Assembly (NCBI GenBank): GCA_937128475.1
Contig: CAKZML010000246.1
Location: 1-53,966, forward strand
Source of the DNA: an uncultured Chromatiales bacterium
GTDB lineage: Bacteria > Pseudomonadota > Gammaproteobacteria > Steroidobacterales > BM003
Length of the DNA: 53,966 nucleotides
Direction: 5' to 3'
Shown here: one piece after another, positions 1 through 53,966 of the stretch
Layout: the number at the start of each line of letters is the position of its first letter
Numbering within the stretch: position 1 is the stretch's first letter
Made by a program: the position numbers and the translations under genes
Notes under the pieces: generated by a model
Told to the model about the DNA's origin: nothing
Database searches by the model: none
The model's input: only the letters and a program-made list of their open reading frames with translations

Positions 1-342
1 GGCCACGTGGTGGTGAGCATGAAAAAACGTCGCAGCGTGGAGAATCACATCCATTCAATTCATGCCCTGGCCATGGGCAACCTGTGCGAACTGGCGGCGG
101 GCACATTGATGGAGGCCACCGTCCCGGTGAACATGCGCTGGCTTCCCCGTGGCATGCATATCGAATACCTGAAGCCGGCGCGCACGACCATTAAAGCCGA
201 GGCGATACTTGAGAAAACCCAGTGGCCGGGCAAGGAAGACGTGGATGTCCCGGTATCGGTGACCGATGCCAACGGCGAGGAAGTGGTGCGAGCACGCATC
301 ATCATGCACGTCTCGCCCAGGCCGCCAAAGAAAGACATCTAA
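1..342 (+). CDS. DUF4442/hotdog-fold thioesterase-like protein, 3' part
   Basis: The reading frame is already open at base 1 and ends at TAA 340-342, so the N-terminus lies outside the window; 113 codons are visible. The segment containing ENHIHSIHALAMGNLCELAAG resembles the core helix of the DUF4442 hotdog family, where an asparagine-histidine stretch precedes the long central helix. The rest (HIEYLKPARTTIKAEA and VTDANGEEVVRARI) fits the following strands. Such proteins are usually predicted cytosolic acyl-CoA thioesterases, but the substrate cannot be read from sequence. The ATG at 19 is internal to the conserved domain and is not a plausible start. The next gene is convergent. Family assignment is from recalled motif similarity. 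Confidence 0.75.
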   Translation, partial: GHVVVSMKKRRSVENHIHSIHALAMGNLCELAAGTLMEATVPVNMRWLPRGMHIEYLKPARTTIKAEAILEKTQWPGKEDVDVPVSVTDANGEEVVRARIIMHVSPRPPKKDI

Positions 343-369
343 AAATAAATCAGGGTCGGAAACCCGCGA

Positions 370-891
370 TCAGGCCGATCGGGGGTTAACAGCCATACGC
401 TCCAACAATTGAGCGTGACGATACGCACGCTCCGCATCCGCATCACACTGCACGGGATGTATGGCGATCTGCTCAAGGTAGGCCGCTGGCAGGTCGTGAT
501 AACGCCCACCGGTCATCACCAGGGAGTGATACCAGTCATAGGGATGCAGTTCGTCGACCAGGTTCTGCGGTTGTGCAATGTAAGAAAACGCCTGGTGAGA
601 TTCACCGCCTGACAGCACATTCATGTGGCGAACCTCATAACCACCCTCGGCCCTGTCCAAGGCCGCCTTCTCTTGGGCATCGATATGGAACAATGCTCCG
701 TGTACCCGGGCCTTCGCGCCGGCGAGCATGACATTGCACTTGCCGGAGTTGTCCGCACCACGCTTGTTGAAAGCCAGCCGGTAACCCTCGATTACCGCAG
801 GACCAATTACCCGGGCTGAGGGCACCCGTTGCAGCAATCTTTCAGGGTGAAGATTGGATCCGTAGGCGAAATATTTCAGGCGACCGCTCAC
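370..891 (-). CDS. gamma-glutamylcyclotransferase-like protein
   Basis: This 173-residue protein starts FAYGSNL (residues 8-14), the nucleotide-fold signature of the gamma-glutamylcyclotransferase (GGCT/AIG2-like) family, and carries DRAEGGYE near residue 80, where the family places its catalytic glutamate. Characterised members release 5-oxoproline from gamma-glutamyl peptides or amines; which substrate applies here is unknown. No signal peptide is visible, so it is probably cytosolic. The GTG start overlaps the TGA of the upstream tail-sheath gene (GTGA, 888-891), which implies one transcript and translational coupling. That partner is unexpected for a glutathione-type enzyme. Family confidence is high, function moderate. 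Confidence 0.85.
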   Translation of the reverse strand: MSGRLKYFAYGSNLHPERLLQRVPSARVIGPAVIEGYRLAFNKRGADNSGKCNVMLAGAKARVHGALFHIDAQEKAALDRAEGGYEVRHMNVLSGGESHQAFSYIAQPQNLVDELHPYDWYHSLVMTGGRYHDLPAAYLEQIAIHPVQCDADAERAYRHAQLLERMAVNPRSA

Positions 892-2486
892 TGACCGTAT
901 TCAGCGTAAGGCTGCAGGTTGGATCGACTGATCCTGGCGCCATTGCGATGCTGGTTAATCTCGAAACTCAAAAACTCGCCGGGCCGGCGCAGGGAAAATC
1001 CCAGCACGAACCTGATTCCCTCGACATTGAAATCAGAGAATATGCCGCTGTCAGATTCACACCGTACGAAATAGGCCTCAGAAGGCTCGTCGCCAACCAG
1101 GGCGCCCTGCTTCCACAAGCCGTCCAGGTATTGCTCTACCTGGCTTTTCAACATCTGGGGCACGCTGGTGTCGGTGACACCAAAGACCGACCAGCGGGTT
1201 CCCCGCTCCACGTCCTGCAAGATTTTCAGGGACAGTCGCCGGGTAGCCAGGTACTTCCAACTGGGTGCCGAACTGTCCCCGGCAGCCATGGTTCGCGCCG
1301 AGGCCATGCGGGCCGGAGCGCCAGGGCGACCTGAGAGGATTCCATTCACACCCACCGATGCCAGGCGAATGGCGTCTTGCTCATCCAGCATGATGCAGGG
1401 CCGTGTACGGCTATTAATATTTGCCTTGTCACCGGACGGGGTCACCCACACTCCGTGACGGGCGTCATTACGCGCCAGCAGCCCGGCCACCACGCCACAG
1501 GGGGCCTGGGGACGATTCCGGGAAATACCGCCCAGGGTATGCAGCCTCGGGAAGGCAATCACCGCGTCTTCGCTGGCGAAATTCATCTTCCGCATGCCGG
1601 CAACCGCAAGATCCACGGTTGTCCATTCCGCGGGCGGGTCCACGATCAGCATCGCGCTGTGACTCTTGCAGTAACGTACTGCCGCCAGCCATGTCACCAG
1701 GTTCACGTCCCGGTCACGATCCAGGGGAGGAATGCACAGCAGGTTAAATCCATCGGTGCGGGACAGGGCAAACATGCCCGTGTACTTGGTAGCTGAACCG
1801 ATAATGTCGTAATCAGTCAGGGGTTCGCCATCATCACCATCGCGGTTGGTCGACAAGTAGCCAATATGTTTTTCCGGCGTGGCCGCCGGAGTGCGATCGG
1901 GTCGCACAGACGGAACATCTCCCTCCAGCGAAACCAGTCGGGAATCTGACAGGAAACTGGCGACAAACCGCTCATGGTCCTCCGAGACGGAAACGCCACG
2001 GTAACTCTCCTGCTCCAGGACTCGCTCAGACCCTGGTTGTGTCAGTCGCTGTACCACCAGGTTAAAGGCGCCGGTATCGGAACTTTCAATGCCGTCAAAA
2101 TCTACCGAGGCGCGAATCGCATCATGGGTACCCGGAGCACGCGCGCGCAACCGCAAAAATTCGTCTCCGGCCGGCAGGCTCAAGCTCGCTCCCCGACCCC
2201 CGTTGATCACCCGCACTACGAAAGCTACCTGGCCACCCTGGGAAAAATATTGTTCCACTGCAAAACTCAGCGGACTCATTCCCCAAAGACCACCAAAAAC
2301 GCGCTGGTAATCGGCGAAATTTTCCAGGCGTACGGGTTCGTTGACGGGACCACGCTGGGTCCGCCCAACAAATGCGGTTACGGAAGTTGGCGCACTGGCA
2401 ATGTATTGCTCGTGCTGCGGTATTTCCTGGACGTCGATGCCCGACGAATATTGTTCCGGCACAAAACCCTCCGGGGTTTTCGGCAA
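888..2486 (-). CDS. contractile tail sheath-like protein, solitary
   Basis: This 532-residue protein matches the phage/contractile-injection tail sheath family. The N-terminus has the pattern SGIDVQEIP, then TAFVGRTQRGPVNEPV, and SPLSFAVEQYF, where sheath proteins begin their first conserved domain. The middle holds CIPPLDRDRD and GVWVTPSGDKANI, and the C-terminus WKQGALVGDEPSEAYFVRC, both typical of the sheath core that wraps the tube. A TTG start is used (2484-2486), with a GGGGTGG stretch upstream; no ATG fits the conserved N-terminus. No tube, baseplate, tape-measure, ATPase or lysis gene flanks it: upstream is a divergent DMT transporter and downstream a coupled GGCT-like gene. It could be a relic, a domesticated sheath, or a subunit whose partners lie elsewhere. 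Confidence 0.88.
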   Translation of the reverse strand: MPKTPEGFVPEQYSSGIDVQEIPQHEQYIASAPTSVTAFVGRTQRGPVNEPVRLENFADYQRVFGGLWGMSPLSFAVEQYFSQGGQVAFVVRVINGGRGASLSLPAGDEFLRLRARAPGTHDAIRASVDFDGIESSDTGAFNLVVQRLTQPGSERVLEQESYRGVSVSEDHERFVASFLSDSRLVSLEGDVPSVRPDRTPAATPEKHIGYLSTNRDGDDGEPLTDYDIIGSATKYTGMFALSRTDGFNLLCIPPLDRDRDVNLVTWLAAVRYCKSHSAMLIVDPPAEWTTVDLAVAGMRKMNFASEDAVIAFPRLHTLGGISRNRPQAPCGVVAGLLARNDARHGVWVTPSGDKANINSRTRPCIMLDEQDAIRLASVGVNGILSGRPGAPARMASARTMAAGDSSAPSWKYLATRRLSLKILQDVERGTRWSVFGVTDTSVPQMLKSQVEQYLDGLWKQGALVGDEPSEAYFVRCESDSGIFSDFNVEGIRFVLGFSLRRPGEFLSFEINQHRNGARISRSNLQPYAEYGQ

Positions 2487-2509
2487 GCTTACACGGCCAC
2501 CCCTCTCGG

Positions 2510-2535
2510 TAACAGGACTTTCTGATTTCCTGTTA
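2510..2535. promoter_or_regulatory. 8-bp dyad ahead of the sheath gene
   Basis: TAACAGGA (2510-2517) and TCCTGTTA (2528-2535) are perfect inverted arms separated by 10 bp, so the half-sites are 18 bp apart centre to centre. The dyad lies 24 bp upstream of the TTG start of the sheath gene in the intergenic region shared with the divergent transporter. A second perfect palindrome, CAGTACTG (2541-2548), follows. Spacing fits a dimeric repressor operator, but an RNA hairpin in the sheath 5' leader is equally possible. Confidence 0.45.
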
Positions 2536-2627
2536 TTAAACAGTACTGATTATTGCGTTGCCCGTTACATTGCCCCAACATTGCCATCTTCTCCCCTCCC
2601 AAGTGCCCACGGGCGCTGGATAATTTC

Positions 2628-3563
2628 GTGCATACAGCCACCGGCAACTGGAAACTGGGTCTCGTGCTCTCACTGATCACCACCGTGATGTGGGGTCTTC
2701 TGCCTATATCCATGAAGTTGCTGCTGGATGAAATGGACGTCTATACCGTCACCTGGTATCGCTTCGCCTCCTCGGCCTTGATCATGGGTGCGTACCTGGC
2801 AATAAAAGGCGGCCTGCCTTCACTGAAACATTTGCGCGGAAGTTACGCCTGGCTAATGCTCATTGCGATTACCGGCATTTGCGCTAATTACCTTCTCTAC
2901 CTGATTGGTTTGCAACTGACCTCGCCCAGCATCGCCCAGGTCGTGATTCAGCTTGCGCCGTTACTGGTGATCCTGGGCGGAATCGTTTTATTCCGCGAAA
3001 AAATGAACCGTACCCAGGCACTGGGCGTGGCGGTGGTCATCATAGGTTTGCTGGTGTTCTTCAACGAACGACTGCCTGAACTGTTCTCAGCCGAAGGCGC
3101 CAATGGCAAGGGCGTGCTAATCATTATCGTGGCCGCAATAGTCTGGGCCGCCTATGCCCTGGCCCAGAAACAGCTGCTCAAGGTCTATTCATCCCAGGCC
3201 ATCATGTTAATGCTGTACTCGTTGGCCACTTTGGTTTTCCTGGCCCCCTCCCATGTAACCTCCATCACCTCCCTGAGCTCACTGGGGTGGGCCATGCTGA
3301 TCTTCTGTAGCGCCAACACCCTGATCGCCTATGGCTGCTTCGCCGAGGCCCTGCAGCAGTGGCAAGCGAGCAGGGTAAGCGCCGTATTGGCCATGGCGCC
3401 ACTGATCACCCTGTTCACCATCACCCTGATTGGCTGGCTGGCCCCCGAAATTGCCCTGGACGACCATATCGATGGTCTTTCGATACTTGGAGCGTTGATG
3501 GTAGTACTTGGCTCTGCCGCCTGCGCAACAGGTGGAATTAGACGAAAATCCATTCCCAGCTGA
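2628..3563 (+). CDS. EamA/DMT-family membrane transporter
   Basis: The protein is about 311 residues with ten hydrophobic segments arranged as two five-helix EamA repeats, the architecture of drug/metabolite transporters of the inner membrane. The first repeat begins near VLSLITTVMWGLLPI, and PSIAQVVIQLAPLLVILGG is the characteristic end of repeat one. The second repeat starts around GVLIIIVAAIVWAAYALAQK. The substrate cannot be inferred; family members export amino acids, nucleosides or other metabolites. The frame remains open upstream to 2553, but the extra 25 residues are polar and unlike the family, so GTG 2628, just before the first helix, is preferred. A weak GGA lies about 8 bases upstream. 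Confidence 0.85.
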   Translation: MHTATGNWKLGLVLSLITTVMWGLLPISMKLLLDEMDVYTVTWYRFASSALIMGAYLAIKGGLPSLKHLRGSYAWLMLIAITGICANYLLYLIGLQLTSPSIAQVVIQLAPLLVILGGIVLFREKMNRTQALGVAVVIIGLLVFFNERLPELFSAEGANGKGVLIIIVAAIVWAAYALAQKQLLKVYSSQAIMLMLYSLATLVFLAPSHVTSITSLSSLGWAMLIFCSANTLIAYGCFAEALQQWQASRVSAVLAMAPLITLFTITLIGWLAPEIALDDHIDGLSILGALMVVLGSAACATGGIRRKSIPS

Positions 3564-3614
3564 TAAACTAGGCACTCGACCGCTTCAATCTACGAACACG
3601 GACTAAAAATAATC

Positions 3615-4730
3615 GTGGACACAAATCAAAAAAACTCCCTGGCACTGTTCAAGGCTTTTCCCGGACTGGCTGCAAAGCTGGACTGGCTTCCTATTGCAGA
3701 CCTGCCGACGCCGATTCAACAGATGAACCTCCTGGCGGAGGAACTGGACGAGGACGACCTGTTTATCAAGCGGGACGACCTTTCCGGCAAAATCTATGGT
3801 GGCAACAAGGTCCGCAAACTCGAGTTCTTGCTGGCAGAGGCACGCACCCGGGGTTCAGATTCAGTCATGACCTTTGGCACGGCCGGATCCAACCACTGCC
3901 TGGCGACGGCTATCTACACGCGCCAGCTGGGCATGGAAGCGATATCAATACTCTCGCCCCAGACCAACTCTGCCGCCGTGGGCCGGAACTTGCTGATGGG
4001 CTACCACGTGGGCGCTGAACTGCACCACTACCACAGCGAACCCGCCGCAGATCGCGGTGCCGCATGGCAAAGCGCACGACGGCTTGGCGCAGGCAAGAAA
4101 GCTCCCCACATTATTCGTCGGGGCGGATCCTCTCCACTGGGGACCATAGGATTTGTAAACGCAGGTCTGGAACTGGTGGAGCAGGTCAGAAAAGGCGAAA
4201 TGCCGGAGCCAGATCTTCTCTATGTGGCGATGGGAACCATGGGCACTGCAGTGGGCCTTGCGCTAGGTCTGGCGATCGCTAATTTCAAAACCAAAGTCAT
4301 CGCGGTCAGGGTTGTGGACAAGCGCTACGGCAACGAGGATGGCTTCCACAAGCTTTTCGATAGCACTGCCACCATGCTGAACAAGCTGGATGAAAACTTC
4401 CCGAAACTGCGCTGGGTGGATGCAAATGTCGAGTTCAGGCATGAACAGTTTGGCCAAAAATATGCTCTGTTTACCGAAGCGGGGATGGAAGCGGTAAGCT
4501 TGTTGAGAAGCACAGAGGGCATTCAGCTTGAAGGTACCTACACCGGAAAAGCGATGGCCGCGTTGATTGCCGACTCTCTAGCTGGCAATCTGGAAGGCAG
4601 GCGAGTGCTGTTTTGGAACACGTATAATTCTCGTCAGTTCCCGGAAGAAGCCATGGAAAGGGATTATCAAAAATTACCTTTCCCGGTTCAGGATTATTTT
4701 GAAAAGGATTGCCAGGCACTGGATCCGTAG
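3615..4730 (+). CDS. PLP-dependent D-cysteine desulfhydrase/ACC deaminase-like enzyme
   Basis: A 371-residue fold-type II PLP enzyme of the ACC deaminase/D-cysteine desulfhydrase family. KRDDLSG (about 52-58) and GGNKVRKLEFLL (62-73) are the family signature; the lysine near position 65 is expected to form the Schiff base with PLP. GSNHCLATA and GGSSPLGTIGF correspond to phosphate and substrate binding loops. Members degrade D-cysteine to pyruvate, ammonia and sulfide, or deaminate 1-aminocyclopropane-1-carboxylate; sequence reading alone does not separate them. At 371 residues it is somewhat longer than the usual 325-340, with extra sequence at both ends. GTG 3615 is the start. It follows the DMT transporter on the same strand after a 51-base gap. 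Confidence 0.85.
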   Translation: MDTNQKNSLALFKAFPGLAAKLDWLPIADLPTPIQQMNLLAEELDEDDLFIKRDDLSGKIYGGNKVRKLEFLLAEARTRGSDSVMTFGTAGSNHCLATAIYTRQLGMEAISILSPQTNSAAVGRNLLMGYHVGAELHHYHSEPAADRGAAWQSARRLGAGKKAPHIIRRGGSSPLGTIGFVNAGLELVEQVRKGEMPEPDLLYVAMGTMGTAVGLALGLAIANFKTKVIAVRVVDKRYGNEDGFHKLFDSTATMLNKLDENFPKLRWVDANVEFRHEQFGQKYALFTEAGMEAVSLLRSTEGIQLEGTYTGKAMAALIADSLAGNLEGRRVLFWNTYNSRQFPEEAMERDYQKLPFPVQDYFEKDCQALDP

Positions 4731-4815
4731 AAAGCGCTGGCAGTTCAAGACGACATTAGAATACGAATACAAAACGGCCAGGGATACGCTGTGAAAATTT
4801 GCAAGGAAAGTTGAG

Positions 4816-5466
4816 TTGAGTGCAATACGAGTACTGTTGGTAGAAGACCACAACCTGGTTAGGGCCGGAATTCGATCCCTGCTCGACAGCTTCCAGGATA
4901 TCGACGTGGTCGGCGAAGCTGCCAACGGTCGAGATGCACTGAGAATGACCCGGCAGTTGGGACCAGAGGTCGTCCTGATGGATATATCCATGCCGGAACT
5001 CAACGGCATGGAAGCCACCGGTCGGCTGAAAAAGTGCTGCCCGGACTCAAAAGTATTAATGCTCTCCATGCATAACGATGAAGAGTACGTTGCCCAGTCC
5101 CTTCGGGCGGGAGCCCGGGGATACCTGGTCAAGGACGCCGCGACCAAGGAACTGGAACTCGCCATCCACACCCTCGCCCGGGGCGAAATTTATATCAGCA
5201 GCAGCGTCTCCATGAGCGTGGTCGACAAGCTCATGGCTGACGATAGCGACGGCTCTGCCCTGAACCAGCTCACCTCCCGACAAAGAGAAATCCTGCAACT
5301 GGTCGCTGAGGGCTGCAGTACGCGTGAAATCGCCGAAAGACTCTCACTTAGCATCAAGACGGTGGAAACCCATCGCACACACTTGATGGAAAGACTGGAA
5401 ATCAGGGACGTTCCAGGTCTCGTAAGATTTGCTCTTAAAGCCGGACTTATCCAGTCAGATTCCTGA
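4816..5466 (+). CDS. LuxR/NarL-type response regulator, orphan
   Basis: This 216-residue two-domain regulator has a receiver domain (about 4-120) with acidic pair ED at 10-11, phospho-acceptor Asp56 in LMDISMP and Lys in VKDA. A C-terminal LuxR-type helix-turn-helix follows (about 148-207; LTSRQREILQLVAEG, then TREIAERLSLSIKTVETHR). Phosphorylation should control dimerisation and DNA binding in the cytoplasm. The start is TTG 4816, supported by AAGGAAAG at 4803-4810; no ATG precedes the receiver domain. No histidine kinase gene lies nearby, so its kinase must be encoded elsewhere. It is followed 22 bases later by a thioesterase gene on the same strand, possibly co-transcribed. Confidence 0.92.
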   Translation: MSAIRVLLVEDHNLVRAGIRSLLDSFQDIDVVGEAANGRDALRMTRQLGPEVVLMDISMPELNGMEATGRLKKCCPDSKVLMLSMHNDEEYVAQSLRAGARGYLVKDAATKELELAIHTLARGEIYISSSVSMSVVDKLMADDSDGSALNQLTSRQREILQLVAEGCSTREIAERLSLSIKTVETHRTHLMERLEIRDVPGLVRFALKAGLIQSDS

Positions 5467-5488
5467 CACAACGCACAGGGCGTTTTCA

Positions 5489-5977
5489 ATGCCGAGTGAT
5501 AAATACCTTTCCCAACTCGATGCCATGGTGGCACGTTCCGAGGCCATTCGGTTTACCCCCGAACAATTGGCCGGGTTTCTTGAGACCTTCAACAAACTCA
5601 AGGCAATAACCCATTTCGGGGCCACGGTGGATACCCGGGAGAATCACCTGGTGCTGGTGGAACTGGCCAATGTGCAAGTCCATCACCAGGGCGGGCTAGG
5701 CACCCATGCGGTCAATGGCGCCGTGGTATCCGGACTGTTTGACTGCGGTCTGGGGGTCGCCGGATTGTTGCAGTTTCCAGGCAGACGCTGTGGCACCACA
5801 GATTTGTCGGTGAAATTTCTTCGCCCGGTACTGGGGGAGCAAGTGCGCGTCTATGCTGCCGCCATCAAGACCGCCGACAACGTTGCCTTCGTCGAAGGCA
5901 TGCTGTTCAGTGGCAAAGCCCTGTGTGCGACCGCCTCCGGGATAGTGGCGACCACTGCCCGTACTCTCAAGGACTAA
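5489..5977 (+). CDS. PaaI-like hotdog thioesterase
   Basis: The protein has 162 residues in the chosen frame. HQGGLGTHAVNGAVVSGLFD matches the loop and central helix of PaaI/acyl-CoA thioesterase hotdog proteins, followed by a beta-rich part ending in a strand with GKALCATASGIV. It probably hydrolyses a small acyl-CoA in the cytosol; substrate unknown. The ATG at 5489 is chosen because the upstream in-frame codons overlap the end of the response regulator and are not hotdog-like. The stop codon overlaps the stop of the convergent aminopeptidase gene by four bases (5974-5977). It is probably transcribed with the response regulator upstream. Confidence 0.8.
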   Translation: MPSDKYLSQLDAMVARSEAIRFTPEQLAGFLETFNKLKAITHFGATVDTRENHLVLVELANVQVHHQGGLGTHAVNGAVVSGLFDCGLGVAGLLQFPGRRCGTTDLSVKFLRPVLGEQVRVYAAAIKTADNVAFVEGMLFSGKALCATASGIVATTARTLKD

Positions 5978-7911
5978 TCCTCACTTTCAGGATACAGCAA
6001 GGCCTCAATTGCCGGTCGCGCGGTCGGGTGATAGCCCTGGCTCGCCTTGCGATAAATCTCCCTTGCCAGTTCCTGATCTTCCGGCGTCGACTCCGACAGC
6101 GCCCGGTAAATATTGTTAATCAAGTAGGATCGCCCCACCCGGGTAAGAAACGGTTCCAGCCGGCGATAAGCGGGTAGATAACCCGTTCTTACCGACAAGC
6201 CCAACCAGTTGCTGACAACGATCGCGTTGCCACTTTCGGTGAGCTTGAATTTCTCATCCAGGGCGAGAAGCTGGGCATGCTCAACGTTCGCCGGAATCTG
6301 TCCGAACAGGTATTGCCACTGCTGGGTACTCCAGCCGGGTGCGGGCACATCTTGCAATTCAAGCTCACCTTTTAGCCAGCGAGCAATGCTTGCATCAACC
6401 CGGTCCAATTCCAGGGACTCGGGCGCCACGACCTCCGCCGGCATACCCGGCTCATACACCCATTCGTGCAACTGCTCCTGGCTGACTCGCCCAGGCATGG
6501 TCTCTACCAGGTTGGTCTGCAAGAACGTCATGAAGTCATCAGTGCTGGCACTGCGAAAGGCAAACTCACTGAAATACTTTTCCAGGAACGTGTCGAAGGC
6601 GGGTCGTCCGTAAGCATGTTCCAGGAAAACCAGGAACTGCGCACCCTTCTGGTAAGCCACCGCGGTGAACGCGTCATCAGGGTTCTTCAATATCTTCGCC
6701 GGCACTAGTGATTGTTCAGCCGCCGGCAGCTCGGACAACTCGACTAACAATTCCTGGTAGGCGAGAAGCTCTTCCATCTTTTGCTGATCCTCGCCATACA
6801 GCGCTTCAACCAGGCGCATCTCCACGTAGGTGGTAAAGCCTTCGTTTAACCACAGATGCCTCCAGGACGCGTTGGTCACCAGGTTTCCCGACCATGAGTG
6901 CGCCAACTCATGAGCCACGGTTCCCACCAGGCTCTTGTCACCGGCAATCAGGGTTGGCGTGATAAACGACAGTCGCGGATGCTCCATGCCACCCACCGAG
7001 AACGCCGGCGGCAATACCAACAGGTCGTATTGCTCCCAGCGGTAAGGACCGAAGAGCTCCTCGGCCTGGGCGATCATGGCAGGTGTGTCATCAAACTCCG
7101 CAGCCGCCGCCTCGATCACTGAAGGCTCGGCCCAGACCCCCGATCTCGGTCCAAATGCCCGGTATTCCAGGTCGCCGACTGCGATGGCGATGAGATAGGC
7201 AGGAATTTCCTGTTCCATCGCGAAGGTAAATTCGCCGGTGGCAAAATCCGAGCGCAAGCTGCGGGCACTCATCAAGGCAGTCAGTCCCGGCGGCACATTT
7301 AATCTGGCGCTATAGGTCATGCGCACTGCCGGCGAATCCTGAATCGGAATCCAGCTCCTGGCATGAATGGTTTCGGCCAGTGAATACAGGAACGGCGACT
7401 CGCCGCCAGCGGTCATGGCCGGCTCCAGCCACTGCAAGGCCTCGGCCTCCGGGCGAGTCGAATAGTGGATGGTAATCGCGAAACGCCCGGCTCGCCCTAC
7501 GGAGGAAACATCTATTTCCAGGGGCGCACCCAGCAAGTTATCTGACTCTCCCAAACGCCAGGACAAGTCACTCAATTTGGCGCCACTTTCATTCTTCGAC
7601 ACACGCTGGATATCCAATCCCCGGGTATCCAGCACCAGTGACGTGGCCTGGGGATCGAGTCGCTCCACGTTCAAGGTGGCCATGCCCGTAAGAATGCGAG
7701 TGTCAAAGTCCACCGTCAGTTTCATGTCCACATGCCTAACCCTGAATTCCAGGTAGTTGGCATAACTGTATGGATCAGACGAGACACTACTCGGTGGCGG
7801 TACCGTAACCTGGGTCGCCACGGCTTCGGCAGGCTGTTCAACACGGGCGTCCGGCTGGCAGGCCGACAGCCCAAACAGGACCAGGATTTGCAACAGCACC
7901 GATACTCTCAT
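5974..7911 (-). CDS. M1-family (LTA4H-like) metalloaminopeptidase, lipoprotein
   Basis: This 645-residue zinc aminopeptidase of family M1 has the exopeptidase motif GGMEH (about 307-311), then HELAH (334-338) with the third zinc ligand in NEGFTTY (Glu about 357). The C-terminal region resembles the leukotriene-A4-hydrolase helical domain. The N-terminus MRVSVLLQILVLFGLSAC ends in an LSAC lipobox, so it is predicted to be lipid-anchored in the envelope. An in-frame upstream TTG or similar would add 16 polar residues before the signal peptide; ATG 7911 with GGAG 8 bases upstream is preferred. It probably trims peptides in the periplasm. It is monocistronic, convergent with the thioesterase. Confidence 0.92.
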   Translation of the reverse strand: MRVSVLLQILVLFGLSACQPDARVEQPAEAVATQVTVPPPSSVSSDPYSYANYLEFRVRHVDMKLTVDFDTRILTGMATLNVERLDPQATSLVLDTRGLDIQRVSKNESGAKLSDLSWRLGESDNLLGAPLEIDVSSVGRAGRFAITIHYSTRPEAEALQWLEPAMTAGGESPFLYSLAETIHARSWIPIQDSPAVRMTYSARLNVPPGLTALMSARSLRSDFATGEFTFAMEQEIPAYLIAIAVGDLEYRAFGPRSGVWAEPSVIEAAAAEFDDTPAMIAQAEELFGPYRWEQYDLLVLPPAFSVGGMEHPRLSFITPTLIAGDKSLVGTVAHELAHSWSGNLVTNASWRHLWLNEGFTTYVEMRLVEALYGEDQQKMEELLAYQELLVELSELPAAEQSLVPAKILKNPDDAFTAVAYQKGAQFLVFLEHAYGRPAFDTFLEKYFSEFAFRSASTDDFMTFLQTNLVETMPGRVSQEQLHEWVYEPGMPAEVVAPESLELDRVDASIARWLKGELELQDVPAPGWSTQQWQYLFGQIPANVEHAQLLALDEKFKLTESGNAIVVSNWLGLSVRTGYLPAYRRLEPFLTRVGRSYLINNIYRALSESTPEDQELAREIYRKASQGYHPTARPAIEALLYPESED

Positions 7912-8123
7912 CACCTTAACTCCAGCTTCCAAAATCGCCCCGTCGCACCGGGTTTCCAATTCCCACAGGTCACCCCATCATGATACACGGCATCCGTACA
8001 GGGGGCAGTTACTGAACGCTCAACCAGCCAGGGAGCAGGACCCAATGCAGCGTATGCCCAGCCACGGTAGACTTAGCGCTGGATACCTAGGCGCGATGCA
8101 AGGACAGCAGGCCAGTCAATACC

Positions 8124-8654
8124 GTGAATGAAACGATTCTCCAACGCATAGCAGCGGGAGATCAGGCAGCCGTTACCGAATGCATGGATCAATACGGCGG
8201 TCTGATCTGGTCACTGGCAAGGCAATTCCTGCGCTCCGCCGAGGACGCGGAAGACGTCGTGCAGGATATATTTATCGAGCTGTGGAGCAAGGCGGACAGC
8301 TTCGATCCCGACAAGGCAGGTGAAACCACCTTCGTAGCCATGATCGCACGACGGCGAATTATCGACCGCTTGCGTAAGCTGGGTCGACAGCCACAGATGG
8401 ATGAACTGGATGAAGCGGGCCTGTTGGAACAAGTATCGGATTTTAGCCAGGCCGAAACTGTCACCGACCTGGCCAAGGCAGAAAAAGTCATTGCCGCACT
8501 CAAGCCTGAACATCAAAAAGTTCTCTACATGTCTATTTATGAGGGGCACTCTCACAACGCCATCTCGGAGTTGTTGAACGTACCATTGGGAACCGTCAAG
8601 ACAACGATCCGCAGGGGACTGATCAAAATTCGGGAAGACCTGGAAGAGGATTAG
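8124..8654 (+). CDS. ECF-family RNA polymerase sigma factor
   Basis: A 176-residue extracytoplasmic-function sigma factor. Region 2 is visible as SAEDAEDVVQDIFIELW with the -10-recognition part ARRRIIDRLRK, and region 4 as LKPEHQKVLYMSIYEGHS followed by the helix-turn-helix VPLGTVKTTIRRGL. It should direct RNA polymerase to a small stress or envelope regulon. GTG 8124 is the start. Most group-IV sigma genes are followed by an anti-sigma gene; here the next gene is convergent and begins only 6 bases past the stop, so no cognate anti-sigma factor is adjacent. A 212-base gap separates it from the aminopeptidase gene upstream. Confidence 0.92.
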   Translation: MNETILQRIAAGDQAAVTECMDQYGGLIWSLARQFLRSAEDAEDVVQDIFIELWSKADSFDPDKAGETTFVAMIARRRIIDRLRKLGRQPQMDELDEAGLLEQVSDFSQAETVTDLAKAEKVIAALKPEHQKVLYMSIYEGHSHNAISELLNVPLGTVKTTIRRGLIKIREDLEED

Positions 8655-8660
8655 CCGGGG

Positions 8661-9782
8661 CTATTGTGCGGCTTGGGGTTCAGCCAACAATGGCGCCTCA
8701 GCAGGCAACTCATCCACAAGCTCTTCCGGCACTGGCCGCGTGTGGCGAACCACGTTTACCTGCTCAAGGGCAGCCTGGACATCCAGGCTGTTCACCGAAA
8801 TCGGCAGGGGAATACCCATGGCTGCCTCGATTATTGCCCTGGCCTTTTCCCAGTCGATTTCACGACTGGCCACCCGGGGATCCTGCAACAGGCGTCCCTG
8901 GACTTCTTCCCAATGCCCCTGCCAGGTCTGGTCATCCTCAAACGGTGGATGCGCCTCCAGGTAAAGCTGACCATCGACTTCAGCAACGGAAATCGGCTCA
9001 TTGAGAATCGTCACCGGGGCGCCAACCGGCACCCGGGGAAACAGGCTTTCTATGTCCTCGGGATACAACCGGACGCAGCCATGGCTCACCCGCATCCCCA
9101 CACCGTATGGCTTGTTGGTGCCGTGAATCAGGTAACCGGGCATATCCAGCGCAATCGCATAGCCACCCAGGGGATTGTCCGGACCCGGCCCTACCCGGCG
9201 TGGCAACGGATCACCCGCCTCGGCATGTTCGGCGCGAATCGAGGCCGGTACAAACCAGACAGGATCCTTCGCCTTGGCCCTTACCTTTGCCTGCCCTGTG
9301 GGCGTGGCCCAACCCTCTCGACCCACACCGATAGCAAAGGTGTCCTGCAAGACTCCCTGCTCATCGAAGTGGAACAGTCGGCGACTGGCAACATTCAACA
9401 CCAGGCCTTCACGCTGGCTGGGCAGGATCATCCGGGTAGGCAGCAAAACCCGAGTACCTTCACCGGGCAACCAGGGGTCCACACCGGGATTCGCCTGGAT
9501 CATCTCGTCAAAACCCAGCCCGTGCTGCCTGGCAATATCGGGCAGGGTGTCTTCGTGATACGCGCTTATCCACTGCAAAGAACCGACGATGGATGCGTCG
9601 GCGGGCATCGACTCCAACTGGCGCAGGTCGATGGGAGCCTGGGGTTCAATAACAACAACCACCGAAGGCGGCGGCTCCGACTCCACCAGGGTTTCGTCTA
9701 AAGCCGCGTCGGGTTGCAGAAAAACGCAGGCAGAATTGAGGATGCAGCCGAAGATGAGTAGCGCTGATTTGGAAAAAGACAT
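8661..9782 (-). CDS. LysM-containing L,D-transpeptidase (YkuD family)
   Basis: About 373 residues. After an N-terminal hydrophobic signal (MSFSKSALLIFGCILNSAC; lipobox-like, though Asn at -3 is atypical) there is a proline-rich linker. A LysM-like segment follows (about 72-116, SAYHEDTLPDIARQHGL and ending RVLLP), then a YkuD domain (about 125-250). The catalytic signature is HGTN at 220 and SHGCVR at 233-238, with Cys236 as the nucleophile. Such enzymes form 3-3 crosslinks in peptidoglycan or attach proteins to it in the periplasm. ATG 9782 is chosen over an in-frame start 36 bases upstream because it places the signal peptide at the N-terminus. It is convergent with the ECF sigma gene and 46 bases after the lipA stop. 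Confidence 0.9.
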   Translation of the reverse strand: MSFSKSALLIFGCILNSACVFLQPDAALDETLVESEPPPSVVVVIEPQAPIDLRQLESMPADASIVGSLQWISAYHEDTLPDIARQHGLGFDEMIQANPGVDPWLPGEGTRVLLPTRMILPSQREGLVLNVASRRLFHFDEQGVLQDTFAIGVGREGWATPTGQAKVRAKAKDPVWFVPASIRAEHAEAGDPLPRRVGPGPDNPLGGYAIALDMPGYLIHGTNKPYGVGMRVSHGCVRLYPEDIESLFPRVPVGAPVTILNEPISVAEVDGQLYLEAHPPFEDDQTWQGHWEEVQGRLLQDPRVASREIDWEKARAIIEAAMGIPLPISVNSLDVQAALEQVNVVRHTRPVPEELVDELPAEAPLLAEPQAAQ

Positions 9783-9828
9783 GGGGGAACAGAGTAGCAA
9801 GTCGGCTGTGGTCGGCACAAAGCCGGCG

Positions 9829-10842
9829 CTAGCGTCGCTTTGCCACCGCGTCTTCCAGGCCTACATTGTTCTTCGCAAAAACCTGGTCTGCGCGGTAACT
9901 GGAGCGAACCAGCGGCCCGGAGACGACTTCCATGAAGCCCATATCCAGCCCCCACTGCCGATAGGTCTCGAACTCGGCGGGAGTCACAAAGCGCTCTACA
10001 GCAAGATGATTCGGGGTCGGCCTCAAGTACTGTCCAAAGGTAATGATATCCACCCCGGCGGCGGAACAATCTTCCAATGCCTGGCGAATTTCCTCTTCAG
10101 TCTCACCCAGGCCCAGCATCAGGCTGGTCTTGGTGGTGACATCCGGGCGGAATTTTTTGGCATGGGCAAGCACTGCAAGAGTCTTGTCGTAACCGGCACG
10201 GGGATCTCTCACCGGGTGGGTCAGGCGACGCACGGTCTCAAGGTTCTGGGCAAAAACATCCAGACCCGAATCCACTACAACCTCTACATCCGGAAGGTGG
10301 CCGTCAAAGTCCGGAGTAAGCGCCTCAACGCCGGTCTCGGGATTCAACGTCTTGATGGCTTTCACGCATGCGGCGTAATGCGCAGCGCCACCATCATCAA
10401 GATCATCACGGTCCACCGAGGTGACCACTACATATTTCAGTCCCATGATCTGCACGGACCGGGCTGAATTCTCAGGCTCCTGGGGATCCAGCCAACCCCT
10501 GGGGTTGCCGGTATCCACCGCACAGAAACGGCAGGCCCGGGTGCATACCGAGCCCATCACCATGATGGTCGCGGTACCACCATTCCAGCATTCACCGATA
10601 TTCGGGCACATGGATTCTTCGCAAACCGTGGACAGCTTGTTCTCACGCACGTTCCTGCGCACTGCCTCGAAACCCTTGCCCGCGGGCATGGGAGCACGCA
10701 GCCAGTCGGGCTTGCGTTGCCTGGCTCCTGCCGCCGTCTCGCCCCGGTTTTTCTGACCGTGCTTGATAGCGGTCACGCCAGTCTCGGGGTTAGTGAACTT
10801 TGCACCCGCCTTAACAACAGGTATCCCTTTGAATTCGCTCAA
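9829..10842 (-). CDS. lipA: lipoyl synthase
   Basis: A radical-SAM enzyme that inserts two sulfur atoms into protein-bound octanoyl groups to make lipoate. The auxiliary cluster motif C-x4-C-x5-C is at Cys74, 79 and 85 ([12 protein letters not shown]), and the radical-SAM motif C-x3-C-x2-C at Cys100, 104 and 107 (CTRACRFC). GGAAHY and the C-terminal serine-containing LVRSSYRAD complete the family pattern. I place the start at TTG 10842, giving 337 residues, the family's usual size. AGGA lies 8-9 bases upstream, while the frame extends to 10992 with un-LipA-like sequence. lipB is not adjacent. The 5' leader contains interleaved inverted repeats (see 10910-10961). Confidence 0.95.
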
Positions 10843-10909
10843 TTTATCTATCCTGGCGACGATTGCGCACGCTTTCTCGAGGGGAGATTGTCTCACAGCC
10901 TGCCGGATA

Positions 10910-10961
10910 GCCCCAAGCCCTGCCGGCGAGTGCTTTGGGGCCACTCTGAATGACACTCGCC
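10910..10961. promoter_or_regulatory. interleaved inverted repeats (pseudoknot-like) between lipA and the OmpA-type gene
   Basis: Two perfect inverted repeats interleave. GCCCCAA (10910-10916) pairs with TTGGGGC (10935-10941), and GGCGAGTG (10925-10932) pairs with CACTCGCC (10954-10961). The order a-b-a'-b' is that of an H-type pseudoknot with connecting loops of 8, 2 and 12 bases, geometrically feasible on either strand. On the minus strand it would sit about 68 bases before the lipA start; on the plus strand about 125 bases before the OmpA-type start. No poly-U follows, so it is not a simple terminator. An RNA role is inferred only. Confidence 0.4.
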
Positions 10962-11086
10962 ACGCAAGACAGGCAAACCCGTCAGAGAACACGTCTCAAT
11001 TAGCAAAAGTTAGACGTAGTTTCCTCACATTCATCGGCGCTTTGCCTTAAGATTCCGGGATTATTCGCATGTCACAGGATAAACCA

Positions 11087-12550
11087 ATGACAAAAAACCG
11101 GATCAGTGCCCTCCTCGGAACGCTCCTGATGGTCGCCAGCCTTTCCGGCTATGGCGCAAATGACGCTATTCGCGAGACTCTTTTCGGCGACGCCGACGAG
11201 GCGCGCCAGGCCGCAACCGCCGCCCAGGGGGCGCTGTTGGCTCCCCGCAGTTTCGAGCGCGCCACCAAGAGTTACCAAAGCGCCGAGAAGAAACTCGAAA
11301 GAGGCATGAAGGTAGACCGCATTCGCCGCGACCTGGATGGCGCCATCCAGGAATACCGCAAAGCGATCACCGCCGCTGAGTTGGCAAAAGTCACCTTTGG
11401 TAACATGATCAAAGGTCGCAACGATGCATTAGCCGCTGAAGCGAACAACCTGGCCAGTGACTTGTGGAGTCGCGCCGAGCGGGACTTTGAGCGCGCCGCT
11501 GTTGAGCTGGAAGTGGGCGACCTGCGGGCCGCACGCAAGCGAGCTGTGACGGCAGAGAACAATTTCCGCGATGCCGAACTGCAGGCCATCAAGACATCCA
11601 TGCTCAGCGAAACCCGTAGGTTGATCGAACAAGCGGATGACCGCCGGGCCGATCGTTACGCCCCCAAGACCTTCCAGAAGGCCCAGGTGCTGCTGGTACA
11701 GGCTGAACGTGAACTGGATGAAAATCGTTACGATGCGGACCTGCCACGATCGCTGGTCCGGGAGGCCCGTTACGAAGCACTGCATGCTATCTACCTGGCC
11801 GGCTATTTACGCGATGCTCGCGACCGGGATCTCTCAAGCGAAGACCTGGTACTGGAATGGGAGCGCCCGCTACATGAGATCGCCGCTGCCGGTGACCTGG
11901 TCGCCAGGCTGGACGATGGCTATGCCAAGTCCACCGCAGAGATCATCAAGTACATCGAGGACATGCGTATTCTCAATCATTCGCTGGAGCAGGACTTGCT
12001 TGAGCGTGATCAGCAGATGATGGCCATGAGCCAGGAAATCGAAGAACTGGATCAGCGCCTGGGTGGCGCCCGGGATGAGCGCATGGCCCTGGCCCAGCAA
12101 CTGGCAGGTCAGGAACGGGTGCGGGAGCAGGTCAAACAGGTTGAAGGCATGTTCACTCGTGCCGAGGCACTGGTGTTCCGCGAGGGCAATGATATTTACT
12201 TGCGACTGGTCGGCCTGAACTTCGATGTAGGCCGCGCGGAAATCTCGCCAATCAACTACGCCCTGCTGGGCAAGGTGCAAGATGCCCTGCGTGTATTCCC
12301 CGAAGCCTCAATGGTAGTGGAAGGCCATACCGACTCCCATGGCAGCAACGACTCAAACCTCACCCTTTCCCAGGAACGGGCGACCGCGGTCAGGGGCTAC
12401 TTGCTGAACAGCATGGGCATGGACCCGGCGATAATTTCAGCGGTGGGTTATGGCGAAACCCAGCCGGCGGCCAACAACGAAACCCCCGAAGGCAGGCGTC
12501 GTAACCGGCGTATCGATATCCGGATTCGTCCGGCTGCCGACATTCACTAG
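11087..12550 (+). CDS. OmpA-family protein with DUF4398-like helical region
   Basis: About 487 residues: an N-terminal hydrophobic signal, a long charged helical region (roughly 30-340; DUF4398-like, rich in Ala, Glu and Arg, with a coiled-coil part near 300-350), and a C-terminal OmpA peptidoglycan-binding domain. The domain is marked by VEGHTDSHGSND and GYGETQPAANNETPEGRRRNRRIDI, including the Asp and Arg used to bind diaminopimelate. It should link the envelope to peptidoglycan. ATG 11087 (AGGA 7 bases upstream) is preferred over ATG 11069 because it starts directly at the signal peptide. Relatives are often lipoproteins; here the expected lipobox cysteine position reads Tyr (SLSGYGA), so lipidation may be lost. 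It is divergent from lipA. Confidence 0.88.
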   Translation: MTKNRISALLGTLLMVASLSGYGANDAIRETLFGDADEARQAATAAQGALLAPRSFERATKSYQSAEKKLERGMKVDRIRRDLDGAIQEYRKAITAAELAKVTFGNMIKGRNDALAAEANNLASDLWSRAERDFERAAVELEVGDLRAARKRAVTAENNFRDAELQAIKTSMLSETRRLIEQADDRRADRYAPKTFQKAQVLLVQAERELDENRYDADLPRSLVREARYEALHAIYLAGYLRDARDRDLSSEDLVLEWERPLHEIAAAGDLVARLDDGYAKSTAEIIKYIEDMRILNHSLEQDLLERDQQMMAMSQEIEELDQRLGGARDERMALAQQLAGQERVREQVKQVEGMFTRAEALVFREGNDIYLRLVGLNFDVGRAEISPINYALLGKVQDALRVFPEASMVVEGHTDSHGSNDSNLTLSQERATAVRGYLLNSMGMDPAIISAVGYGETQPAANNETPEGRRRNRRIDIRIRPAADIH

Positions 12551-12554
12551 ATAC

Positions 12555-13988
12555 TCAGACTTCCAGCAGTAACTGATCTGGATCTGGCCGGTCATCACCG
12601 GTCAGGTCCAGGACATCCAGGTCCTTGCCGGCACGCAGGAAGCGATCAAGAATCTTGTAGCAGTCCGGGTCAAACTCTTTTTCCCGCCCGGGTTCCAGCA
12701 TGTCCCAGAGTTGGCTTGCCGAGGCCGCGGTGCCCAGGTAGCACCATTCGTCAAAGACGTGAATGTCGTTGCCACCCCCCCATCCCCGTTCGCGTATCCC
12801 TACCGGGCCGGAAAACGGCCACGCCCTGATACTCTGGCTCATCAGTGCCGACACCAACCGCATGTTGTGTGCCTGTACCGACTCCTCTCCTGTGCAGGCG
12901 CCCTGGCAACGATGCAACTGTCGAGAAAAACACGCTCCGCTGCGATGGGCTTCAAGACCCAGCAGACGTGGACACAGCCCCTGTTCTTTTGCTATCGCTT
13001 CCAACCGTGACCGGGCTTGCTTGCGACTGCGAAACATCCCGTACAGCCTTTCATCCAGCTGAGACGGGGAAGCGCCCAACTCCACCAGTTCAACCTGTAC
13101 CCGGCCCTCGCCGCCCACCCGGTAGGCAAACAAGGCCCCCTCGCGCCTGAGTTTGCGGTTGAACAATGGCTGCCGCTGCTTCACCAGGCTGGACTCCAGC
13201 AACAAGGCCCCCAGTTCTCCGGCGGTCTCCTGCCAGTCCAGTCGGCGCAATTGCTGGGCCATGCGCATCTCTTTCGAGGAACGGTGATCCGATGAAAAAT
13301 GTGACATCACCCGGGAGCGCAGGTTGATGCTCTTGCCCACGTACAGCAAGGCATCGTTTTCGCCGTAAAACAGGTAGACGCCGGGTCGCGTGGGCACCTT
13401 GTCAAGAATTTGCGGATCCAGACCCACGGGGGTTGCCGGCCGCTTGAGCAATTCCGCCACGGCCTTTTCGATAGTGCTGGCAGGAACGTCCCGGTATATC
13501 TGCTGCAGGAAATCCCACAACACCCGGGCATCAGCCAGGGCCCGGTGACGGTCTTCGCACCCCAGGCCATGGCGTTTCATGATGGCATCAAGGTTGTGTC
13601 GGCGATGATGGGGATACAGGGCCCGGGAAAGCTTCACGGTACACAGGACTTTTTCCTGAAAGGCCATGCCGGCGCGACGAAATTCGTTCTTCAGGAAACT
13701 GTAGTCAAAGCGCGCGTTGTGGGCCACAAATAAGTGACCGCGTAGTCGTTCCAGCACTTCTTCACCCAGCTTGGCGAAGGTTGGCGCGGCCTCAACCATG
13801 TCAGTGGTAATACCTGTCAACCGTTCAATCGCCGGTGGAATACTTTGCTCGGGATTCACCAGGGAACTCCACTGCTCCACCACCTGGCCGTTTTCCACTC
13901 GCACGATGCCTATTTCCGTTACCCGGCAGTGGTTGGCATTGGTACCTGTGGTTTCAACATCCACGAAGGCGATACGCTCAGCGATCAA
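12555..13988 (-). CDS. DnaQ-like 3'-5' exonuclease fused to GIY-YIG (UvrC/Cho-like) nuclease
   Basis: Two nuclease modules lie in one chain of about 477 residues. Residues 1-170 form a DEDDh exonuclease: FVDVETTG, HNARFDYSF and HRALADARV. A GIY-YIG domain follows (about 200-280; RPGVYLFYGENDALLYVGKS), then a UvrC/Cho-like tail with the cysteine-rich segment GACFSRQLHRCQGACTGEE. Such fusions are known as DNA polymerase III epsilon-like/UvrC-like proteins and are thought to act in DNA repair. TTG 13988 is favoured: it overlaps the TGA of the upstream HAD gene as TTGA and has AGGGAGG 8 bases ahead. GTG 13997 sits directly on that Shine-Dalgarno. The coupled pair forms an operon. Confidence 0.88.
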   Translation of the reverse strand: MIAERIAFVDVETTGTNANHCRVTEIGIVRVENGQVVEQWSSLVNPEQSIPPAIERLTGITTDMVEAAPTFAKLGEEVLERLRGHLFVAHNARFDYSFLKNEFRRAGMAFQEKVLCTVKLSRALYPHHRRHNLDAIMKRHGLGCEDRHRALADARVLWDFLQQIYRDVPASTIEKAVAELLKRPATPVGLDPQILDKVPTRPGVYLFYGENDALLYVGKSINLRSRVMSHFSSDHRSSKEMRMAQQLRRLDWQETAGELGALLLESSLVKQRQPLFNRKLRREGALFAYRVGGEGRVQVELVELGASPSQLDERLYGMFRSRKQARSRLEAIAKEQGLCPRLLGLEAHRSGACFSRQLHRCQGACTGEESVQAHNMRLVSALMSQSIRAWPFSGPVGIRERGWGGGNDIHVFDEWCYLGTAASASQLWDMLEPGREKEFDPDCYKILDRFLRAGKDLDVLDLTGDDRPDPDQLLLEV

Positions 13989-14701
13989 TCCCGGCACCTC
14001 CCTGTCCGACCCAACTTGATCGAGAGTTCCTCCAGGTCCGAAACAATCATCCGCGGCGGTGGCGAGTCGGGCTGCCAGTTCTCAGCCTTGCGATTAACCC
14101 AGGCCGCCTGCATACCCGCCTGGTGTGCGCCATGCACATCGGTGTGGGGATCGTCTCCCACGTGCAAGACCCTGGCATGGGGAACACCGGTACGCTGCAC
14201 CGCTGCATCAAAAATTTCACGCCCAGGCTTGGCCACACCTATTTCCCTGGCCTGGACGTTGGCGACAAAATATTGATCCAGCCCAACCCTGCTCAGGTCA
14301 GCAGTGCCGTTGGTCACCGCCACCAGCGGGAAACGCGCGCCTAACCACTCCAGCGCAGGCAACACATCCTTGTATAAGTCCACCCGATTACGTTCTGCAA
14401 AAAACACCTGGTAGGCCTGTTCCGCCACCTCGGGTGGATGACCCGCCTGTTTGGCGATCTCACCTAGCAAATGACGACGATTGAAACTCATGTCGTGCTT
14501 TTGCTCCGGGAAGCGTTCCAGGATCTGCGCCAGGCGCTGGCGTAACGTATTCCGCGGAAAGCGCCTTGAGATGTCCGGGTAATTGGCCTTGAGCCAGTCC
14601 TGCATGGCCCGCTCCGCCCGCTTGATGACCGGCAGCACCGGCCAAAGCGTGTCATCCAGGTCCAGGCAAATGGCCTCGATGGGTTGTTCCGCCGCGTTCA
14701 T
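13985..14701 (-). CDS. yigB: HAD-family phosphatase, YigB-like
   Basis: A 238-residue HAD hydrolase. Motif I is CLDLDDTLWP (about 12-21) with nucleophile and acid/base aspartates. VAVTNGTAD holds motif II, the lysine of GVAKPGREIFD motif III, and LHVGDDPHTDV motif IV. YigB of E. coli is an FMN and riboflavin-precursor phosphatase; the match in length and motif context makes this a likely orthologue, but substrate specificity is not readable. It is the first gene of a two-gene unit with the exonuclease/GIY-YIG gene downstream, whose start overlaps its stop. AGGA lies 7 bases before the ATG. It is divergent from the glycerophosphodiesterase gene. Confidence 0.85.
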   Translation of the reverse strand: MNAAEQPIEAICLDLDDTLWPVLPVIKRAERAMQDWLKANYPDISRRFPRNTLRQRLAQILERFPEQKHDMSFNRRHLLGEIAKQAGHPPEVAEQAYQVFFAERNRVDLYKDVLPALEWLGARFPLVAVTNGTADLSRVGLDQYFVANVQAREIGVAKPGREIFDAAVQRTGVPHARVLHVGDDPHTDVHGAHQAGMQAAWVNRKAENWQPDSPPPRMIVSDLEELSIKLGRTGRCRD

Positions 14702-14750
14702 GATTGAGTCCTGAGCATGAATCGATTCTAGCCTGTCCCGGAGTCAATCA
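14701..14750. repeat. imperfect inverted repeat in a divergent promoter region
   Basis: TGATTGA-G-TCC (14701-14711) and GGA-G-TCAATCA (14740-14750) are 11-bp arms with one mismatch and a 28-bp spacer. The left arm overlaps the yigB start codon, and the region lies between yigB and the divergent glycerophosphodiesterase gene. It could be an operator acting on both; chance occurrence is not excluded. Confidence 0.3.
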
Positions 14751-14811
14751 CACCGCCCGTGCAGCTTGGGTTATGCTCGGCCTCGAACCGTTCACCAGGG
14801 ATTAGGCGACC

Positions 14812-15558
14812 ATGCCCACAAAGTCTTTCTCAGCCGAATTTGTCGCCCACCGGGGCGCTGCAGCCAGCGGTCCGGAAAATACCCTGCCCGCCATACAGAC
14901 GGCCCTGGACTGTGGATTGAACTGGGTGGAAATAGATATCCAGTTCAGCGCCGACGGAATCCCGGTAGTGATCCATGACGAGGACTTGCTGCGTACCGCC
15001 GGAGCGCCGGGACTGGTCAGGGAAACCCACAGCACAGAACTTGCCCGGGTGTCAGTGCATGAGCAAGCTCGCCTGGGCCGGGCATTTCACCCGACCCCGC
15101 CACCACCGCTATCCGCCGCCGCCGCCCTGTTGCAACCCTACCCCAGGGCCAGGATGTTCGTGGAACTGCGGGTGGACGGCATCGAGTTCATGGGCCGGAG
15201 GCAAGCGATGCGGGCGGTCAACGAGGCCCTGGGTGAGCAGGCATCTCAATGCATCATCCTGTCTTACGATACCCAAATCCTGGAACGGGCCCGTAGCGAA
15301 TACGGATACCCCATAGGCTGGGTACTCAGTGACTACAGCGAGGCAACTCGCCAGGAGGCAGAGAAACTGTGCGCGGACTTCCTGTTTGCCCACCTCCAGG
15401 ACGTGCCCGCCGGCGAAACCTTGTTCAATGGTCCGTGGCAATGGGCGGTTTACGAGGTCACTAGTACACAGGATGCCCTGGATTGGGCCTCCCGGGGCGC
15501 GGGGCTGATCGAAAGTTTCCAGGCCTGCGAACTGGCCGCCAGCCTCGGGAAAGCCTAA
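14812..15558 (+). CDS. glycerophosphodiester phosphodiesterase
   Basis: A 248-residue GDPD-family TIM-barrel enzyme. Catalytic and metal-binding motifs are VAHRGAAASGPENT (about 11-24), EIDIQFSADG (Glu and Asp ligands), and VVIHDEDLLRT with the second catalytic histidine. It hydrolyses glycerophosphodiesters to glycerol-3-phosphate and an alcohol. No signal peptide is present, so a cytosolic location like UgpQ is likely. The usual length of cytosolic family members is about 240-260. ATG 14812 is the first in-frame methionine before the conserved VAHRG. It is divergent from the yigB-nuclease operon and convergent with the SDR gene at 15563. Confidence 0.92.
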   Translation: MPTKSFSAEFVAHRGAAASGPENTLPAIQTALDCGLNWVEIDIQFSADGIPVVIHDEDLLRTAGAPGLVRETHSTELARVSVHEQARLGRAFHPTPPPPLSAAAALLQPYPRARMFVELRVDGIEFMGRRQAMRAVNEALGEQASQCIILSYDTQILERARSEYGYPIGWVLSDYSEATRQEAEKLCADFLFAHLQDVPAGETLFNGPWQWAVYEVTSTQDALDWASRGAGLIESFQACELAASLGKA

Positions 15559-15562
15559 ACCC

Positions 15563-16279
15563 CTACCAGGGCAGGCTCTTTCCCTGGTAACTCTTGAAAC
15601 AACCCGATTGCTCAGGCTGTAGCGACCCGATAACCCGGCGCATTCCGGACACGCTGACCTGGGGAGTGATATCCGCATCCGGTCCACCCATGTCCGTGCT
15701 GACCCAGCCCGGGTGCAAGAGCGCCACGATGATGCCTTTCTCCGCCAGGTCCAGTGACAGGGAGCGCATCACGCAATTCACCGCCGCCTTGCTGGAACGA
15801 TAGCCGTAACTGCCGCCACTGTCGTTCAGGCCGATGGAGCCCATGTTGCTGCTGATGGTGACCAGCTTGCCCTGCTCTGCCGAGGCCAGGTGATCCACAA
15901 AGGCCTCGGCCATTTTCATGGGCGCGAACACGTTGATTCGAAATACATTTTGCCAGTCTTCAAAATCGCTGTTGCCCAGCGCCTGCTCGGGTCGGGCAGC
16001 CGCGTACCCACCCTGGGTATAACTGCCGGCATTATTCAGCAGCAGATCTATCGGCTCGCTGGAAAGCTCATCAGCCAGGGCATCCACCGCAGAGAAGTCA
16101 CCCGGGTCCAGCCGGTGCACCACCACCTGGCCCTTCGCACTCCCGGCCAGTTCGGCCAGGTCCGACGCAGTAGAGGGGTTGCGGCAACAGGCGTGTACTC
16201 GCCAGCCATCGGCCGCATATTGAAGGGCGAACTCCAGACCGAGTCCGCGATTGGCCCCGGTGATTAACACGGTAGGCAT
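15563..16279 (-). CDS. short-chain dehydrogenase/reductase
   Basis: A classical SDR of 238 residues with the Rossmann signature LITGANRGLGLEFA (about 5-18), NNAG, catalytic serine in ISSNMGS and the YxxxK pair in YGYRSSKAAV. TGxxxGxG at the N-terminus indicates NAD(P)H; basic residues after the second strand (CCRNP) suggest NADPH, an inference. The C-terminal GWVSTDMGG fits members close to CsgA/carbonyl-reductase-type SDRs that work on unknown carbonyls. A strong Shine-Dalgarno (AGGAGGAG) precedes the ATG by about 6 bases. It is minus-strand and convergent with the glycerophosphodiesterase, with four bases between stops. Confidence 0.9.
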   Translation of the reverse strand: MPTVLITGANRGLGLEFALQYAADGWRVHACCRNPSTASDLAELAGSAKGQVVVHRLDPGDFSAVDALADELSSEPIDLLLNNAGSYTQGGYAAARPEQALGNSDFEDWQNVFRINVFAPMKMAEAFVDHLASAEQGKLVTISSNMGSIGLNDSGGSYGYRSSKAAVNCVMRSLSLDLAEKGIIVALLHPGWVSTDMGGPDADITPQVSVSGMRRVIGSLQPEQSGCFKSYQGKSLPW

Positions 16280-16330
16280 AACACTCCTCCTGTCGTTCCG
16301 GCTTGGAGCCGCATCCGGCAGCTCCCGCCA

Positions 16331-16765
16331 TCAGCCGAACTGAACCTCAGCTTCCAGGTGAGACTCAGAGGTCAGTGAATTGGTAATCAGGCAGACCTTC
16401 TCGGATTTTTCCAGCAACTTGATGGCTTTCTCCGGGTCGGTTCCCTCGGGCACAGTCAGCACAGCTTTCACATCGAAGCGTGTAAAACGAAGCACGCCTT
16501 CGACCTTATCCAGATAGCCAGTCGTATGGCAATCAAGGTGAGTCCAGTCAAACCGGCTACCCCGGGCCACCGCCTTGAAGCTCAGGACAAAACAATCGGC
16601 CACGGCCGCTGCAATGAAATCCTCGGGAGACCACACATCACCACTGCCACCAAACTGGGCAGGCGGTCCGCTGGCGATATCCGGCAGACCCGGCGCACTC
16701 ACTGTCACGCCACCGGTCTCGCCAGAACTGGCACTTACCTTGTATTCGTGAGGAAAATCACTCAT
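16331..16765 (-). CDS. OsmC-family peroxiredoxin-like protein
   Basis: The 144-residue protein matches the OsmC/YhfA fold. The SPEDFIAAAVADCFV segment carries the first conserved cysteine (about 58) in the central helix and the KVCLITNSL segment the second (about 126), the pair used by Ohr/OsmC thiol peroxidases. GGVTVSAPGLPDI is the characteristic strand-turn. It probably reduces organic hydroperoxides or acts in a related thiol reaction in the cytosol; YhfA-type members have unproven activity. The ATG is preceded by GGGG about 9 bases upstream. It lies 51 bases upstream of the SDR start and could be co-transcribed with it. Confidence 0.88.
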   Translation of the reverse strand: MSDFPHEYKVSASSGETGGVTVSAPGLPDIASGPPAQFGGSGDVWSPEDFIAAAVADCFVLSFKAVARGSRFDWTHLDCHTTGYLDKVEGVLRFTRFDVKAVLTVPEGTDPEKAIKLLEKSEKVCLITNSLTSESHLEAEVQFG

Positions 16766-16860
16766 TCGAAAAAACCCCGGATTATTAATAGAAAACGTCT
16801 AGCCACAATGTAACCCCAGTGGTGGCTGCGCCTAATCCGGAATTACCCTCATGGTCGAAA

Positions 16861-17448
16861 CTAGTTTTCGCTGATGTCCTGGATCACCTGGACTTTCTTG
16901 ATCATCCGGACTTCACCGGCAGGGCCTTCCTCGGTGTCTTCATGAATGAACACCTTGCGCATGCCAGGCTCCATGAACTCCACCTTCCGGGTGATGCCCG
17001 CAGCCTGCAAGGCACTGCGAATAGTTTCACGGGTTGCCTCGTCCAGGGGTTCCGCGCTGGAAATGAACAGGCCGTCAGAGCTCTGGCCCATGATCACCTC
17101 GACCTCCATCTCGCCGGCACCTTTTTCTACCCAGGTATGACCTTCATCGGGCGCGGGCATAGCCGGCAGTACTGTCTCGCTGCCATCGTTGGCAATGATC
17201 ACCACTTCTCCGCTGCGCTTTGTCATCTGCATCGTTTCACCAGCGGTGTTGGTCACCGTCCGGCTCTCACCTTCGGGTAATTCCGACGGCAGAAAATCCA
17301 GGTCCAGGACGCCTACCTTGTCGCCCATATCCAGCACCACGGCGATCTTGCGCTCTATCTGCTCAGCGGCAGACAGACCCACAGACATCAGCAAAGCCAG
17401 GGTGGCTGCGAACGCAACGCCGGTCATTTTTCCTGCGGTCATCATCAT
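16861..17448 (-). CDS. exported protein of unknown function
   Basis: I do not recognise this 195-residue protein. The N-terminus (M-M-M-T-A-G-K, then a hydrophobic stretch ending LMSVGLSAAEQ) is a Sec signal peptide with probable cleavage after SAA near residue 28. The mature part is acidic, with Met-rich patches (TMQMTKRSG) and a C-terminal stretch containing MRKVFIHED and MIKKVQVIQD. No enzymatic motif or cysteine pair is visible. GGAGG is five bases ahead of the ATG at 17446-17448. That start directly follows the TGA of the alpha/beta hydrolase (17449-17451), so the two genes are probably translated from one message. Function unknown; a periplasmic partner is only a guess. Confidence 0.75.
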   Translation of the reverse strand: MMMTAGKMTGVAFAATLALLMSVGLSAAEQIERKIAVVLDMGDKVGVLDLDFLPSELPEGESRTVTNTAGETMQMTKRSGEVVIIANDGSETVLPAMPAPDEGHTWVEKGAGEMEVEVIMGQSSDGLFISSAEPLDEATRETIRSALQAAGITRKVEFMEPGMRKVFIHEDTEEGPAGEVRMIKKVQVIQDISEN

Positions 17449-18432
17449 TCAATCCTCCAGTTCAATTCCAATTGCGCTTCCCGGGCCAGGCGCTTCCGCC
17501 GGCATTGCATGGCCGCGCAACCAGTTGGCGATTTCAGTGCCGGTAACAAGATTTGCAAGATACCCGTAAGAGCGGTGTGGATTCCACCCGTCTTTATCAC
17601 GAAAGGCATTTTGCACGCCGTTGGTGTGGTCGGAAATTCCCTTGGTCAAGTCCAACTCAAGCATGGAACTGTAGTCCTCGGACATTTGCCTGTTCAGGGC
17701 GATACAGTCACCGTCAGCGGCGATGTTAACCCAGCGCCGTATACCCTCTGGATAGCGCCCCACCTTCCCGTGACCCGCACCCAGCCTTCTGCTGCGCACA
17801 AAATGGGTACCCAGCGGACTGCCCAGGCTCATAAATAAATCCACGTCCCAGGGATCGGCATACAAATGCGTGGACTCCCACAACATATCAAAGCTCACCA
17901 CCGAACCCAGGCTGTGACCAATCAAGAGCAGCGGCCCTTTCGATTGCAGCGCCTGGAGCACCGTCTGGCGCACGTGGGCACGAACCCTGTCCGCCTGGCG
18001 TCCGTGATTCTCGAAATACCTGAGCGCTTCCATCATGGTGTTCTTGATCTGGGGGTCGGGTATGCGCTGGGCCAAAAACGGAAACATATCGCCCATGATG
18101 AACATCAGCGTCATACGGCGGCGCTCTCGCAGGACCTCATGACCCGGACCCGCTCCATCCTCTGCCCGCAGCAATTCCTCGATGGTCGCCTGGGTATCTA
18201 CCGCAGCAATCTGGTTCGGGTAAAACAGGGCATTCCAGTCAGCCAGGGCGAAAATTTCGGGCTGGGCCCTGATCCAGTGGTAGATATTCTCATCCGCCCT
18301 GCGGACTCCTTCCAGCAGGCAGCGCCATAGCAATCGGCGATGCACCCCGGGCTCCGGCTTGGGATTCTGACCCGGTACAAAAACTATCCGGGGAGTGGCC
18401 GGCACCGATGCCTGTGAACTGTCCGTCAACAT
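17449..18432 (-). CDS. alpha/beta-hydrolase-like protein
   Basis: A protein of about 327 residues with a nucleophile elbow GHSLGS (Ser about 174) preceded by the strand PLLLIGH, and an early strand IVFVPGQNP, both typical of alpha/beta hydrolases. A middle insertion (residues about 60-150) is helical and rich in Arg and Glu. Candidate Asp and His of the triad are not certain by eye. There is no signal peptide, so it is likely cytosolic. The frame opens at TTG 18438; ATG 18432 is used here. No clear Shine-Dalgarno precedes either codon, so the start is uncertain. It forms a probable operon with the exported protein that starts right after its stop. Confidence 0.72.
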   Translation of the reverse strand: MLTDSSQASVPATPRIVFVPGQNPKPEPGVHRRLLWRCLLEGVRRADENIYHWIRAQPEIFALADWNALFYPNQIAAVDTQATIEELLRAEDGAGPGHEVLRERRRMTLMFIMGDMFPFLAQRIPDPQIKNTMMEALRYFENHGRQADRVRAHVRQTVLQALQSKGPLLLIGHSLGSVVSFDMLWESTHLYADPWDVDLFMSLGSPLGTHFVRSRRLGAGHGKVGRYPEGIRRWVNIAADGDCIALNRQMSEDYSSMLELDLTKGISDHTNGVQNAFRDKDGWNPHRSYGYLANLVTGTEIANWLRGHAMPAEAPGPGSAIGIELED

Positions 18433-18481
18433 CGACAATTAGAGTCGGCCGTAAAGCTCCGCTGTTGCGCCACACTCACTG

Positions 18482-19288
18482 TTACGCGGCTCCCGGGTCT
18501 TTAACGATGTAGCCACCGGAACGCTCATCCCGCTCGAGCTTGAGAGTTCCACGGGTCTGCATCTCTTCCAGCAACTCACTGAACGTGCTGAACCCGTAAT
18601 AGGATTCATTGAAACCCGGTTTACGCCGTTTCAGAGTCTGCTTGACCATGGATCCCCAGATATTGCTATCCCCGCCACGTTCGTCAGTCAGGGCGGCAAT
18701 GGTCTCGGACACCAGGTCAAAGCCATCCTGCATGAGCTGCTCTTCCTTGGTCAGCTTGGCCTTGGTCACCTTTGTCGTCCGACCACCCCGACTGCGGGTT
18801 TTCCTTTTCGCCTTGGGTCTTACCAGGTCGTCGTAAAATATGAACTCGTCGCAGTTGGCGGTGAGTAAATCCGAGGTGGAATTCTTTACTCCCACGCCAA
18901 TCACAATCTTGTTGTTTTCCCGGAGTTTGCTCACCAGGGGAGAAAAATCCGAGTCGCCACTGATAATCGCGAAGGTATCCACGTGGGACTTGGTGTAACA
19001 AAGATCCAGCGCATCCACCACCATGCGAATATCCGCCGAGTTCTTACCCGACTGACGCACGTGGGGGATATCGATCAATTCGAAGGCGGCCTCGTGCATG
19101 GGCACCTTGAAATCCCGGTAGCGCTCCCAGTCACAATAGGCCTTTTTAACAACGATGCTGCCCTTGAGCAGCAGCCTTTCCAAAACACATCCGATATCAA
19201 AACGGTCATACTTGGCATCACGCACACCCAGCGCAACGTTTTCGAAATCGCAGAACACTGCAATATTACTGATGTCGTTCTGGCTCAC
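18482..19288 (-). CDS. NYN-domain protein with C-terminal OST-HTH/LOTUS domain (LabA/DUF88-like)
   Basis: A NYN (PIN-like) nuclease fold: CDFENVALG at the N-terminus (Asp14), ADIRMVVDAL and ISGDSDFSPL supply the conserved acidic residues that bind metal. After a basic linker (KRKTRSRGGRTTK) the last 75 residues, including STFSELLEEMQTRGTL and ending SGGYIV, fit a LOTUS/OST-HTH domain, an RNA-binding winged helix. Predicted role: RNA processing or RNA sequestering in the cytosol. The frame extends to ATG 19312, but GTG 19288 has GGGAG 6 bases ahead and starts just before the domain. A consensus-like TATAAT lies upstream (19321-19326). It is divergent from the Kef gene. Confidence 0.85.
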   Translation of the reverse strand: MSQNDISNIAVFCDFENVALGVRDAKYDRFDIGCVLERLLLKGSIVVKKAYCDWERYRDFKVPMHEAAFELIDIPHVRQSGKNSADIRMVVDALDLCYTKSHVDTFAIISGDSDFSPLVSKLRENNKIVIGVGVKNSTSDLLTANCDEFIFYDDLVRPKAKRKTRSRGGRTTKVTKAKLTKEEQLMQDGFDLVSETIAALTDERGGDSNIWGSMVKQTLKRRKPGFNESYYGFSTFSELLEEMQTRGTLKLERDERSGGYIVKDPGAA

Positions 19289-19320
19289 ACGGGTCTCCCG
19301 TTCGTGCATCAAGAAGTGTA

Positions 19321-19326
19321 ATTATA
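19321..19326 (-). promoter_or_regulatory. putative -10 box for the NYN-LOTUS gene
   Basis: Read on the minus strand this is TATAAT, an exact -10 match. A transcription start about 7 bases downstream would lie near 19314, giving a 25-base leader to GTG 19288 or a nearly leaderless mRNA from ATG 19312. I see no good -35 hexamer at the expected distance, so the call is tentative. Confidence 0.35.
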
Positions 19327-19386
19327 CTCTGAATTCCCGGTATATACTTTAAACCGGCATTCACGAATTGATCCCCAAGGGGCCCC

Positions 19387-21201
19387 ATGTCTTCACTTGA
19401 ACAAGTCGCAATTTTCCTCGCTGCAGCCACTCTGTGTGTCCCGCTGTTCAATCGCCTTGGACTGGGCTCGGTATTGGGCTACCTGGCCGCCGGACTGATC
19501 ATCGGTCCATCGGTGCTGGGACTGGTCACCAACGTGGATCAGATTCTCCACTTCGCCGAGATCGGCGTGGTGCTGCTGATGTTCATTATCGGACTGGAAC
19601 TACAACCCGCCCGCCTGTGGGTACTGCGAGGACCGATATTTGGTCTCGGCGCCGCCCAGGTACTGATAACCGGATCACTACTGAGCCTGGCAGCCTGGCA
19701 ATTCGGCATAGCCCCCGGGCCGGCAATATTGATTGGCCTGTCACTGGCCCTGTCCTCCACCGCTTTCGTTCTGCAACTACTGGGTGAGCGCAAGCAACTC
19801 GGTACCCGGCACGGCAAGGCCAGTTTTGCGATTCTTCTTTTCCAGGACCTGGCGTTTGTTCCCATGCTGGCGCTGGTCAATCTGCTCGCCGAAGCGCCTG
19901 GCGACAAGATCACCAGCAATCCGACCACCGAGTTATTCATGATCCTGGGTGCGGTGGTCCTGCTACTGGTCATTGGACACTACTTGCTACGTCCGCTGTT
20001 CCGCGCCGTGGCCTCCCTCTCGGATATCTTTACCGGCGCGGCCTTACTGGTCGTACTGGGCGCGGGCATCCTGATGGAACACGTGGGTGTCTCCATGGCC
20101 ATGGGCGCATTCATCGCCGGCGTCATGCTGGCGGACTCCGAGTACCGCCATGAACTGGAAGTCACCATTGAGCCTTTCAAGGCCCTGCTGCTTGGCTTGT
20201 TCTTCCTGGCCGTGGGTATGTCTATACAAGTCCAGGCATTGGTCGATGCTCCGCTGACAATTCTCGGACTGGTACTGGGGTTGATGCTGGTAAAAACCCT
20301 GGTGCTGCTGGTCCTGGGTCGAATATCCGGACTCGACTGGCACCGGGCCAGGCGGCTTGGCGTGGTGCTCAGCCAGGGCGGTGAATTTGCCTTCGTGATC
20401 CTGGGCGCGTCCACCCTGCTGGGAGTTGTTCCCCAGTCCCAGGGCAACACCCTGATCCTGGTGGTCACTGTTTCCATGGTGCTCACTCCCCTGCTGGTAA
20501 ATTTCAACGAGGGACCCCTTGCCCGGTTGCTGGAAAAAACCCCACCTCCCCAGTACGACGAGATCGAGGAAGCGGAGAACCCGGTCATCCTGGTTGGCTT
20601 CGGGCGATTTGGACAAATCATTGGTCGCGTACTGGCGGTACGGGGCATTCATTTCACCGCCCTGGAGTCCAGCGCCTCACAGGTGGATTTCGTTCGCCGC
20701 TTTGGTAACCAGGTGTATTACGGTGACCCTACCCGCCTGGAATTATTACGCTCGGCAGGCGCCGAAAAAGCCAAGATGATAATTATCGCCATGGACGACA
20801 GCGACGCCGCGCTGAAACTGGCGGAACTATGCAAAAAGCACTTTCCCAACCTGGCCATCTTTGCCCGGGCGAGAAACCGGCAACACGCGCACCTGTTCAT
20901 GGATATTGGCGTCGCCGGCTTGATTCGAGATACCTTCCTCTCCAGCCTGGACCTGGCTCAGCAGGTTCTTGTAGAGCTGGGAGATTCCCCGGAAATGGCC
21001 GTCGACACGGTCACGCGATTCCGGGAACACGATGAGAAGAACCTGGTAAGACAGCATGCAATCCATCATGACGAGCACATGCTGATCCAAAATTCCCGGG
21101 AGGCTGCAGAGGATCTGCGCCGATTGTTCGAGGCCGACTCCAGGTCAGAGACCTTCGTTCCGGAAAGCATAGAGACACCCGCGCCACCAGAATCCGGATA
21201 A
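19387..21201 (+). CDS. kefB: Kef-type potassium/proton antiporter
   Basis: 604 residues, matching the KefB/KefC layout: about twelve transmembrane helices (residues 5-380) followed by a cytosolic RCK/TrkA-N nucleotide-binding domain (VILVGFGRFGQIIGRVL, about 401-417). Key segments are the helix-loop RHELEVTIEPFKALLLGLFF, GVVLSQGGEFAFV, and LRSAGAEKAKMI in the RCK domain. In E. coli these systems release K+ and acidify the cell in response to glutathione adducts of electrophiles; glutathione blocks the gate. No KefF/KefG ancillary oxidoreductase is adjacent. Whether it is KefB or KefC cannot be settled from sequence. It is followed by a K+ channel gene. Confidence 0.92.
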   Translation: MSSLEQVAIFLAAATLCVPLFNRLGLGSVLGYLAAGLIIGPSVLGLVTNVDQILHFAEIGVVLLMFIIGLELQPARLWVLRGPIFGLGAAQVLITGSLLSLAAWQFGIAPGPAILIGLSLALSSTAFVLQLLGERKQLGTRHGKASFAILLFQDLAFVPMLALVNLLAEAPGDKITSNPTTELFMILGAVVLLLVIGHYLLRPLFRAVASLSDIFTGAALLVVLGAGILMEHVGVSMAMGAFIAGVMLADSEYRHELEVTIEPFKALLLGLFFLAVGMSIQVQALVDAPLTILGLVLGLMLVKTLVLLVLGRISGLDWHRARRLGVVLSQGGEFAFVILGASTLLGVVPQSQGNTLILVVTVSMVLTPLLVNFNEGPLARLLEKTPPPQYDEIEEAENPVILVGFGRFGQIIGRVLAVRGIHFTALESSASQVDFVRRFGNQVYYGDPTRLELLRSAGAEKAKMIIIAMDDSDAALKLAELCKKHFPNLAIFARARNRQHAHLFMDIGVAGLIRDTFLSSLDLAQQVLVELGDSPEMAVDTVTRFREHDEKNLVRQHAIHHDEHMLIQNSREAAEDLRRLFEADSRSETFVPESIETPAPPESG

Positions 21202-21275
21202 TAGCCACCACCTGCACCGGTAATGGCCAGTCTGCGCTACCATGGGGCTCAGACGCGGTTCTGGTGTATCAATAA

Positions 21276-22148
21276 ATGAAACCTTATCCCAAACACTTGC
21301 TCACCGACGGCCAGCATGAGGCCGGCAGCGCCGGTTGGCAGCAATGGCTCTTCGTGCTTATCTTCAAGCACGACACACCCACCGGGAAACTCTTCGACGT
21401 TTCGCTGATCCTGGCTATCCTGGTCAGCGTACTGGTCCTGGCCCTGAGCACCGTCAGCAAGTTCAATTTCCAGTATTCACAATGGTTCTACAACCTTGAA
21501 TGGACATTCACGGTGTTGTTCACCATTGAGTACGGGCTGCGACTGGCCTGCGTGAAGAGCAAGCGCACGTATGCCCGCAGCTTCTACGGCATCGTGGACC
21601 TGCTGGCCTTCTTGCCGGCTTACCTGCAATTGATCGTCCAGGGTGCAAGTTACCTGTTGATCATCCGCATCATTCGAATCCTGCGCATCTTCCGGATTCT
21701 CAAACTCACTCGCTATGTGGGTGAAGCCGATGCACTGATGGAGGCGGTAAATGGCAGCCGCCGAAAAATCCTGGTTTTCATCTATGTGGTGTTCACCCTG
21801 GTGGTGGTCTGCGGATCCATCATGTACCTGGTTGAGGGCGAGGAGAACGGCTTTACCAGCATCCCGGAGAGCATTTACTGGGCGGTGGTCACGCTGACCA
21901 CGGTGGGGTACGGGGATATTTCCCCCCAGACACCGCTGGGCCAGTTCATTGCCTCCCTGGTCATGGTCATGGGCTACGGCATTATCGCGGTACCCACCGG
22001 CATCTTCGCCGCTGAACTGGGACAAGTCATGGTGCGTCGCCGGCACAACAACAAGCAGTGCAAGGCATGCGGATTAACCGGCCACGACGATGATGCAACC
22101 TATTGCCGGGGCTGCGGTAACTCACTCGAGGTGACGGAGGAGTCATGA
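21276..22148 (+). CDS. voltage-gated K+ channel-like protein with zinc-ribbon tail
   Basis: 290 residues in Kv architecture: a six-helix core with an S4 arginine series (RIIRILRIFR, residues 131-140), a pore helix and selectivity filter TVGYGD (209-214), then S6 (about 225-248). After S6 a basic stretch leads to a short C-terminal domain with Cys262, Cys265, Cys277 and Cys280, a CxxC-x11-CxxC zinc ribbon. The tail is unusual for a bacterial Kv channel, which generally lacks any cytosolic Zn module. It should conduct K+ across the inner membrane. Its stop overlaps the Nudix start (ATGA, 22145-22148). No clear Shine-Dalgarno is seen before ATG 21276. Confidence 0.9.
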   Translation: MKPYPKHLLTDGQHEAGSAGWQQWLFVLIFKHDTPTGKLFDVSLILAILVSVLVLALSTVSKFNFQYSQWFYNLEWTFTVLFTIEYGLRLACVKSKRTYARSFYGIVDLLAFLPAYLQLIVQGASYLLIIRIIRILRIFRILKLTRYVGEADALMEAVNGSRRKILVFIYVVFTLVVVCGSIMYLVEGEENGFTSIPESIYWAVVTLTTVGYGDISPQTPLGQFIASLVMVMGYGIIAVPTGIFAAELGQVMVRRRHNNKQCKACGLTGHDDDATYCRGCGNSLEVTEES

Positions 22149-22708
22149 CCCAGGATTCGAAATCCGAGCACATCACTCGCCGGGTTTATTCAGGCAGGGT
22201 CATCGACCTGGACATTAGCGAAGTCACCCTACCCAACGGTGTGACCACACGGCTTGAATTGATTCGCCACCCAGGTGGCGCAGCCGTGGCTGCCCTGGAC
22301 GAAAAAAATCGTATATGCCTGCTAAGGCAATACCGGCACGCCGCAGATGGTTGGCTGTGGGAACTCCCCGCAGGGAAAATCGACAAACGCGAACCTCCCC
22401 TGGAAACCGCCCAGCGGGAATTGGCCGACGAAGCCGGCGTAGCCGCATCGGACTGGACTCCCCTGGGGCAAATGCTGCCCTCACCCGGAGTATTTTGCGA
22501 AGTCATCTACCTGTGGATGGCCCGGGGCCTGTCCGCGGTCACTCAAGCACCGGAAGAAGACGAATTACTGGAAGTGCACTGGGTGGATTTCGAGGAAGCC
22601 TGGGCTATGGCCCTGGACGGCAGAATTCGCGATGGCAAGACCCTTGCGGGACTCTTGCGAGCCCGAGCCTATCTCTACGATCAACACGATACCGATTCCC
22701 AGGAGTAA
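22145..22708 (+). CDS. Nudix hydrolase (ADP-ribose pyrophosphatase-like)
   Basis: A 187-residue Nudix protein: the box runs from Gly77 to Val99 with Glu83, Arg91-Glu92 and Glu96-Ala-Gly98. Asp95 replaces the first Glu of the usual EE pair, a conservative change that may weaken one metal contact. The overall layout (VALDEKNRICLLRQYRH, then WELPAGKID) resembles ADP-ribose pyrophosphatases of the NudF type, which split ADP-ribose to AMP and ribose-5-phosphate. Substrate is inferred. The ATG overlaps the K+ channel stop by four bases, with GGAGG 5 bases upstream, so it is translated from the channel mRNA. The GST gene starts 7 bases after its stop. Confidence 0.9.
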   Translation: MTQDSKSEHITRRVYSGRVIDLDISEVTLPNGVTTRLELIRHPGGAAVAALDEKNRICLLRQYRHAADGWLWELPAGKIDKREPPLETAQRELADEAGVAASDWTPLGQMLPSPGVFCEVIYLWMARGLSAVTQAPEEDELLEVHWVDFEEAWAMALDGRIRDGKTLAGLLRARAYLYDQHDTDSQE

Positions 22709-22715
22709 CAAAACC

Positions 22716-23348
22716 ATGAAACTTTATGATTACACCCGGGCCCCAAACCCGCGCAGGGTACGCATATTCATGGCGGAAAAAGGAATAGAGATTCCCCTGG
22801 AAGCGGTGGACCTGGGGACCGAAGCCCAGTTCGACGAGGATTTCGCCAGGCGGAATCCTTTCCGCACGGTACCCCTGCTCGAACTTGATGACGGCACGCA
22901 TATCAGCGAATCCATGGCGATATGCCGCTACCTGGAGGCCCTGAATCCGGAGCCACCGCTGTTTGGCAGCACCCCGCTGGAACAGGCCAGGGTGGAAATG
23001 TGGAGTCGGCGCGCGGAACTCACCGGACTACTGCATGCGGCGGATGTGGTTCGCAACTCCATAGCGTTTTTCGCCGACAAATCACTGCCCGGCGTCCAGG
23101 GTGGTTCACCCCAGATCGAGGCACTGATCGAGCGGGGCAAAGCCGGCCTGGACAGGTTTTTCAGGGCCTTCGACCAGCAGTTGGCAGACAACGAGTTTGT
23201 CGCCGGTGACCACTATAGCGTGGCCGACATCACCACCCAGGTCACCATCGAATTTGCCGGGTGGCGAAAAATAGGCATACCGGAAGAGTGCCAGAACCTG
23301 GCCCGCTGGTACCAACAGGTTTCCGCAAGACCCAGCGCAAAAGCCTGA
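22716..23348 (+). CDS. glutathione S-transferase
   Basis: 210 residues, cytosolic GST fold. The N-terminal thioredoxin-like domain has MKLYDYTRAPNPRRVRIFMAE, TVPLLELDDG (cis-proline region) and ISESMAICRYLE. The helical C-terminal half has ADNEFVAGDHYSVADIT, the N-capping-box Asp typical of GSTs. Substrates unknown. ATG 22716 with AGGAG 7 bases upstream is used; a longer frame from 22632 overlaps the Nudix gene and adds a non-GST extension. It is third in a probable Kv-Nudix-GST operon. With the Kef antiporter upstream, which is gated by glutathione adducts, a shared electrophile-response logic is possible but unproven. Confidence 0.92.
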   Translation: MKLYDYTRAPNPRRVRIFMAEKGIEIPLEAVDLGTEAQFDEDFARRNPFRTVPLLELDDGTHISESMAICRYLEALNPEPPLFGSTPLEQARVEMWSRRAELTGLLHAADVVRNSIAFFADKSLPGVQGGSPQIEALIERGKAGLDRFFRAFDQQLADNEFVAGDHYSVADITTQVTIEFAGWRKIGIPEECQNLARWYQQVSARPSAKA

Positions 23349-23362
23349 CAGGGCGTATCCGG

Positions 23363-24022
23363 CTAGTCCTGCCGGGGGCGCAGGTGGTAAACGCTTTCCT
23401 GCATGGTAGTGAGCCCCCGTTGCTTAAAGCGTGCGTTGTCCTCAAGGACATCGTTGCTGGTCAGCACATCAATATCGAATTTTTCGCTGTATAGCGCTTT
23501 CACCTGCTCGGGAGAGACCGAGAAGGGCGGGCCGTTCATGACTTGCTGGTCATAGTCGATACACACCACCATCTGTGGAACATGAGGAAGCAGCGACCCG
23601 AGCAGCGCGGCATAGTTCTCCCGCAGGTCCTGGGGCATGGCTACCAGGGCCGCCCTGTCATACACCGCGGTCACCCCTTCCAGGTGCACCGGCTCAAGGT
23701 GGAAGAAATCCCCACACAGGATTTCAATCCCCTCGGCGCTGTAGCAACGAAACTCAGCCGAGGCCTGTTCGCGAGGCTGCCTGCCCCACTCCTGGAAAAA
23801 GTTCTCAACTGCCAATTGGCTCAATTCAACGCCGAGCACATACCAGCCCTGCTCCGCCAGCCAACGCAAATCGAGACTCTTTCCACACAGGGGCACCAGC
23901 ACCCTGCCCGGCGGTTCACCGGCAAAATCACGCCAGTAACTCTTCAGGTACGCATTCGGCTCATCCTCGTGGAAACCTATCTGGTTCTGGGCCCATCGCT
24001 GGTGCCAAAAATCCGGATGCAT
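23363..24022 (-). CDS. tpm: thiopurine S-methyltransferase
   Basis: 219 residues matching bacterial TPMT: MHPDFWHQRWAQNQIGFHE at the N-terminus, VLVPLCGKSLDL (SAM-binding motif I, about 41-52), GVELSQLAVENFF, then VYDRAALVAMP. SAM-dependent methyl transfer to thiols, selenium or tellurium compounds is known for this family; the natural substrate here is unknown. It is convergent with the GST gene (stops separated by 14 bases). The ATG is at the typical bacterial TPMT N-terminus. A 141-base gap separates it from the divergent SDR gene. Confidence 0.93.
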   Translation of the reverse strand: MHPDFWHQRWAQNQIGFHEDEPNAYLKSYWRDFAGEPPGRVLVPLCGKSLDLRWLAEQGWYVLGVELSQLAVENFFQEWGRQPREQASAEFRCYSAEGIEILCGDFFHLEPVHLEGVTAVYDRAALVAMPQDLRENYAALLGSLLPHVPQMVVCIDYDQQVMNGPPFSVSPEQVKALYSEKFDIDVLTSNDVLEDNARFKQRGLTTMQESVYHLRPRQD

Positions 24023-24103
24023 GATTCACCTCGCCGTTGCATAAGGGTTGTGGATAAAAGTATCACCGGGGAACAAATATTGAAAATGCGGAACACACCC
24101 TGT

Positions 24104-24119
24104 ACTTGGGTGTCCAAGT
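24104..24119. repeat. inverted repeat ACTTGG-N4-CCAAGT upstream of the DUF2867 SDR
   Basis: ACTTGG (24104-24109) and CCAAGT (24114-24119) form perfect 6-bp arms around GTGT. The site lies 45 bases before the SDR start, between divergent genes, where an operator could act. The shape (GC-poor arms, short central spacer) resembles MerR-family sites in general, but no exact match to a known consensus is claimed. Confidence 0.35.
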
Positions 24120-24163
24120 GTTTAGAATGCCTTTACATTAATTACCTGCGGACCATTTTATCC

Positions 24164-25603
24164 ATGGCCAACATTCTCGTCGTAGGCGCAAGCGGTTATA
24201 TCGGCACCCACCTGGTGCCTGAACTGCAACAACAGGGGCACAGGGTTCGGGCGGCAGCCCGGCAGGTGAAAGTCCTGCAAGGCCGAAACTGGCAGGACGT
24301 AGAATGCGTCCGGGCAGACGTGCTCGAACCCGAATCACTGGATGAAGCACTCAAGGGTATGGACATCGCCTACTACCTGGTGCACTCCATGGCGGCCGGC
24401 AGTCGCTTCGATGAGCTTGAGCGGCAAGGGGCGACAAATTTTGCTGCAGCGGCCGAGCGCAGCGGGCTGCAGCGCATTATCTACCTGGGCGGCCTGGTAC
24501 CCGAAACTACCAAATCTTCACGGCACATCGAATCCCGGGAACGAACCGGCAGCTTGCTCAGGAAAGGCGCGGTCCCGGTGACCGAACTGCGGGCCGGGAT
24601 GATCATTGGACCAGGCTCAGCCGCCTGGGAGGTAATCAGGGACCTGGTGAATCACCTGCCTGTCATGGTGACTCCCCGCTGGGTGAATTCTCTCTCGCAA
24701 CCCATTTCCCTGGACAATATCCTGGGATACTTGACAGGCATTGCCAGCCTGCCGGAGACCGAGGGACTGATCTACGACGCGCCCGGCCCCGAAACCCTCA
24801 CCTATGAAGCAATGATGCTGCAGTATGCGGAATTGGTGGACAAGCACCCGCACATTTTCCGGGTACCGGTACTGACTCCGAAACTGTCCTCCTACTGGTT
24901 GCGCCTGGTGACCTCGGTTCCTGCCAACATCGCCCGCGCCCTGATGGAGGGACTGCAGTACAACTTTGTCTCCACCGGCCCCACGCTTCGCGAGGTGATT
25001 CCCCAGTACCTGATGAATTTTCGCGAGTCCGCCCGGGCGGCACTGGCGGCAGACAGAGAGAACAAAATCGTCGCGCGATGGGTAGAAGGCGCAATTATCT
25101 GCCGCGGCTTCAATAGCGAGTACAGCTTTTATGCCAAGCGCGAATCAGGACATATTCTCACCACTGCCAGTCGCGAACAGCTCTGGGCAACCATTTGCCA
25201 GATCGGAGACAAGCACCAGTATTTCTATGCCGACGCGCTGTGGTTCGCGCGGCGCGCCCTGGACTGGATCGTCGGCGGCCCCAGCTTCAGACGCCCCAGG
25301 CGTCACCCCAGGGACCTGCAGGTCGGAGACATCGTGGACTCCTGGAGAGTAATTGGTATGGAACGCTCCCGGAGCCTTACCCTGCAAATGGAAATGCGTA
25401 TGCCCGGAGCCGGGGTGCTGGAATTCGAGATTGAAGACATTGGCGACCAGCGGCGCCTTAGCGTTAACGCGTATTTTCATCCTGCCGGATTGCCGGGACT
25501 ACTTTACTGGTACGCCCTGCTTCCCCTGCACGGGATGATATTCCGGGGAATGACCCGGAATATCGCCAAGCTGGCACTGAAAGAGTCGCCTGGTACACCC
25601 TGA
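24164..25603 (+). CDS. NAD(P)-binding SDR with C-terminal DUF2867 domain
   Basis: About 479 residues. An extended SDR/NmrA-like Rossmann domain starts MANILVVGASGYIGTHL (GxxGxxG, Gly8-Gly14) and contains YLVHSMAAG and RIIYLGGLVPE. The C-terminal part (about 330-479; SEYSFYAKRESG to PLHGMIFRGM) is a DUF2867-type domain. Related proteins appear in gene sets with carotenoid, photolyase or light-response functions in some bacteria, but no such genes are visible here. The substrate is unknown. The frame extends upstream past 23543 and through the tpm gene on the opposite strand; ATG 24164 is chosen because it begins exactly at the Rossmann motif. It is divergent from tpm. Confidence 0.88.
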   Translation: MANILVVGASGYIGTHLVPELQQQGHRVRAAARQVKVLQGRNWQDVECVRADVLEPESLDEALKGMDIAYYLVHSMAAGSRFDELERQGATNFAAAAERSGLQRIIYLGGLVPETTKSSRHIESRERTGSLLRKGAVPVTELRAGMIIGPGSAAWEVIRDLVNHLPVMVTPRWVNSLSQPISLDNILGYLTGIASLPETEGLIYDAPGPETLTYEAMMLQYAELVDKHPHIFRVPVLTPKLSSYWLRLVTSVPANIARALMEGLQYNFVSTGPTLREVIPQYLMNFRESARAALAADRENKIVARWVEGAIICRGFNSEYSFYAKRESGHILTTASREQLWATICQIGDKHQYFYADALWFARRALDWIVGGPSFRRPRRHPRDLQVGDIVDSWRVIGMERSRSLTLQMEMRMPGAGVLEFEIEDIGDQRRLSVNAYFHPAGLPGLLYWYALLPLHGMIFRGMTRNIAKLALKESPGTP

Positions 25604-25604
25604 G

Positions 25605-26219
25605 TCAGTTGGCGTTCAATGCCGCCAGTTGCCTGTCATGAAGTCGTGACAGACTCAGTTGGGCCAATATCGCTCCACACAGGGCGAGGAACATGTCCCA
25701 CTGGGTATCCCAGATATCGCCCTGGGTGGCCAGGAACTCATCGGCCTCCCCGCCCATATACAACGCGACCCACCACTCGATGAGTTCGTAAAAGGCCGAA
25801 ATTGCCAGGGCCACGCAGGTCACCAGCAAGAACAACCAACCACCTCGCTGCAGCGGCGTCTTACGCAGCAACAGTTCCCTGGCAATCATGGCCGGAATAA
25901 AACCCTGTGCCACGTGCCCCAGGCGGTCATAATGGTTGCGCGCGAGATCCAGCGCATCCTGCACCCAGAATCCCACTGGGACCCGGGCATAGGTGTAGTG
26001 GCCACCGGTAATCAGTATGAGTGCATGGATGGCAATCAATATGTAGACGATATCGGTCAGGCGAAAACGATCGTAAGTAAACCAGAGCACAGGTGCAGCG
26101 ATCAGCACCGGCCCGACCTCCAGGTACCATGTCGCCCGATCAAAGGGTTGGTATGCCGAGATCGCCATTGCAAGCGCAACCAGACCTAACAATGACAGGT
26201 GGAGTACTCTTGAATTCAT
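25605..26219 (-). CDS. DUF2238/YjdF-like inner-membrane protein
   Basis: 204 residues with five or more hydrophobic segments and the conserved histidine/acidic pattern GHYTYARVPVGFW, HYDRLGHVAQGF, FYELIEWW and DIWDTQWDMFLA, typical of YjdF (DUF2238) proteins. These are integral inner-membrane proteins of uncertain role. ATG 26219 places a hydrophobic segment right at the N-terminus; an in-frame start 42 bases upstream would add polar residues. Stop 25605 nearly abuts the stop of the convergent SDR gene. No function is inferred beyond family. Confidence 0.85.
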   Translation of the reverse strand: MNSRVLHLSLLGLVALAMAISAYQPFDRATWYLEVGPVLIAAPVLWFTYDRFRLTDIVYILIAIHALILITGGHYTYARVPVGFWVQDALDLARNHYDRLGHVAQGFIPAMIARELLLRKTPLQRGGWLFLLVTCVALAISAFYELIEWWVALYMGGEADEFLATQGDIWDTQWDMFLALCGAILAQLSLSRLHDRQLAALNAN

Positions 26220-26399
26220 ATCTACACTCTCGTGACCCGGACCTGATGAGAATCCCAGCATACCTGTGCATCAAAGCCTGTAACACTCCCGCCCCGGGCC
26301 AGCGGGTTGAAATTTGTTCGCAGCAGATGAAGAATTCAGAGCCATACCAAAACTTGCACAGGAACGCCCCGGATGGGCTGACCATCGGAATTCCAAGCC

Positions 26400-27335
26400 A
26401 TGATTGAAGCCCAATCTGTTTCAAAACGCTTCGGCAGCCTGCTCGCTGTCGACCAGTTGAGTTTCTCGGTAAACCCCGGGGAAGTGCTGGGTTTTCTCGG
26501 TCCAAACGGCGCTGGAAAATCCACCACCATGAAAATGATCACCGGCTTTATCGCCCCCACCGAGGGACGAATACTGGTGTACGGACACGATGTGGAAAAC
26601 GACCCCATCCAGTGCAAACAGCAGATTGGCTACCTGCCCGAAGGCGCACCCAGTTACGGTGAAATGAACCCCCTGGCGTTCCTGGAATTTATCGCCGACT
26701 TGCGCGGTCTGCAGGGCGCACACCGGCGTCAACGACTGGACTATGTGATTGATAAGCTAGCCCTTGAATCGGTCCTGAAACAAAATATCGACACCCTGTC
26801 CAAGGGCTTCAAACGGCGCGTAGGACTTGCCCAGGCTGTGCTTCATGATCCCCGGGTGTTAATCCTGGATGAACCCACCGACGGCCTGGATCCGAATCAG
26901 AAACACGAGGTCAGGGACCTGATTCGAGATATGTCCAACGACAAGATCATTATCATCTCTACCCATATCCTGGAAGAGGTTGAAGCGGTCTGTAATCGCG
27001 CAATGATAATTTCCCGGGGCAAGTTACTGGCTGATGACACGCCGACCAACCTGGCGGCCCGCTCCCCCGGGCATAACACTGTGCACCTGGTCATGGGAGA
27101 CAGTAGCCAGGCCGCCAACCTGGCCACGGCGCTGGAACAACTTGACCCGGTTTCCGCAGTGGAAAGACTCGACGATGGTTTGTCGCTCAAGGCTATCCCC
27201 GACGCGGGCCAGGAGATTCTCCCGCAACTCCAGCAACTGCTGGTGGAAAAAGGCCTGGCACCCTGCCAACTGTACGTGCAGAGGGGAAAGCTGGATGACG
27301 TCTTCCGCAGCATCACCACCGGGGCAAGGCCATGA
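26400..27335 (+). CDS. ABC transporter ATP-binding protein, GldA-like
   Basis: 311-residue ABC ATPase with Walker A GPNGAGKST (34-42), Q-loop near Gln75, signature LSKGF (133-137, in the SKG form seen in CcmA/GldA-type ATPases), Walker B LILDEP (154-159) and the switch histidine in STHILEE. The C-terminal 90 residues form the extra domain of GldA-type proteins. It powers the permease of the next gene. In Bacteroidota GldA-GldF-GldG is tied to gliding; in gammaproteobacteria such operons exist without gliding, with unknown substrate. Its stop overlaps the permease ATG (ATGA, 27332-27335), so subunits are co-translated. Start ATG 26400 has only a weak GGA upstream. Confidence 0.92.
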   Translation: MIEAQSVSKRFGSLLAVDQLSFSVNPGEVLGFLGPNGAGKSTTMKMITGFIAPTEGRILVYGHDVENDPIQCKQQIGYLPEGAPSYGEMNPLAFLEFIADLRGLQGAHRRQRLDYVIDKLALESVLKQNIDTLSKGFKRRVGLAQAVLHDPRVLILDEPTDGLDPNQKHEVRDLIRDMSNDKIIIISTHILEEVEAVCNRAMIISRGKLLADDTPTNLAARSPGHNTVHLVMGDSSQAANLATALEQLDPVSAVERLDDGLSLKAIPDAGQEILPQLQQLLVEKGLAPCQLYVQRGKLDDVFRSITTGARP

Positions 27336-28066
27336 ACGCCGCAATGATCCTGTTCCGCCGTGAACTTCGCAGTTACTTCGCCACACCGGTGGCCTATGTG
27401 TTCATCGTGATCTTCTTGTTGCTTGCCGGTTCGTTCACCTTCTTCCTGGGTGGATTTTACGAACGCGGACAAGCCGATCTGTCACCCTTCTTCAGCTTCC
27501 ACCCGTGGCTTTACCTGTTCCTGGTCCCCGCCCTTTCCATGCGCTTGTGGGCCGAGGAAAGAAAGTCCGGCAGTGTTGAGTTACTGATGACCCTGCCGAT
27601 CACGCTGTTGCAAGCGGTAATGGGTAAATTCCTGGCGGCCTGGGCTTTCACCGGCATCGCCCTGGCACTGACCTTCCCTATGTGGCTATCGGTGAACTAC
27701 CTTGGGGATCCGGACAACGGCGCGATTCTCGCAGCCTACCTGGGCAGTCTCCTGATGGCCGGAGCGTTCCTGGCCATTGGAGCATGCATCTCCGCCACCA
27801 CTCGCAACCAGGTGGTGGCATTTATCCTTACCGTGGTGGTGTGTTTCGGCTTCCTGCTCAGCGGCTTCCCCCTGGTGCTGGAACTGTTCCGGGACTGGGC
27901 GCCACAGTTACTGGTGGACACCATCTCCAGCTTCAGCTTTCTTACTCATTTCAACTCCATATCCAAAGGGGTGATAGATCTGCGTGACCTGCTGTATTTC
28001 AGTGCCGTGATTACCGCCTGGCTGGCGGCAAATGTCGTGGTCCTCGACCTGAAGAAGGCGGAATAA
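27332..28066 (+). CDS. ABC-2 type permease, GldF-like
   Basis: A 244-residue inner-membrane permease with about six helices. The N-terminal segment FRRELRSYFATPVAYVFIVIF is characteristic of GldF/ABC-2 permeases, followed by RLWAEERKSGSVELLMTLPI, the coupling-helix-like loop between helices. It should form the channel with the GldA-like ATPase, probably as part of a larger complex with the GldG-like protein. It starts in ATGA overlap with the ATPase gene, and its stop is 3 bases before the start of the GldG-like gene. Substrate unknown. Confidence 0.9.
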   Translation: MNAAMILFRRELRSYFATPVAYVFIVIFLLLAGSFTFFLGGFYERGQADLSPFFSFHPWLYLFLVPALSMRLWAEERKSGSVELLMTLPITLLQAVMGKFLAAWAFTGIALALTFPMWLSVNYLGDPDNGAILAAYLGSLLMAGAFLAIGACISATTRNQVVAFILTVVVCFGFLLSGFPLVLELFRDWAPQLLVDTISSFSFLTHFNSISKGVIDLRDLLYFSAVITAWLAANVVVLDLKKAE

Positions 28067-28069
28067 ACC

Positions 28070-29959
28070 ATGGCCAAGGGACATAAAAGAACCTACGACT
28101 CCTGGACCCTGCTGGTACTGGCGTTGCTTTTCCTGGCGGTGGTCATGGCTGGCAACAGCCTGTTCAGAAACATCCGCTGGGACCTGACAGAGAACCAGCT
28201 GTACACCATGTCAGAGGGAACCCGGAACATCCTGGGCCAGCTTGAGGAACCGATTAATCTGTATTTCTTCTACTCCGAAGAAGCCAGCAGGGATATTCCG
28301 TCCGTTCGAAACTATGCCAACCGGGTAAGAGAACTGCTGGAGGAATTCGCCGCCAATTCCCACGACAAGATTAATCTTCGAGTGATCGACCCGTTACCGT
28401 TCTCCGAGGAAGAAGACATGGCCAACGAGTTTGGCCTGACCGCAGTACCCATAGGCGCCGCCGGCGAGAATATCTATTTAGGGTTGGCCGGCACCAACAT
28501 GGTGGACGACGCGGCAACCATTTCTTTCTTTCACCCGGACAAGGAAAACTTCCTGGAGTACGACCTGGCCAAGCTGGTACACGCCCTGGATCATCCAGAG
28601 CGTCCGGTAATCGGACTGCTCAGCACCCTGCCGATGCAGCGAGACTTCGATCCGGTAAGCCGGGAGATGCGCCAGGCATGGGTCATCGCCGACCAGGCGG
28701 AACAATTGTTCGAATTTCGGACCCTGTCGCCGGGGTTCACCGAGATCGCCAGCGACATAGAGTTATTGCTCCTGGTACATCCCCGGAACCTGTCTGAACA
28801 AGCCATGTATGCCATAGACCAGTTCGTCATGGGTGGCGGTCGAATGCTGATTTTCGTGGATCCATTCGCCGAATCAGATTTATCCGGTGTCGACCCCAAT
28901 AATCCAATGGCTCCGAGGAGCGCAAGACCAAGCTCGAACCTGGGACCCCTCTTCAGTGCCTGGGGCATACGCTATAACCCGGGACAGGTTCTCGCCGATG
29001 AGGAATTGGCGCTGAGCGTCACCATGGGTCCAGGGCGCCCCTCCATCAGGCACCTGTCTTTCCTGGGCTTCGGTGACGGACAGCTGAATCGAGAGGACAT
29101 CATCACCTCACAACTGGATGTGGTGAACATGGCGACCCCCGGCTTTTTCGAATTGGAAGAAAATTCCCCGCTGGACATGACGCCCCTGCTGCAAAGCAGT
29201 TCCCGGGCGATGCCGGTGACTGCCGACCGCTTCGACTTCATGCCCGACCCGTCCGCCTTGCGCAACGGATTCTCGCCCACCGGCCAGCAGTACACTGTGG
29301 CCGCAAGGCTCACCGGCCACCTGCCCAGCGCCTTTCCCGGCGGCCTGACAGACCCGGACAGCTCCGGAGAGGGTGACAAGACCGGGCACCTGGACGAATC
29401 CATCGGAAATGCCACCATGATCCTGGTAGCTGACACCGACCTGCTGACTGACCGCTTCTGGGTACAGGTCCAGGGCTTTATGGGACAGCGACTGGCCACC
29501 GCCTTTGCCAACAACGGCGACCTGGTGGTCAATTCACTGGACAACCTATCCGGCAGCGTGGACCTGATAAGTATCCGCGGGCGTGCCGGCTACACCCGCC
29601 CCTTCAGCAGGGTGGAATCCCTGCGTCGTGAGGCCGAGGCGCGCCTGCAAGCGAACGAGCAGAAACTTGAGGAACAACTCAAGGTCACCGAGCAAAGCCT
29701 GAGCGAACTTCAATCCCAACGAGCAGACCAAAACGCCGTGCTGCTTAACGAGGAACAGAGCCAGGAACTGCAGCGCTTTCTTGATGAAAAAGTCCGTATC
29801 CGCAAGGAACTGCGACTGGTAAGACTGGAACTCGACCAGGAAATCGACCAACTGGGACGCGTCCTCAGATTCGTCAACATCGGACTGATTCCCTTGCTGC
29901 TTACCCTGGCGCTAATCCTCTGGATCGGCCTGGCAGGAAAGCGGCGCAAGGACCGGTAG
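28070..29959 (+). CDS. GldG-like membrane protein of an ABC transport system
   Basis: 629 residues: an N-terminal transmembrane helix (WTLLVLALLFLAVVMAGNSL, about 12-31), a long periplasmic region of the GldG/ABC-associated type (residues about 35-545, with LYTMSEGTRNILGQLEEPI and LMLIFVDPFAESD), a coiled-coil stretch (about 515-590, EQKLEEQLKVTEQSLSELQS), and a C-terminal helix (about 600-622). Both termini face the cytoplasm, so the bulk is periplasmic. It probably acts as the extracytoplasmic partner of the ABC permease. Which substrate is moved is not evident. It is part of a continuous four-gene operon; the DUF4340 gene follows after 5 bases. Confidence 0.88.
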   Translation: MAKGHKRTYDSWTLLVLALLFLAVVMAGNSLFRNIRWDLTENQLYTMSEGTRNILGQLEEPINLYFFYSEEASRDIPSVRNYANRVRELLEEFAANSHDKINLRVIDPLPFSEEEDMANEFGLTAVPIGAAGENIYLGLAGTNMVDDAATISFFHPDKENFLEYDLAKLVHALDHPERPVIGLLSTLPMQRDFDPVSREMRQAWVIADQAEQLFEFRTLSPGFTEIASDIELLLLVHPRNLSEQAMYAIDQFVMGGGRMLIFVDPFAESDLSGVDPNNPMAPRSARPSSNLGPLFSAWGIRYNPGQVLADEELALSVTMGPGRPSIRHLSFLGFGDGQLNREDIITSQLDVVNMATPGFFELEENSPLDMTPLLQSSSRAMPVTADRFDFMPDPSALRNGFSPTGQQYTVAARLTGHLPSAFPGGLTDPDSSGEGDKTGHLDESIGNATMILVADTDLLTDRFWVQVQGFMGQRLATAFANNGDLVVNSLDNLSGSVDLISIRGRAGYTRPFSRVESLRREAEARLQANEQKLEEQLKVTEQSLSELQSQRADQNAVLLNEEQSQELQRFLDEKVRIRKELRLVRLELDQEIDQLGRVLRFVNIGLIPLLLTLALILWIGLAGKRRKDR

Positions 29960-29964
29960 GCAAT

Positions 29965-30972
29965 ATGAATATCAAAAAACTCAGCGCCCTGCTCGGACTG
30001 GCTATCGTCATACTGGCCCTGGCCTGGTGGCAGGCAGCACAGCGCACGACGACCGCCTCCCTGCATTCAGGACAGCCCATGCTCCCTGGTCTTCGGGAGC
30101 AGATTAATGACGTCACAGGGCTGGTCATCCGAAATTCGGATAACCAGGTGGTAAGCATCCGCCTGAACAATGGTCAGTGGCAGCTGGAGGAAAAGCAGGG
30201 TTACCCGGCAGACGGCGGGAAGTTACGCAGCGCGTTGCTGATACTGGCCGACGCCAAAATCCTCGAAGAAAAAACCTCCAGGCCAGAAATGTATTCCCGG
30301 CTCGGTATACAGGACCCGGAAACACCCGACGCGCAGAACCTGGGTGTGACCATCGAACTGGGTGAGGCCCATCGCGGCCTGATCATAGGCAAATCCGCCA
30401 TGGGCAACAGTCACTATGTGCGTCGCACCGGGGAGGCGGCTGGCCTACTGGTAAACCAAAGTCTCGTCATGGACGCCGATGCGATGAACTGGCTGCAAAC
30501 CGGAATCCTGGATATTGATGCAAAACAGATCAGTCGGGTCGACGTTCAGCATGACGATGGCGATACCCTCTCCATCGCCAGCCTCGAAGACTCCAGCGAC
30601 AACTTCATCATTGAGAACCTGCCCGTGGGCCGCGAACCCATCTCGGAATTTGCCGCTAACGGCATCGCAAGCTCTCTGGCCAGGCTCAATTTCAGCGATG
30701 TCAGGCGCAAGGGCGGCACCGGGCCGGAGGAATCCACCTCGGTCACATTCACTACCCGGGATGGCCTGTTGATTACCCTGTCCATCGGACCCGGCAGCCC
30801 GGCCTGGGCCAGCTTTTCTTTCACCCAGGCCATGCCGGGGGAAAATGCAGTGACCACCGAACAAGCCAGTGGCTACTCAGCGCAACTGCAAGACTGGGAA
30901 TTCGCTTTGCCAGGACAACGCGCCGACCAACTGCGTAAACACCTGGACGAGCTGCTCAAACCTATAGACTGA
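29965..30972 (+). CDS. DUF4340 protein of the Gld-type ABC operon
   Basis: 335 residues with one N-terminal transmembrane helix (LGLAIVILALAWWQAAQ) and a periplasmic beta-rich domain (DUF4340), with repeated motifs such as LVIRNSDNQVVSIRLN and WQLEEKQGYPADGGKLRSALL. Genes of this type are found last in Gld-type ABC operons (ATPase-permease-GldG-DUF4340), supporting a role as an accessory periplasmic subunit. No catalytic motif is visible. Spacing to the GldG-like gene is 5 bases, so one transcript is expected. A hairpin follows in the intergenic region at 31092-31126. Confidence 0.85.
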   Translation: MNIKKLSALLGLAIVILALAWWQAAQRTTTASLHSGQPMLPGLREQINDVTGLVIRNSDNQVVSIRLNNGQWQLEEKQGYPADGGKLRSALLILADAKILEEKTSRPEMYSRLGIQDPETPDAQNLGVTIELGEAHRGLIIGKSAMGNSHYVRRTGEAAGLLVNQSLVMDADAMNWLQTGILDIDAKQISRVDVQHDDGDTLSIASLEDSSDNFIIENLPVGREPISEFAANGIASSLARLNFSDVRRKGGTGPEESTSVTFTTRDGLLITLSIGPGSPAWASFSFTQAMPGENAVTTEQASGYSAQLQDWEFALPGQRADQLRKHLDELLKPID

Positions 30973-31091
30973 CCCGGCCCACAAGACCAGGACTCCAACG
31001 AAGCGGGGATGGGGTTGTTTAAGCTGCAGGGTAGAAAAGATTGGTCCAAACCAACCCGTGGTCGAACCGGCGGCCTGGTGCAACTACTGGC

Positions 31092-31126
31092 GCGGCCCCC
31101 GGCGATTGGTGTCGCCGGGCGGCCGC
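31092..31126. terminator. strong GC-rich hairpin between convergent genes (terminator-like)
   Basis: GCGGCCCCCGGCGA (31092-31105) and the arm at 31112-31126 pair over 14 bp with one bulged C and a 6-base loop TTGGTG. It lies between the stops of the DUF4340 operon and the convergent YdcH-like gene, where a bidirectional terminator is expected. No U-run follows on either strand, so termination may be Rho-assisted. The loop (TTGGTG) is complementary to CACCAA at 31126-31131, so an alternative 8-bp pairing (GATTGGTG/CACCAATC, 31104-31111 and 31126-31133) competes with it. Confidence 0.45.
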
Positions 31127-31142
31127 ACCAATCAAATTATCG

Positions 31143-31391
31143 TTAGTCGTTCTTTGCTTTGACTAACATGTTGTAGAGCCTGTCTTTTAAATAGACACGG
31201 CGCTTCTTCAAATCCTCTGCATAGTGATCGGCGGCCGGGGTGATGTCCTCGTCAATATTATAAATTCGTGAATCGAGAACCGTGTACTCCTCAAACATGT
31301 CCCGGAATCCCTCGTCCATCGTATGCAACTGGCGCATCAACCGGACGTACTCTGGAAATTCCTGGTCAAGAGGATGGTGTTCTATTGGCAT
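31143..31391 (-). CDS. YdcH/DUF465-family small protein
   Basis: 82 residues, all helical and charged, with two central helices (EFPEYVRLMRQLHTMDEGFRD and RIYNIDEDITPAADHYAEDLKKRR) and the Lys-Lys-Arg segment seen in DUF465/YdcH-like proteins. Function is unknown; members are small cytosolic proteins. The ATG at 31391 has an excellent GAGGAGG 8 bases upstream; an in-frame start 42 bases further up lies within that region and is rejected. It is convergent with the DUF4340 gene and 386 bases from the divergent AlaX-like gene. Confidence 0.82.
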   Translation of the reverse strand: MPIEHHPLDQEFPEYVRLMRQLHTMDEGFRDMFEEYTVLDSRIYNIDEDITPAADHYAEDLKKRRVYLKDRLYNMLVKAKND

Positions 31392-31776
31392 CTCTAACCT
31401 CCTCAAGGCTTCCTTAGCGTTCGTCTCCAACACTAGAACTGGAAAATCCAGCGGTCAAATCAGGCACCCCGGGGGCTCTCGGTTTTTTCGTATGCAAACA
31501 ATCCGCAGTCCACTAAATTCAATACCCTACGAGCTCTAGACTAATTCCAGTCTGAATTTGATAAAAATAACTTTTGCGCAAAACTTCCCCGATCCGGTCC
31601 TCGCAAGCCACTTCCCTGGCTGTTTTTTTAGCCTTGTGAAAGAACCCGGAACACGCGGATTGGCACACCCCATTCCCGGCGTACCGGAAATCGCCAACCC
31701 TCGCGTGCCCTGCCCAGCCAATGGCAAAGCTGTGATAGCGTTAAGCAAAACAGTAACCCCCAGCGAGGACCCAGGC
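31392..31776. other. gene-free gap between ydcH-like and AlaX-like genes
   Basis: No coding sequence is supported. It holds an inverted repeat AGACT-N6-AGTCT (31538-31553), a perfect 12-bp palindrome TTTTGCGCAAAA (31572-31583) and a terminator-like hairpin with a T7 run (31606-31629). A loose promoter (TAGACT, 17 bp, GATAAA at 31560-31565) would start transcription near 31572. The AlaX-like start has its own Shine-Dalgarno at 31764-31768. Confidence 0.4.
31606..31629 (+). terminator. terminator-like hairpin with T7 run upstream of the AlaX-like gene
   Basis: AGCCA (31606-31610) and TGGCT (31617-31621) form a 5-bp stem with a CTTCCC loop, followed by G and seven Ts (31623-31629). That is the form of a short Rho-independent terminator on the plus strand. 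No annotated gene ends just before it, so it may be an attenuator or the end of a short leader RNA in front of the AlaX-like gene, 148 bases downstream. The stem is short; confidence is limited. Confidence 0.4.
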
Positions 31777-32487
31777 ATGACCGAGGCCATTTTCGAAATT
31801 GACGCGTACCAGAAGGACTGCCGGGCCAAGGTAGTGGAACTGGATTCAGAGGGAATTGTCCTGGACCGGACAGTGTTCTATCCGGTGGGCGGCGGACAAC
31901 CTGGCGATACCGGATGGCTTCAATGGGCAGATGGCCAACGCCTGCAACTCACCGGTACCCGCAAACGCGAAGATGGGGAAATTCTCCACCTGGCCGAGGC
32001 CGATCAGCCGTGGCCGGAAACCGGCACGGAAGTCCAGGCCATCCTGGACTGGGATCTTCGCTACATACATATGCGAATGCACACCTGCATGCACCTGCTG
32101 GGCGTGGTGCTACCCCACGGTGTGACGGGGGGGAATATCACCGCCAAGAGAAGCCGCCTGGACTTCGACATGGAAGAACCGGTGGACAAGGATGGGGTCA
32201 ATCAGCAATTAAACGAACTCATCCAGGCCGGTCACCCGGTTTCCACTATCTGGATTACCGGAGAAGAGCTGGCGGCCCAGCCGGAATTGATAAGAACGCT
32301 TTCGGCAGCGCCCCCTAAAGATGCAGGCAGGATCAGGCTCCTGAAGATCTCAGACCTGGATCTGCAACCCTGCGCCGGAACCCACGTACGTAATACCGCC
32401 GAAATCGGCTTCGCCAGCGTGGTCAAGACGGAGAAAAAGGGGCGCCACAATAGACGCGTACATTTGGAGTTGGCGGAACAGGAATAA
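31777..32487 (+). CDS. AlaX-type alanyl-tRNA editing protein
   Basis: About 236 residues matching the trans-editing domain of alanyl-tRNA synthetase. The zinc/catalytic motif HTCMH (His102 and His106) follows RYIHMRM, and the second ligand pair is CAGTHVRNTAEIG (about 203-215). The N-terminal part (EIVLDRTVFYPVGGGQPGDTGWL) fits the beta-barrel domain of AlaX. It hydrolyses mischarged Ser- or Gly-tRNA(Ala), guarding against mistranslation. ATG 31777 with GAGGA about 8 bases ahead is chosen; the frame remains open upstream to 31558, but the extra residues are unlike the family. It is followed by a receiver-GGDEF-EAL gene 136 bases away. Confidence 0.9.
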   Translation: MTEAIFEIDAYQKDCRAKVVELDSEGIVLDRTVFYPVGGGQPGDTGWLQWADGQRLQLTGTRKREDGEILHLAEADQPWPETGTEVQAILDWDLRYIHMRMHTCMHLLGVVLPHGVTGGNITAKRSRLDFDMEEPVDKDGVNQQLNELIQAGHPVSTIWITGEELAAQPELIRTLSAAPPKDAGRIRLLKISDLDLQPCAGTHVRNTAEIGFASVVKTEKKGRHNRRVHLELAEQE

Positions 32488-32622
32488 TCGGTAAGACTTA
32501 ATACGGTTGAACTACTAGCGGATTGACGCTGAGTGGGTTAGTTTACCCCTTGTAAAAGGACATTTAATTAAAAACACCACGACAGATTTTGCGCAGTTAA
32601 CTCACAAGAAAGGTGAATTGGA

Positions 32623-34719
32623 GTGTCCCAGTCGGCGCCCGTTCTACTACTAATAGATGCAAATCCGGATGATGTCCGTCTCATAAGAGGCGAACTGGCT
32701 AATGCAAAGCATGATGACTACGACATCCAGGTAGCCGAAACACTGGCTAACTCACTGGAACGTATTCGGCTAGGCGGACTAAGCGTCATCCTGATGGACC
32801 TGGTGCTTCCTGACACCCAGGGAATCGCTGCATTTCTGCGGGTATATCCCAAGGCAGGTAATGTTCCGATCATCGTCCTGGTAGACCAGAAAGATGAAGA
32901 CCTTGGACAACTCGCAGTCGAAAAAGGCGCGCTGGACTACCTGGTCAAACAGCAGATAGTGAGCAACCTGCTGGTGAAGTCCCTGCGATACGCTACCGAC
33001 AGAACCCATACCCTGATAGCGCTTAAAGCCTCGGAAGCCAAGTATCGCGAGTTGTTCCAGAACGTGACGGCCGGCGTATTTCAGACATCCATAGACGGGA
33101 AGTTCCTGAGCGCAAACCCGGCGATGGTGAGACTTCTCGGATATGAGTCCGAAGAGGAATTGCTGGGGCTGGACATCGCAAAAGATGTCTACATGTATCC
33201 GGACTCCCGTGAAAACTGGGCCAAGACCGTCCAGGAACAAGGTGAAATACGCAATTCCGAGCTGGTCCTGCGAAAGCGGGATGGAACCAAAATCGTGGTA
33301 CTGGAAAATGCCCGAGCGGTTCGAAGTCAGACTGGCGACATCATGTACTACCAGGGTGCGCTGACAGATATTACCGAAGCCCACGAACAGTCGAAGAAAC
33401 TGTCGTATGACGCCAGTCATGACGCACTCACCGGACTGGTAAATCGTAGGGAATTTGAAATCCGGGTTGAACGGGTCATTGAAGCCAATAAGGCAAACAC
33501 CGCCGAGTACGCGGTTTGCTATCTCGACCTGGATAAATTCAAAATCATCAATGACAACTGCGGTCATGTTGCCGGCGACGAATTGCTGCGACAGCTGGGT
33601 GCGGTGCTTCAAGCCAGGATTCGCCAGGGCGATACCATTGCCCGACTCGGCGGCGACGAGTTCGGCGTGCTGCTTAATCACTGCCCATTGGAAAATGCGA
33701 TACAGGTTTCCAAAAACCTGCTGCGCACCATCAAAGAATTCAAGTTTGTCTGGGATCAGCGTTATTTCACCCTGGGGGTGAGCATAGGCCTGGTGCCGAT
33801 AGACGAATCGTTCAACAGCGTCTCGGACGTGCTTTCTGCTGCCGATGCCGCCTGTTATACCGCCAAGGACAGAGGGCGTAACCGGCTGCATATCTATGAG
33901 CCGGACGACAAGGAACTGGGGCACTACAGGGGTGAAATCCAGTGGGCCGCCAAGGTCAAAAAAGCCCTGCGCAACGATGAATTCACACTGGATGTGCAGC
34001 CCATCGTCCCGGTGATGCCGGCAGCCTCAAACCATCTGTACCTGGAAGTCCTTGTCCGCATGATGGACGAAAACGGACGACAGATTCCCCCGGGAGCATT
34101 CCTGCCCACGGTTGAACGTTACAACCTGATGGGAAATCTTGATTACTGGGTGATTGAGCATACGCTGAAAGCATTTAGCGAGAACCCCAAACTGCTGGCA
34201 AATATTGCTCGGGTATTTATCAATATTTCCCGGGACAGCCTGCAAAACAGTGATTTCCCGAATATCGTGGCCGACTTGTTGCGAGAGGGGCGATTACCTC
34301 CCCACAAGTTGTGCTTCGAAATCACCGAAGCCGCAGCAATGTCCAACCTGACAAAGGCCAACCAAACTATCAATGCTATTCGCGAACTGGGCTGCAGATT
34401 CGCGCTGGATGATTTTGGCACCGGGGTAAGCTCTTTCGCCTACCTGAAAGCCCTCAACGTGGACTACCTGAAGATTGATGGCGCCCACATTCGAGACCTG
34501 GCCGACGACAAGGGGGATTTCGAAATCGTGAAGGCGATAACCCATGTGGGTCACGCACTGGGTCGCGAAGTGATCGCCGAGTCAGTGGAAAGCAAGCGCG
34601 TCCTGGAAGCCTTGAAGGAAATTGGCGTCGATTTTGTCCAGGGATACACCATTGCGCCACCCCATAATATCCGTCAGATAGGCTCGCCCCCATCGCCTGA
34701 ATCCGTGCAATCGGATTAA
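32623..34719 (+). CDS. receiver-PAS-GGDEF-EAL c-di-GMP signalling protein
   Basis: 698 residues. Order: receiver domain (about 5-120; phospho-acceptor Asp59 in LMDLVLPD), a PAS domain (about 143-255), a GGDEF domain (about 265-430), then EAL (about 440-690). The active site GGDEF is intact in ARLGGDEFGVLL, with an inhibitory-site pattern RQGD five residues before it. EAL-side residues are all recognisable: EVL in place of EAL, INIS, FEITE, LDDFGTG, YLKIDG, AESVE and VQGY. So both diguanylate cyclase and phosphodiesterase activities are possible, and phosphorylation plus PAS sensing may choose between them. GTG start 32623. No cognate histidine kinase lies next to it. Confidence 0.93.
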   Translation: MSQSAPVLLLIDANPDDVRLIRGELANAKHDDYDIQVAETLANSLERIRLGGLSVILMDLVLPDTQGIAAFLRVYPKAGNVPIIVLVDQKDEDLGQLAVEKGALDYLVKQQIVSNLLVKSLRYATDRTHTLIALKASEAKYRELFQNVTAGVFQTSIDGKFLSANPAMVRLLGYESEEELLGLDIAKDVYMYPDSRENWAKTVQEQGEIRNSELVLRKRDGTKIVVLENARAVRSQTGDIMYYQGALTDITEAHEQSKKLSYDASHDALTGLVNRREFEIRVERVIEANKANTAEYAVCYLDLDKFKIINDNCGHVAGDELLRQLGAVLQARIRQGDTIARLGGDEFGVLLNHCPLENAIQVSKNLLRTIKEFKFVWDQRYFTLGVSIGLVPIDESFNSVSDVLSAADAACYTAKDRGRNRLHIYEPDDKELGHYRGEIQWAAKVKKALRNDEFTLDVQPIVPVMPAASNHLYLEVLVRMMDENGRQIPPGAFLPTVERYNLMGNLDYWVIEHTLKAFSENPKLLANIARVFINISRDSLQNSDFPNIVADLLREGRLPPHKLCFEITEAAAMSNLTKANQTINAIRELGCRFALDDFGTGVSSFAYLKALNVDYLKIDGAHIRDLADDKGDFEIVKAITHVGHALGREVIAESVESKRVLEALKEIGVDFVQGYTIAPPHNIRQIGSPPSPESVQSD

Positions 34720-34736
34720 CCGGCCATCCCGGGAAA

Positions 34737-35189
34737 TCAGTAACGCCTCTGTACCCGAGCCTCGTGGTTTCCGCGCCGCAAGACCTTGACCTTGTCCCCG
34801 GGTTTGAAGTGAATGGCCTCAGACTGAACCACGGTCAGTAGATTGCCATTGTCCAGCATGACCTCAACCTCCAGTCCGATTTCTCCGGTGGCGGCCTTCT
34901 CGACTGCCTGGCCTGCAACCGCTCCCGCAATGCCTCCTACCGCTGCACCGACTGCCGAATTGGTCGCCTGGCCAGCCACTGCGGTGCCCACGATATAGCC
35001 GCCCCAACCTCCTACCCATGTGGCCTCACCTTCTATCTTTACTGTCCGCACGCCGGTGACCTCGCCAAACTGGGTTGTGTAAGGCTTTCTGGCCTGGCTG
35101 CGTGAGTAAACATCAGGCGAACTGCTGTGATGAGCACAGGCGGCAAGCAGCGAACACATCGCCAGGAGAATCAAGAACCGGGTCGGCAT
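34737..35189 (-). CDS. glycine-zipper outer-membrane lipoprotein (SlyB/17-kDa antigen-like)
   Basis: 150 residues. The N-terminus MPTRFLILLAMCSLLAACAHHS has an LAAC lipobox, so it is a lipoprotein. The centre, GWGGYIVGTAVAGQATNSAVGAAVGGIAGAVAGQAVEKAATG, is a glycine-zipper (2TM) segment typical of SlyB-like and Rickettsia 17-kDa antigens; the C-terminus is basic with KVKVLRRGNHE. Predicted to sit in the outer membrane inner leaflet and stabilise it. ATG 35189 is chosen because the longer frame to 35273 would put polar residues ahead of the signal peptide. The sequence upstream holds repeated CCAGGTCA motifs (35250-35380). It is convergent with the GGDEF-EAL gene. Confidence 0.88.
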   Translation of the reverse strand: MPTRFLILLAMCSLLAACAHHSSSPDVYSRSQARKPYTTQFGEVTGVRTVKIEGEATWVGGWGGYIVGTAVAGQATNSAVGAAVGGIAGAVAGQAVEKAATGEIGLEVEVMLDNGNLLTVVQSEAIHFKPGDKVKVLRRGNHEARVQRRY

Positions 35190-35616
35190 AAGAGAGTTTC
35201 CCCTTTCATGGAATGAAACACTTGCCTGAATTGGGCTCCCAACAAGGAACCAGGTCAAGCTCCCGACCTCCAAAAAGCCCCTAAACCATGAGCCAGGTCA
35301 TTCAGGAAAAACCTCATTCCCTATAACAATCATAATGTTAGCTTCTCGATGCGGGGATAAGCAGGGGCCATGACCTGGCTTTACCGGTGGTGAAGGGCTT
35401 TCTCCGAACTGGCAAAAAACCAGCGATACTTCGGTTTACCCTTGTATACCCGTCAACATTGAGCGTCTAAATTCAAAGACAAGAGAGGGAAGACAACTGC
35501 GCAGGATTGTGCCCGCTACTCAATGTGGCCCCGGACTAGCCCGGATTCATGTTAACTGGCACAGCCCGCCCGGGGTTGTCGCCCAAGGTGAAACCTAGCG
35601 AGGAAGGCCGTCAATT
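35190..35616. other. gene-free gap between the lipoprotein and EF-G-like genes
   Basis: This 427-base divergent region contains no supportable ORF. CCAGGTCA occurs at 35250-35257 and 35293-35300, and its inverse TGACCTGG at 35371-35378. AGCCAGGTCAT (35291-35301) pairs with ATGACCTGGCT (35370-35380), an 11-bp perfect inverted repeat spanning 90 bases. An AT-rich stretch lies near 35325-35345. It probably contains promoters for both divergent genes. I see no tRNA. Confidence 0.45.
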
Positions 35617-37668
35617 ATGAGCCAATACAAAACCACGGATATCCGGAACATCGCGCTAATCGGTCACGCCGGCGCGGGCAAGACATCGTTAACGGAAGCT
35701 CTGCTGCATCGAGCCGGAACGATTCCTGCCCGCGGTGAATTGAGTCGGGGAACGACTGTTTGTGATTATGATCCCCAGGAACGCGCGATGCAGCATTCCA
35801 TCAACCCGGCCCTGTGCCACTTCAATCACAAAAACCATCGCATTAACATCCTGGACACCCCCGGATACCCGGACCTGCTGGGCCGCTCGATCAGCGTGCT
35901 CTCTGCAGTTGAAACCGGCGTACTTGTCATAAACAGCCAGCAAGGCATTGAGCTGGGAACACGACGCATGATGGAAGCCGCCAAGCGCGGCAAGCTCTGC
36001 CGGATGATCGTGGTCAACAAGATCGACGAGGGGATAGGAAACATCGACCAGCTGGTGGCCGAAATCCAGGAAATCTTTGGGGCCGAGTGCTTACCGCTGA
36101 ATCTGCCCACAGAAGGTGGCGCCGCAGTCGAAGATTGCTACTTCAATGATAGTGGCCAACCTACTGCAGTGAGCTCAGTCGAAGAAGCTCATCAGCAAGT
36201 GATCGACCAGGTCGTGGAAGTCGATGAATCGCTGATGGAAGACTACCTGGAAAGTGGCAAAGAGCCTTCTCCGGGCAAGCTGCATGACGCCTTTGAAAAA
36301 GCACTCAGAGAAGGACACCTGATTCCAATTTGTTTCACCTCCGCCGAGACAGGCGTGGGTATTACCAAACTGCTGGAAATATTTTCCCAATTAGCCCCCA
36401 ATCCCCTGGAAGGCAATCCTCCAGCCTTTGTTAAAGGCGAAGGCAGCGATGCCAAGCCGGTAGAGTTGTCGACTGACCCGAATGCCCACGCCATTGCGCG
36501 AGTGTTCAAGATTGCGATTGATCCTTACCTGGGCAAGCTGGGCATCTTCCGAATTCACCAGGGCACAATAAAGTCAGGTGGGCAGTTATTTGTCGGGGAC
36601 CATCGCAAGCCAATCAAGGTGGCCCATCTTTACAATGTGCAGGGCAAGGACATGGTGGAAGTTCCCCATGGCATTCCTGGCGACATCTGCGCTATTAGCA
36701 AGATTGACGAGTTGTTCTACGATGCTGTCTTACACGATTCCCATGACGAGGATAACTACCACCTCAAGTCAATCAAACTTACCCCGCCGATGCTGGGCCT
36801 GGCATTGCTGCCTAAAAATCGAGGCGACGAACAAAAACTGTCCGATGCCCTGCACAAGCTGATCGCGGAAGATCCTTCCCTGAGACTGGAGCACGATGCT
36901 TCGGCTAACGAGACTGTGATGTTCGGCATGGGTGACCTGCACCTGAGAATCGTGCTGGAAAGGATGAAAGACCAGATGAACGTAGAGGTGGAAACAAGCC
37001 CGCCGACCGTTCCTTATCGGGAAACCATCACTCGCAAGGCCGACGGTCACCACCGTCACAAGAAACAAACCGGCGGCGCGGGCCAGTTCGGCGAGGTATA
37101 CCTGTCTGTCGAACCCCTTGAACGGGGAGAAGGATTCGAATTCCAGAACAAGGTGGTGGGCGGCACGATTCCCGGGCAGTTCATTCCAGCGGTGGAGAAA
37201 GGCGTCCGCAGTGCTATCGATGGCGGCGCCATTGCAGGCTTCCCGTTGCAGGACATCCGGGTCACGGTCCACGAGGGTAAACACCACCCGGTGGATTCCA
37301 AGGAAATTGCATTTGTGGCCGCCGGTCGCAAAGCCTTCCTGGACGCGGTTAGCAAAGCCGGGGCGATCATCCTGGAACCCATCGTCAACCTGCACATAAA
37401 CGTGCCGGCTGACAGCATAGGGGGCGTAACCGGCGACCTTTCAAGTATGCGCGGAAGGATTTCTGATCAACGCATGTTGTCAGGCAACCAGGTCGTCGTG
37501 GAAGGCCAGGCGCCCCTGGCGGAGATGGAAGGCTACTACGCCAAGTTGAAATCCCACAGCGCGGGCGAAGGCTCCTACACCATGGAGTTCAGCCACTACG
37601 AGCAGGCTCCACCGCCTGTGCAAAAAGCCCTGGCAGCGAACTTCATAAGCGGCGGAGACGACGACTAG
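35617..37668 (+). CDS. elongation factor G-like translational GTPase
   Basis: 683 residues with the GTPase signature: G1 GHAGAGKTS (about 16-24), G3 DTPGYPD and G4 NKID. A domain-IV-like region follows, then a C-terminal part with GDLSSMRGRISDQR. Length and motifs match the EF-G paralogue branch (EF-G-like/FusA2-type), which are separate from the main FusA. Such paralogues may act in ribosome recycling or stress translation; a specific role is not known here. No ribosomal-protein or EF-Tu neighbours are present, in contrast to the str operon, supporting the paralogue reading. The ATG is at 35617, about 16 bases after AGGAAGG. A hairpin follows the stop. Confidence 0.9.
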   Translation: MSQYKTTDIRNIALIGHAGAGKTSLTEALLHRAGTIPARGELSRGTTVCDYDPQERAMQHSINPALCHFNHKNHRINILDTPGYPDLLGRSISVLSAVETGVLVINSQQGIELGTRRMMEAAKRGKLCRMIVVNKIDEGIGNIDQLVAEIQEIFGAECLPLNLPTEGGAAVEDCYFNDSGQPTAVSSVEEAHQQVIDQVVEVDESLMEDYLESGKEPSPGKLHDAFEKALREGHLIPICFTSAETGVGITKLLEIFSQLAPNPLEGNPPAFVKGEGSDAKPVELSTDPNAHAIARVFKIAIDPYLGKLGIFRIHQGTIKSGGQLFVGDHRKPIKVAHLYNVQGKDMVEVPHGIPGDICAISKIDELFYDAVLHDSHDEDNYHLKSIKLTPPMLGLALLPKNRGDEQKLSDALHKLIAEDPSLRLEHDASANETVMFGMGDLHLRIVLERMKDQMNVEVETSPPTVPYRETITRKADGHHRHKKQTGGAGQFGEVYLSVEPLERGEGFEFQNKVVGGTIPGQFIPAVEKGVRSAIDGGAIAGFPLQDIRVTVHEGKHHPVDSKEIAFVAAGRKAFLDAVSKAGAIILEPIVNLHINVPADSIGGVTGDLSSMRGRISDQRMLSGNQVVVEGQAPLAEMEGYYAKLKSHSAGEGSYTMEFSHYEQAPPPVQKALAANFISGGDDD

Positions 37669-37683
37669 GCTGCTGCCAATACA

Positions 37684-37709
37684 TGCCCCGGCCTTCACTG
37701 GCCGGGGCA
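37684..37709. terminator. GC-rich hairpin after the EF-G-like gene
   Basis: TGCCCCGGCC (37684-37693) and GGCCGGGGCA (37700-37709) are perfect 10-bp arms with a 6-base loop TTCACT, 15 bases past the EF-G-like stop. The following CTATTTG has only a short T-run, so it is a terminator by position and stem strength, not by a full poly-U tail. Confidence 0.6.
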
Positions 37710-37829
37710 CTATTTGCCCTGACAGCGCGTCGGCATCCGGTTCCCCAGGCCTATCCGCTCACAGCCATTGCCTCAGCCGTTCAAGCACCCTAGCATCGGG
37801 GTAACCAATTCAGACCAGGTAAGCATGCT

Positions 37830-38651
37830 ATGTCCGGCTCAACATCTTCCGACTTCAGCCCTTGCGGCGTCCTGACACTAACCACCGACGTGGGCCACAA
37901 GGGGCCATTCATCGGCACCATGAAGGGCCAAATCCTCCGTCGACTGCCCCAGGCCAACATCGTGGATCTCACCCACGAGTGCCTGGTGCACTGGCCAGCC
38001 GAGGCGGGATTCTGGATCTCCCGGGCCTACCCCTACTTCCCCACCGGAACCGTGCATGTCGCGGTGGTTGACCCCGGAGTTGGAAGCTCCCGGGAGTTGA
38101 TACTGGTATTGCGTGATGGCCACGCATTCCTTGGCCCGGACAACGGCCTGCTGGAACCCTTGTGCAACGACCAGGCGCCATGGAAAGCATGGCGAATCAA
38201 CGAGCAAAGCGTGGCCCACGTGGGGCTGGACCATGTCAGCGCAACCTTTCACGGGCGGGACATCTTCGCTCCGCTGGCGGCGGAAATTGCCGCTGGCCGA
38301 TTGTTACCCAGGGATGTAGGCAAACCCACCCGGGACCTGGTGCCATCTATTCTCGAAGCACCGGAAAAAATTGGCGCGTCGGTTCACGGGGTGGTGGTAA
38401 CCGTTGATCATTTCGGCAACCTGATCAGCAATATAGACCAGTCACTGCTGGCGTCTTTTTCCAATCCCGTGGTACGCAGTGCAGGGCACGAGTTCCCCAT
38501 GCTAAAAACCTACGGGCAGGTGACGCCGGGGGAATACCTGGCGCTGGTGAACTCTTTCGGAGTCATTGAAATCGCCTGCGCAGAGCGCAGTGCCGCAGAC
38601 GGCCTGGGACTGGAACGCGGCGCCCCGGTAGTGATCTCCGAGGCGGGCTAG
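37830..38651 (+). CDS. SAM hydroxide adenosyltransferase (DUF62 family)
   Basis: 273 residues matching the SAM hydrolase/fluorinase-chlorinase superfamily. The N-terminal domain has LTLTTDVGHKGPFIGTMKG, VDLTHE and VHVAVVDPGVGS, and later FLGPDNGLLEP; the second domain carries VTVDHFGNLISNI. The family converts SAM plus water to adenosine and methionine (bacterial SAM hydroxide adenosyltransferases), while a few homologues use halides. The water-using form is the default reading, as halogen-specific residues cannot be assessed. ATG 37830 is 161 bases after the EF-G-like stop. It is convergent with msrA (6 bases between stops). Confidence 0.88.
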   Translation: MSGSTSSDFSPCGVLTLTTDVGHKGPFIGTMKGQILRRLPQANIVDLTHECLVHWPAEAGFWISRAYPYFPTGTVHVAVVDPGVGSSRELILVLRDGHAFLGPDNGLLEPLCNDQAPWKAWRINEQSVAHVGLDHVSATFHGRDIFAPLAAEIAAGRLLPRDVGKPTRDLVPSILEAPEKIGASVHGVVVTVDHFGNLISNIDQSLLASFSNPVVRSAGHEFPMLKTYGQVTPGEYLALVNSFGVIEIACAERSAADGLGLERGAPVVISEAG

Positions 38652-38657
38652 CAACAC

Positions 38658-39308
38658 TCAGGGAGCAGGCAATCCCACCGGGCAACTAACGCCGGTACCC
38701 CCCAACCCGCAGTACCCGGCAGGGTTCTTGGCCAGGTATTGCTGGTGATAGTCCTCTGCGTAGTACATCACCGGCGCCGATAACACCTCGGTGGTCACGG
38801 ACTGGTAGCCGGCTTTCTTCAGGACCTGGTCATAGGCTTGCCGCGAGGCTAATGCCTCGGCCTGCTGGTCTTCACCAAAAGTGTAAATACCCGAGCGATA
38901 CTGGGTGCCCACATCGTTGCCCTGGCGCATGCCCTGGGTGGGGTTGTGAGACTCCCAGAACAGTTTAAGAAGCCCCTGGTAGCTGATCAGCGCCGGATCG
39001 AAGATCACCTGGACCACCTCGTTGTGGCCGGTGCCTCCGGTGCAGACCTCCTGGTAGCTGGGATTAGGCGTATACCCGCCAGCGTAGCCCACCGAAGTGC
39101 TGTAGACCCCGTCAGCCTCCCAGAAACGGCGCTCAGCACCCCAAAAACACCCCATTCCGAACATTGCCTGCTGGAATCCTGTGGGGAACGGTCCCTTCAA
39201 GCTGTGTCCGTTCACAAAATGGCTTTCAGGCACGCTAACCGCCTGGGCTCGTCCAGGCAGGGCAGCCTCGGGTTTCGGCATGGTTGTCTTGTCAAATTGG
39301 CCAGGCAT
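38658..39308 (-). CDS. msrA: peptide-methionine (S)-S-oxide reductase
   Basis: 216 residues with the catalytic GCFWG signature (Cys54) in [45 protein letters not shown], and [19 protein letters not shown]. The C-terminal region carries cysteines ([15 protein letters not shown]) able to act as resolving cysteines. It reduces the S-epimer of methionine sulfoxide in proteins using thioredoxin. There is no evident signal peptide, so it is cytosolic. The ATG has GAGGA about 10 bases upstream. No msrB gene is adjacent. Length matches E. coli MsrA (212). Confidence 0.95.
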
Positions 39309-39411
39309 ATTGATGTAATCCTCTAGATCCAGGAGTCGAAACCGACTTTACACTACAGTGTTGCGATCAACGGGCAGAAACTCAAGCCCCACTATTGATT
39401 CAATGTCTGGT

Positions 39412-39417
39412 TATAAT
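39412..39417 (+). promoter_or_regulatory. putative -10 box for the sodium transporter gene
   Basis: TATAAT is an exact -10 hexamer match, 44 bases before the GTG start at 39461, in the divergent region between msrA and the transporter gene. I see no convincing -35 at 16-18 bp (CCACTA is poor), so the promoter may be activator-dependent or the match accidental. Confidence 0.35.
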
Positions 39418-39460
39418 CAGTGCTCCTGCATACGCCAACTCAAACATAAGGAGCGCCCCC

Positions 39461-40834
39461 GTGCATACCGGAGACGTTCAGAAAAACTGGTCCTCACGCA
39501 TGGTATTCCTGATGGCAGCCGTCGGTGCTGCTGTCGGCCTGGGGAATATCTGGAAATTCCCCTACACCGCCGGTGTCAGCGGTGGTGGAGCCTTTGTCCT
39601 GGTCTACATCGGTGCCGTACTGACCATCGCGATTCCCATCGTCATGGCCGAGTTACTCATCGGGCGGCGAACCCGTCGCAGCCCGGTTGAGGCGTTCAAA
39701 AAACTCGCCACCGATGCCGGAGCTAGCCGTGGCTGGCAGATCACCGCCTGGCTGAACGTAGGCGCCGCCTTCCTGATCCTGAGTTTCTACAGCGTGATTG
39801 CGGGCTGGGCGATGGCCTATATTCCCAAGCTCGCCACGGGGATGTTCTCCGGTGCTGATGCCAACCTGACCAGCGGCCAGTTCGCAGAACTGCTGGCCTC
39901 CCCGTGGACCCTGATTCTTTGGCACAGTGCATTCATGGGACTCAGCGTGGCCATCGTGGCCCGCGGGGTGCAAAACGGCATCGAATCAGCGGTGAAGTTC
40001 CTGATGCCAGCCCTGTTTATCATGCTGCTGCTGATGGTGCTTTATGCCGCCGTCGCCGGTGACATGGCAGGCGCCATCAAATTCTTATTCGCGGTGGACT
40101 TCAGCAAGGTCACCTCGGAAGTGGTGCTCTCGGCCGTGGGCCAGGCATTCTTCTCGGTCAGCGTTTCCATGGGCATCCTGGTTGCCTATGGCGCCTACCT
40201 GCCGGAAACGGTCAACATCCCCAAGGCGGCCGTCATTATCGCGTTCGCCGATACCCTGGTGGCAATACTGGCCGGGCTGGCCATTTTCCCGCTGGTATTC
40301 GGAAACGGCCTGGACCCGGCTGAAGGCCCCGGGCTGATTTTTGTCACCCTGCCCATCGCCTTCGGCAATATGCCCATGGGTTCGTTGTTCGGCTCAGTCT
40401 TCTTCCTGCTGCTGGTGTTTGCTGCGCTCACCTCCTCCATCGCCCTGATGGAACCGGTGGTGGCCTGGGCCCAGGAAAGCCGCCAGGTCAAACGCAGTGT
40501 CACCGCCACCGTGATCGGTTTTGCAGCATGGGGAGCCGGCCTGGCAACAGTCTTTTCCTTCAACGTAATGTCGGACTTTCACCCCCTGCCCTTCGCACCC
40601 CTGGAAGGGAAGACCATGTTCGACCTGCTGGACTTCACGACCACCAACCTGATGCTACCGGTGGGCGGCATATTGATCGCGATATTCGCCGGGTGGATCC
40701 TGTCCTCTGAAAGCACCAGGGAAGAATTGGGCCTGCCAGACGGCATGATGTTCAAGGCATGGCAGCTTTTGCTGCGCATCGTTGCACCCCTGGCCCTGGC
40801 CAAGGTTCTGTGGGACGGGCTGGGTATCAGCTAG
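39461..40834 (+). CDS. sodium-dependent neurotransmitter-type (SNF/NSS) transporter
   Basis: 457 residues, about eleven to twelve helices. The first helix AAVGAAVGLGNIWKFPYTAG is the unwound sodium/substrate-binding TM1 of LeuT-fold NSS transporters. The GGAF that follows and the later ALTSSIALMEPVVAW (TM8 region) support this. It probably couples Na+ to uptake of an amino acid or similar solute across the inner membrane. The frame extends upstream to 39395, but GTG 39461 with AAGGAG 8 bases upstream precedes the first helix directly. Its length is near the shorter bacterial members. Stop is followed 8 bases later by the stop of the convergent DUF819 gene. Confidence 0.9.
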   Translation: MHTGDVQKNWSSRMVFLMAAVGAAVGLGNIWKFPYTAGVSGGGAFVLVYIGAVLTIAIPIVMAELLIGRRTRRSPVEAFKKLATDAGASRGWQITAWLNVGAAFLILSFYSVIAGWAMAYIPKLATGMFSGADANLTSGQFAELLASPWTLILWHSAFMGLSVAIVARGVQNGIESAVKFLMPALFIMLLLMVLYAAVAGDMAGAIKFLFAVDFSKVTSEVVLSAVGQAFFSVSVSMGILVAYGAYLPETVNIPKAAVIIAFADTLVAILAGLAIFPLVFGNGLDPAEGPGLIFVTLPIAFGNMPMGSLFGSVFFLLLVFAALTSSIALMEPVVAWAQESRQVKRSVTATVIGFAAWGAGLATVFSFNVMSDFHPLPFAPLEGKTMFDLLDFTTTNLMLPVGGILIAIFAGWILSSESTREELGLPDGMMFKAWQLLLRIVAPLALAKVLWDGLGIS

Positions 40835-40841
40835 GAAGCAC

Positions 40842-41999
40842 CTAGCTGACCGCCCAGTGACACAGCTGGGCGGTGAGTATCGCCAGGTAGTTGCCCAGCG
40901 CATAACCGATCAGTGCCATGAGAATCGCCACGGGCACCAGGGACTGGCGATGGTAGGCTGCCACCACCGGCGCTGACGCTGCACCGCCCACATTGGCCGC
41001 CGAGGCAATCGCCGCACTGTGTACATCCACTTTGAAAATCCATGCCCCGGCCAGGCAGAAAGCCCCGTGAATAAAAATCCAGATGTAGGCGCCCATGACA
41101 AAGGCCGGCGCCTGGGCAAGGCCTGAGAGGCTGGCCCGGGCTCCCATGCCCGCCACGAACACATAAACGATGGCCGTTGCCAGGGACTGGGAGCCAGGCA
41201 GTTTGCTGGCACGGGTCGTCGAAAGCAGCAGGGCGAAGGTGGTAATCAGGATCACCCGCCAGGTGGACGTACTCAGCACCGGCTCGACCTCGGGCAACAT
41301 CGGAGCCAAAGAACTGGCAACCCAGGTAACCCCCAAACCGAGCACACCCAGGTACAGGTATTCACGCATGGCCACCGGTCGTTCTTCCACGTGAAGCTCC
41401 GCCGCGTTGCGCTCCATGTTCTCCAGCCGATCGGCCGGCACCCTGGCCCATGCATTGAATTTCTCGGCAAACGCCTTGGATCCCAGCAGGATCGGCAGCC
41501 AGACCACATACACCAGGTTATCCGCAAGGATGGCCAGCCCCAGTTGGGAGGGCGGCGTTTCCAGGGCAGCGGCCACCGCCCCCATGTTTCCGGTTCCGCC
41601 AATCCAGCTTCCGGCCAGGGCGCCAAAACCCTTCCAGGCGTCCTCCGCCAGCCAGCCGTGCACTATCACGTAGGAGACCACACCGCCGACCACCACGCCG
41701 ATGCTGCCCATGAGCATCACCAGCACGCCCCCGCCCATAACCTTCACCGCGGCGGGCACATTGACCGTCAGCAGCATTAATACAATAAACACCGGCAGCG
41801 CCAACTCACTGAGCTGGGAATAGACCGGGGATGCGCCTGGCAACACTCCCAGGTTGTTCAGGATCATCGGGGTGGCATAAATCCACAGCAGCGGCGGAAA
41901 AAAGTTGAATATGCGCCACTTTGTGACCTGTTCAACACGAAAAAACAGGGCGGCAATTCCCACTAAAACACTTAAAACACCGATATCCGATTCAATCAT
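40842..41999 (-). CDS. DUF819-family membrane protein
   Basis: 385 residues with about ten to eleven hydrophobic helices. Segments such as FWVYATPMILNNLGVLP-like (LLWIYATPMILNNLG) and GSWIGGTGNMGAVAAAL, plus the Gly/Ala-rich VGGAASAPVVAA, match DUF819. These are inner-membrane proteins of unknown, probably transport, role. The last 100 residues carry a paired AAI-ASAANVGG motif that echoes the GGTGNM segment, suggesting an internal repeat, as in many carriers. It is convergent with the sodium transporter. The ATG at 41999 follows a GAGAGA stretch. Substrate unknown. Confidence 0.88.
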   Translation of the reverse strand: MIESDIGVLSVLVGIAALFFRVEQVTKWRIFNFFPPLLWIYATPMILNNLGVLPGASPVYSQLSELALPVFIVLMLLTVNVPAAVKVMGGGVLVMLMGSIGVVVGGVVSYVIVHGWLAEDAWKGFGALAGSWIGGTGNMGAVAAALETPPSQLGLAILADNLVYVVWLPILLGSKAFAEKFNAWARVPADRLENMERNAAELHVEERPVAMREYLYLGVLGLGVTWVASSLAPMLPEVEPVLSTSTWRVILITTFALLLSTTRASKLPGSQSLATAIVYVFVAGMGARASLSGLAQAPAFVMGAYIWIFIHGAFCLAGAWIFKVDVHSAAIASAANVGGAASAPVVAAYHRQSLVPVAILMALIGYALGNYLAILTAQLCHWAVS

Positions 42000-42065
42000 T
42001 CGTCTCTCTGCACAGTCTAAATCTGGCCACCATTGTTGTCAGCAAGACCGCCTCGAGGCAAGCCG

Positions 42066-42181
42066 GTGCCCCTGGCCAGCCAATCCGGGGCACGCCAGGC
42101 AGGCGAATTCCCGGGCATCAAGACCTCTCTTGATCTGCCCTGGAACCCTCTCGGAGCACCAGTCTGGGGCTCCCACTGGTG
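42066..42181. promoter_or_regulatory. hairpin-rich leader ahead of a small protein gene
   Basis: GTGCCCC (42066-42072)/GGGGCAC (42087-42093) and CACCAGT (42157-42163)/ACTGGTG (42175-42181) are perfect 7-bp inverted repeats. Overlapping alternatives include CCTGGC/GCCAGG (42071-42099) and GGAGC/GCTCC (42153-42173). They lie in the divergent gap between DUF819 and the 74-residue gene. An RNA or protein-binding role is inferred; GC-rich sequence can form such repeats by chance. Confidence 0.3.
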
Positions 42182-42222
42182 GTATGATTGGCATTGAGCG
42201 CCAGCTCATACAGGAGAAGGAT

Positions 42223-42447
42223 ATGGCGAAGAAGCGGGCCGTTGAGCATTACAGAAAACACGAAATCGTGGCGGAAGTGGAACCGGCAAAAGGCAAATGG
42301 TCGTACACGCTCTCAGTAGTCAGTCACGACGGTGATAATTCCACCGTCATTGCCAAGGAAACGCTGGACGGATTCGACTCTGACCTGGCAGGCCTGCACG
42401 CTGCCAAAGAGCGGGGACGGGAACTGGTCGATAGCAACCGCGAATAA
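42223..42447 (+). CDS. small conserved-looking hypothetical protein
   Basis: 74 residues: basic start MAKKRAVEHYRKHEIVAEVEPAKGKWSY followed by an SVVSHDGDNSTVIA and a helix FDSDLAGLHAAKERGRELVD. The shape (short beta-hairpin then helix) recalls small cytosolic accessory proteins, but I do not recognise the family. AGGAG (42212-42216) precedes ATG 42223 by 6 bases, which makes this start better than the in-frame ATG 42184. It ends before a terminator-like T8 hairpin (42478-42509) and is upstream of ppnN. No transmembrane segment is visible. Confidence 0.65.
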   Translation: MAKKRAVEHYRKHEIVAEVEPAKGKWSYTLSVVSHDGDNSTVIAKETLDGFDSDLAGLHAAKERGRELVDSNRE

Positions 42448-42477
42448 GCACGTAGTCATTGGCAAACCCAATCAGCG

Positions 42478-42509
42478 CCCGGAACTCGATACCGGGACGG
42501 ATTTTTTTT
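42478..42509 (+). terminator. Rho-independent-like terminator after the small gene
   Basis: CCCGG (42478-42482) and CCGGG (42492-42496) form a short stem with a 9-base loop, then ACGGA and eight Ts (42502-42509). It sits 30 bases past the stop of the 74-residue gene and 44 before ppnN. The T-run is strong but the stem short and five bases away, so termination may be partial. Confidence 0.45.
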
Positions 42510-42552
42510 AGAACAGGCCAGTGACACGATCCGGTCTAGCGAGAATAAGAGT

Positions 42553-43911
42553 ATGGACGCAACCGTCACCCCCGAAGGCAGTCTTGAAGTTTTATCCCAA
42601 CAGGAAGTTCAGCGACTGCGCGACCTGGGCGAAGGTGGCATGCACGACCTGTTTCGTCGCTGCTGCCTGGCCGCCCTGAACTCCGGCAGTGAAGTCGATG
42701 ACGCCAAGCAGGTATTCGACCAGTACAGGTCTTTTGACATCGAACTTATTCAGCAAGACCGCGGGATTCGCCTGAAGGTCACCAACGCCCCGGAAGCGGC
42801 GTTCGTGGACGGCAAGATGATCCGCGGCTTACGCGAACACCTGTTTTCCGTGTTGCGCGACGTGGTGTATATGCGGACCACCCTGGCAGGCTCAGGCGCC
42901 TTTGACCTGGCCAGTTCCGCCGGCATCACCAACAGCGTCTTTCACGCCCTGCGTCATGCACGAATCCTGCGTAGCAACGGAGACCCCAACATCGTGGTTT
43001 GCTGGGGTGGCCATGCCATCGGTCGCGAAGAGTACGACTACACCAAGCATGTGGGCTACGAACTGGGATTGCGCGGCATGAACATTTGCACCGGTTGCGG
43101 ACCCGGAGCGATGAAAGGCCCTATGAAAGGCGCCACCATCGCCCACGCAAAGCAGCGCATATCCAATGGTCGTTACCTGGGCGTGACCGAGCCCGGCATC
43201 ATTGCCGCGGAGCCACCCAACGCCATCGTGAATGAACTGGTGATCCTCCCGGACATCGAAAAACGCCTGGAGGCCTTCGTCAGGCTCGGCCACAGTTTCA
43301 TCGTTTTCCCTGGCGGCGTGGGTACCGCTGAGGAAATTCTCTATCTGCTTGGAATCCTGCTGCACCCGGATAACGCTGACCTGCCCTTCCCGCTGATTTT
43401 CAGCGGACCTGCAAGCGCAGCTGGTTATTTCCAGCAAATAGACCAGTTCCTGAAGAACATGCTTGGCGAGCAAATCAGCAAGCGCTACGAAATCGTGATT
43501 GACGATGCCGCCCGTACTGCCAGGCTGGCCAGCGAAGGCGCGCAGGCAGTAAAGAATTATCGTGAAAAACGCAGTGATGCATTCTTTTTCAACTGGATGC
43601 TGAACGTGGACCAGGACTTCCAGCAACCTTTCGAGGTCACTCACCAATCCATGCGCGAGCTCTCCCTGCACCAGGACCAGCCACCACATGTTCTGGCCTC
43701 CAACCTGCGCAAGGCGTTCTCAGGTATCGTGACCGGAAATGTTAAAGAACACGGAATTGGAATGGTTGAGGAGCACGGGCCATTTGAAATCGTCGGCACA
43801 CCGGAAGTGGCCGATATGCTTTCGGGACTGCTCAAGGCCTTCGTGGCGCAAAAACGCATGCGCCTGCCTACCACAGAATACAAACCCTGCTTCTCCGTGG
43901 TGAGCCGATAG
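42553..43911 (+). CDS. ppnN: pyrimidine/purine nucleotide 5'-monophosphate nucleosidase
   Basis: 452 residues, near the 454 of E. coli PpnN (YgdH). A central Rossmann-type LOG/lysine-decarboxylase-like domain (about 150-340) contains CWGGHAIGREEYDYT, GCGPGAMKGPMKGA and FPGGVGTAEEILYLLGIL, the PGGxGTxxE motif that binds and cleaves the nucleotide. N- and C-terminal regions are those of PpnN. It splits NMPs into base plus ribose-5-phosphate; in E. coli its activity responds to (p)ppGpp. It is independent of the small gene upstream because of the T8 hairpin, and is followed by a GCS2-type ligase gene. Confidence 0.93.
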   Translation: MDATVTPEGSLEVLSQQEVQRLRDLGEGGMHDLFRRCCLAALNSGSEVDDAKQVFDQYRSFDIELIQQDRGIRLKVTNAPEAAFVDGKMIRGLREHLFSVLRDVVYMRTTLAGSGAFDLASSAGITNSVFHALRHARILRSNGDPNIVVCWGGHAIGREEYDYTKHVGYELGLRGMNICTGCGPGAMKGPMKGATIAHAKQRISNGRYLGVTEPGIIAAEPPNAIVNELVILPDIEKRLEAFVRLGHSFIVFPGGVGTAEEILYLLGILLHPDNADLPFPLIFSGPASAAGYFQQIDQFLKNMLGEQISKRYEIVIDDAARTARLASEGAQAVKNYREKRSDAFFFNWMLNVDQDFQQPFEVTHQSMRELSLHQDQPPHVLASNLRKAFSGIVTGNVKEHGIGMVEEHGPFEIVGTPEVADMLSGLLKAFVAQKRMRLPTTEYKPCFSVVSR

Positions 43912-44010
43912 CTCAGGATCCCACGACGGGTAGATGAACAATACCAGGTGCAGCCGCGGCGAAAGGGATCGCCAATGGTTGTCCGGAGCATTTCAACGGA
44001 GACAATGCTC

Positions 44011-45501
44011 ATGGGACAGAAGATCGACCGGGAAAACCTGACTGACGAGGACTACCGCCTTTTTTCAGAAAGGCTGCAGCACTGTCTGCAAGCCATGGAA
44101 ACCTTGCTGCAGAAAAAGGATTTCGGGCAAGGCGAATGTTCCCTGGGCGCCGAACTGGAAGTCACCATCATTGATGCCAATGGCCGACCTCTACCGGTGA
44201 GCCACGAGGCCCTTGGCCCGGAACTGGACCATAGAATTCAGCCAGAAGTCACCCGGTTCAGCCTGGAGTTCAACCTGGACCCGGTGGCAGCCAGGGGCGC
44301 CCCGTTTGCCAATATCCAGCAACAATTGACCAGTGGCATCTCACTTATGGACCAGGCGACGGCGCCTCACGGCGGTTCAGTTGCCGCGATAGGCATTCTT
44401 CCCACCCTGCGTCGCGAGGACCTGGGTGACGAGGCCATCACCAACCTGCCCCGCTATAACCTGCTGGCCAAAACCCTGCGCAGAAAGCGACAGGCGTCAT
44501 TCCAGATAAATATCAACGGCGAGGAACAGCTGCTCGCGACCTCAAACACCGTGGTGCTCGAAGGCAGCAACACCTCGCTGCAACTGCACCTGCGCGTGGC
44601 ACCGGATAAATTCGCTGCCACGTTTAACGCCGCCCAGATGGTTACGCCCCTGGCCCTGGCGATCTCCGGGAACTCTCCGTACTTCCTCGGTTGCCGTCTC
44701 TGGGATGAAACCCGAATCGCATTATTCAAGCAGTCGGTAGACAGCCGAAGTACCGCCCCGGTTGCCTGGCGTCGCGCAGCGAGAGTGCCATTCGGTTACG
44801 GCTGGATGCGCAATAGCCCGCTGGAACAATTTGCCGAGTCGGTGATGCTATTCGAGCCCATACTGCCAATCTGCTCTGGCGTGGACCCACGAGATGAGGT
44901 CGCTGCCGGGCGAGTGCCGGCACTGTCCGAACTTGCCATGCACCAAAGCACCATCTGGCAATGGAACCGGGCCATCTTCGATCCGGCCCTGGGGGGGCAC
45001 TTTCGACTGGAACTGCGCGCCCTGCCCTCGGGACCGACGCCGCTGGATATGACCGCCAACTCCGCTTTCCTGCTCGGCGCCACCATTGGCTGGGCCAACC
45101 GGATGCAATCCATACTGCCAGGCATGCCGTTCCAGTACGCCGAATACAATTTCTACCGCGCCGCCCAGGCAGGACTGGACGCCCAGCTGCTGTGGCCAAC
45201 CCGGAAACCGGTCTCCCCCAGGGAGCGTCCGGTAACAGAATTGATCCTGGAAAACCTGCCCATCGCCCAGGAAGGGCTGGACATGATAGGGGTGGATTCA
45301 TCGGAAAGCCGGCGAATGCTGGATATCATCCGGCAACGTTGCGAGCGCGGCATCAACGGGGCCCGCTGGCAGAGCGCCAGGGTGCGTCAACTGGAAACCG
45401 ACGCCTCCCGGGACGAGGCGCTACTGGGCATGCTGCGGGAATACCAGCAACTGACACAGGAAGGAAAACCCCTGCACTTGTGGCCAGTAGACCAGGCTTG
45501 A
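44011..45501 (+). CDS. GCS2-type glutamate-cysteine ligase-like (carboxylate-amine ligase)
   Basis: About 496 residues of the GCS2/YbdK fold. GAELEVTIID (about 43-52) holds the metal-binding Glu pair and EVTRFSLEFNLDP the second acidic motif. LQLHLRV and ISGNSPYFLGCRLWDETRI are typical of the family, as is FGYGWMRNS. Family members ligate glutamate to cysteine or another amine, with ATP; a role in thiol (glutathione) synthesis is possible but unproven, as YbdK itself has weak activity. ATG 44011 (MGQKID) is chosen: it has GGAG at 9 bases and matches the usual start. The frame is open upstream to 43948, with ATG 43975 and 44005 as alternatives. A terminator follows. Confidence 0.83.
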   Translation: MGQKIDRENLTDEDYRLFSERLQHCLQAMETLLQKKDFGQGECSLGAELEVTIIDANGRPLPVSHEALGPELDHRIQPEVTRFSLEFNLDPVAARGAPFANIQQQLTSGISLMDQATAPHGGSVAAIGILPTLRREDLGDEAITNLPRYNLLAKTLRRKRQASFQININGEEQLLATSNTVVLEGSNTSLQLHLRVAPDKFAATFNAAQMVTPLALAISGNSPYFLGCRLWDETRIALFKQSVDSRSTAPVAWRRAARVPFGYGWMRNSPLEQFAESVMLFEPILPICSGVDPRDEVAAGRVPALSELAMHQSTIWQWNRAIFDPALGGHFRLELRALPSGPTPLDMTANSAFLLGATIGWANRMQSILPGMPFQYAEYNFYRAAQAGLDAQLLWPTRKPVSPRERPVTELILENLPIAQEGLDMIGVDSSESRRMLDIIRQRCERGINGARWQSARVRQLETDASRDEALLGMLREYQQLTQEGKPLHLWPVDQA

Positions 45502-45511
45502 GCTGACAAAA

Positions 45512-45536
45512 AAAAGCCCGGGAATCCCGGGCTTTT
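45512..45536. terminator. bidirectional Rho-independent terminator
   Basis: AAAAGCCCGGG (45512-45522) and CCCGGGCTTTT (45526-45536) are perfect arms around AAT, giving a GC-rich stem of 7 bp with A/T ends on both strands. It lies between the convergent stops of the GCS2-type ligase and ilvE, the ideal place for a bidirectional terminator. The upstream A-run extends to 45508. Confidence 0.93.
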
Positions 45537-45541
45537 CATAC

Positions 45542-46552
45542 TCAGATCCTGGTTAACCATCCGTGGCGATCTTCCGCCAACCCGCCCTGCACGTCCGTCA
45601 GGGCCTTGCGCAATTTCATCGCGTTGGGACCAACCTCGCCATTACCCATCTTGTAGGTCTTGCCTCGGCAAACCAGCTCACCTACCGGCGACAGCACAGC
45701 CGCGGTGCCAGACAAGGCAGCCTCGCTGGAGGCGGAGCGCTCAAGCAACTCATCAACGGTAAAGGCGCGCTCTTCGACCTGGTAACCCATGTCCCGGGCC
45801 AGGGTCAGCAGACTGTCACGGGTCACCCCATGCAGGAAGGACGGATCAAGGGCCTTGGTCAGGATTCGTTTGTCATCGATCAACAGGAAATTGGCCGCGC
45901 CGGTTTCCTGCACATCCCCATCCGGGCAGAACAACACCTGGTCCACGCCATGTTCCTTACGCGCCTCCATGGTGATCCGCAGGGCTGCAGCATAATTACC
46001 ACCGGTCTTCACACGACCCATCTGGGTGGTGGTGCGCATGGTCTTGTCGGCAACCAGCAATCGCAGCGGACGCAGGCCGCCGGCAAAGTAATCCCCTACC
46101 GGCGACACCAGCACAAACAGGCAGGCGTCGGCGCTGGGCAGTGCCGCCGCACCGATGTCCGGCGAGGTGCCCATCAGGCAGGGACGGATATACAGCGATT
46201 CGGGCAGGTTCGGAATTTCATCACGCACCGCTTCCACTACTTTGAAAATAGCTTTGCGAACCAACTCTACCCCGGGAAAGGGCAGGCACATCGCTTCAGC
46301 ACTCTGGCGCATACGTTCAAGGTGACGCTCCAGGCGGAACACACGCACCTCGCCATCCGCCCAGCGGTAGGCCTTCAAACCTTCAAAAATTGTGCTGGAA
46401 TAATGCAGTACATGAGCCGCGGGATGCAGCGACAAGGGTTGGACCGGCTGTAAATCAATCTCGCTCCATTGACCTTTGCTGCAATTGGCAATCGCCATCT
46501 GCTTGCAAAACACCGTGCCGAACTTTGCCGCAGGTTTTTTATCCGCCGTCAT
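45542..46552 (-). CDS. ilvE: branched-chain amino acid aminotransferase
   Basis: 336 residues of fold-type IV PLP enzymes, in the class-II (eukaryotic/actinobacterial-type, about 340 residue) form. Signature segments are HYSSTIFEGLKAYR, VFRLERHLERM, then MGRVKTGGNYAAAL with the PLP lysine, and FCPDGDVQETGAANF. It makes or degrades leucine, isoleucine and valine with 2-oxoglutarate/glutamate in the cytosol. The ATG is at the family's usual N-terminus. A strong bidirectional terminator ends it. Upstream is a 395-base gap containing hairpins (46652-46674). No ilv biosynthetic genes lie next to it. Confidence 0.93.
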   Translation of the reverse strand: MTADKKPAAKFGTVFCKQMAIANCSKGQWSEIDLQPVQPLSLHPAAHVLHYSSTIFEGLKAYRWADGEVRVFRLERHLERMRQSAEAMCLPFPGVELVRKAIFKVVEAVRDEIPNLPESLYIRPCLMGTSPDIGAAALPSADACLFVLVSPVGDYFAGGLRPLRLLVADKTMRTTTQMGRVKTGGNYAAALRITMEARKEHGVDQVLFCPDGDVQETGAANFLLIDDKRILTKALDPSFLHGVTRDSLLTLARDMGYQVEERAFTVDELLERSASSEAALSGTAAVLSPVGELVCRGKTYKMGNGEVGPNAMKLRKALTDVQGGLAEDRHGWLTRI

Positions 46553-46947
46553 GCTGACTCCAACTCATAAGGTCGATGGTTTTTCGGCGGACCAGCCCCC
46601 GAACAATCCCGAACTATGAACCAAAAACCGTCACTTTTGAAGAGCATAGCCGGCTCAGGCCAGGTCCCTGAACCTGCCCCCGGCCCGCAATCCCATGTAG
46701 CTAATAGGCTTTTCGTCCGGGAGGCCAAAACACAGTAAATTTCACGACCCCGAACCCGCCCGTTGAGGCTGGGCAATTGGGATTGGAATGCGAAAAAGCA
46801 GCATCGTGCACCACCGCCCAAATCCATATCGAAGCACCCTGGGAAGTGCCCAGGCCGTGGCCTTAATACTCGAGAATGATTTGTTCAGTGGCTGCTGCAT
46901 CCAGGCAGCTAGCGGTCTGCGGCTGCAACCACGCCCCGACCTGGGGG
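46553..46947. other. gene-free gap upstream of ilvE
   Basis: No convincing gene. GGCTCAGG (46652-46659) with CCTGAACC (46667-46674) forms an 8-bp stem with one G-U pair in the ilvE leader. CCTGGG (46838-46843)/CCCAGG (46849-46854) is a perfect 6-bp hairpin, and GCTGC (46894-46898)/GCAGC (46905-46909) a 5-bp one near the end of the FG-GAP gene. I see no Leu/Ile/Val-rich leader peptide, so no classic attenuator. No tRNA fold was recognised. Confidence 0.4.
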
Positions 46948-48420
46948 CTAGAGGGCCAGCATCACCCTGATCTTGCCCTCAAGATCTTCACCGTCCGACC
47001 CCCGGTACTGAATCACCAGGTCATTCAGGCCATTGCCATCCACGTCCAGTGGCTGAATTCTGTCACCGTTTCGTGGCAGCAAGGTGGTCACCCGATGACT
47101 GGCGCCACCAAACAAGTCCTCACTACCGTCACCCAGGGTGATTTTCAATTCCTCGCGGCTTTGCTGAACCAGCAAGTCTTTTATCCCGTCCCCGTCAAAA
47201 TCCGCCGCCAGGATTGCCGGCACATCGGTCTGACCTTTTTTCAGGTCTATACGCAATTTTGACGAGGCGCTGAAATTGGGTTTACCCGTATAGAAACCCT
47301 GGTCGTCAGAACGATAAAACCCCAGGTCCATGGTCATGGTTCCGGAAAACAGGGCTTTAATGACCCTGCCCAGGCCCAGGCGAACCGAGGGGACCACCAG
47401 GTCCTTGCGACCGTCACCGTCCAGGTCTTCTACCAGCAAATCAAACTGCATACCCTCGGATACCAGTGTGCTGTCGGGTTCCCGGGAGTAACTCACCCAG
47501 CCCTTGTTATTGCGCCCGAGATGAATCGCAAAATCACTGCTCTTGTCGAACACGCCGCGACTGTGGGTTGCCGTGGTCAGCAGGTCCGCCACGCCATCAC
47601 CGTTGAGATCAGCAATTCGGTCTATCCGCCGTATGCTCAGATTACTCTGGTCGATATCGCCACGGTCGTTATCCCATTCACGCAACTGAGCCCGGGACGG
47701 TAAGTCCAGTTCCAGCGGAAGCACCACGGCCTCGGCGTCAAATCCACCCGCAGCATTACCTGGAAAAACCCGCAGGCTGCGATCCTCCACCATCAGCACA
47801 TCATCATGCCCATCGAAGTTGGCATCGGCTACCAGGGTTCTTGGTGATCGGTAACGTACCGAGTTCTCGCTCAGATTCATTTCTGGCTCCGCAGACAACG
47901 CCAGGGGCGAAGAGAAATCACCGTTGGCGGCCTGGATGGAAACCTGTAAACCGCTGAAGTCTGCGACGAGAATATCGTCCAGCTCATCACCGTTTAGATC
48001 CTGCATGAAATCGCTACTCACGATTGAGGAACTTCGGGGCAGGCGAAACAGGCTGGATACCATCTGGGCCCTGCGCAGGGTTCCCGATGAGAAATCCAGG
48101 CAGACCACACCCTTTGGATCCAGGAAGCACAGGGCTTCACCGCCGGGCACCCGGGCAACATCCATAAACAGCAGTTCTGAACCCAACTCCAGGGAAAGCT
48201 GGAGACTGGCCTCGGCCCCGTGCTGGAGACCGTAAATTCTCAGTTGTTGTTCGCCCTGCGCATCGGTTCCGACCACCAGCAAATGAGGCTTGCCATCCAG
48301 CGTTGCAACCCGGGCGGGTTCACCCAGGCGCAAACCGGTATCGATCAGTACTTGTTCAAAATTCAGCGCCTGGGCCGGGGCTGCGAACAGTACCAGCAGG
48401 GCGAGTAAAATCCCTCTCAT
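46948..48420 (-). CDS. secreted FG-GAP/VCBS repeat protein
   Basis: About 490 residues. A Sec signal peptide (MRGILLALLVLFAAPAQA, cleavage after AQA) is followed by repeated calcium-binding FG-GAP-type blades: DLNGDELDDILVADF, DANFDGHDDVLMVE, DLNGDGVADLLTT, DLDGDGRKDLVVPS, DFDGDGIKDLLVQ and DVDGNGLNDLVIQ. Six or seven such blades suggest an integrin-like beta-propeller in the periplasm or outside the cell. Its role is unknown; adhesion or protein binding is an inference. The ATG at 48420 has AGGAGG 8 bases ahead. It lies 20 bases after the SH3 gene, so they may share a transcript. Confidence 0.85.
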   Translation of the reverse strand: MRGILLALLVLFAAPAQALNFEQVLIDTGLRLGEPARVATLDGKPHLLVVGTDAQGEQQLRIYGLQHGAEASLQLSLELGSELLFMDVARVPGGEALCFLDPKGVVCLDFSSGTLRRAQMVSSLFRLPRSSSIVSSDFMQDLNGDELDDILVADFSGLQVSIQAANGDFSSPLALSAEPEMNLSENSVRYRSPRTLVADANFDGHDDVLMVEDRSLRVFPGNAAGGFDAEAVVLPLELDLPSRAQLREWDNDRGDIDQSNLSIRRIDRIADLNGDGVADLLTTATHSRGVFDKSSDFAIHLGRNNKGWVSYSREPDSTLVSEGMQFDLLVEDLDGDGRKDLVVPSVRLGLGRVIKALFSGTMTMDLGFYRSDDQGFYTGKPNFSASSKLRIDLKKGQTDVPAILAADFDGDGIKDLLVQQSREELKITLGDGSEDLFGGASHRVTTLLPRNGDRIQPLDVDGNGLNDLVIQYRGSDGEDLEGKIRVMLAL

Positions 48421-48440
48421 AATCAAGGCCTCCTGCCTTG

Positions 48441-49043
48441 TTAGTAGATACGGAAGCCTCCATGGCGCTTCCGACTGCGGCTGTCAAACCACAGCATTCC
48501 CAGGGCGATCCCGGCCAACAGGGAAAATCCAATCCCCAGCGCCGCCCACCGCCAGGGCATTTTCCATTCGCCGATTCCCAACTGCTGTCGGTAGTCGACG
48601 TTCTCCTGTTCCAGTTGCTCAAGCCGTGCGGCTCGGGCACTGGCCTCGACCTGGCTTTGTTCAAGCTTCTGCCCGGTGGCTTGCAACTGCTCCTGGACAC
48701 TGGCCAATTCGAGCTTGTCCGGTCCCACGCTGTCCTGGAGGGCTGTAAATTCTGCCTGCAACTCCAACAACTGGGCACGGGCAGGCTTTTCGGTAATCAG
48801 GTAGGCGGTCTTGGCCCAGCCTTCCTTGCCATCAGCCGTCTTCACCAGGGAATAAAACCCCGCCCTGTCCACCAACTCCAGGCGATCTCCGCTACCCAGG
48901 TTGGCCACTACGGCCGAGGTATCTGTGGGCTCCGCCTGGAGGCGTAATCTAAGCTCATCCGTGACAAACACCGTTTCTGCCCTGAGCCCCGGCGTTACCA
49001 CCAGCAACATGGCCAGACCTGTTAAAAAACCTCTTACTGTCAC
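48441..49043 (-). CDS. SH3/coiled-coil inner-membrane protein (TIGR04211/YgiM-like)
   Basis: 200 residues: signal peptide (MTVRGFLTGLAMLLVVTPGLRAE), a bacterial SH3 domain (about 24-90, with ELRLRLQAEPTDTSAV and GWAKTAYLI), a coiled-coil (about 95-160, with ARAARLEQLEQENVDYRQQ) and a C-terminal transmembrane helix (about 164-185) ending in a basic tail. This matches TIGR04211/YgiM, membrane-anchored SH3 proteins of unknown function, sometimes tied to peptidoglycan processes. It is the middle of a three-gene minus-strand stretch: hydrolase lipoprotein, SH3 protein, FG-GAP protein. ATG/GTG start reading is from the signal peptide position. Confidence 0.88.
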   Translation of the reverse strand: MTVRGFLTGLAMLLVVTPGLRAETVFVTDELRLRLQAEPTDTSAVVANLGSGDRLELVDRAGFYSLVKTADGKEGWAKTAYLITEKPARAQLLELQAEFTALQDSVGPDKLELASVQEQLQATGQKLEQSQVEASARAARLEQLEQENVDYRQQLGIGEWKMPWRWAALGIGFSLLAGIALGMLWFDSRSRKRHGGFRIY

Positions 49044-49106
49044 CAGACTGCTCTCCCGAATTAACCTTCATTAGCGATCATCGCCGCTAGAAATACAACA
49101 ACATCG

Positions 49107-50207
49107 TTACCTGGACGGGATAATCCCGCTTGCCGGGACCTGTTCGGCAAGATCCTGGTATATGAACCGTAACGCGGCTTTCAACATAGTGTCCCTGGGA
49201 AACCGGTTATTGGTCACAATCGTATTCGCCAGGACCGGGTGCGTCTCACGCATCGGGATGGCCGCCGCCCAGTGATTGGTATTCATGGTAGCCAGGATAG
49301 TCGAACCGGGAATCACCTGGTCATAGAACAGCAACTGGCCATCGTTTCTCGGGTCAATCTGGGCCAGAGCCCGATATCCACGCATTGAATTCAAACCCAC
49401 ATCATCCTGGTTAACAAATGCCGTAAGCGAGTAATAAGGAACATCATCCGGCAGCGGATTATTGGCCAGCCAGGTCATGCGATAACGCCGCGTCAGATGA
49501 TCCATCGCCAATCCGTCTCCAGCATCGCAGGTCAGCAGGTCCACATTGGCCAACCACTCGCGATAGTCCTCGTAGGCATCGTCCGCCCTGGGTGAACCGT
49601 TTATCGCACCGGTTACGCTCAACACCGCACTGACCCGCTGGGCCAACTCGGGGAAGGACACCAGGAACTGCAAAATATCCACCACCCCCTTGGAATGCCC
49701 TACCAATACAAGTCGCTGCCCGGGAGCCAGTTCCAGCGCAGCAATGTAATTAGCGATCAATCTCGCATTGGCGTCGGCCCCGGAGCGGCCGCTGATTGGC
49801 AGGTATTCTTTTTCTACCCCTATGGATGCCAGCGCCTCATCACTGGTCTCGAAAGGCGTTGCGATTGATTCCACGCAGTCGCTGAACAGACCGGGCACAA
49901 CCACGACCTTAAACGCCAGGTCAGCGACCATCTCAGGTGCAAGCCCCGTACCGGCCGGCTCATCCACCAGTTTGTGCAAAAAATCCTCACAATTATCTTC
50001 CGAGAACTCCGGATCAGTCTCCAGGTCCGCGCAAAACAACTCCCTGTAACTGCCTCGGCCATCGATAACCGAGGGCGTCCCGGGCACGGTGAGCACCTGC
50101 ATGGGAACGTCCAGCTCATACGGCAGCAGGCTTGAAGGTTGCCCGGCGCATCCAGCAAGGACCATCAGTAATATAGCGACAACAATCTTTCCCACTCGGT
50201 ATCCCAC
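49107..50207 (-). CDS. alpha/beta-hydrolase-like lipoprotein
   Basis: 366 residues. The N-terminus ends in an LAGC lipobox (Cys20), so it is lipid-anchored. The hydrolase core has strand VVVVPGLFSDC, nucleophile elbow GHSKG (Ser172), and later GSTILATMNTNHWAAAI with a candidate catalytic histidine near 320. The cysteine pair near residues 59-73 (FCADLE, NCEDF) may form a disulfide in the periplasm. A lipase/esterase-like activity is plausible, but nothing indicates the substrate. It is 63 bases upstream of the SH3 gene on the same strand. No convincing close family is recalled. Confidence 0.72.
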   Translation of the reverse strand: MGYRVGKIVVAILLMVLAGCAGQPSSLLPYELDVPMQVLTVPGTPSVIDGRGSYRELFCADLETDPEFSEDNCEDFLHKLVDEPAGTGLAPEMVADLAFKVVVVPGLFSDCVESIATPFETSDEALASIGVEKEYLPISGRSGADANARLIANYIAALELAPGQRLVLVGHSKGVVDILQFLVSFPELAQRVSAVLSVTGAINGSPRADDAYEDYREWLANVDLLTCDAGDGLAMDHLTRRYRMTWLANNPLPDDVPYYSLTAFVNQDDVGLNSMRGYRALAQIDPRNDGQLLFYDQVIPGSTILATMNTNHWAAAIPMRETHPVLANTIVTNNRFPRDTMLKAALRFIYQDLAEQVPASGIIPSR

Positions 50208-50281
50208 GCTTGAATAAATAGCTTCCCCAGTGCAAATTCTAACTGTAGCGTCAGATATTAGCTAAACAGCGGCCTTGCATA

Positions 50282-51685
50282 ATGAATGACCTCTATAAAT
50301 CCGAAGCCCCCCGCAAAAGTCAGCGCGGACAGGCATCCCTGCTTAACAGACGAGATTTTCTTGGCCTCGGTGCTGCGGCGACCCTTAGCCTGTTTGGCCA
50401 GCGACTGGCCTACGCAGAGCCGGGTAAGCCGATACCGGAATCTCCCGGTTACGGGCCCCTGGCACGGGTCAAAGACCTGACCACCGGTCTGCCGCTTATC
50501 GACCTGCCCGAGGGCTTCAGTTACCGCAGTTTCGGTTGGAGCAATGACCCCATGGCCAACGGCAACCCGACCCCTGCGCGGCATGACGGCATGGCGGTCG
50601 TGCTGGAACAGGATGGAATTCTAACCCTGCTGCGTAACCACGAAATCTGGAACGAGACAGGCAGTTTCGCGCCTCGTGAACTCACTTACGACTCCAGGGC
50701 CGGCGGCGGCGTCACCCGCATCCGCTTTGATTCAAAAAGCGGCGAATGGCTGGACTGCGTTCCCGCCCTGGGCGGGACCATGACCAATTGCGCCGGCGGA
50801 CCCACTCCCTGGGGCAGCTGGCTGAGCTGCGAGGAAGACCTGTCCTCACGGGGCTATGGCTCCAGGCTCAAACGCGATCACGGGTATGTATTTGAAGTCG
50901 ATGCCCTGGGAGACACCCAGCCTGACCCCATCAAGGATATGGGCCGCTTCCTGCACGAGGCCTGCGCTGTGGACCCGGAAAGCGGCTTCGTTTACATGAC
51001 CGAGGACAACGACACCTCGGGGTTTTATCGGTTCCTTCCAAACACCCCTGGCAAACTCAAGGAAGGCGGACGACTGCAGATGCTCAAGGCCAGGGACAAC
51101 GGTCGCCTGCGTACCGAGTCCTTGCCACCAGGCAGCCGTTACGACGCCCAGTGGGTAGACATCCGCAAACCCGACACCGCCCACCAGCGCAGAACCCACA
51201 ACAGCATGGGTGTATTCATGCAAGGCTATAACGACGGCGGCGCCATCTTTCGGCGAGGCGAGGGATGCATTTTCGCCAATGGGAAAGTTATTTTTGCCTG
51301 CACCACCGGCGGCGCATCCGGCCTGGGCCAGATATGGGCCTACGATACGAAAGAAGAATCCCTGGAACTGATCCTGGAATCCCCAGGCATGCAACAGCTC
51401 AATCATCCGGATAACCTGGCCGCCAGTCCCCGAGGCGGGCTACTGATGTGCGAGGACGGAGGCCGCAACGAACAACAACTGGTGGCCATGACGGAAGGCG
51501 GCGAGCTTTTCACTTTCGCCCGTAACCAGGTTGTCCTGGATAGCCAGGTTAATGGCATCAAGGGCGACTTCCGCGCCTCCGAATGGTGCGGCGCCACGTT
51601 CCATGGTGATTGGCTATTTGTGAACATCCAGGTTCCCGGCATCACCCTGGCCATCACCGGCCCCTGGAAAGATGGCCTGATCTGA
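50282..51685 (+). CDS. PhoX/DUF839-like Tat-exported phosphatase
   Basis: 467 residues. The twin-arginine signal NRRDFLGLGAAATLSLF (about 22-38) indicates folded export to the periplasm. The mature part matches DUF839/PhoX: GYGPLARVKDLTTGLPLIDLPEGFSY, DGMAVVLEQDG, LRNHE, AGGGVTRIRFD, LGGTMTNCAGGPTPWGSWLSCEED, and LHEACAVDPESGFVYMTEDN. PhoX proteins are calcium/iron phosphatases that release phosphate from esters, important when phosphate is low. Homologues exist without proven phosphatase function, so the activity is probable, not certain. ATG 50282 is the only start before the Tat signal. It is divergent from the lipoprotein hydrolase. Confidence 0.85.
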   Translation: MNDLYKSEAPRKSQRGQASLLNRRDFLGLGAAATLSLFGQRLAYAEPGKPIPESPGYGPLARVKDLTTGLPLIDLPEGFSYRSFGWSNDPMANGNPTPARHDGMAVVLEQDGILTLLRNHEIWNETGSFAPRELTYDSRAGGGVTRIRFDSKSGEWLDCVPALGGTMTNCAGGPTPWGSWLSCEEDLSSRGYGSRLKRDHGYVFEVDALGDTQPDPIKDMGRFLHEACAVDPESGFVYMTEDNDTSGFYRFLPNTPGKLKEGGRLQMLKARDNGRLRTESLPPGSRYDAQWVDIRKPDTAHQRRTHNSMGVFMQGYNDGGAIFRRGEGCIFANGKVIFACTTGGASGLGQIWAYDTKEESLELILESPGMQQLNHPDNLAASPRGGLLMCEDGGRNEQQLVAMTEGGELFTFARNQVVLDSQVNGIKGDFRASEWCGATFHGDWLFVNIQVPGITLAITGPWKDGLI

Positions 51686-51759
51686 TCCTCCGAATGTTTG
51701 TTTCGTGAGTACCCTGAAGCGTATGCTGGGGTCGTCGATCAAACATTGTGCGAGGGAAC

Positions 51760-53373
51760 ATGCGACTAAAAAGAGCCGTACTGTGGGCATCTGTGTGTCT
51801 GCTATTCACTTCCAGCCTGGCTGCAGCAGACTCTATTCCCGAAGCTCCTCCTCGCAACCGCGGTGACGGCCCCCACGATCGCCTCATACTCCGTGGCATC
51901 ACCCTGATCAACAGCACTGGCGCCCCTGCGCAGGGACCGATGGACATCGTGATCGAGGGAAACCGAATATCCCAGATCGTCAGCGTCGGAAACCCGGGAG
52001 TTCCGATTGACCCGGCCTCCAGGCCTGCGGCACGACCGGGCGATGTGGAAATGGACCTGGCGGGCATGTACGTACTGCCGGGTTTTGTAGACATGCACGG
52101 TCACCTTGGAGGCCGTGAGCAAGGCACTCCCGCGGAGTACGTTCTTAAACTCTGGATGGCCCACGGGATTACCACAGTAAGAGAACCCGGTAGCGGCAAT
52201 GGCCTGGAGTGGGTGCTCGACCACAAGAAAAAGAGCGAACAAAACCGCATCACTGCTCCCAGGATCAAGGCGTACGCTTTCTTCGGCCAGGGAGCGGACA
52301 AGCCCATCAGTACACCCGACCAGGCCCGTAAATGGGTGGCAGAGGTTGCCCGCAAGGGTGCCGACGGCATCAAGTTTTTCGGCGCCCGTCCCGACATTCT
52401 CAAGGCGGCACTGGAAGAGGCCCAAAAACGAGGTTTGCGTACCGCCATGCATCACGCACAACTCGAGGTTGGACGGGCCAACGTGCTGGACACCGCACAA
52501 TGGGGGCTGACCAGCATGGAGCACTGGTACGGACTTCCCGAAGCACTGTTTGAAGATCGTACCGTCCAGGACTACCCGCCTGACTACAACTACAACGATG
52601 AACAGCACCGCTTTGCCGAGGCAGGTCGACTCTGGGCCCAGGCAGCCGAGCCCGGATCGAAACGCTGGCAACAGGTGCGAGATCAATTGATCGGCCTGGA
52701 CTTCACCATTGATCCGACCCTGACCATCTACGAGGCCAGCCGCGACCTGATGAGCGCTCGACGAGCGGAGTGGCACGACGACTACACCCTGCCCTCGCTT
52801 TGGGACTTTTACAGCCCCAGCAGGAACGCACATGGATCCTACTGGTTCGACTGGAGCACAGCAGATGAAATCGCGTGGAAGAACAACTACCGCAAGTGGA
52901 TGTTGTTCCTGAACGACTACAAGAACCATGGGGGACGCGTTACCACCGGCTCCGACTCCGGCTACATCTACAAACTCTACGGATTTGGCTACATCGAGGA
53001 ACTTGAGCTGCTTCAGGAAGCCGGCTTCCATCCCCTGGAGGTAATCCGCGCTGCCACATTAAGCGGCGCCGAGGCTCTGGGTATGGAGCGGGATATCGGT
53101 TCGGTGGAAGTCGGAAAACTCGCCGACCTGGTGGTTGTCGAGGAAAACCCCCTGCGGAACTTCAAGGTGCTTTTTGGCACCGGAGCGCTGCGGGTAGACG
53201 AAAACAACACGCCCGTCCGGGTGGGCGGCGTTCGCTACACGATTAAAGACGGAATCGTGTTTGATTCCAGAGAATTACTGGCCGATGTGAGGGCCCTGGT
53301 ACTGACTGCCAGGCAGAGCGCCGGAACAGGAATCCCGGTCCAACCTGGGCTGAAAAGTAACAAAACACCGTAA
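51760..53373 (+). CDS. exported metal-dependent amidohydrolase
   Basis: About 537 residues. A signal peptide (MRLKRAVLWASVCLLFTSSLAAAD) precedes an amidohydrolase barrel. Metal and catalytic motifs are DMHGHLGG (HxH), TVREPGSG, DGIKFFGA with a likely carboxylated lysine, MHHAQ and MEHWYG histidines, and TTGSDSGY with the final Asp. The C-terminal ALGMERDIGSVEVGKLADLVVVEENPL is the standard amidohydrolase end. Such secreted enzymes include peptidase- and imidazolonepropionase-like members; the substrate is unknown. ATG 51760 has GAGGGAAC just ahead; an in-frame GTG 12 bases upstream is less likely. It follows the PhoX-like gene by 74 bases and may be co-transcribed. Confidence 0.88.
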   Translation: MRLKRAVLWASVCLLFTSSLAAADSIPEAPPRNRGDGPHDRLILRGITLINSTGAPAQGPMDIVIEGNRISQIVSVGNPGVPIDPASRPAARPGDVEMDLAGMYVLPGFVDMHGHLGGREQGTPAEYVLKLWMAHGITTVREPGSGNGLEWVLDHKKKSEQNRITAPRIKAYAFFGQGADKPISTPDQARKWVAEVARKGADGIKFFGARPDILKAALEEAQKRGLRTAMHHAQLEVGRANVLDTAQWGLTSMEHWYGLPEALFEDRTVQDYPPDYNYNDEQHRFAEAGRLWAQAAEPGSKRWQQVRDQLIGLDFTIDPTLTIYEASRDLMSARRAEWHDDYTLPSLWDFYSPSRNAHGSYWFDWSTADEIAWKNNYRKWMLFLNDYKNHGGRVTTGSDSGYIYKLYGFGYIEELELLQEAGFHPLEVIRAATLSGAEALGMERDIGSVEVGKLADLVVVEENPLRNFKVLFGTGALRVDENNTPVRVGGVRYTIKDGIVFDSRELLADVRALVLTARQSAGTGIPVQPGLKSNKTP

Positions 53374-53441
53374 TTTATTGATAAATATAGGGGTAAGCCA
53401 CGAAAATGTGACCTGATCGCTGTTTATACAGGGGCCAGTTA

Positions 53442-53582
53442 ATGGTAAAAATACAGCTGATTATGGAAAACCTGCTCAGGCTCGGGATAGTTGACCCAAA
53501 GGAGTGGGGGTTAAACATGATACTGGCGATTTCTCAGGACGAAATATCAGGTCGAAGGGCGGATAGAAATAATGACAGCTGA
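53442..53582 (+). CDS. possible 46-residue small ORF
   Basis: ATG 53442 to TGA 53582 encodes 46 residues (MVKIQLIMENLLRLGIVDPKEWGLN and an acidic/basic tail). AGGGG is about 8 bases upstream, and its end overlaps the first 11 bases of the coiled-coil gene in another frame. No family is recognised. It may be a translated leader, a small protein, or chance; it is listed for completeness. Confidence 0.25.
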   Translation: MVKIQLIMENLLRLGIVDPKEWGLNMILAISQDEISGRRADRNNDS

Positions 53583-53966
53583 ATCCTCAAAAGAACGCGC
53601 ACTCGCGATGCTCAATAGCGCATTGGATGAGTGGGAGGACAAGGTTGCCGCGTTGCAGGCAACACTGGTTCAGCGCGACCAGGAAATTGCTGACCTGAAG
53701 ACCCAGTCCACCGCCACGACAAAAGAATCCAAGGCAAAGCTTCTGAAGCCCAGCGAAGACCAGATCGCCAAGCTAAGTGAAAAAATCAAGGCGCGAAAGA
53801 AAAAGCAGGAAGACCTGGAGAAGGCGCTCAAGGAAAAAGAGAGCGAACTCACCGCCCTGGCCGATAAATTAGCCAGCACGGAGTCCCTGCAACAAGAACT
53901 TAGCGAATGGCAGGACCGCTACGGCGAAGCCCAGAAACACCTGGCCGATCACGAGCACACCATCAA
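53572..53966 (+). CDS. coiled-coil protein, 5' part (cut by window end)
   Basis: An open frame runs from ATG 53572 to the last base without a stop, giving at least 131 residues. It is almost entirely heptad-like, Glu/Lys/Gln-rich sequence (ALDEWEDKVAALQATLVQRD, KIKARKKKQEDLEKALKEK, LQQELSEWQDRYG). No signal peptide or domain is visible in the available part, so no function is assigned; a longer protein with further domains past the window is likely. The start follows GGCGGA by about 7 bases. The codon use looks like its neighbours. Confidence 0.7.
   Translation, partial: MTAESSKERALAMLNSALDEWEDKVAALQATLVQRDQEIADLKTQSTATTKESKAKLLKPSEDQIAKLSEKIKARKKKQEDLEKALKEKESELTALADKLASTESLQQELSEWQDRYGEAQKHLADHEHTI

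Follow-up and report, generated by a model that had tools for sequence, protein, structure and literature searches.

A solitary contractile-tail sheath protein conserved in one bacterial order, with relaxed assembly arms and a constrained outer domain

The window analysed here, the whole stretch of 53,966 nucleotides, is an entire contig of a 3.06 Mb assembly in 307 contigs. Close to its left end, on a side that is 370 bp deep, the minus strand carries a run of two genes, one for a protein of the contractile-tail sheath family, followed by one for a gamma-glutamylcyclotransferase-like protein (GGCT). The run is flanked by a convergent DUF4442 gene, which is also found downstream of the sheath in the genomes G002 and G003, and by a divergent gene for an EamA-family transporter, which lies upstream on the opposite strand in 8 of 55 solitary-sheath regions. 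The features are listed below, with sheath residues counted from the TTG at 2486 throughout this article.

888..2486, minus strand: solitary sheath gene, an open reading frame of 532 aa from TTG 2486 or 524 aa from the likelier GTG 2462
2467..2472, minus strand: GGAGGG, probable ribosome binding site of the sheath gene, read from the sequence 4 nt before GTG 2462
2388..2456, minus strand: N-terminal arm, residues 11-33, from the alignment; relaxed in the solitary clade, less so within family f6
1791..2186, minus strand: outer (insert) domain, residues 101-232, with boundaries that we set from the alignment
951..1271, minus strand: C-terminal tube-facing domain and C-terminal arm, residues 406-512; both relaxed among the solitary sheaths
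370..891, minus strand: GGCT gene (GGACT/AIG2-like), GTG start, 4-nt GTGA overlap with the sheath stop
1..342, plus strand: DUF4442 gene (Pfam), convergent neighbour, 5' end off the contig
2553..3563, plus strand: EamA-family transporter gene (Pfam), divergent neighbour
8661..9818, minus strand: L,D-transpeptidase gene (cluster 1; YkuD scanned on another cluster member), upstream of the sheath on the same strand, 6 kb away

The overlap between the two genes, reported in an earlier sequence-only reading of this DNA, was confirmed: the GTG start of the GGCT gene shares the letters GTGA with the stop of the sheath gene. That reading had placed the pair at 370-2535, of which the end of the GGCT gene at 370 stands, and 2535 does not hold as the start of the sheath gene, which begins at TTG 2486 or GTG 2462. 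The latter is the better start, because GGAGGG precedes it by 4 nt and many homologues have their N-terminus at the matching residue. The sheath gene itself is real: its frame is intact, and its product matches the tail sheath family PHROG_23 (E 1.2e-34) and, with phmmer, the CIS sheath of PDB entry 8bky over residues 10-516 (E 3.7e-38), whereas a profile built from the family finds the same Streptomyces coelicolor sheath at 2.1e-105. Two Pfam sheath models score under their curated cut-offs (26 versus 26.9 bits and 23.3 versus 31.4 bits). The best fold match of the predicted model (VIA Z 30.6, 2.2 Å, 269 residues between 34 and 504) is the CISSc baseplate-complex entry 9gtp, and the matches listed by the two fold searches belong to contractile tails or CIS. 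By sequence and fold homology to solved sheaths along the full protein, it thus belongs to the contractile tail sheath fold family. In the AlphaFold model, computed from 17 sequences, the mean pLDDT is 65.5, compared with 68.9 for a control CIS sheath with the same rows; by blocks, it amounts to 73-92 for residues 41-200 and 221-300, 51-80 for residues 301-400 and less than 56 for the arms and the C-terminal domain, regions which are predicted at low confidence in the window sheath and in the true CIS sheath alike.

Sheaths are otherwise known as components of many-gene injection machines, and the surroundings of this one had been described as free of a tube. Two tube HMMs gave no match among the 452 open frames of at least 60 aa in the window, which bears this description out, and a search for tube and baseplate genes elsewhere in the genome agreed with it: a tube was found neither with PF06841 nor with the sister-type tube profile A1, Baseplate_J and the tail terminator Pvc16_N were not found, and gp25 (PF04965) gave just a match under the cut-off (E 0.36). 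PF06841 would detect CIS tubes of the related kind, since it matches at 7.5e-48 the tube of the CIS locus L109, which holds a sheath, a tube, T4_baseplate, Pvc16_N, an AAA ATPase and a papain-like protease. Nor did a complete tail cluster appear just outside the window, judging from G003, whose sheath is 92% identical. In that genome one contig ends and another starts inside the GGCT gene, with an overlap of some 19 residues, and no tail genes were seen among the frames of at least 120 aa in the first 6.5 kb of the contig that continues past GGCT.

The sheath is conserved in relatives of the host. It is present in all four genomes of the family, and at E<=1e-5 a sheath match was obtained in 143 of the 196 genomes sampled from the order. 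G010 and G018 were dropped from this number because they gave CIS-like hits only, of 77 and 61 bits, all others reaching at least 134 bits; the solitary type, told by score, is thus counted in 141 genomes, a number which, like the adjacency and family counts, was tallied by hand. The type is not universal, as 55 of the 196 genomes are without it. A class sample gave some sheath match in 44 of 369 genomes, five of them inside the order. Outside it, 39 class genomes have a match, and in the loci of the best 12 of these (L106-L117) a tube gene stands beside the sheath in 12 of 12 cases. At E<=1e-20, matches were obtained in 13 of 398 genomes of a phylum sample, including G681, a genome of the class met only there and outside the 12 loci examined, whose sheath matches at 33% over residues 15-514. 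Among phages, 8 of 50,697 records match, at 23-30% identity, and no close relatives of the sheath were found among viral contigs. Within the order, a PF06841 tube was not found in 137 of the 141 solitary-sheath genomes. It occurs in 7 of the 196 genomes, and four of these belong to the 141: in G024 the match covers 48 model positions, and in G008, G104 and G132 the tube belongs to a CIS locus apart from the solitary gene, with its own sheath (L088, L085 and L086, respectively). Profile A1 finds a tube in 5 of the 196 genomes, Baseplate_J occurs in five and Pvc16_N in four; pooling PF06841, Baseplate_J and Pvc16_N, 135 of the 141 genomes have none, and no tube HMM match was obtained in the 63 solitary regions searched.

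A phylogenetic tree computed from 78 sheaths, with the divergent L083, L085 and L086 left out, groups the 63 solitary sheaths in one clade (SH-aLRT 99). The 14 group labels need 13 changes on this tree, the minimum possible, and all eight families with several rows (f1, f4, f5, f6, f9, f10, f11 and f15) are each monophyletic, f2, f3 and f7 having one row each. The sister group consists of CIS sheaths linked to tube genes, and L080, a second copy in G022, groups with CIS sheaths. The protein has a sheath fold, its nearest kin outside the clade are tube-adjacent CIS sheaths, and the clade extends over 11 family codes of one order. The sheath gene has the GC and GC3 of its neighbours and a dN/dS of 0.069 against G003 and of 0.158 against G002; for the GGCT gene, the value against G003 is 0.086 (118 codons).

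Gene order was compared over 55 solitary regions, with genes taken from an in-house selection of open frames and placed by midpoint (L080, L082, L083, L085, L086 and L088 were left out). The L,D-transpeptidase gene lies upstream of the sheath on the same strand in 38 of them, belonging to 7 families, and is the next gene in 15. Other genes of the region are LipA (24/55), SohB (22/55), the M48 peptidase (20/55) and, on the other strand, an ACC-deaminase-like gene (22/55), the names LipA, SohB and ACC-deaminase-like being our own reading of the translations. The window retains the order LipA, transpeptidase, sheath, with 6 kb inserted. The L,D-transpeptidase was considered as a partner of the sheath and rejected: LipA, SohB and M48 are syntenic too, and ancient synteny explains the 38 regions as well.

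The solitary sheath thus has one origin and has descended vertically, under purifying selection, in an old chromosomal position. Of the two fates proposed from the sequence alone, that of a domesticated sheath is borne out by the single clade, the vertical descent, the purifying selection and a tube not found in 137 of 141 genomes; that of the end of a decayed element is contradicted by the intact frame and the dN/dS of 0.069.

The neighbouring GGCT gene is assigned to the GGACT family by its profile (Pfam GGACT, 2.7e-11, above the cut-off), by the motif YGSNL (residues 10-14), which has a recognised role in the GGCT family, and by Glu82, aligned with Glu98, the catalytic residue of human GGCT. 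It shares this motif and this Glu with human GGCT and with PF06094 (GGACT/AIG2), and its overall similarity is weak (E 6.4e-05 with the human protein). GGCT matches were obtained in 54 of the 196 genomes of the order, and in 16 of these the gene is beside the sheath. The pair recognised in the window is therefore conserved in part: the gene immediately after the sheath, on its strand, codes for GGCT in 16 of the 141 sheath genomes (7/7 in f11, 2/4 in f1 and 7/37 in f15), and an adjoining GGCT was not found in the other 125, where contig ends may hide some. The congeneric G002 has the sheath, DUF4442 and an oxoprolinase without GGCT, and in three f11 copies (L043, L127 and L128) the position of the active-site Glu is lost, which leaves a small chance that GGCT might play a non-enzymatic role there. 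A GGCT tree built from the adjacent copies other than the G003 fragment (15 of 16) and from copies of 21 of the 38 other genomes is weak, with 7 of 33 branches starred; the adjacent copies do not form one clade, and adjacency needs 4 changes versus 11.8 in shuffles, so that neither one nor several origins are shown.

GGCT yields 5-oxoproline, the ring product that 5-oxoprolinase opens. A 5-oxoprolinase-type gene (Hydantoinase A+B) is convergent downstream of the sheath in 19 of the 55 regions, belonging to 7 families, and is the next gene in 8; most of these regions are without GGCT. In G003, the contig that starts with the GGCT end continues with DUF4442 and with a 5-oxoprolinase-type gene of 1197 aa and, judging from it, such a gene probably lies near the window GGCT too. 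An oxoprolinase is near GGCT in 3 of 8 GGCT regions (L049, L055 and L057); it was not seen among the genes listed for L058 nor for L061, L066 and L078 of f15, a family in which none was found within the fetched regions. Because 5-oxoprolinase acts on the product of GGCT, it is more likely than the sheath to be the functional neighbour of GGCT in f1 and f11, the seven f15 pairs being outside this explanation. The GGCT is probably not the partner of the sheath, and the earlier suggestion of an enzyme partner is not well supported, given an adjacency confined to 16 of 141 genomes and three families, the absence in G002 and the Glu lost in three f11 copies. It is a separate enzyme, predicted to act on gamma-glutamyl compounds, which follows the sheath gene in some lineages.

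In CIS sheaths, the arms make the mesh, the C-terminal domain contacts the tube and the outer domain faces outward. Conservation of these regions was compared between solitary sheaths from 63 of the 141 genomes and a smaller, less diverse set of CIS sheaths (27 for pair identities and 12 for column counts), with region boundaries of our own. The mean identities, solitary/CIS, are given below for all pairs and at matched divergence, that is for pairs at 45-55% overall identity (139 solitary and 100 CIS pairs).

N-terminal arm: all pairs 0.25/0.70; matched divergence 0.35/0.74
Core1, residues 34-100: all pairs 0.47/0.49; matched divergence 0.64/0.45
Outer domain: all pairs 0.43/0.30; matched divergence 0.53/0.27
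Subtilisin-like domain: all pairs 0.35/0.48; matched divergence 0.48/0.45
C-terminal domain: all pairs 0.33/0.74; matched divergence 0.42/0.73
C-terminal arm: all pairs 0.22/0.78; matched divergence 0.37/0.79

In CIS sheaths the arms and the C-terminal domain are the most conserved regions and the outer domain the least, whereas in the solitary clade, where core1 is still strongly conserved, the outer domain ranks second. This inversion is unchanged when only the 12 CIS sheaths are used, and when the region labels were shifted circularly, none of the 490 shifts reached the rank contrast of the outer domain minus the arms and C-terminal domain. The same appears column by column. In the C-terminal arm, no column is at least 80% conserved in the solitary clade, compared with 20 at 90% or more in the 12 CIS sheaths, and the residue conserved at this level in the latter is present in less than 30% of solitary sheaths at 7 of 9 columns of the N-terminal arm and 10 of 20 columns of the C-terminal arm. 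In the clade as a whole, the N- and C-terminal assembly arms are thus not conserved as they are in CIS sheaths, and the window protein and f1 keep some arm motifs. In the outer domain, by contrast, solitary sheaths are conserved at the 80% level or higher in 36 of 132 columns, including 11 newly conserved ones, and 5 columns are at least 90% conserved in the 12 CIS sheaths. R147 and Q159 are present in 63/63 solitary and 0/12 CIS sheaths, Q146 in 57/63 and 0/12, and T199 in 56/63 and 0/12; Y210, D131, S231 and Y226 are also newly conserved. Four other residues of the domain (R125, D129, N142 and E160), present in 63/63 solitary sheaths, are frequent in CIS too, and position 130 is Tyr in 55 of 63 solitary sheaths and Phe in the window. 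Judged from the aligned residues, constraint has shifted from the assembly arms and the C-terminal domain to the outer domain. The relaxation of the N-terminal arm varies with the family, with identities of 0.62 within f6, 0.49 in f11, 0.46 in f1, 0.23 in f10 and 0.19 in f5; its conservation within f6 runs counter to a reading in which assembly is lost.

Since the arms and the C-terminal domain are released, the protein has most likely lost its role in a contractile tail, and since the outer domain is constrained besides core1, we propose a conserved partner or ligand as the binding target of this domain. The solitary protein is probably an exapted CIS sheath that acts as a scaffold or adaptor, with the outer domain as the site where the conserved partner is bound. 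In such a scenario, an ancestral CIS sheath would have been kept alone in one order while the rest of the machine went; with its arms and C-terminal domain released, it would neither sheathe a tube nor take part in injection, it would stay cytoplasmic, and its outer domain, now constrained, would bind the partner or ligand. A fuller version, to which we give slightly less than an even chance, has the sheath domesticated once, in the ancestor of the clade, with loss of tube docking and mesh assembly and conversion of the once variable outer domain into a conserved surface for binding or sensing. This surface might act in envelope biology, as suggested by the L,D-transpeptidase gene that precedes the sheath gene on its strand in 38 of 55 regions.

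Among the alternatives to an exapted binding protein, the strongest, although unlikely, is that of an empty polysheath, a sheath-like polymer without a tube whose role in the cytoplasm would be that of a filament, a spring or a store. According to PMC6357053, no other viral proteins are needed for a phage sheath protein to assemble, and the solitary sheaths keep the strongly conserved core1 and, in most members, an N-terminal arm, with the identity of 0.62 within f6; but this arm falls to 0.23 in f10 and 0.19 in f5, the C-terminal arm has lost every column of at least 80% conservation where 12 CIS sheaths have 20 at 90% or more, and the predicted starts, if right, leave 10 (L060) and 3 (L052) residues before the core. 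We consider it rather improbable that sheath and GGCT form a unit, be it a complex or a pathway, with the sheath organising the breakdown of gamma-glutamyl peptides. The 4-nt GTGA overlap, seen in the window and in G003 (L007), would fit such a unit, as would the adjacency on the same strand in f11, f1 and f15, and the oxoprolinase alternative does not cover f15; yet no adjoining GGCT was found in 125 of 141 genomes, G002 included, the adjacent GGCTs are not one clade in the weak tree, three f11 copies are without the active-site Glu position, and the convergent 5-oxoprolinase-type gene of 19 of the 55 regions is mostly in GGCT-free surroundings.

That the sheath operates in a split CIS, with tube and baseplate encoded elsewhere in the genome, seems very improbable. 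G008, G104 and G132 do hold a CIS with its own tube as well, but these loci also have their own sheath, the search with PF06841 left 137 of 141 genomes without a tube match, Baseplate_J and Pvc16_N are just as scarce, and the C-terminal domain is relaxed. Finally, the chance that we are looking at the remnant of a decaying CIS or prophage is close to nil: although the sheath is left alone and its Pfam scores stay under the curated cut-offs, a dN/dS of 0.069, open frames and family-level monophyly across the order, host-like GC and a conserved location all speak against decay.

In the open-licence literature on orphan or domesticated sheaths, on the sheath-GGCT pair and on incomplete CIS, we found no description of a solitary conserved sheath, which, the search covering the matches listed only, is weak evidence of absence. 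An excerpt of PMC9230969 places sheath homologues on archaeal and bacterial chromosomes and leaves unstated if they are solitary, and in what was available of PMC8987985, sheaths are named in the reference list alone. This suggests that the protein family is known and that its solitary use is new relative to the literature found. If our reading is right, it would be a clear example of a component of phage tails being put to a use other than injection, and one which escapes surveys requiring ten core genes; the residues of the outer domain would be targets for mutation and a partner could be fished with the protein.

Several known systems help to situate this sheath. The sheaths of eCIS loci such as L109 are its sister clade, but an eCIS is a multi-gene locus and here the sheath is a solitary gene. 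Cis2, the CISSc sheath of S. coelicolor (8bky, 8bl4 and 9gtp), is homologous over the full length and has the same fold; it operates with a tube in a machine that is extended or contracted, whereas for the solitary sheath no tube was found, its arms and C-terminal domain are relaxed and its outer domain is constrained. According to PMC10066040, which ties 8BKY and 8BL4 to the cytoplasmic CIS of S. coelicolor, domain 3 of Cis2 is flexible and was not resolved, and contraction is blocked by insertions in the N-terminal linker of Cis2. The polysheaths of gp053 from phage FV3 are likewise sheaths without tube or baseplate, in the account excerpted from PMC6357053, but they are laboratory products of phage genes, whereas the gene described here occurs naturally in chromosomes and is conserved across an order. 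According to the same excerpt, they still form when as many as 25 residues are cut from the N-terminus or 100 from the C-terminus, but not when 29 are missing from the N-terminus; with polysheaths of this type tolerating truncation, relaxed arms are no proof of lost polymerisation. Finally, N4-like phages (Schitoviridae) have a 'non-contractile tail sheath protein' described as a receptor in PMC9230969. This is a virion protein, whereas the solitary sheath is chromosomal with no phage genes recognised nearby, and, the two being likened by description only, the phage receptor may serve by analogy as a precedent for a sheath-type protein turned binder.

The active-site Glu position is absent from the gamma-glutamylcyclotransferase-like (GGCT-like) genes adjacent to the sheath gene at loci L043, L127 and L128 (genomes G013, G026 and G058), in which LGAAGAGY replaces LDxxEG. 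These genes retained their adjacency to the sheath despite the loss of the Glu position and could possibly have a non-enzymatic role.

In family f6 (regions L039, L081, L087 and L091), the gene immediately downstream of the sheath gene has the same orientation and encodes an ECF sigma factor, assigned by Pfam on the L091 copy; two small conserved genes come after it. In family f15, two conserved genes encoding proteins of about 212 and 219 amino acids (clusters 22 and 26) were observed at L071:6207-7514 and in other regions; neither cluster has a Pfam match, and 8 regions of this family have the cluster 22 gene on the downstream side of the sheath. In the window, the LipA gene is adjoined by the following gene, described from its translation only:

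11069-12550, 493-aa protein with an OmpA-like C-terminus

A second sheath was found within one f6 genome (L080, G022:C3:377000-395000). It clusters with contractile injection system (CIS) sheaths from other orders, no tube HMM match was obtained within this 18 kb region, and it is perhaps a second, independent solitary sheath. Genome G137, from the same order, presents Pvc16_N and a CIS tube match (G137:C8, near 3048-3892, about 3 kb from the contig start), with no sheath match at E<=1e-5. Finally, the contigs of L132, L133, L134 and L138, filed as viral, carry two tandem sheath genes, adjoined by a tube gene in L132 and L133, and look like fragments of CIS loci rather than viruses.
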